The position numbers were made by a program, and so were the translations under genes. A model generated the notes under the pieces. That model had not been told where the DNA came from and made no database searches. It saw only the letters and a list, made by a program, of their open reading frames with translations. A DNA stretch of 21,047 nt, taken from a virus. The DNA is taken from positions 1-21,047 of IMG/VR virus record IMGVR_UViG_3300025818_000238. The stretch is one strand, 5' to 3'. Shown here in pieces: positions 1-21,047 of the stretch (positions are counted from its first letter, which is position 1; each line of letters starts with the position of its first letter).

Positions 1-216
1 GTCATCAAGAACTACGTTCGCAAGGGAACCAAGGTTATGGTCATGGGTGATCTTGACATCCGGGAGTTTCAGAAGGATGGCAACAAGATGTACGCCACCG
101 AAGTCAGCATGACTTCCTTCAACAGTGAACTTCAGATCCTGACACCAAAGGGTGGTGGGGAAGTAGTTGAGCAAGCAGCAGCAGGAGAACCGCTGGATGA
201 TGAAGTCCCGTTCTGA
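1..216 (+). CDS. ssb: Single-stranded DNA-binding protein, C-terminal part
   Basis: Only the last 71 codons are in the window; the start lies to the left of base 1. The visible part has the end of an OB-fold (VIKNYVRKGTKVMVMGDLDI, then a KMYATEVSM strand) followed by a short disordered linker and the acidic tip EPLDDEVPF. That ending closely matches the DDDIPF tip by which bacterial SSBs recruit polymerases, helicases and nucleases. The protein would coat single-stranded DNA during phage replication or recombination and may recruit host proteins through the tip. The linker is much shorter than in host SSBs, as is common in phage versions. The next gene starts inside its 3' end (overlap 197-216), so the two are probably translationally coupled. 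The SSB identity is firm; whether it supports replication, recombination or both cannot be told here. Confidence 0.88.
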   Translation, partial: VIKNYVRKGTKVMVMGDLDIREFQKDGNKMYATEVSMTSFNSELQILTPKGGGEVVEQAAAGEPLDDEVPF

Positions 217-442
217 GATAGCGGAACTAATCTACCACGCAAGGTTGGACAAGCAGATGACCCAACAAAGGTTGTCTGACTTGTCCGGCATATCAAGGCT
301 GACCATTTGCAATATCGAACGAGGTCGCGTCGATTGCAGGTACAGTACGCTCGTTGCCCTGGCTAAGGTCCTTGGGCTTACAATCAAAGTGGAGAAGATC
401 AATGTCAATCTACCAGGAGATCACGGAATCAATCCTCAATAA
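197..442 (+). CDS. Small Xre-family helix-turn-helix regulator
   Basis: An 81-aa protein made almost entirely of one HTH_3/Cro-C1 domain. The core runs from about residue 7 to 67, with MTQQRLSDLSGISRLTICNI covering the helix-turn-helix, then ERGR and a STLVALAKVLGLTIKV helix-strand end. This is the form seen in HipB/HigA-type antitoxins and small phage repressors. The ATG at 197 is preferred because AGGAG lies at 183-187 with 9 nt spacing; a TTG at 167 in the same frame would add ten residues but lacks such a site. The gene overlaps ssb by 20 nt and the following ardC-like gene by 41 nt. It probably binds DNA as a dimer and may autoregulate this operon or switch early transcription. An antitoxin-like or anti-repressor pairing with the metallopeptidase next door is only inference. 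Confidence 0.82.
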   Translation: MMKSRSEIAELIYHARLDKQMTQQRLSDLSGISRLTICNIERGRVDCRYSTLVALAKVLGLTIKVEKINVNLPGDHGINPQ

Positions 443-1268
443 CATCGACTCGGCGGGGCAATGGTCCCCGCCTTGGCGGCGCGGGAACATGGGGCAGGCA
501 ATCAATGTCGTGTCCAAGCATCCCGCTACAGGAATCAATCGTATCCTGTTAATGGTATCCATGATAAACAAAGGGTACACATCTAACAAATGGGCTAGCT
601 TCAAGCAGTGGAACTCTATTGGTGCTAGGGTACGCAAGGGCGAGAAAGCAACCCGGACCATCTACTACAAACCGATAGAAGATCAGGATCTTAGGTCTGC
701 CAAGATCAATTATAGATTCATCATCAGGCACAACTACCTGTTCAATGTTGCCCAGGTCGATGGCTATAGCGAGGGATCGTCGGAGCCACCAAACAGCGCA
801 GACGAGACCGAGCGGGATATGGATCTCATGTCTTTCATATACAGCACGAAAGCCAAGATCCTTCATGGCGAGTTCAACCCATGCTACATCCCTAAGCATG
901 ACGAGATTCGTATGCCAGAAGTATCCAAATTCTACGATCTCAATGGGTATTACAGCACCCTGTTCCACGAACTGGTCCATTGGACTGGCGCAAAATTCAG
1001 GCTGGATAGGCAGCTCGGTCAGCGATTTGGTGACCACCAATATGCTGCCGAAGAACTCATTGCTGAAATGGGTGCGGCATTCCTGTCCTCTGAATGGAAT
1101 ATATATCAATCGACTAAGGACGAAAGCAATGCCTACCTTAAGCATTGGGTATCCATGATGACAGAAGATAGCCAGGCAATCGTCCGTGCTGCAAGCATGG
1201 CTGAGAAGGCTGTCACCTATCTCAAGGATCTTTACTCCGTCCATCAGATTGAACAGCAAGTAGCGTAA
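402..1268 (+). CDS. ardC: ArdC-like antirestriction protein with zincin metallopeptidase domain
   Basis: A 288-aa protein with the two-part ArdC/TraC1 architecture. Residues 1 to about 125 form the ssDNA-binding domain (SIYQEITESILNNI, WSPPWRRG, KWASFKQWNSIGARVRKGEK). Residues about 135-288 form the MPTase-like zincin with the family pattern YYSTLFHELVHWTGA. The zinc site is H189, E190 and H193, with a third ligand likely in EELIAEMGAAF (about 217-227). ArdC proteins bind single-stranded DNA and protect incoming DNA from type I, and sometimes type II, restriction; the role of the peptidase site is poorly understood. The ATG at 402 is chosen because GGAGA lies at 391-395; an upstream ATG at 354 lies far inside the preceding gene. 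It overlaps the HTH gene and is followed after 11 nt by the DnaA-like gene. The active-site residues look intact. The family is clear; the role in this phage is inferred. Confidence 0.87.
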   Translation: MSIYQEITESILNNIDSAGQWSPPWRRGNMGQAINVVSKHPATGINRILLMVSMINKGYTSNKWASFKQWNSIGARVRKGEKATRTIYYKPIEDQDLRSAKINYRFIIRHNYLFNVAQVDGYSEGSSEPPNSADETERDMDLMSFIYSTKAKILHGEFNPCYIPKHDEIRMPEVSKFYDLNGYYSTLFHELVHWTGAKFRLDRQLGQRFGDHQYAAEELIAEMGAAFLSSEWNIYQSTKDESNAYLKHWVSMMTEDSQAIVRAASMAEKAVTYLKDLYSVHQIEQQVA

Positions 1269-1279
1269 GGATAAGAATA

Positions 1280-2035
1280 ATGTACATGCTAGAGAATGGT
1301 AAGATTGATGTTGTTGCGTACATGCAGCATGTGAGGGACACGAAAGCCAGGATACATGGGAAGCCCAAGACGCAGCCAGTAGTCATGCTGCCCAAGAAGC
1401 CAGAAGAAATTAAGGATGAAGAGAAAGCAAAACCTTTTGAAGATGTTGAGGCTCTTCCAGAACTTTCGCCTGGAAAGATTACAAGCCTAGACATCTTGAA
1501 GGTAGTTGCTCATGTAACCGGCATCTCTATTCCAGAGATCAGATCTAGTCGGCGGCAAAAAGAGTTGGTCCGCGCCAGGTTCCTTGCCTGTATATTAATC
1601 AAGGAACTAACCACCCTAAGCTATCCTGCTGCTGGCCGTGCAATGGGTGGTAGGGATCATACATCTATTCTTAACGCTGTCATTACTGGCACAAAAAGAA
1701 TGAAGGAAGATCAGACCTTTATGGCTGACTACCTGCGAATCAAAGATATTCTTGTAGAACAGAAGGATGAAGTAGAGATGGAACTCGTGAACGAAGTGCT
1801 TGAGCAAAGGAAAAAGGTTCACGGTTCATACGATGACTATGCCAACATCAACGGCAGCATAATGAAGATTGTCAGGAACACAGAGAACTATGACAAGCTA
1901 GACAACAAGGAGCGGTCATCTCTGGACATGATCCTGTCTAAGGTAAGCCGTATCCTATCTGGAGATCCACACTTCCAGGATCATTGGGTTGATATTGCTG
2001 GATATGCAACGCTTGTTGTTAAAGAAAAAGACTAA
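1280..2035 (+). CDS. DnaA domain IV-like DNA-binding protein fused to a DUF6378-like domain
   Basis: A 251-aa protein with two recognisable parts. Residues about 65-159 align by eye with domain IV of the replication initiator DnaA: ITSLDILKVVAHVTGISIPE, a basic loop SSRRQKELVRAR, and the signature GGRDHTSIL at 123-131 (GGRDHTTVL in E. coli). These are the residues that read the DnaA box. The AAA+ ATPase and domains I-II are missing. After a charged linker, residues about 172-248 (HGSYDDYANINGSIMKIVRN, RSSLDMILSKVSRIL, GDPHFQDHWVDIAGYATLV) match the pattern of DUF6378, a small helical phage/prophage domain of unknown function. AAGGA at 1267-1271 supports the start. The gene is last in the ssb-HTH-ardC operon. 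It may bind DnaA boxes in the host or phage origin, either to occupy them or to seed phage replication; which of these is not shown. The domain calls are good, the function is inferred. Confidence 0.83.
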   Translation: MYMLENGKIDVVAYMQHVRDTKARIHGKPKTQPVVMLPKKPEEIKDEEKAKPFEDVEALPELSPGKITSLDILKVVAHVTGISIPEIRSSRRQKELVRARFLACILIKELTTLSYPAAGRAMGGRDHTSILNAVITGTKRMKEDQTFMADYLRIKDILVEQKDEVEMELVNEVLEQRKKVHGSYDDYANINGSIMKIVRNTENYDKLDNKERSSLDMILSKVSRILSGDPHFQDHWVDIAGYATLVVKEKD

Positions 2036-2391
2036 CGCTGTACTCTTCTTAGCCCGAATCGCCAGGTATGGTTAGCCATGAACTTGGCGGTTCGGTCTAC
2101 TGTTTCTTCTGATAGATCTGGCAATGCTATGTGCAGCAATTCATGCAGCAGAACTTCCTGCTGTAGCTTATGTCTAAGCCTGGAATCTATTTCTATCAGT
2201 GGCCTATCATAATAGGCCCAGCCCAGAACTCGATCCCTGCCCAGCTTGCGTTCAATTATTTTTATTTGCTGGCTTGTCGGCAGGTGGTCCGCTTCTGATG
2301 AATCCTGAACTGGTACTTCCTTCGAGGTATGAGCAGTAATCTTCGAGCCAGAGGATCGTCGCTGCCAGGTAGTACGCCGCTTGGTCGCCAT
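2032..2391 (-). CDS. Small HExxH metallopeptidase-like protein
   Basis: A 119-aa protein if it starts at the ATG at 2391. It has a basic, apparently disordered N-terminus (MATKRRTTWQRRS) and a compact C-terminal half. That half contains LGWAYYDRPLIEIDSRLR, then the zinc-binding motif in EVLLHELLHIALP (H83, E84, H87), then LSEETVDRTAKFMANHTW with a possible third acidic ligand. The order GW...ID..L followed by HExLH and a helix ending in TWRFG is found in small SprT-like or zincin proteins of phages. A GGAAG lies just upstream of 2391. A longer form from TTG at 2436 is open but less likely. It overlaps the 63-aa gene by 140 nt in another frame, and its stop overlaps the stop of the opposing DnaA-like gene. 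The substrate is unknown; proteolysis itself is inferred from the motif only. Confidence 0.72.
   Translation of the reverse strand: MATKRRTTWQRRSSGSKITAHTSKEVPVQDSSEADHLPTSQQIKIIERKLGRDRVLGWAYYDRPLIEIDSRLRHKLQQEVLLHELLHIALPDLSEETVDRTAKFMANHTWRFGLRRVQR
2054..2095 (+). terminator. Long hairpin, probable plus-strand terminator inside a convergent gene
   Basis: The arm CCGAATCGCCAGGT (2054-2067) pairs with ACTTGGCGGTTCGG (2082-2095): 14 bp, with two positions that are G-U wobbles only in plus-strand RNA. The interior continues as ATGG (2068-2071) with CCAT (2076-2079) around a TTAG loop, with a two-base bulge at 2080-2081. It starts 19 nt after the stop of the DnaA-like gene. A T-rich but imperfect tract (GTTTCTTCT, 2102-2110) follows. 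The wobbles become C-A mismatches in minus-strand RNA, so the fold favours plus-strand transcripts. The hairpin is clear; termination is inferred and the U-tract is weak. Confidence 0.55.
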
Positions 2392-2443
2392 GCTTTTCTT
2401 CCGCCTTCTTGACGAGATCACGCACTTCAGAATCAATCACCAT
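2252..2443 (-). CDS. Small protein of unknown function
   Basis: A 63-aa protein that I do not recognise. The first 40 residues look helical and mixed-charge (SEVRDLVKKAEEKHG, then AAYYLAATILWLEDYCSYLE); the last 20 are Gly, Pro, Ser and Asn rich and probably unstructured. The ATG at 2443 is preferred over the ATG at 2497: GGAGA sits 6-7 nt before it, and the start overlaps the phosphoesterase stop by only 11 nt, a coupled arrangement. The second half of this gene is read in another frame by the metallopeptidase-like gene (2252-2391), so one stretch of DNA serves two proteins unless the second gene starts later. The good ribosome-binding site argues that this is a real gene despite its size. 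Confidence 0.55.
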   Translation of the reverse strand: MVIDSEVRDLVKKAEEKHGDQAAYYLAATILWLEDYCSYLEGSTSSGFIRSGPPADKPANKNN

Positions 2444-3395
2444 ATCTGCTCTCCAGGTCTGCCATTGATGTGTATGAATGTCCGACAATGTGGCCATCTC
2501 TTATGCTCAAAGACCAGACGCCATACGCCCAGCCAGTCATGGACTTGCCAGCGTAATACTTGACTAGCCCCTGCGGCATGGCGGTTCCAAGGTTTAGTAT
2601 CTCAACTGATTTGGCTGGACCTATTTTAGGCACAGATACTTCCGCCTTGCGATGGCTATGACCAAACACAATTGAGAACACAGCATCGTTGGCAATCGTG
2701 TTGACCGTCTTGCCGCCGTACTCGCGGCCCATCAGATTGTGCGGTACATGGGTAAAGCCAACGCCATTGATGAATAGCCACTGGCCGTATGCGTATGACT
2801 TCCAACCGTAGTTCTTAAAGAGAACATCGCGCCGGTCGGCAAAGGATAGCCCCTTGCTTTCTGGCTGCTCATTGTCCCAGCGTTCGAGCCGCTCCTCGTG
2901 GTTGCCATAGGTAATATGGCAGGGCGGTCCGTCCTTCAGGATCTTGCGGAACTGGCTGAGAACTTCCTCGGCGCTATCCAGATCATCGACGAAGGCAGGC
3001 TTGTCGGCGTAGCCAATCGTGCCAGGCTTCTCGTGCTTCGACAGGCTGTTCCAGTCTGCGAAGTCTCCGATCTGTACAACCAGATCAGGGTTTGTATCTG
3101 CAATGTATCGAGCGATCCATTTGATTCGAGACTTGTCCTGACCGGGGCAGTCATGGAAATCGCCAATGGCGCAGATGGTAACAGTCTCTTTCTTGATCTT
3201 AAGGTTGACAGGTTCAAGCGGTAGCTTGGGCTGGTTCGGTTTGATCCGTATGCCTTGCACCATCAGCCGCTCCAGATGCTTGTTGATTGTGCCTTGAGAT
3301 ATACCCAATGCGGCGGCAGCAGAGCGTCGGCTACCATGTTTCTCGACGGCTTCCTTGATCTGCTTCTGCCGGGCAGTCGGCTTTGCGGTAGTCAT
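2433..3395 (-). CDS. Calcineurin-like metallophosphoesterase with N-terminal helix-turn-helix
   Basis: A 320-aa protein. Residues about 6-48 form a helix-turn-helix (ARQKQIKEAVEKHGSRRS, AAALGISQGTINKHLERL) like those of small terminases or FIS-type domains. After a Pro-rich linker comes a complete calcineurin-type phosphoesterase with its metal-binding motifs in order: GDFHD (78-82), GDFADW (110-115), GNHEE (164-168), FTH (about 214-216) and GHSH (245-248). Such enzymes hydrolyse phosphodiesters or phosphomonoesters using two metal ions, so the protein could be a DNA or RNA phosphodiesterase, phosphatase or cyclic-nucleotide hydrolase. The ATG at 3395 is chosen because it overlaps the o-spanin stop as TAATG; a GTG at 3407 would add four residues. 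It sits after the lysis genes and before the 63-aa gene. The enzyme class is firm, the substrate unknown. Confidence 0.85.
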   Translation of the reverse strand: MTTAKPTARQKQIKEAVEKHGSRRSAAAALGISQGTINKHLERLMVQGIRIKPNQPKLPLEPVNLKIKKETVTICAIGDFHDCPGQDKSRIKWIARYIADTNPDLVVQIGDFADWNSLSKHEKPGTIGYADKPAFVDDLDSAEEVLSQFRKILKDGPPCHITYGNHEERLERWDNEQPESKGLSFADRRDVLFKNYGWKSYAYGQWLFINGVGFTHVPHNLMGREYGGKTVNTIANDAVFSIVFGHSHRKAEVSVPKIGPAKSVEILNLGTAMPQGLVKYYAGKSMTGWAYGVWSLSIRDGHIVGHSYTSMADLESRYGD

Positions 3396-3613
3396 TACCG
3401 CTTGCACCAGCCAGTGCGCCTGGCATTGTTAACCTTAACCGCAACAATAGTCTGGTCGGTATCTTTCTTCGACCAGGCAATTGGTTGCCAGACCTGGCAG
3501 ACGGAAGTGTTAGTCGCGACGGTACCCGTCATCTTCGCGCACCCGGCTGGGATCGCGGCTGATAGAATCGCCAGCAGCAAGGGCGTCTTGGGTACGTCTG
3601 AGAATATCTTCAT
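3395..3613 (-). CDS. Rz1-like outer-membrane spanin (putative)
   Basis: A 72-aa protein nested at its 5' end in the i-spanin gene, in another frame. Residues 10-24 are hydrophobic and lead to Cys25 (LLLAILSAAIPAGC), a lipoprotein-like signal, although Pro at -3 is not a typical lipobox. The rest fits small phage o-spanins: VCQVWQPIAWSKKDTDQTI followed by VNNARRTGWC, with two Cys near the ends and the pattern PI..S..DT..T. Rz1-type lipoproteins sit in the outer membrane and pair with the inner-membrane Rz protein to fuse the membranes in the last step of lysis. GAGG about 9 nt upstream supports the ATG at 3613. Position (after lysozyme, overlapping Rz) is the strongest argument. Confidence is moderate because of the odd lipobox. 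Confidence 0.62.
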   Translation of the reverse strand: MKIFSDVPKTPLLLAILSAAIPAGCAKMTGTVATNTSVCQVWQPIAWSKKDTDQTIVAVKVNNARRTGWCKR

Positions 3614-3740
3614 TATTCTTGGCCTCAAGTTTTTGCCTAGCATCCCTTCGGCCCTTACCATAGATTGAGCCAATAGCCAATAGTATGCCAAGAGCAATAG
3701 ACACCCAGCGCATGACTGGACTTAGGATCCAGTTAATCAT
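3510..3740 (-). CDS. Rz-like inner-membrane spanin (putative)
   Basis: A 76-aa protein with a short cytoplasmic N-terminus, one membrane segment at about residues 10-28 (MRWVSIALGILLAIGSIYG), then a charged helical stretch (KGRRDARQKLEAKNNEDILR) and a polar tail ending DDGYRRD. This N-in, C-out layout and small size fit an i-spanin, which spans the periplasm with the Rz1-like partner to disrupt the outer membrane. It is much shorter than lambda Rz (153 aa), like other compact phage i-spanins. The start overlaps the lysozyme stop as ATGA (3737-3740), suggesting coupling. Its last 104 nt also encode the start of the Rz1-like protein in another frame, the classical Rz/Rz1 arrangement. The call rests mainly on topology and context. 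Confidence 0.65.
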   Translation of the reverse strand: MINWILSPVMRWVSIALGILLAIGSIYGKGRRDARQKLEAKNNEDILRRTQDALAAGDSISRDPSRVREDDGYRRD

Positions 3741-4462
3741 GCCGCCTCCTCGTCAAGCCGACGCTTGCGCCAGTACCAGATGCCGATGCAAGCAAGTGTG
3801 GCAATGATTGCCATGAATACGGCAGGCCTCCCCAGTGCCTCCACAGCCCCAGTGAGGGCGCTATTGGCATCTTGGATAACAGGGACCACCTCCCTAGCTG
3901 CGGCCACCACAGAGGCTCCGCCGGCCACCACGGCGGCATTGGCCTCCTTGCTCTTGGCAATAGACTTGCTAGCCACAGGCTGATCTGGCTGGACCCTACT
4001 GCCATCAGGCTCGATGCCTGACAGGCTACGCCACATCTCTACCTCTGCCCGGCGACGGCGAACTAGACCGGCAAGCTGACGACCACCTCCCCTAGTCCAC
4101 TTCATAAACTCAGCCGGAACGTCATCAAATCGCTTGGCATTGACACGCTTGAGCAGGGTTGATTTCTTGAGAGCGCCCAACCCACAGTTGTAGGAAAAAC
4201 TGACCAGCGCATCGAACTGGTTCTGGGTCAGATCCACCTTGACCAGGCTCTCGACGCCACGCTCAAAGCGACCCAGATCTGCCCGAAGGATAGCAGTTGC
4301 CTCGTCCTTGGTGATGGTCATCCTGGGTTCGACAGTCGGCTTGCCAGCCGCAGACGTGTGACCATATCCAATGGTCAAAATGCCAGCCGGACAGACATAG
4401 CTGGTCAACCGGAGGCCCTCGAATAGCTGGATCAGCCGTATTCCGTCATCGCTTATCTTCAT
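3737..4462 (-). CDS. GH24 (T4-type) lysozyme with C-terminal membrane anchor, endolysin
   Basis: A 241-aa endolysin that cuts the glycan strands of peptidoglycan. Residues 1-150 are a GH24 lysozyme: FEGLRLTSYVCPAGILTIGY with Glu15 as the catalytic acid, Cys24 where T4 lysozyme has Asp20, and Thr30, then GYGHT and the core ALVSFSYNCGLGALKKSTLL. Cys in the second position (E-C-T) is seen in many phage lysozymes. Residues about 151-210 form a Pro, Ser and Ala-rich linker, followed by a membrane segment at about 213-230 (PAVFMAIIATLACIGIWYW) and a charged end RKRRLDEEAA. There is no N-terminal signal-anchor, so export is not of the usual SAR type. AAAGGTGG seven nt upstream supports the ATG at 4462. 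It overlaps the holin gene by 17 nt and the i-spanin by 4 nt. Confidence 0.9.
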   Translation of the reverse strand: MKISDDGIRLIQLFEGLRLTSYVCPAGILTIGYGHTSAAGKPTVEPRMTITKDEATAILRADLGRFERGVESLVKVDLTQNQFDALVSFSYNCGLGALKKSTLLKRVNAKRFDDVPAEFMKWTRGGGRQLAGLVRRRRAEVEMWRSLSGIEPDGSRVQPDQPVASKSIAKSKEANAAVVAGGASVVAAAREVVPVIQDANSALTGAVEALGRPAVFMAIIATLACIGIWYWRKRRLDEEAA

Positions 4463-4622
4463 AGCCCAGCCACCTTTGCACGGTCTTGGTTTCGTATATG
4501 CGCAACGCTGTCCATACAATCGTAAACACAGCAGCGATACTAGGCAGTAAGTTCACGAGCGTCCCCGTCACAACAAAAAGAGACGCTGCATCTCCAGCCA
4601 ATTTTCCAGCTTCATCTTTCAT
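4446..4622 (-). CDS. Putative holin
   Basis: A 58-aa protein with a polar N-terminus (MKDEAGKLAGDAAS), a hydrophobic stretch at about residues 15-40 (LFVVTGTLVNLLPSIAAV, then FTIVWTALRI) and a charged end ETKTVQRWLGYEDKR. Small phage proteins with this layout and an RIYE.KTVQ-like ending are often found just before a lysozyme and are annotated as holins. It would make lesions in the inner membrane and time lysis. An ATG at 4628 in frame would add two residues; 4622 is preferred because AAAG lies 6 nt before it. The stop overlaps the lysozyme start by 17 nt. The hydrophobic span could form one long or two short membrane segments, so the holin class is uncertain. The call rests on topology and on being first in the lysis cassette. 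Confidence 0.7.
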   Translation of the reverse strand: MKDEAGKLAGDAASLFVVTGTLVNLLPSIAAVFTIVWTALRIYETKTVQRWLGYEDKR

Positions 4623-4641
4623 GGTCATCTTTCAGCTAGAG

Positions 4642-5163
4642 TTAAGGGGCGTCTGGCCACGTCACGTCCCACGGGAAGTTTGGCTGTTCTGTAATATCGC
4701 GAAGCGCCTGCCGGTAGTCTATCCATACCTGGGGAAGCTGGATGCCAAGTCCGTCGCTGCTAGCATCTACTGCCTTGAGCGTCACCCAATCGCAGTCAGC
4801 CAGTTTCTTGTCGCGTTCTGCGCGGATAGATTTGGCCTGCTCCTCATCCCTGTTGGCTTTGTATGCAGCTTCCTGCTGCGCTGCCGTCAAGACTGTGCCG
4901 TCCTCGTGAGTCACGTCAGTAAAGATGGGTCCAAGTACATACTTGGTGTACCATTTGCCGCTAATTTCCTCGATGCCCTGCTGCACCGAATACTGATAGC
5001 GGTCGCCACCAGTAGCCTGCGGCCCCTCAAAGATTGGATCGATGCCAAGGTCATTGCAAATCGTTTCGTCCCAAACTCGCGGAAGCGAAGTGTTTGCGTG
5101 CATCTGCCGGACAGCACCTTGACTCTTGATCTCTCCGGTTGATCTGATGCGATAGTCACCCAT
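4642..5163 (-). CDS. Tail-fibre assembly chaperone-like protein (Phage_tail_APC type)
   Basis: A 173-aa protein. The C-terminal 65 residues follow the Phage_tail_APC/tail assembly chaperone pattern: SIRAERDKKLADCDWVTLKA, then VWIDYRQALRDITEQPNFPW and DVTWPDAP at the very end. This RxxRDxxL..CDW..YRQALRD...FPW..TWP signature is common in proteins encoded next to tail fibres. The N-terminal 100 residues (YRIRSTGEIKSQGAVRQM, LGIDPIFEG) are shared by phage proteins of the same context. It probably helps fold or trimerise the preceding fibre and may not be in the virion. AAGGAG at 5171-5176 is 8 nt before the ATG at 5163; an in-frame ATG at 5169 would be too close to that site. The Shine-Dalgarno lies in a small hairpin listed separately. 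Confidence 0.82.
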   Translation of the reverse strand: MGDYRIRSTGEIKSQGAVRQMHANTSLPRVWDETICNDLGIDPIFEGPQATGGDRYQYSVQQGIEEISGKWYTKYVLGPIFTDVTHEDGTVLTAAQQEAAYKANRDEEQAKSIRAERDKKLADCDWVTLKAVDASSDGLGIQLPQVWIDYRQALRDITEQPNFPWDVTWPDAP

Positions 5164-5165
5164 TT

Positions 5166-5181
5166 GCATAACTCCTTATGC
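5166..5181 (-). promoter_or_regulatory. Hairpin presenting the ribosome-binding site of the fibre chaperone
   Basis: On the minus strand GCATAA (5181-5176) and TTATGC (5171-5166) form a 6-bp inverted repeat with GGAG in the loop. GGAG is the Shine-Dalgarno of the chaperone gene, and the TAA in the first arm is the stop codon of the upstream fibre gene (5176-5178). A ribosome finishing the fibre would open the stem and free the site. The repeat is plain in the sequence; its use as a coupling device is inferred. Confidence 0.4.
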
Positions 5182-7125
5182 GATTGCTAGAAAGATGTAC
5201 GATCCACCGTTGGCGTTGATTGCCGCTGGCGCTGTGCTGCTAATTTCAAAGCCGGCAGAGTATGGATCGATGTAGTCGGTGTTTGTCACCTGCGCGGCAT
5301 CACTGTTGAGTCGCACGTAAGGATCATTACCAGCGACGATGCCGCGAGCAGAGTCCCACATATACCAATCACCAATGCCGTCAACGCGTTTGATAACTAC
5401 GAACCTAGCACCGCTGGAGAACCCGCAGTTAATTTGATTGGTGGTTCCGGTGCCGGTGTAGGAGCCTACTTTGGATACGCCGGGGAGGGTGGCGAATAGG
5501 TAGGCTATGTAGTTGTTACCAGATGCGTTTGTCCCACCATACGTACCAACTTTGAAATATGTACTTGTGTGCGCTGCATCAGAGCCAAACGCAAAGTCGT
5601 TAAACTGCGTAGCTTGGTTTGTTATAAAAACCATATTTACGCCCAATGCTGTGTGATTTACACACCATTGCTGTGATCCGGGGGCAACCGGGCCCGACCT
5701 TGCCTTAACGATAATCATCTCAGGAGCAACGCCTAAGTTATGATTTACTGTGGTGGCAGAACCCGTCCCAGTATAGCACACCACATCAAAGAAGCCGGGG
5801 GCGCGGCGGAACATCCAAGATCGAATATCAGTGCTAGGGGTTGTGTTTATATCATAAAACCATCCGTTTGAGTAATCGGTGGCATAGTCAGTGCCGGGTG
5901 AAAAACCGTCTGTATCATTTGTTCTTAAAAAACCTTCACCAGGAAGCCTAGATACTGCTAAAAAAGCAGTGGTAAAACTTAAATTTTTTTGCAACGCAAA
6001 GTCTACAGGCCATTCGCTATAAAAGTTTGGTTGTGTTGCGTTGGTGCTATTTTTTGTATCAGTAGTATACACCTCCGTACCACTCGTCGGCACCTTCATA
6101 GGACCTCGGCGGATGGCGATGTAGATGTAGGTTGAGCTAGATGCATTAGTTCCCGCATGTGAGCTAGTTAATTTAAAGCCCGTGGAAGTATAATCAATCC
6201 AAGAAGCTCCCGATTCGGAGGAATTAGAGTTGCAATACATAACTTGGTCATCACCACCAGTAGCAACTCCACGCATGTTATCGTGCATCACCCAGTTGCC
6301 GCCAGTTGCTGATGATCTTTTTATAATCGTCCACTGAGGCTCAAACCCTAAGTCAATCACAGGGCCATCAGTAGAGCCATTACCAGTATAACTTCCACAC
6401 GAAATCACATTCTCCGTACCATCCTCCCCAAAGCCCCCAGCGTCGTGGGCGAAGAGGTAGGCTACATAAGTGCCACCAATACCGTTTATGTCTGAGTGAC
6501 CGCCAAGAGTTATAGCTGTGTTAGAAGCATGTGTACTATTCCAGTAATTATTACCGACACCCAGCGCAGCAGTACTATTGAGATACATTGTTTTGTTGCC
6601 GCTAAGGTCTAAACTTCTATGCTGTACTATCCAGTTTTGTCCGGTGTCTATACGCTTACAAATAACCATTCCGGGCGTTGACCCAAGATTATGCGGTAAC
6701 TGCCTGCCATTAACACCATCCCCCGTATAAGTCACCACATCAAAGAACTTCTCAGCCTTGCGGAAGGTCCATGAGGCGTAGTTGGCTCCGGAACTATTGA
6801 TTTGTGCATTAACTCCAATGTCAAACCCATCGGAGTTAAAAGCTCTTAAATGTGTTATATTATAAAATTCTGCCCCTTCGTTATTTGACTCTAAATACTT
6901 GTAAATTCCTCTTTCTGTGTCGTATAGCGCATGATCATACGCATTAACTCTGTCTTTAATCCAAACCAACCCACCCTCACCAGCAAGGTCAATCCCGTTG
7001 GTGATGGTCTGGTTGCCGCCGGTGCCTGTGTAAAGGTTGGTGGAAAATACGTCATCGATATAAAGCGGGCCGCTACTACCACCACCTACGCCAGCCGCAG
7101 CCAGTATGATATCTTTGGTTGCCAT
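5176..7125 (-). CDS. Tail fibre / adhesin built of repeated beta modules (DUF7483-like)
   Basis: A 649-aa protein rich in Gly, Asn, Ser and Thr, with no signal peptide. It consists of diverged repeats of about 95 residues. Type B units at about 127-226 and 445-546 read FFDVVTYTGDG, HNLGSTPGMVICKR, W.V.H and end YVAYLFA. Type A units at about 31-122, 245-340 and 554-649 read SYTGTG, GFEPQWTIIKR, W.MWDSARG. A degenerate region lies at 350-440. This pattern is common in putative fibre proteins of environmental phages and matches DUF7483-like domains. The modules are probably beta structures exposed for receptor binding. The ATG at 7125 overlaps the stop of the collagen-like fibre (TAATG); an in-frame start at 7161 lies within that gene and is less likely. 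It is followed by the fibre chaperone, supporting a receptor-binding role. Confidence 0.83.
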   Translation of the reverse strand: MATKDIILAAAGVGGGSSGPLYIDDVFSTNLYTGTGGNQTITNGIDLAGEGGLVWIKDRVNAYDHALYDTERGIYKYLESNNEGAEFYNITHLRAFNSDGFDIGVNAQINSSGANYASWTFRKAEKFFDVVTYTGDGVNGRQLPHNLGSTPGMVICKRIDTGQNWIVQHRSLDLSGNKTMYLNSTAALGVGNNYWNSTHASNTAITLGGHSDINGIGGTYVAYLFAHDAGGFGEDGTENVISCGSYTGNGSTDGPVIDLGFEPQWTIIKRSSATGGNWVMHDNMRGVATGGDDQVMYCNSNSSESGASWIDYTSTGFKLTSSHAGTNASSSTYIYIAIRRGPMKVPTSGTEVYTTDTKNSTNATQPNFYSEWPVDFALQKNLSFTTAFLAVSRLPGEGFLRTNDTDGFSPGTDYATDYSNGWFYDINTTPSTDIRSWMFRRAPGFFDVVCYTGTGSATTVNHNLGVAPEMIIVKARSGPVAPGSQQWCVNHTALGVNMVFITNQATQFNDFAFGSDAAHTSTYFKVGTYGGTNASGNNYIAYLFATLPGVSKVGSYTGTGTTNQINCGFSSGARFVVIKRVDGIGDWYMWDSARGIVAGNDPYVRLNSDAAQVTNTDYIDPYSAGFEISSTAPAAINANGGSYIFLAIA

Positions 7126-8306
7126 TATTTTACGTCCAATCCTAAAACAAAGCCGGACCATGTAGTGCCGCCATCATGTGTAAAGAACGCAAGAACGTCA
7201 CGACCAGCAGCGGTTAGCGTAGGTGCTGTAGCAGCAGCCCACTTAACGCCAGACCACCATGTAACAGTGGCCGACCCACCGTTGGTCAAGTCCAAAACAA
7301 AAGCACCCACGGTGCCAGAAGGGGGGATATTGGATACCGTGAAGGTAGTAGCCCCAGATATTGTTTTCGAGAAGTACGAGCCTGCGGCGAGGTTGATGCT
7401 AGATGCAGCAACCGCCACCTTGGTTTCGTACAGCGCCACCGTGGTAACAGTCTTACCGGTCAGCGTCTGGGTATCCGTCGTGCCAACAATAGCCCCAGTC
7501 GGGAACGTAGGTAGCGTAGGCGTACCAGACAGGTCACCGTAGGCACCACTCGTAGCTACTGTCGCCAGCGTAGGTGTCCCGGTTAGATCACTATACGCCC
7601 CAGTAGCTGCCACTGTCGCCAGCGTAGGCGTACCCGATAGATCACCGTAGGCACCACTCGTTGCGACTGTTGCCAGCGTTGGCGTGCCAGTCAGATCTGT
7701 ATATGCACCAGTAGTAGCAACTGTCGCAAGCGTTGGTGTACCCGTAAGATCAGCATACGCACCGCTGGTAGCAACGGTGGCTAGAGAACTTGTATTAGCT
7801 TTTGCAGAAAGCAGAGTATCTACTTCTGTTTCAGTGTAATACATACTGTCATGGTTATGCACTGCCGCCGCAAAACTAGCTGGCGAGTATATGCTGTCTT
7901 TTATGTAATCTCCGCTAGTGCCATCAAAAAGCACAATGTTGCCATCAGTAGAACTGGCAGGACCAATAACGTCACCAGATCCTGTACCAGCAGCACCCGG
8001 CTCACCTTGTGGCCCCTGTGGTCCGGTTGCACCTGTGGCACCCGTAGCACCAGTAGCACCCGTAGCACCCGTTGGACCTGTTGGACCCTCCGGCCCTTGT
8101 GGTCCGGTGGCACCCGTAGCGCCTGTTGCACCCGTAGCACCAGTAGCACCTGCTGGACCTGGCGGACCCTCAGGCCCCTGCGGCCCAACAATGTTGCCAT
8201 CGTATGCAAATGTCTTGTTGCCCTGGTAGACTAGTGCCTTGCCAATGTTGGCATCGGACGGCTCTGGCATTCCCTTGACTTGGGACAGGCGGATCTTAGT
8301 AACCAT
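7125..8306 (-). CDS. Collagen-like tail fibre
   Basis: A 393-aa protein in four parts. Residues 1-40 form a short head-proximal part ([20 protein letters not shown]). Residues 41-109 hold 23 consecutive Gly-X-Y triplets, including two runs of five GAT, expected to form a triple-helical stalk. Residues 110-174 are a connector ([18 protein letters not shown]). Residues 175-264 are five tandem 18-aa repeats of the type [18 protein letters not shown], and residues 265-393 a compact tip domain ([44 protein letters not shown]). Collagen-like phage fibres are trimers, so this one probably is too. AAGGAG seven nt upstream supports the ATG at 8306; the start overlaps the 67-aa gene by 11 nt. The tip domain probably carries the receptor or surface-binding role, but its ligand is unknown. 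Confidence 0.87.
7515..7784 (-). repeat. Five tandem 54-bp repeats in the collagen-like fibre gene
   Basis: Five in-frame copies of a 54-bp unit encode residues 175-264, consensus LATVATxGAYxDLxGTPT. Copies 3 and 5 are identical in protein. The DNA differs mainly at third codon positions, so the array has been kept by selection on the protein and is not a fresh duplication. Similar units occur in other phage fibre stalks. Copy number could change by recombination, altering shaft length. Confidence 0.88.
7980..8186 (-). repeat. Collagen-type Gly-X-Y repeat tract
   Basis: Twenty-three uninterrupted Gly-X-Y codon triplets (residues 41-109 of the fibre). Two blocks begin GPQ GPE GP and each run into five GAT triplets; a third GPQ block closes the tract. 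The DNA is correspondingly repetitive, which produces long mirror frames on both strands that are not genes. Confidence 0.92.
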
Positions 8307-8499
8307 TGCCAGGCTCCTTTGGATATGTATCTTTTACTAATTGGACAGAAGAAATCCAATCCAAAACTTCAGGCGGAAGATTGATCCCCTGATCGTTCAG
8401 GCTCTTAGCCATCTTATAGATAGCATCAATCTGATCCGTTATATTTGGATAGACAGCCGCTCGCCGCTCTTTGTAGTCTGATGTATGGTTAATAATCAT
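8296..8499 (-). CDS. Small tail-region protein of unknown function
   Basis: A 67-aa protein with the pattern [21 protein letters not shown], then a variable middle with [11 protein letters not shown], and [11 protein letters not shown] near the end. Short phage proteins with the R..YP...DQLDAIYK....VK..YPK layout are common beside tail-fibre genes, but I know of no assigned function. GGAG is 11 nt before the ATG, which overlaps the upstream stop as ATGA (8496-8499), and the stop overlaps the start of the collagen-like fibre by 11 nt. It is thus wedged between fibre genes and translationally coupled on both sides, which suggests a chaperone or minor fibre-base role. That role is inference. Confidence 0.72.
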
Positions 8500-8846
8500 G
8501 GTATCACAATCTCCTTATCGAGATGCGTAATGGCCGTAATCTTGACTGTATAGGGGCCGATCAAATTAGAGTTGAGCGTTATGCTACCGTCCGGCACGCT
8601 ATAAACAATGCCTTCAATCTTTGCTTCGCAGGGTACTGGCAAACCGCTAATCGTGTTGGCCGATACAGTCGGCGTATAGTCTTGCTTAGGTGTGGGGGAT
8701 CCAGATCCAATGTAATACTGAGACGGGAGGAACCTCCCCTCTACATAGCTGTCACCCCATTGCGGGTTAAGTGCAAGTTCTTCCTGCCTGCAATAAACAT
8801 TGCAGGTGATCTTGCCGGTAGGTTCATAGAATGTGTAGTCAGGCAT
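8496..8846 (-). CDS. Small tail-associated protein with a C-terminal beta domain
   Basis: A 116-aa protein. The N-terminus reads YTFYEPTGKITCNVYC, followed by a segment ending EGRFLPSQYYIGSG and a Pro-containing linker. The C-terminal half has the pattern GLPVPCEAKIEGIVYSVPDG, GPYTVKITAITHLDKEIVI, like the small Ig- or FN3-like end domain in unnamed phage proteins located next to tail-fibre genes. It has no membrane segment or signal. GGAG about 10 nt upstream supports the start, and the ATG overlaps the fibre stop as TGATG (8844-8848). It probably acts in fibre attachment or assembly; I do not recognise a named family and the function is inferred from context only. Confidence 0.7.
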   Translation of the reverse strand: MPDYTFYEPTGKITCNVYCRQEELALNPQWGDSYVEGRFLPSQYYIGSGSPTPKQDYTPTVSANTISGLPVPCEAKIEGIVYSVPDGSITLNSNLIGPYTVKITAITHLDKEIVIP

Positions 8847-10900
8847 CAGCGCATCGCTCCTAAAACAGTCAGTGATATGTTGCCAATGGTCACGGCACTC
8901 GATGCACCGTACCAGCTAACGTAAACAGTGTGTGTGCCCGCGCCTAAAGAAGCTGAACCTGCAAGCGTTGGCGATGTTTGTGCATGGCTACCACCATTTG
9001 AAACACCACTAATAACAGTACCGTTTAGATACAAGTTCAAGGTTGTGTCTGGTATAGAGCCTGAATATGCTTGGTTTGCATTAAACAAGATATAGGCTGT
9101 TGTTGCTACAGGCAAAGTAAAAGACAATGCAGGTATGTTGATTGTCGACCCACTACCAGTATAACCATTCTGGTTGTAATATGTCTTTGGTACAATTACT
9201 GCCTCAGAAGCAATTTCCAAAGTGTCAACCGCTGCGTTTCCAATCTTTGCATTTGTAATTGCGGCATCAGCAATTTGACCACTGCCAAGCAAGAAGTCGT
9301 TTGCATTAATCTTTGATGTACTAATAACGCCAGCAGCAATCTGGTCAGCGCCGATTGCTCCGGCCTGGATCTTGCCAGAGCTAATTGCGTTAGCAATAAT
9401 TTTATCGGACGTTACAGCATTAGCGGCAATCTTATCCGCAATGACTGCATTGGCCGTAATTTTATCTGTAGTGACGGCACCAGCCGCCAACTTAGCTGTT
9501 GATACGGCATTTGCTGCAAGTTCAGTTGCTGATATAGCCCCAGCCTGAATGACACCAGCAGCAATAGAATTGGCAGTTAACAGGGAACCATCGACGGAAC
9601 CAGTGAGATCTGACCCCGCAACAGCGGCAGTCCATGTCGCGCCCTCATATCTGTACAGTTTGTTGTCTGTAGTCAGATACGCCATCCGACCCTCAAAGTT
9701 GCCACTGCTTGGAAGCGTCGCAACAATTTCGACAGGTGTGATACCCTGAGCAAATTTGGCCGTCGTAATAGATCCATCAGCAACCGTTGCCGACGTGTCG
9801 TTTGTCAGCACGATGGCAACCCACTGACTGCTGCCAGCATCCCACTCATACAGCTTTTCATCTGTTGAAAGGTACACGACCTGGCCAGCCGTTCCTGACC
9901 CAGGAAGGGACGAAACAACAGTAATTGCGTCAGGCGCATCTGGGGTAAACGATTGGAAGATGTCTAGCCACTCGCTTGTGCTAGCATTCCAAATGTAGAT
10001 TGCGCCGTCTGTTGTGTTGTAGATTGTCTGGCCATCGTACGAGCCAGTACCGGGATTAGATGTTGTAATCTCAATGTAGCTGGTCGCATCTCCTTCACCG
10101 CCACCACCGCCAGAGTCCCCTCCTATAACGCCAGCAGTGACATCTCCCTCATACAGCCTGATAAACACCCCATAAAAGCTATCGTTTGTCTCTGGGGCTG
10201 TTGTAAAAACAATCCTGGCAATATCATTGGAATCCAGACTAATACTAAAATCTACCCCTTCAGTCTGAATAACGCCGTTAATGGCAACAATCCAAAAAGC
10301 GTCGTCGTTTACCGAATCCCCTAGATTAGTGCCATTGCTTTCCAAAACGAATTGCGTCTGAACGCTGTCAAACAAATTAGAAATACTATCAATGGTAAAG
10401 GAAGCGCCAATGCCAACATTAGTATCAAAAACAACAGGTTGTCCGGCGCTATCAAACCCTAGCGATTTGCCAGCACGATTGGCTTTTGTAGGTATAGCGT
10501 TAAAAACGGCAGGAGTATCTTCATCTGCTATTCTTAAGGTTCGGTTATCTCTGGTTTCCTGCTGCTGAACCATAGCAGTCAGACGGTCGAGATCTTCGTT
10601 CAACCCATTGATATTGAATGGGCCAGATACAGGGAAATCGGTGACGCGCTTGACCGGGACATCACGCACAATGCTGATTGTGTCGTCAGCGGTAGCGCCA
10701 GTAACAAAAGTAACCGTACCGCCGCCAGTAACGCCTGCGCCAGCAACAGTGTAGTGGGTGGCAATTGTAAGAAGCGTATTGTTCTGGTACACTTTTAAAT
10801 CAGAGTTTTCAAAAAACTCAAACGGAACCGTAAAAACAGTCTGCCCGCTGGTTGCTGTGTACTGGATCCGTGCGCTTACGTCATTGATAAGAATTGCCAT
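8846..10900 (-). CDS. Tail fibre with T7-like N-terminal attachment domain
   Basis: A 684-aa fibre. Residues 1-125 match the T7 gp17-type attachment domain: IQYTATSGQTVFTVPFEFFE, SDLKVYQN, then LNEDLDRLTAMVQQQETRDN, the helical part that docks to the tail. Residues about 165-258 are a second beta domain (VINGV-like AINGVIQTEGVDFSI). Residues about 279-425 hold three copies of a short beta repeat (VVSSLPGSGTAGQVVYLS, KLYEWDAGSSQW). Residues 445-534 are nine decapeptide repeats, and 570-684 a tip domain (SFTLPVATTAYILFNANQAY). AGAGGTGG four nt upstream supports the ATG. It follows the gp16-like gene after 51 nt, the same order as gp16-gp17 in T7. This is probably the main fibre anchor; the tip sets receptor binding. 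The identity of the N-terminal domain is firm. Confidence 0.88.
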   Translation of the reverse strand: MAILINDVSARIQYTATSGQTVFTVPFEFFENSDLKVYQNNTLLTIATHYTVAGAGVTGGGTVTFVTGATADDTISIVRDVPVKRVTDFPVSGPFNINGLNEDLDRLTAMVQQQETRDNRTLRIADEDTPAVFNAIPTKANRAGKSLGFDSAGQPVVFDTNVGIGASFTIDSISNLFDSVQTQFVLESNGTNLGDSVNDDAFWIVAINGVIQTEGVDFSISLDSNDIARIVFTTAPETNDSFYGVFIRLYEGDVTAGVIGGDSGGGGGEGDATSYIEITTSNPGTGSYDGQTIYNTTDGAIYIWNASTSEWLDIFQSFTPDAPDAITVVSSLPGSGTAGQVVYLSTDEKLYEWDAGSSQWVAIVLTNDTSATVADGSITTAKFAQGITPVEIVATLPSSGNFEGRMAYLTTDNKLYRYEGATWTAAVAGSDLTGSVDGSLLTANSIAAGVIQAGAISATELAANAVSTAKLAAGAVTTDKITANAVIADKIAANAVTSDKIIANAISSGKIQAGAIGADQIAAGVISTSKINANDFLLGSGQIADAAITNAKIGNAAVDTLEIASEAVIVPKTYYNQNGYTGSGSTINIPALSFTLPVATTAYILFNANQAYSGSIPDTTLNLYLNGTVISGVSNGGSHAQTSPTLAGSASLGAGTHTVYVSWYGASSAVTIGNISLTVLGAMR
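9299..9568 (-). repeat. Nine tandem 30-bp (decapeptide) repeats in the T7-like fibre gene
   Basis: Nine in-frame ten-codon units encode residues 445-534, consensus AVxxxKIxAN or AGAIxxxxIA (for example AVTTDKITAN, AVIADKIAAN, AVTSDKIIAN). The hydrophobic spacing suits a beta-helical or triple-beta shaft. Weaker copies continue to about residue 570. Confidence 0.83.
9626..10066 (-). repeat. Three diverged ~35-residue beta repeats in the T7-like fibre gene
   Basis: Three related units at residues about 279-314, 328-363 and 392-425 share the order P(G/S)(S/T)G, GQ or GR, (V/I/A)Y.(S/T)TD, (K/A).Y.(W/Y), W. Examples are SSLPGSGTAGQVVYLSTDE and ATLPSSGNFEGRMAYLTTDN. They are separated by linkers of variable length and probably form small beta hairpins or knobs on the shaft. 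Confidence 0.7.
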
Positions 10901-10951
10901 TTTACCACCTCTAGTCCCGTTTTATCCCGATCTGTGTAAAGTTAAATGGAC

Positions 10952-13900
10952 TTATCTATCTTCACGAAAAAGATCCAAGGAACCTTCGCCAAGATCGTTA
11001 AGTATATCTTTCCATATCATAAATCCTGTCATTGGGATGTTGCCAATCACAGTCTTGGCCATATCGCGATTGCTCATATTGGGGCCGTCAATCATTAGCT
11101 TAACGCCATCAACTACAATACCGCCGCCAGGACCTGTAAATGTTTTGATTGCGTCAAATGTGTCCATGTCTTTTTTAACTGGATTAAATCCTAAACTTGA
11201 TCGGATTCCCCATCTACCAGCAGAAGCCTGCTCCATCATGCGCGGAATATCTGTTATGATGCCCAATACGCCGCTCTTTTCAAAAGCGTTTATCAGACGC
11301 TCCTCATAGCTTTGGTTCTTCCAAATAGAATCAGGAGTCCGTAGGTAAGCCAGAAGGTATCCACCAGCCATAAGGCTCGCTACAGTTGCCACCCAAGACG
11401 CATCCTGCCCCTGTAAACCGGACAACAAAATTCTGTTTGTGGCAGCAAATGAGAATGATGTCAGACCAAATGGAACCCGCATCATTGCAATTTCTTTAGA
11501 GTTCTTTCCGTAGCCAATAAACCCTTTGGCTGGGTTAGGTATGTCCGCTGCGCTAGCTGTAACGATGGCTCTGTTCATCCAGCTTTTTATGCCAATAGCA
11601 AACCTAACCATCAGGTCATCGTCCTGCCATTTCCGCATATTAGGCAAATATAGATGCTCAGTTTTTTCAATGACGCCACTTGTAACAAGTTCTTTAATGG
11701 CTCTTGCATCTTCGGGCGTCATCAAATGTTGAGCCCAGAATCGCTTATTTCTGGAACTTCCCCCACCATTAGCTATGGCAATGGCTGTCTCAATAAACAA
11801 TCTATAGCCAATGGCCGCAGCAGTTTGCTTCTGCATTGATGTAACGAAAGGCAAGCCAGTCATCATCATGAATGGCCCTTTGACGAAGCCGCTAAATTTA
11901 TCGCCGTACCTCTCAAACCGGCCAACGCCAGGAGCAACGCCGCCACCAAATGCAGCCTCGCCGCGAGTAGTAGATGCCAGCGCATACTCTAGAGACTCAC
12001 CAACGACACCAATGGTCTCTGCGTTCATCTTAGCTTTGAAATTAGCGTTGGTGGTTAAGAACTCAAAAGCAGACTGCATACCTCTAAAGCCGTCTATAAC
12101 AAGAAGGCGCAAACTATCGGTCGCTAAAGAAGTGACGCCAGAGTTTTCTAGCGTTGTAGCTTGACCGGCTTCGGTAACAAACCTGGCAGACTTTCTGGAC
12201 AGGCTGTTAATGCCGCCCTTCCAGATGTCACCATTTACCTCTGAAAGCAAATGCGTAGCCTGGTCATCAAACATCTCAATATTGGCTTTAATCTCGTCGT
12301 ATGATTTGCCCTTTGCGTTTTTGGCGTAAGCTGCAAGGGCGCGAGATATTCCTATTCTGCCATCCCGATCACCCAAGATCTTAACAGCAGAAGCGGACGA
12401 ACCAAGACGAGAGGCCGAACCAAGAAGCACCGGTTCAATGTCTGTAACAATAAAGTCCGCAACTTCTGATGGTGAAAAATTAAGACGCCGCCTTGCAAAT
12501 GAGTTAGAACCATAGAAAGACAATTCGCCAAGTTCTGCTTCACCCTTAATTCTAGTCATGGTTTTGTCGACGCGAGTTTTTAACTGCTCCATGATAGCAG
12601 GGTTCAAGCTATCTAATTTTTCTGCTTCAATTGCATGACGCAGATATGCCAATTTTTTTATTAGACCATCTATACGATCTCCCGGTTTTTTAATCAGTGA
12701 CAGTTCTTCTAGCTCTTCTTTTGTTTTATTTCTGATTCCGGTTTCTTCAAGAATCCTACCAATAGAACTGCGTAAATTGTCCTTGGATTTTTTAAAAGCC
12801 TCTATCTGTTCCTTGGGGATAGAGCGATTTAATTTGCGAAACTCATATAGTTCGTCTTGTAGCTTTTCTATTTCTCTAAAAATAGATGGCATCGCATCCT
12901 TATCGCTTGATACAAGAGCCCTGCTAACATCAGATTCAGCCTTTTCGTATCCTTTTTCTATAGCGAAATTTTTACGCTCTCTAGCAAAGTTTACGTTCTT
13001 GCTATCTTCATAGAATTTAAGGTACAGCTTGTTTCTAAATATCTGAGGCCCAGCATCATCCTCAATAATAGCATCTGACCTATATCGGATGCCAAAATGG
13101 GGCCTGCTCATATCTTCAAATGAATCTTTACCGGCGGCAATATTTTCTCTTGCCTTTGCAAGGCTGTCTAATTTTGTGTTTAAATATTGAAGCAACCAAA
13201 GATTTGTTTTACTAATATTGGGGTATGCTTTTTTTAGCGCAATGATTTCGTCTTGCTTTTCTTTTGCTGTTTCTGGCAAAGAATATTTTCGAAGCTGCTC
13301 TGCAATGTTTTCCATACGAGAGCGAACACCATCGTCAAAAAGATGTGGCGGCAGGTTGTCTAGCTGTTCAAATTCATTTACAAGATTGCTAATATCCTTA
13401 TCAATGTATTGTCTTATCTTATTATTTCTTACAAAAATTGCAATGTCATCCCGGATTTCCTGTTCCGTTCTAGCTAATGCACCAATGTATTCATTTGGTT
13501 CGGATGTTAATCGGATTTCATCGACGTTACCAAAGCGAGATTGCTCATCAATCTGGTTGGCAAAGTACAATAAAGATTTTTGGATTTGCTCAATCTCAGC
13601 GCGATCATTGGGCGTTTTGTTTGTTTTTTCAGAAAGATCACCAAGTCGAGCCGTATAATTTGAGATCTCATTGCGATACGCATCAAGCTGTCTAATTTTG
13701 GTTTCTGGTGAAAACCAATATCCATCTTTGGAAGAGCGCATTCCAAGTTCACGATTTAGGTCGGCCGCTTCTGTAGCTGCCCGACTAATATATTTTCTTT
13801 CATCTTGTGTTAGTGGTGTGATTCCATCTTGCCGATAAGACGGCGCTTCAATCCTATCTGCTTGAAAGGATTTAATGGTTAAGTATTCAAATTCTTTTTT

Positions 13901-15166
13901 AGATAGCTTGCCATCTGGATTGGGCCTATCAATCAATTCGCGTGCAAAATCAGCAGCAGCTCGCGTTGTAGCGCGAAGATCAGCACCAAGCACTTGCCTA
14001 CCGATTACACCGTCACCAAGATATTCACTCCAGATCTGGCGAATATTCAGGACAGTCTGAGTAGCTAGAGCCTTGTATTTGACATCAGTTGCTGCAGCGA
14101 CGTTTATTTCAGACGGCTCAAACAGCAGAGCGTTTCTGTTTGTTATGAGCGTATTAGTGCCAGAAATTTGATGACCAAGCGTTTCAATAGAAGCATCACC
14201 AGATGTAGTTAATTTGCCATAAGCATTAGTACGGCTTATCCAATCAAGCGACTGTATCCTCCATCGACCAGATATACCTGTAGGCGTGTCATAGACCTCA
14301 TCTCGATTGGGCCTAACAACTTTAGCACCTGGACTAGTTTCGTCGATTGCCCTAAGCTGCGACTCTCTTACTGGCGTCTCAGGCTCTACTCTAGCTGCTT
14401 TGGCTTCTTTTATGTCAACTGGATCTGGTTGTGGCTTGCTACCTACGGGCCGAGACCGCTTATCTACTTCAGCCACATAATCATCTGCAACCTTGGGAAG
14501 ATTAAAGTCGGGGTCTTTTAGGGCTTTGGTTCCATATTTGCCAACAAGACTGCCGACTGCACCAACCAAAAATGTTCCAGCCACAATGTTTAGCGCGGAC
14601 TCTCCAGCCGTAGCGGTAGGATCTACACCCTGCCTCAGAGCCTCATCAACCATCTGTGACGGCAAATTGGTGGCAATAGCACGCGCAGCACCCTTAGAAA
14701 GAGTAGCGCCAGCCAGGGCTTTGCTGCCAGCTACAAGACTACCAGCGCCAAATGTTACATAGTTTATGGGATTGCCTATTTCAGAAACAATGGCATTCAG
14801 AAAGCTACCCTGCTGGTCTAGCCGTTGCTTTGTTTCCTCTAGCCCCTTAATCTTTTTTACTGTCCAATCAAAGTGCGTGCGGTTTCTAGTGGCTAGGAGG
14901 TCGCCAGCGTATTTCTCCATGCCAAGTTCTTGGATAAGGTTAACCTTTTCATTCTGATGAAAGTCGGCGTCTATAGGACTTGTAACATTGGTAAGATCCC
15001 AAACAGCGTTCCATACAGGAATAGTAGATAGATTGTCTATAAGATTAGAAGTAAACGTATAATTCGGCAACGTAGCTTCAGCCCATGGCCTTGCTCTAGG
15101 CTGCGGGTCAGCAGAACGCATTTGTTCCAAAAAATATTTTCTAATCTCAAGCGACAGATCTGACAT
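10952..15166 (-). CDS. Giant internal virion / DNA-ejection protein (T7 gp16-like position)
   Basis: A 1404-aa protein, similar in size to T7 gp16 (1318 aa) and in the same place, between gp15-like and fibre genes. The N-terminus (KYFLEQMRS, NLIDNLSTIPVWNAVWDL) leads to Gly/Ala-rich hydrophobic stretches at about 132-160 and 190-210 that could insert in a membrane. Residues about 350-950 are highly charged and helical. The C-terminal 300 residues contain further hydrophobic segments (GPFMMMTGLPFVTSMQKQTA near 1100; ASLMAGGYLLAYLRTPDSIW near 1265) seen in large ejection proteins of other podoviruses. Such proteins leave the head with the DNA and help build the channel across the envelope. I do not see the N-terminal lytic transglycosylase motifs of T7 gp16. 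The start has only a weak GAAGA site and lies 2 nt after the 99-aa gene. Confidence 0.8.
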   Translation of the reverse strand: MSDLSLEIRKYFLEQMRSADPQPRARPWAEATLPNYTFTSNLIDNLSTIPVWNAVWDLTNVTSPIDADFHQNEKVNLIQELGMEKYAGDLLATRNRTHFDWTVKKIKGLEETKQRLDQQGSFLNAIVSEIGNPINYVTFGAGSLVAGSKALAGATLSKGAARAIATNLPSQMVDEALRQGVDPTATAGESALNIVAGTFLVGAVGSLVGKYGTKALKDPDFNLPKVADDYVAEVDKRSRPVGSKPQPDPVDIKEAKAARVEPETPVRESQLRAIDETSPGAKVVRPNRDEVYDTPTGISGRWRIQSLDWISRTNAYGKLTTSGDASIETLGHQISGTNTLITNRNALLFEPSEINVAAATDVKYKALATQTVLNIRQIWSEYLGDGVIGRQVLGADLRATTRAAADFARELIDRPNPDGKLSKKEFEYLTIKSFQADRIEAPSYRQDGITPLTQDERKYISRAATEAADLNRELGMRSSKDGYWFSPETKIRQLDAYRNEISNYTARLGDLSEKTNKTPNDRAEIEQIQKSLLYFANQIDEQSRFGNVDEIRLTSEPNEYIGALARTEQEIRDDIAIFVRNNKIRQYIDKDISNLVNEFEQLDNLPPHLFDDGVRSRMENIAEQLRKYSLPETAKEKQDEIIALKKAYPNISKTNLWLLQYLNTKLDSLAKARENIAAGKDSFEDMSRPHFGIRYRSDAIIEDDAGPQIFRNKLYLKFYEDSKNVNFARERKNFAIEKGYEKAESDVSRALVSSDKDAMPSIFREIEKLQDELYEFRKLNRSIPKEQIEAFKKSKDNLRSSIGRILEETGIRNKTKEELEELSLIKKPGDRIDGLIKKLAYLRHAIEAEKLDSLNPAIMEQLKTRVDKTMTRIKGEAELGELSFYGSNSFARRRLNFSPSEVADFIVTDIEPVLLGSASRLGSSASAVKILGDRDGRIGISRALAAYAKNAKGKSYDEIKANIEMFDDQATHLLSEVNGDIWKGGINSLSRKSARFVTEAGQATTLENSGVTSLATDSLRLLVIDGFRGMQSAFEFLTTNANFKAKMNAETIGVVGESLEYALASTTRGEAAFGGGVAPGVGRFERYGDKFSGFVKGPFMMMTGLPFVTSMQKQTAAAIGYRLFIETAIAIANGGGSSRNKRFWAQHLMTPEDARAIKELVTSGVIEKTEHLYLPNMRKWQDDDLMVRFAIGIKSWMNRAIVTASAADIPNPAKGFIGYGKNSKEIAMMRVPFGLTSFSFAATNRILLSGLQGQDASWVATVASLMAGGYLLAYLRTPDSIWKNQSYEERLINAFEKSGVLGIITDIPRMMEQASAGRWGIRSSLGFNPVKKDMDTFDAIKTFTGPGGGIVVDGVKLMIDGPNMSNRDMAKTVIGNIPMTGFMIWKDILNDLGEGSLDLFREDR

Positions 15167-15168
15167 AT

Positions 15169-15468
15169 TTATTCTTCAATCTCTATGTTCTTAGCTATCC
15201 ACTCAAGTTTTTGAGCATACTCATGTGCGCTGTACTCAGAGTCAAAGATGCCAAAATGAACATTTTGTGTTTCATATTTCGACATAGCTTCTTCTTCTGA
15301 TAATCTTCCTGTTTCATCTATCTTTGGGAGGATAAGAAAACTTCCAGCGTCATCTTCTAGAATATGATAGGGATCATTTTCCGATAGATCTGCACCTTTG
15401 AGGATGTCATATTTGGTAGCGTTGGGCAGCTCCCATACATCTTCTGATTCAACATCAAACAGATCCAT
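15169..15468 (-). CDS. Small acidic protein in the internal core cassette
   Basis: A 99-aa acidic protein. It reads GSFLILPKIDETGRLSEEEA, MSKYETQN, then VHFGIFDSEYSAHEYAQKLE. The arrangement LP.I...G.LS.EEA...Y..T..H.G.FD....A..YA..L is a short domain that I associate with virion and polyvalent proteins of phages, often near large ejection proteins. Its function is not known to me. GGGGAG eight nt upstream is a strong ribosome-binding site. It starts 2 nt after the gp15-like gene and ends 2 nt before the gp16-like gene, so it is made together with both. T7 has no gene at this spot. It may be a chaperone or a small core component; this is inference. Confidence 0.75.
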   Translation of the reverse strand: MDLFDVESEDVWELPNATKYDILKGADLSENDPYHILEDDAGSFLILPKIDETGRLSEEEAMSKYETQNVHFGIFDSEYSAHEYAQKLEWIAKNIEIEE

Positions 15469-15469
15469 C

Positions 15470-17851
15470 TTAGTCTCCCCTTGGCGTGTTTAATGGCAAG
15501 GCTCTATCCCTAAATTTAGGTTTATCAAAAAGCAAAGATTTATTTACCTTTGTTTTTGGTTCTTGAGGCACGGCTTTGCCGTCTGCCGGAATAAGTTTGT
15601 TTTTACTTACCTCGGCGGCATCAATAGGCGTCGTCCTTGAATAAGATTTGAAAGCATAAGGTGATGGAACTGCAACACCAAATGTTCCGACAGGAGCAAA
15701 ATCCGCTGCACCTCTAGAGTCTAGGTATACAGGGGGAATTGTTTCTGTTGGCCTAATTTTAGGCGTGCTAAAAAAGCCAGTAATAGATCTAGCCAGCGGA
15801 GAAATAATAGGCACACTTTGAGCAATAGACCTATTAGCTATATCTTTTTGGTTATCAAGAGTAGCCTTTCTCCTGGCTAAGTTTTCTTTAACTACAACTC
15901 TTGTAGGATCTATCTTTAATATTTCAGTTAAGTTGTTAACCAGAACAGGCGTTACACCCGAACCTTTATCGGGTGGTTTATACCAAACGGTCCATGTTTG
16001 GTTGGATTCCTTTTGGACAAATAATGTTTTTCCAAACAATAACTTTTTTGGATCAATAGCCTTAACGCCAGATCCAAGTACTACGTTTCCATCTTTGTCT
16101 TTTTTAAGATATTTTTCTAAACTTGGGACCATAGAGTTAAGATAGGAATAGTCTGGCGTACCATTGTTATCTACATATGGTAAACCACCATTTCCTTTTT
16201 TTGTAAAACCTTTTATCGCCTTTGGATTTTTAACCCAATCATTTTTAAAATTTGCAACAGCTTGTTTTACTATTTCTTCAATTGGCAATGTTTCCCTTCC
16301 AGCAAAAGTTGCCTTTAAGCTGTTAAACAAATCTTGTCGAGCATTAATTGATAAAGCTCCGTATTCTTTTGTTCCAATAGCTTTTCCCAACATCTCATCA
16401 AGATCGCTTTGTTTTATGTTTTTTGTGCTAGAAATAAGAGTCTTTATCTCTGAAATAGATCTAGTGGCATCGAAGTTAGTTAACGTTTGTTCTGCTAACT
16501 TAAACTTAACAGAAGGCTCTGTTGCTGGAGAAGAAACATAAGCATTAAAAAATATAGCACTTCTTGATGTGCCAGAAAGCATAGCTGGAGCCAATGATTT
16601 TGTGCTTTCCATGGCAAGAATTTGTCTATATTTTTGATAAAATGCCTCTGCTTTTTCTGGACTGGTCATAGCGTCCTGACGCTCTTTCATAAAGAAAGCG
16701 CCCACAAACACGCCGCCATTATTCTCAGCGGTTAATTTACCGAGAACAGCTGTCTCTGGCATACCGGTTGTCTTGGATATAAATTCTACAACTTTCTGAA
16801 AAGATCTTGTTGTTGTGCTACTTGGTATCTTATAAGGGTTATTTTTTGGTGCGCTAGAAATAGCAGTGTAAAGATTCATTTGTTCTTTTGTTAAACCAGT
16901 TGCATCAACATATCCCTTTCTTATAGCAGTTTTTGTTTTTTCAAGTTCTTTAGAAAGGCTCTCGCGATCAGAAGGTGACATTGCCCATAATTGCTTATGG
17001 GACATGCCAAATATTACTTCTTCTGAAGTAGGGTCTGGCGGATTTGTTAGCGCTCTCTGTGCGTAATCTAATAGTTTTAATTTGTTTGACAGAGAAATAG
17101 AGGAATCGCTAAGAGTTTTGTTTATTTCCTTTTGGAAGCCACCTGTTCTTTCGATAATTTCAAGTGTTTTTCTGGCGCTAGTTATTGCTTCTGGTCCAAG
17201 TTTCATCTTGCCCAAAAGGTTTTCTATTTCTTGCTTTGCTTTTTTTATACCAGCTACGTCACCTACTTTGCTTGCAGCAGCCAGGTTATTGAGTTCAGCG
17301 TTATATTGTTTAACAGCAAAATTACGAACACTTGCATCTGCTAAAATAGCTTCACGACGAGTGTTAGCATTATAGATTTGATTGCTAGACTTTCTTGCTT
17401 CATCCTCAATGACACCACGTGCTACTGGTGGCAAAGTTTTTTTAGCTGCTTCAATATATTCATCTGCTAATTTTTTAGCCTGAAGTGGATTGTCTAGATT
17501 TTTTGAATATATATCAGCAATTTTTGTTTTTGCATCGCTTGTTACGCCATCAACATAACGTTTGCGAACTAAATCAGTAAATATGTCTTTTCTATACTGA
17601 CCCCAATTTTCTGGAGGTTCAGGCATAATAAGGTTGCCATTAGCATCGCGCTCAAGCGATAAGCTGTATGCCCGTTCTTTGGCTTCACGTTCTGCACCTT
17701 CTTTGGCTTCCTGGACCCCAATACCTTCCATTGTCCTAGCAAGTTGCCGAACACCGGGAAGATCTACCGATGGCAGGTTTGTTCTGAATCCAAAGACCCG
17801 TCCAGAATCTGGGCGGAATGGTATAGACTGGACGAGAGGTTTGATTGCCAT
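15470..17851 (-). CDS. Internal virion protein (T7 gp15-like)
   Basis: A 793-aa protein close in size to T7 gp15 (747 aa) and in the expected position after the gp14-like gene. Residues 1-40 (RPDSGRVFGFRTNLPSVDLP) are followed by a helical stretch (VQEAKEGAEREAKERAYSLS) and long Lys- and Glu-rich helical segments; the last 130 residues are Pro, Ser and Lys rich and probably flexible. T7 gp15 with gp14 and gp16 forms the internal core and, after ejection, the trans-envelope channel. No enzyme motif is visible. The ribosome-binding site is weak (AGG about 12 nt upstream), as for the gp16-like gene. Sequence similarity to named families is not clear by eye; the call rests on size, composition and gene order. 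Confidence 0.75.
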   Translation of the reverse strand: MAIKPLVQSIPFRPDSGRVFGFRTNLPSVDLPGVRQLARTMEGIGVQEAKEGAEREAKERAYSLSLERDANGNLIMPEPPENWGQYRKDIFTDLVRKRYVDGVTSDAKTKIADIYSKNLDNPLQAKKLADEYIEAAKKTLPPVARGVIEDEARKSSNQIYNANTRREAILADASVRNFAVKQYNAELNNLAAASKVGDVAGIKKAKQEIENLLGKMKLGPEAITSARKTLEIIERTGGFQKEINKTLSDSSISLSNKLKLLDYAQRALTNPPDPTSEEVIFGMSHKQLWAMSPSDRESLSKELEKTKTAIRKGYVDATGLTKEQMNLYTAISSAPKNNPYKIPSSTTTRSFQKVVEFISKTTGMPETAVLGKLTAENNGGVFVGAFFMKERQDAMTSPEKAEAFYQKYRQILAMESTKSLAPAMLSGTSRSAIFFNAYVSSPATEPSVKFKLAEQTLTNFDATRSISEIKTLISSTKNIKQSDLDEMLGKAIGTKEYGALSINARQDLFNSLKATFAGRETLPIEEIVKQAVANFKNDWVKNPKAIKGFTKKGNGGLPYVDNNGTPDYSYLNSMVPSLEKYLKKDKDGNVVLGSGVKAIDPKKLLFGKTLFVQKESNQTWTVWYKPPDKGSGVTPVLVNNLTEILKIDPTRVVVKENLARRKATLDNQKDIANRSIAQSVPIISPLARSITGFFSTPKIRPTETIPPVYLDSRGAADFAPVGTFGVAVPSPYAFKSYSRTTPIDAAEVSKNKLIPADGKAVPQEPKTKVNKSLLFDKPKFRDRALPLNTPRGD

Positions 17852-17856
17852 TATTA

Positions 17857-18357
17857 CTAATACCTATTTACTTGATAACCAGCCTTAAGGATACTAGAAG
17901 TTCCGCTAAAGAAAGCGTTAGTCCAAGCTGCTTGCCCCTTTATATCAGCTGCGCCTTGAGCAAATACTACCTTAGCGCGATTTACTGAAATCTGATCTGC
18001 AATACGAGATTTGATTGAGGACTCTGCAAATCGAACATTGCCTATATCAAGCCGCAACGCACGCTCACTTTCCTTGCCTACTAGATCTACAGCGCGATTA
18101 TACATTGCTCCTGAACTAGCAGCATACGCTTCATTTGCTGCCATAGCAGTACGCAGATCCTTCATTCTTTTTGCTTCTGCAAAATTGGCCTGGATGTTCG
18201 CTTCCTTGCGCTCGTTCTCAAGACGACGATTATCAATCTCGGCCTGGTATCTTACAAAATCAGCCTCAGATTGAGCGGCCGCAGCTTGGGCTCCAGCCTG
18301 AACAAAACCGCCTACCGTTGAGACAAGCGCACTAGCAATCAATAAGCTAACACACAT
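17857..18357 (-). CDS. Internal virion protein (T7 gp14-like)
   Basis: A 166-aa protein beginning MCVSLLIASALVSTVGGF, a hydrophobic, Ala/Gly-rich segment that starts with Met-Cys like T7 gp14. It is followed by a long helical Ala/Gln/Glu-rich region (AAAAQSEADFVRYQAEIDNR, RLENERKEANIQANFAEAKR) and a typical SSGAMYNRAVDLV segment. The family pattern is well known: small core proteins with early Ala-rich hydrophobic helix and an ASSG turn in the middle. In T7, gp14 is ejected first and forms a pore in the outer membrane. Its ATG overlaps the stop of the tubular B gene as TAATG (18355-18359). It is somewhat shorter than T7 gp14 (196 aa). The call is well supported by N-terminus, composition and order. 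Confidence 0.85.
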   Translation of the reverse strand: MCVSLLIASALVSTVGGFVQAGAQAAAAQSEADFVRYQAEIDNRRLENERKEANIQANFAEAKRMKDLRTAMAANEAYAASSGAMYNRAVDLVGKESERALRLDIGNVRFAESSIKSRIADQISVNRAKVVFAQGAADIKGQAAWTNAFFSGTSSILKAGYQVNRY

Positions 18358-20537
18358 TAGATCGTTACCTCAGTTGCTACGCCAAGCAGCCGCATTGGCA
18401 GAGGCTCTGTTTGAGTTATGGTTATAGTTGCATCCTTGTTGTAACCAAGAATATAGAAGTCTGCCTTGCCGGTAAATGGCACGGGATCTGATGACAGATC
18501 ATTGGTTACCTGGCGCAAGATAAAATTGTTGCCGTTTACCGAGACAGCAAGAGTGCTATCAAGAGCCAGGATTGCTCGTGAGATGCGTTTCTGCCGACCA
18601 GAATAAAATCCATCTGGAAGCTGAACATTAGCGGGCAACGTCTCTACAGTGACCGTATAAGAGTATCCAACAGTAATTTCATCAACAGCAACATCAATTG
18701 TAAGGTTTCCAGATCCATCTACTGCATAGTCACCAATGTAGTAGTTGCCCGACACAACAGATACTGTTGTGCTGTAATACTGCGAATCAACAATCCAGGT
18801 ATCTGTTGGGCTACCTGAAGTGTACGTAGTCGCGCAGTCAATGGAAAGATCCAGATCTGTAGCCGCCTGTAGTTCAAGAAAGTAGTCAGAACCACGTTCG
18901 ACAACCATATAAATTTTTGATCCAACCGTAACAACAGACTTAAAGTTTGCTATTCCAGAACTATGAGATGCCGTCCAAAGACACCAGGCAGCTATCTTCT
19001 CTGCTCTTGCAGACAGAAAACCAGCAATCGTTCCATTCTGGTTAACGATATATAAGTACTGCTCAGGACGCCCAGATGTACCATATGAGATACCAAGATC
19101 TACAGGCTGGTCAATTAGGTGGCCAGCCAAAAGGGACAGGTTGGGCGAGTTGTAGGATTGCTGCGTGTCCGTATAGATAAACTCACGAACCGCGCTTTTG
19201 CTACTTTGGACAAATGTTGTTGCCCCATCAAATGGCAGCGGCGTAACGGTCGAACTTCCGTATGGCGTTTGCCTGGCAATGTAGATATTTGTTGGTGTGA
19301 TAGACCCACCTTGCGTACCTTTTGGCACGTAGAACTCACCAGTTGCAGTAAAGATCTGCAAGTGCCGATTGGAAACCAAATGCAAGACAGACGAAAAATC
19401 TTCTGAACTAATTTGAATTTGGATTGATTCGTTGTCCAATGCCTCATCAGTAAAGAAATTATTATACAGCCCAATCATAGACGCCCAAAGGCCATTGGGT
19501 ATAGAGTAAGAACCGCCAAACCAAAGCCTACTTTCATGGAAGCAAACAGCACCAGGCCATCCTCTTACGGCAGAAAATGCCTGCTCATCCCATGTTCTGG
19601 TGGCAATGTTGGATCCTTGGAACCTTGCATGCGGACCACCACCGTCTGCTGACGATGAGGCATTAGCCCCAGCAACAAAGCTGTATTTATCGCTGTCTAT
19701 AATGGTTATGGTTCGAACGCCATTAAGCTGATTGGAAGATATACCAGCAAACCCATTTGCACCAACAATGGTAACAGATGCTCCGGTAGTCATACCGTGA
19801 CCTATATGAGTTACCTCAACTACATTTGATCCATCAGTTGTTCGAAATGGATCAATATCAAAATGTGCTTCAAGAGTTTTTTGACAAGTGCCGGTTAACT
19901 GGGTGTCGCTAATGTATGCAGTAATTAATATTTCATTGTCATACCAGCGCAGTCTTGTTCCAACCAGTGCTGACGTAAAGTGCGCTACACTAGACGTTAG
20001 AGTTACGCTTCCCGTAATTCCGCTAACACTAAGAGTAGTTGTGTCTGCTGCGTATTTGTAATAGGGCTGGTAGATTTCTATTCCAGTAGTTGCTTCGGCA
20101 AATAAAAAATCCTCAACAGTAAACGTTGATAACCCAGTTCTGGTTATTTTTTGTATCTTCATCTGCGGCGAACACACAATCATAAGATCGCCAAATTGGC
20201 TGTACGTCATAGAAAACAGAATAGAAGTAGTCCATGCGCAGCCATTAATTGTTTGCAATAATGTACCAGATGTATCAAATATTTCTAGAATAGTATTTCC
20301 AAAGGCAAAAACGTAACGCTCTTCGTTTGAAAACTCAAACGGCACAAGCCTACGGTTGCCTGATAATGTTGCAAGATATTCTGTTCCAGGACGACGCACA
20401 ACACCGCCCTGGTTCAAGATCATAGCATTGCGAATTAAACGAGCGCCGTTAGCGTACGACCCGGTATCGGAACGCATATCCATAAGGGGACCAAGTTCCC
20501 CAGAAGAAAAGTTCGTCTGGAGTTGTTTGAGCCCCAT
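18357..20537 (-). CDS. Tail tubular protein B (T7 gp12-like nozzle)
   Basis: A 726-aa beta-rich protein that forms the lower part of the short tail. The N-terminal signature is typical: QTNFSSGELGPLMDMRSDTG, YANGARLIRNAMI, GGVVRRPGTEYLA, then RLVPFEFSNEERYVFAFGN. Residues about 316-342 carry the second conserved block (WDEQAFSAVRGWPGAVCFHE, SRLWFGGS). Between them, residues about 239-301 look like an inserted beta domain (HIGHGMTTGASVTIVGANGF ending in GGG). The C-terminal part (PLPFDGATTFVQSSKSAV, then REFIY) is also typical. GAGG six nt upstream supports the ATG, which lies 1 nt after the tubular A stop. Length is near T7 gp12 (794 aa). This identity is firm. Confidence 0.9.
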   Translation of the reverse strand: MGLKQLQTNFSSGELGPLMDMRSDTGSYANGARLIRNAMILNQGGVVRRPGTEYLATLSGNRRLVPFEFSNEERYVFAFGNTILEIFDTSGTLLQTINGCAWTTSILFSMTYSQFGDLMIVCSPQMKIQKITRTGLSTFTVEDFLFAEATTGIEIYQPYYKYAADTTTLSVSGITGSVTLTSSVAHFTSALVGTRLRWYDNEILITAYISDTQLTGTCQKTLEAHFDIDPFRTTDGSNVVEVTHIGHGMTTGASVTIVGANGFAGISSNQLNGVRTITIIDSDKYSFVAGANASSSADGGGPHARFQGSNIATRTWDEQAFSAVRGWPGAVCFHESRLWFGGSYSIPNGLWASMIGLYNNFFTDEALDNESIQIQISSEDFSSVLHLVSNRHLQIFTATGEFYVPKGTQGGSITPTNIYIARQTPYGSSTVTPLPFDGATTFVQSSKSAVREFIYTDTQQSYNSPNLSLLAGHLIDQPVDLGISYGTSGRPEQYLYIVNQNGTIAGFLSARAEKIAAWCLWTASHSSGIANFKSVVTVGSKIYMVVERGSDYFLELQAATDLDLSIDCATTYTSGSPTDTWIVDSQYYSTTVSVVSGNYYIGDYAVDGSGNLTIDVAVDEITVGYSYTVTVETLPANVQLPDGFYSGRQKRISRAILALDSTLAVSVNGNNFILRQVTNDLSSDPVPFTGKADFYILGYNKDATITITQTEPLPMRLLGVATEVTI

Positions 20538-20538
20538 C

Positions 20539-21047
20539 TTAACCTCGTGTAGTTGTGCGAAGCTGATGGTATCTTTGTACGTTCAAACGCTTCGTTGTCT
20601 GGCCCTGGCTATCTATGTTGCGGCTAATAGCAAGCTGCCTAATAGCCCGTTTCTCCATAATGCCAGACAGATTTTCCTGTGCAGCAACAGAGTATGCAAA
20701 GATGGATGCCAGTTCAAACTCTAGTGCCTTCGTAAAGTACGGAGGCCAGTATTCTTCTATCGCTCGATATATGTAGTCGGCGTAGACTTCATCGTTCTGA
20801 GTAGCATTGCAATATACGTTGTCCTGATAGACATCGTAAGCAATAGGCGTATCATTCACCATAACAGCCGAAAGCCGTAGTATATCAGCAGGAAGCTGAT
20901 AAGCAGCGTCCCACCTATTGAGCGGTGCATCGACAAGCCTGGATAGTTGTTTCTGTCCGCTGGCAAAATGCCAACGATGCCGGGTCAGCATGTCCCTTAC
21001 AGTATCTTCATATAGATTAGAGGCAACGGTCGCTTCAGTAGTGCCGT
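20539..21047 (-). CDS. Tail tubular protein A (T7 gp11-like), 5' end outside the window
   Basis: The reading frame is open through the right edge, so the gene is cut; 168 complete codons plus the stop are visible, against 196 aa in T7 gp11. The visible start (EATVASNLYEDTVRDMLTRH, then RWHFAS) is the usual helix of adaptor/gatekeeper proteins in which a run ending in W.FA precedes the core. Also typical are LNRWDAAYQLPADILRLSAV and the block YADYIYRAIEEYWPPYFTKA, LEFELASIFAY. This protein forms the ring joining the portal to the tail nozzle. An internal ATG at 20991 exists, but conserved sequence continues upstream of it, so it is not the start. It is followed 1 nt later by the tubular B gene. 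Confidence 0.88.
   Translation of the reverse strand, partial: GTTEATVASNLYEDTVRDMLTRHRWHFASGQKQLSRLVDAPLNRWDAAYQLPADILRLSAVMVNDTPIAYDVYQDNVYCNATQNDEVYADYIYRAIEEYWPPYFTKALEFELASIFAYSVAAQENLSGIMEKRAIRQLAISRNIDSQGQTTKRLNVQRYHQLRTTTRG

Follow-up and report, generated by a model that had tools for sequence, protein, structure and literature searches.

A phage gene joining a DnaA domain IV to DUF6378, and the recurrent pairing of the two domains in other phages

What could a phage do with the DNA-binding domain of the bacterial replication initiator DnaA when the rest of the initiator is missing? The question is raised by an open reading frame of 251 amino acids with an ATG start (positions 1280 to 2035, plus strand) in an IMG/VR virus record of 21,047 bases, taken over its whole length and referred to here as the window. 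A sequence-only reading had proposed that the encoded protein combines a DnaA domain IV, with a GGRDHTS signature and a basic loop, and a DUF6378-like domain, and that it might either compete with host DnaA or mark a phage origin. Annotated phage DnaA-IV proteins are already known, such as gp62 of Sulfitobacter phage phiGT1 ('DnaA C-terminal domain IV'), and DUF6378 is known as a Pfam family. In the open-access papers searched we found no description of the fusion, of a recurrent coupled pair, of a statistical association between the two domains or of the iteron-type context reported below, nor a paper on the function of a phage-encoded DnaA-IV.

Domains and genomic setting of the fusion

The DnaA domain IV spans residues 67-160 (positions 1478 to 1759, plus strand), as delimited by a profile match and by superposition on the E. 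coli structure. Bac_DnaA_C (PF08299, Pfam) matches residues 71-134 with E=4.7e-18 and 65.4 bits against a cut-off of 31.5, and among solved structures the top relatives of the fusion are E. coli DnaA domain IV (1J1V, E=2e-10) and full-length DnaA proteins of other bacteria, the latter aligning over their C-terminal part only. An AlphaFold2 model of residues 1-163, built from 52 sequences, reaches a pLDDT of 96-98 across residues 71-160. It superposes on 1J1V, in which domain IV sits on a DnaA box, with a Z of 18.8 and an rmsd of 0.8 A over 94 residues, and on 3PVP, again domain IV on box DNA, with a Z of 18.7; the shared fold agrees at 0.8-1.0 A across about 95 residues. The helix-turn-helix and basic loop are present in the model as in 1J1V. 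Thus, the profile search and the fold comparison, both of which the sequence-only reading had named as its critical tests, came out in its favour.

The GGRDHTS signature occupies residues 123-129 (positions 1646 to 1666, plus strand) and shares GGRDHT with bacterial domain IV. The counterparts of E. coli R399, P423, D433, H434 and T435 are kept as R92, P116, D126, H127 and T128, and that of R407 is likewise kept; we take these six E. coli residues to be DNA contacts in 1J1V, the first five of them base contacts. Among 68 phage DnaA-IV sequences D126, H127 and T128 are invariant. The fusion departs from bacterial domain IV at S129, the counterpart of T436, and at N132, the counterpart of H439, with Ser found in 10% and Asn in 16% of the same 68 sequences; the Ser in place of the second Thr, which had been singled out earlier, is therefore an ordinary variant. 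The fold match and the kept contact residues together indicate that the domain IV is real and, judged by sequence and model, looks competent to bind DNA.

Unlike DnaA, the fusion has no domains I-III. Its 251 residues gave no match to an ATPase, whose absence had been claimed, or to any other DnaA domain, and the DnaA equivalog model is covered over no more than its last ~95 positions (70.5 bits against a cut-off of 343.9). Lacking domain III with its AAA+ ATPase as well as the remaining DnaA domains, the protein is not a full DnaA initiator. Its N-terminus consists of a short helix (residues 11-25, positions 1310 to 1354, plus strand; AlphaFold2) and a low-confidence linker. Among 97 DnaA-IV proteins, 13 carry the motif HYKxVRxR(L/I) near the N-terminus, compared with 0.04 in shuffled sequences; the carriers (in L084, L105, L107, L109, L111, L116, L120, L125, L136 and others) are mostly paired with DUF6378, and in them the motif is followed by a linker that is often Pro-rich. 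The helix in the window does not match the motif and is a diverged counterpart of this region, which may serve as a docking site.

The C-terminal part of the protein, residues 173-246 (positions 1796 to 2017, plus strand), matches DUF6378 (PF19905, Pfam) with E=3.9e-6 and 27.5 bits, just above the cut-off of 27.1, and the domain taken alone scores 31.6 bits; the proposed DUF6378-like domain is thus confirmed. An AlphaFold2 model built from 70 sequences shows five helices with a pLDDT of 95.9. As in the DUF6378 proteins of other phages, R177, G182, K221, R224, D234, W236, D238 and Y242 are kept, which are invariant or nearly so in both branches of the family. Those proteins usually stand alone at about 86-130 amino acids, whereas the copy in the window is fused and carries Q192G, K195M and E213S; Q192, K195 and E213 are conserved in most members of its branch, a branch trait that does not define the family.

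The fusion gene lies directly behind an ArdC-like anti-restriction gene (ArdcN plus MPTase-PolyVal, a zincin-like peptidase) listed at positions 354 to 1268 on the plus strand, whose true start is probably inside that open reading frame. It begins 11 nt past the ArdC-like stop at 1268, and a putative ribosome-binding site read from the sequence, AAGGAT (1267 to 1272, plus strand), overlaps this stop. The gene is found intact in three more contigs (L002, L003 and L004), 97-100% conserved. L002 encodes an identical fusion protein and adds about 4 kb of upstream sequence, so that about 25 kb of the phage are known (the window plus ~4 kb of L002). The order in L002 is an HTH regulator, a DUF1064/Holliday-resolvase-like nuclease, an O-like replication initiator (with an HTH_36 match and a weak DnaT-like match), one more protein, a YqaJ exonuclease, two small proteins, an ERF annealing protein and SSB, the latter complete at L002 3827-4210 and represented in the window by its C-terminal part (37 to 216, plus strand). 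In the window SSB is followed by an HTH protein, the ArdC-like protein and the fusion gene, past which the genes lie on the opposite strand, an endolysin and tail genes among them. This gene order, together with the opposite-strand late genes downstream, makes the fusion the last gene of an early operon for replication and host takeover, in agreement with the phage operon that the sequence-only reading had assumed. Elsewhere in the window, positions 7125-8306 encode a tail-fibre-like protein in which collagen-like G-x-y repeats occur along with a recurring 18-residue unit.

Pairing of DnaA-IV with DUF6378 in other phages

Profile searches of the fetched loci showed that elsewhere DnaA-IV and DUF6378 mostly occur as two neighbouring genes. 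After removing pairs more than 85% alike, 26 distinct pairs remained: the DnaA-IV gene lies upstream within 300 nt in 19, the domains are fused in one (this phage), the order is reversed within 300 nt in one and the genes are further apart in five. DnaA-IV is thus directly upstream or fused in 20 of the 26, mostly overlapping the DUF6378 start, a count that is not a rate because most of the loci behind it were retrieved with DnaA-IV or DUF6378 queries. The split pairs (for instance in MW202711, L084, L102 and L107) share with the fusion the two domains, their order and their adjacency or overlap, but are encoded by separate genes in different frames, in many cases each with a ribosome site of its own, where the window has a single open reading frame. 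In MW202711 the DnaA-IV stop overlaps the DUF6378 gene by 8 nt (GTGTCTGA), and the latter has a GTG start with AAGGA about 8 nt ahead of it; overlaps of 4, 8, 14, 38 nt or more occur in many IMG/VR loci. The MW202711 annotation at this place (L006:19677-20451) gives a 'dnaA' CDS of 120 nt, a mere fragment; what the DNA really encodes there is a DnaA-IV open reading frame and an overlapping DUF6378 one.

Loci fetched with an alignment of the fusion are biased toward pairs and were left out of the rates. Loci fetched with ERF had been intended as a neutral control, but 43 of the 80 turned out to have DnaA-IV, and they served instead as a sample chosen by neither domain. Over 79 of these loci, DUF6378 was present in 18 of 42 with DnaA-IV and in 2 of 37 without (p=1.7e-4). 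When the loci were grouped by shared DNA and searched with a broader DUF6378 profile and with PF18909, one or the other was found in 12 of 15 clusters with DnaA-IV and in 1 of 21 without (p=4e-6), and DUF6378 alone in 9 of 15 and 1 of 21, respectively (p=4e-4), p-values that treat the clusters as independent. In ten of the 12 clusters the genes share a strand and lie no more than about 540 nt apart, and in two they are on opposite strands further away.

DUF6378 is also common without DnaA-IV: when DUF6378 was the sole query, 7 of the 80 viral loci retrieved had a DnaA-IV gene, and two of these 7 belong to this phage group. Of 30 DUF6378 loci from bacterial genomes, one has a DnaA-IV about 1.4 kb away. 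The stand-alone DnaA-IV proteins of Sulfitobacter phage phiGT1 (gp62), Olleya phage Harreka_1 and Rhizobium phage N28_2 resemble the fusion in being small proteins of the early region with domain IV as their only DnaA part, but have no DUF6378 within the protein, nor was a match to it obtained next to them. That the two parts are neighbouring genes in many phages suggests a tool in common use among viruses, which might serve to take over the copying of host DNA.

Seven loci (L212, L213, L214, L220, L224, L226 and L227) have a gene for a PF18909 dATP/dGTP diphosphohydrolase about 300-500 nt from DnaA-IV, in the place that DUF6378 occupies in other phages of the group.

The working part of the fusion might be DUF6378 itself, as an enzyme or sensor that handles nucleotides (of a type such as the all-alpha NTP pyrophosphohydrolases), with DnaA-IV tethering it to the nucleoid or to sites of replication. 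Seven ERF loci, forming three DNA clusters, lack DUF6378 and have the PF18909 gene near DnaA-IV, which would fit such a role, as would the conservation of the core residues K221, R224, D234, W236, D238 and Y242. In a library of viral models (BFVD) the fold relatives of DUF6378 are further members of the family, of which one bears the label nucleotide modification associated domain 1 (Nmad1), and, weakly, HAD-phosphatase proteins. However, a profile comparison of DUF6378 with PF18909 (hhalign) gave a non-significant probability of 1%, a sequence search of the PDB returned no match, and a fold search of the PDB gave nothing significant, with a MazG-like protein (7ODY) at a weak Z of 3.2. Pfam showed no connection to DUF1599 or MazG, and the window copy has lost the three polar residues conserved in its branch. 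DUF1599 itself did not occur in the 53 phage records examined. Since the profile comparison lends no support to a relation with PF18909, it is the gene context that points to a nucleotide-related role of DUF6378, and we consider it rather improbable that DUF6378 is the working part in this sense.

The phage origin and DnaA boxes

L002 carries three iteron-like repeats, CACCCCGG(A/G)CAG, at 1089, 1106 and 1128 (span 1089-1149) inside the O-like initiator gene, with spacings of 17 and 22 nt, which are not multiples of three, and with a less G+C-rich stretch after them. The arrangement resembles that of lambda-type origins, which lie inside O. Eight further loci (L212, L213, L214, L216, L226, L227, L229 and L230) have repeats of other sequence but equal geometry (17 and 21-22 nt) at the corresponding position; these match at 30-34 of 36 positions compared with at most 24 in shuffled sequence, and all nine iteron-type loci or their phages have a DnaA-IV gene. 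The triple in L002 is the probable phage origin, and the initiator with its recurrent repeat geometry argues strongly, though indirectly, that this origin has no need of DnaA boxes.

No TTWTNCACA box occurs in the window or L002; with about 25 kb known and about 1.5 boxes expected, this absence in a single phage says little. Over 31 records with DnaA-IV or DUF6378 we counted 31 boxes and 30 matches to a reversed-pattern control, and 95 non-redundant DnaA-IV loci (600 kb) held 21 boxes against 20.4 expected from the mean of permuted patterns. A DnaA-box origin in this phage was accordingly rejected, there being no box in its own sequence and chance-level numbers elsewhere. An O-like initiator with iteron-like repeats upstream and box counts at chance level make it unlikely that the fusion marks a phage origin, the second role that had been proposed for it.

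One record of a paired phage, G011 (locus L109), contains five exact copies of TTATCCACA in 36.8 kb against an estimated expectation of about 0.3, at positions 4769, 4781, 5782, 28640 and 28654, all inside genes. This hints at a role of DnaA boxes in at least one phage genome; as an origin these sites were rejected, lying inside coding genes and far from the DnaA-IV gene of that record.

The fusion might still be an accessory of the phage's own origin that binds diverged boxes there and assists either the O-like initiator or DnaB loading. DnaA-IV adjoins initiator-like genes in several isolate phages (DUF1376 in Rhizobium phage N28_2, a 'replisome organizer' in MW202613) and accompanies this group of ERF/O-like phages. 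Against this, the origins of the group look iteron-based, boxes are not enriched near DnaA-IV genes and about half of the ERF loci have no DnaA-IV nearby. A diverged binding site is not to be expected given that the base-contact residues are unchanged, and we regard an accessory role at the phage origin as quite unlikely.

Box counts also bear on whether the protein is a sequence-specific regulator of phage or host promoters, in which DnaA-IV binds DNA and DUF6378 oligomerises or binds a ligand, with no effect on host initiation. A DNA-binding part with a small helical domain behind it would be a usual layout for a one-component regulator, DnaA is itself a transcription factor, and the fusion adjoins HTH genes in the early operon. 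On the other hand, there is no exact box in the known 25 kb, a stretch that excludes the promoter region of the late operon, and two of the three one-mismatch sites in the window and L002 are inside late structural genes. Promoter regulation by the fusion thus appears unlikely.

Host initiation as a possible target

The best mechanism that we can propose from the sequence is competition with host DnaA at DnaA boxes, with which the intact base-contact residues are consistent. The isolated domain IV, made early in infection, would occupy host DnaA boxes at oriC, at titration sites and at DnaA-regulated promoters; the fusion would be unable to form an ATP-dependent orisome, and box occupancy would lower or block initiation in the host, with phage replication proceeding from an O-type origin of its own. 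In this model DUF6378 is a partner module, encoded by a separate and often translationally coupled gene in most phages and fused here, which probably causes oligomerisation of the DNA-binding part or renders it responsive to a nucleotide. The analysis shows the domains and their fold, the kept contact residues, the recurrent pairing, an initiator gene of the phage with an iteron-like triple, and box numbers no higher than chance. We infer box binding, the host as target, inhibition and the part played by DUF6378, and we give a host-directed box occupant without ATPase, produced early by a phage that uses its own initiator, a little less than an even chance of being correct. Counterpoints to this model are that DnaA-IV may recognise a diverged site, that the boxes of G011 hint at a role within a phage genome, and that the DUF6378 copy has lost Q192, K195 and E213.

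That a prophage protein can act on host initiation has a precedent in YfdR, encoded by CPS-53, a cryptic prophage of E. coli: YfdR binds the DnaA of its host, and overexpression of the gene cluster it belongs to inhibits initiation (PMC4776307). YfdR and the proposed competitor would thus both act on host replication initiation, but YfdR binds DnaA domains I-II and is not a DnaA-box-binding domain, whereas the fusion carries domain IV.

A broader proposal is that DnaA-IV with DUF6378, or with a dATP/dGTP diphosphohydrolase instead, forms a widespread and so far undescribed two-part phage module for nucleotide-responsive silencing of host initiation at DnaA boxes, with the phage itself starting replication from an iteron origin; on this view the fusion shows that the two parts act jointly. 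We consider this speculative and, as a whole, doubtful.

The gene pairing and the fusion tie DUF6378, a domain common in phages, to the control of DNA replication, and turn what looked like a one-off oddity into a testable module present in many environmental phages. The split DnaA-IV/DUF6378 pairs are short and readily cloned. If the competitor model is true, these phages would switch off host initiation directly, by imitating the DNA-binding domain of the initiator itself.

Follow-up and report, generated by a model that had tools for sequence, protein, structure and literature searches.

Of the transcript ends that match intrinsic terminators in Zymomonas mobilis, 34% are reported to lie between convergent genes, versus 7.5% of other ends (PMC7566282), and in Bacillus cereus greater conservation is reported for convergent terminators that serve two genes (PMC5381666). 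At convergent gene pairs of Rickettsia prowazekii, transcripts are described as reaching into the convergent gene (PMC3027695), and such extension has been reviewed for bacteria generally (PMC7154746). The phage locus described here resembles each of these arrangements in part. Like intrinsic terminators between convergent genes, it has a GC-rich stem at a tail-to-tail junction and a U-tract in the plus-strand RNA, clear in two sister contigs and weak in the sequence under study; however, the signal lies wholly within the terminal part of the opposing coding sequence, with no intergenic space, and is seemingly one-directional. As in excludon-like and R. prowazekii overlaps, 3' transcript ends would fall in an opposing coding region (PMC3027695, PMC7154746), but those overlaps are ascribed to missing or leaky termination, whereas here a specific stem would, if it works, limit the overlap to ~75 nt. 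A literature search, which was not designed to establish priority, returned nothing on this phage.

The window is the whole stretch of DNA analyzed, 21,047 nt (positions 1 to 21,047 of IMG/VR record IMGVR_UViG_3300025818_000238), and represents a 21-kb virus fragment. Its left-hand, rightward genes encode a single-strand-binding-protein-like protein, an HTH protein (both labels assigned by eye), an ArdC-type antirestriction protein and a DnaA-C/DUF6378 protein. To the right of 2035, leftward genes encode an M78-like HELLH protein (ending at 2032), a metallophosphoesterase, an endolysin, tail proteins and internal virion proteins. Judged from this gene content, the two operons are probably early and late, respectively. 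They meet at 2032-2035, the sole convergent junction of the window, where the stop codons of the plus gene and the M78-like gene overlap by 4 nt and leave no spacer. The features of the junction are as follows.

1280-2035, plus strand: last rightward gene before the junction, a 251-aa protein with a DnaA C-terminal-type HTH and DUF6378 (translation and domain match).
2032-2436, minus strand: opposing gene, HELLH peptidase M78-like (PF06114 match below the gathering score), whose last codons encode the hairpin.
2054-2095, plus strand: 18-pair stem-loop of 14 outer and 4 inner pairs with a GA bulge and a UUAG loop (by folding, -26.2 kcal/mol as plus RNA).
2050-2099, plus strand: extended stem, with three more pairs (UAG/CUA; 2050-2052/2097-2099) past a C/U mismatch (-28.6 kcal/mol).
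2103-2110, plus strand: U-rich tract TTTCTTCT, separated by 7 nt from the 18-pair stem and by 3 nt from its extended form.

The M78-like gene more likely starts at the ATG at 2391 than at the TTG at 2436, to go by the start of the gene in the related contig L004. An 81-aa minus-strand frame at 2252-2497 overlaps the variable N-terminal half of this gene in another frame and is recognizably kept in contigs L002 to L006, so the region may be dual-coding. Beside the endolysin gene, at 3395-3740 on the minus strand, two overlapping frames resemble by eye an Rz/Rz1 (spanin) pair, one encoding a 76-aa protein anchored in the membrane and the other a lipoprotein that carries LSAAIPAGC. Farther on, the minus-strand frame at 7125-8306 encodes a tail-like protein with collagen-like repeats and a second repeat type.

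Folding bore out the hairpin that a sequence-only reading had described, with 14 plus 4 pairs and a two-base bulge in 42 nt: the outer pairs join 2054-2067 to 2082-2095, the inner pairs join 2068-2071 to 2076-2079, the loop is 2072-2075 and the bulge is 2080-2081. That reading overlooked the three outer pairs beyond the C/U mismatch but was right that two wobbles, T2059-G2090 and G2065-T2084, pair in the plus RNA only, being mismatches in the minus RNA, and that the minus strand still codes for protein through the hairpin (TAKFMANHTWRF of the M78-like protein). It had also called for folding of both strands, and the 42-mer gave -26.2 kcal/mol (z -6.55) as plus RNA versus -18.2 kcal/mol (z -4.69) as minus RNA. 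The site therefore has the stable GC-rich stem-loop on the transcribed strand that marks an intrinsic terminator, and it has the expected position downstream of the gene served, since the stem starts 18 nt past the stop of the plus gene, within the final codons of the M78-like gene. The further suggestion that the stem is tuned for plus transcripts holds for the window, where it is far stronger as plus RNA, but not as a family trait, because the residual stem of the relative L005 is stronger as minus RNA. Across the 21,047-base window, no Rfam 15 structured RNA family was matched at the gathering score.

The convergent position, the folding of the minus RNA and the presence of a true bidirectional terminator at the same place in the podovirus MW202640 would all suit a bidirectional terminator serving both operons. 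The stem plus U-tract on both strands that defines such an element was not found, however; on the minus strand the sequence beyond the stem is GGCTAAGAAGAG, without a U-tract, and the bases that follow the stem directly, GGCUAAGAAGAG, are not U. Moreover, the stem precedes the stop of the minus gene, so that termination of minus transcripts would cut the end off their own message, and the only minus-strand candidate at the junction, 2030-2077 (terminator score d, -0.4), is weak and has a different fold. A bidirectional terminator in the window was rejected on account of its wrong side for the minus gene and the missing U-tract, and we consider it very improbable.

We lean instead, with moderate confidence, toward the reading that 2050-2110 is a one-directional intrinsic (Rho-independent) terminator for plus-strand transcripts, embedded in the 3'-terminal coding sequence of the opposing gene. 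Candidates were scored with our own implementation of the terminator d-score (after d'Aubenton Carafa/Lesnik). With its U-tract set apart from the stem, the site received a borderline -1.7, the third-best plus-strand score in the window, behind 16145-16195 (10.6) and 452-472 (2.5). Both of these are intragenic and probably spurious, and since the score yields probable false positives of this kind, the borderline value is weak evidence. In a generic terminator scan of the window, whose rules demand a simple stem-loop with a T-run no more than 2 bases away, 2054-2095 was not listed.

The hairpin ranked first among the 21,006 plus-strand 42-nt windows, and 11 separate plus-strand loci reached -18 kcal/mol. 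With the amino acids fixed, none of 10,000 synonymous recodings matched -26.2 kcal/mol, either at the site itself or anywhere up to ~100 nt from the junction (the near-junction test tried every second start position). When synonymous codons were shuffled over the genes of the whole window (the HTH gene at 193-442 remaining mostly unpermuted), an equal or stronger hairpin appeared anywhere on the plus strand in 3 of 29 permutations and, with both strands counted, in 5 of 29, so hairpin strength alone is marginal for a 21-kb search. The earlier claim that the pairing is far more than expected by chance thus stands for this site but has little force for a hairpin selected out of 21 kb; the position of the hairpin supplies the extra weight. 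The strongest plus-strand hairpin of the window falls no more than 65 nt from its sole convergent junction; by simple arithmetic (100/21,047), the chance of its landing within 100 nt of the junction is ~0.5%. Together, strength at the site and position at the junction make a function likely but not certain. The second-strongest plus-strand hairpin, at 247-288 (-23.8 kcal/mol as plus RNA; -21.6 at 245-286 on the minus strand), lies near the start of the small HTH-protein gene and, among the six junction contigs described below, is covered by the identical L001 alone.

These figures also bear on the possibility that the hairpin is a coding coincidence without function, in which conserved and partly complementary C-terminal codons (R-T-A-K vs T-W-R-F-G) drifted in one clade to near-perfect pairing. 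The whole-window permutations speak for it; the recodings at the site, and the fall of the strongest plus-strand hairpin just where a terminator is expected, speak against it.

Four protein scans of viral_contigs, two using the M78-like gene as query and two using the phosphoesterase, all recovered the same six junction contigs, L001 to L006. The last phosphoesterase scan also matched two distant phosphoesterases (L033 and L034), and a viral_contigs scan with the plus gene added L025 alone, a distant relative; all of these were left out of the comparison. A degenerate hairpin pattern found four contigs in viral_contigs, all already known junction carriers; no relatives were found by a scan of genome_contigs or by tblastn of the M78-like protein against "phages." L001 matches the window without a difference over 7,923 bases, and L003 shares its M78-like gene sequence with L002, so the 7 records compared supply 5 distinct junction sequences.

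The junctions of L002 and L003 are the same as that of the window. Their M78-like gene differs from the window's at 18 positions in 402 nt, just one of them inside the hairpin, in the loop, so that all 18 pairs are retained. The 36 unchanged paired positions between the window and L002 were not significant alone (P = 0.18), which leaves room for coincidence. L002 and L003 carry C and G at window positions T2047 and T2101, and these close further outer pairs, so that the stem runs directly into UUUCUUCU. The extended stem reached -32.3 kcal/mol and a d-score of +18.0, the top plus-strand score on both contigs, and none of 1,600 recodings of the L002/L003 gene reached +10 (highest, -1.0), a result that argues against coincidence. 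As far as sequence can tell, the sister contigs have the better-formed version of the putative terminator. The adjoining U-tract bears as well on the idea that plus transcripts end farther on (for example, by Rho) and are trimmed back to a protective 3'-end hairpin; the very stable stem and weak U-tract of the window would suit trimming, but trimming has no need of a U-tract next to the stem, and we regard it as improbable.

Among the more distant relatives, the stem is lost in L004 and L006 (folds of about -10 kcal/mol), and a 9-pair core is left in L005 (-17.7 kcal/mol as plus RNA versus -20.9 as minus RNA). The stem as such therefore belongs to the clade of the window, L001, L002 and L003. 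Pairing was found in 82% of cells across the 5 distinct sequences, a level that random re-dealing equals or beats, and none of the 18 pairs was altered on both sides, compensatory change being a supporting rather than a strictly defining sign. The sequence-only reading had offered stems broken in relatives as grounds for abandoning its proposal, and on that score the outcome is mixed, with pairing intact in L002 and L003, reduced in L005, broken in L004 and L006, and without covariation. A core already present in L005, free breakage in L004 and L006 and the missing covariation are what coincidence would predict; weighed with the recoding results, we hold coincidence to be rather unlikely.

The junctions of L004, L005 and L006 are all convergent, the plus stop preceding the end of the minus gene by 22, 227 and 99 nt, respectively. 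In L006 a separate hairpin and TTTGTTACTTTTT accompany the plus gene stop (d, 0.2). The L004 hairpin, whose core of 8 pairs spans the short spacer and the minus gene end, has a weak best plus score of -19.1, and at the L005 junction no good terminator candidate was found (best plus d, -14.5). Just past the 3' end of the M78-like gene, between the two operons, L005 and L006 share a short conserved leftward frame that opens with MMQGLVMTVGDAI, by eye a membrane peptide, which is absent from the window clade.

The podovirus MW202640 (ctEw122), whose late operon end matches window positions 3416-4394 at 69%, carries at its convergent junction (5948-5966) a canonical bidirectional terminator, GCCGGGG-AATAA-CCCCGGC with A- and U-tracts, which scores highest on both strands across the 13 kb analyzed (d, 31.7 and 59.2). 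Like the window hairpin, it is located where the final rightward gene meets the terminal gene of the leftward lysis/late operon; unlike it, this terminator is a short perfect stem with tracts on both sides, sits in a 12-nt intergenic gap and is strong both ways. In MW202710 the genes overlap tail to tail by ~15 nt (by eye), with a weak hairpin (-11.2 kcal/mol plus, -14.0 minus) and no U-tract. MW202711 has a phosphoesterase relative and was not among the contigs scanned for terminators. Of the five other junctions examined, two (L005 and MW202710) showed no terminator, and that of L004 was weak. These comparisons fit a pattern in which the junction often bears a terminator whose sequence is readily replaced and which, in the window clade, appears to have been placed inside the opposing gene. 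The best reading is that the window-clade terminator is recent and replaceable.

Under the one-way terminator reading, RNA polymerase transcribing the rightward DNA-metabolism (probably early) genes would pass the plus stop at 2035, transcribe the stem-loop at 2050-2099 and then the tract at 2103-2110, and release; release there would spare the leftward lysis and tail genes an antisense run. The overlap of the stop codons leaves no spacer, and the terminator would be encoded through synonymous codons at the C-terminal end of the M78-like protein. In the minus RNA the two G-U pairs turn into A-C mismatches and no U-tract comes after the stem, so minus transcripts should read through to their own gene end. 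The structure, the position, the strand asymmetry, the upkeep and strengthening in the sister clade and the MW202640 equivalent were observed; from them we infer that termination occurs and separates early from late transcription. The original proposal of a plus-strand terminator between early and late genes is accordingly upheld by position, plus-strand strength, L002/L003 and MW202640 and weakened by the detached U-tract, the borderline score and the broken stems of L004 and L006. At the Escherichia coli terminator tR2, a stop-to-terminator distance of less than ~27 nt is reported to have lowered termination via translation up to the stop (PMC4824070); a similar effect may count against a terminator here, with the stem 18 nt past the stop.

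A more tentative possibility is that loss of the inter-operon spacer moved an intergenic terminator into the opposing gene, making it dual-coded and direction-selective through synonymous and wobble choices. The hairpin is probably a neat yet ordinary transcription terminator of an already known kind. It would be of no more than ordinary interest if it did not work; if it does, one stretch of DNA would encode a conserved protein terminus while also acting as a one-way terminator, a compact case that would show phages keeping opposed operons apart without intergenic space.
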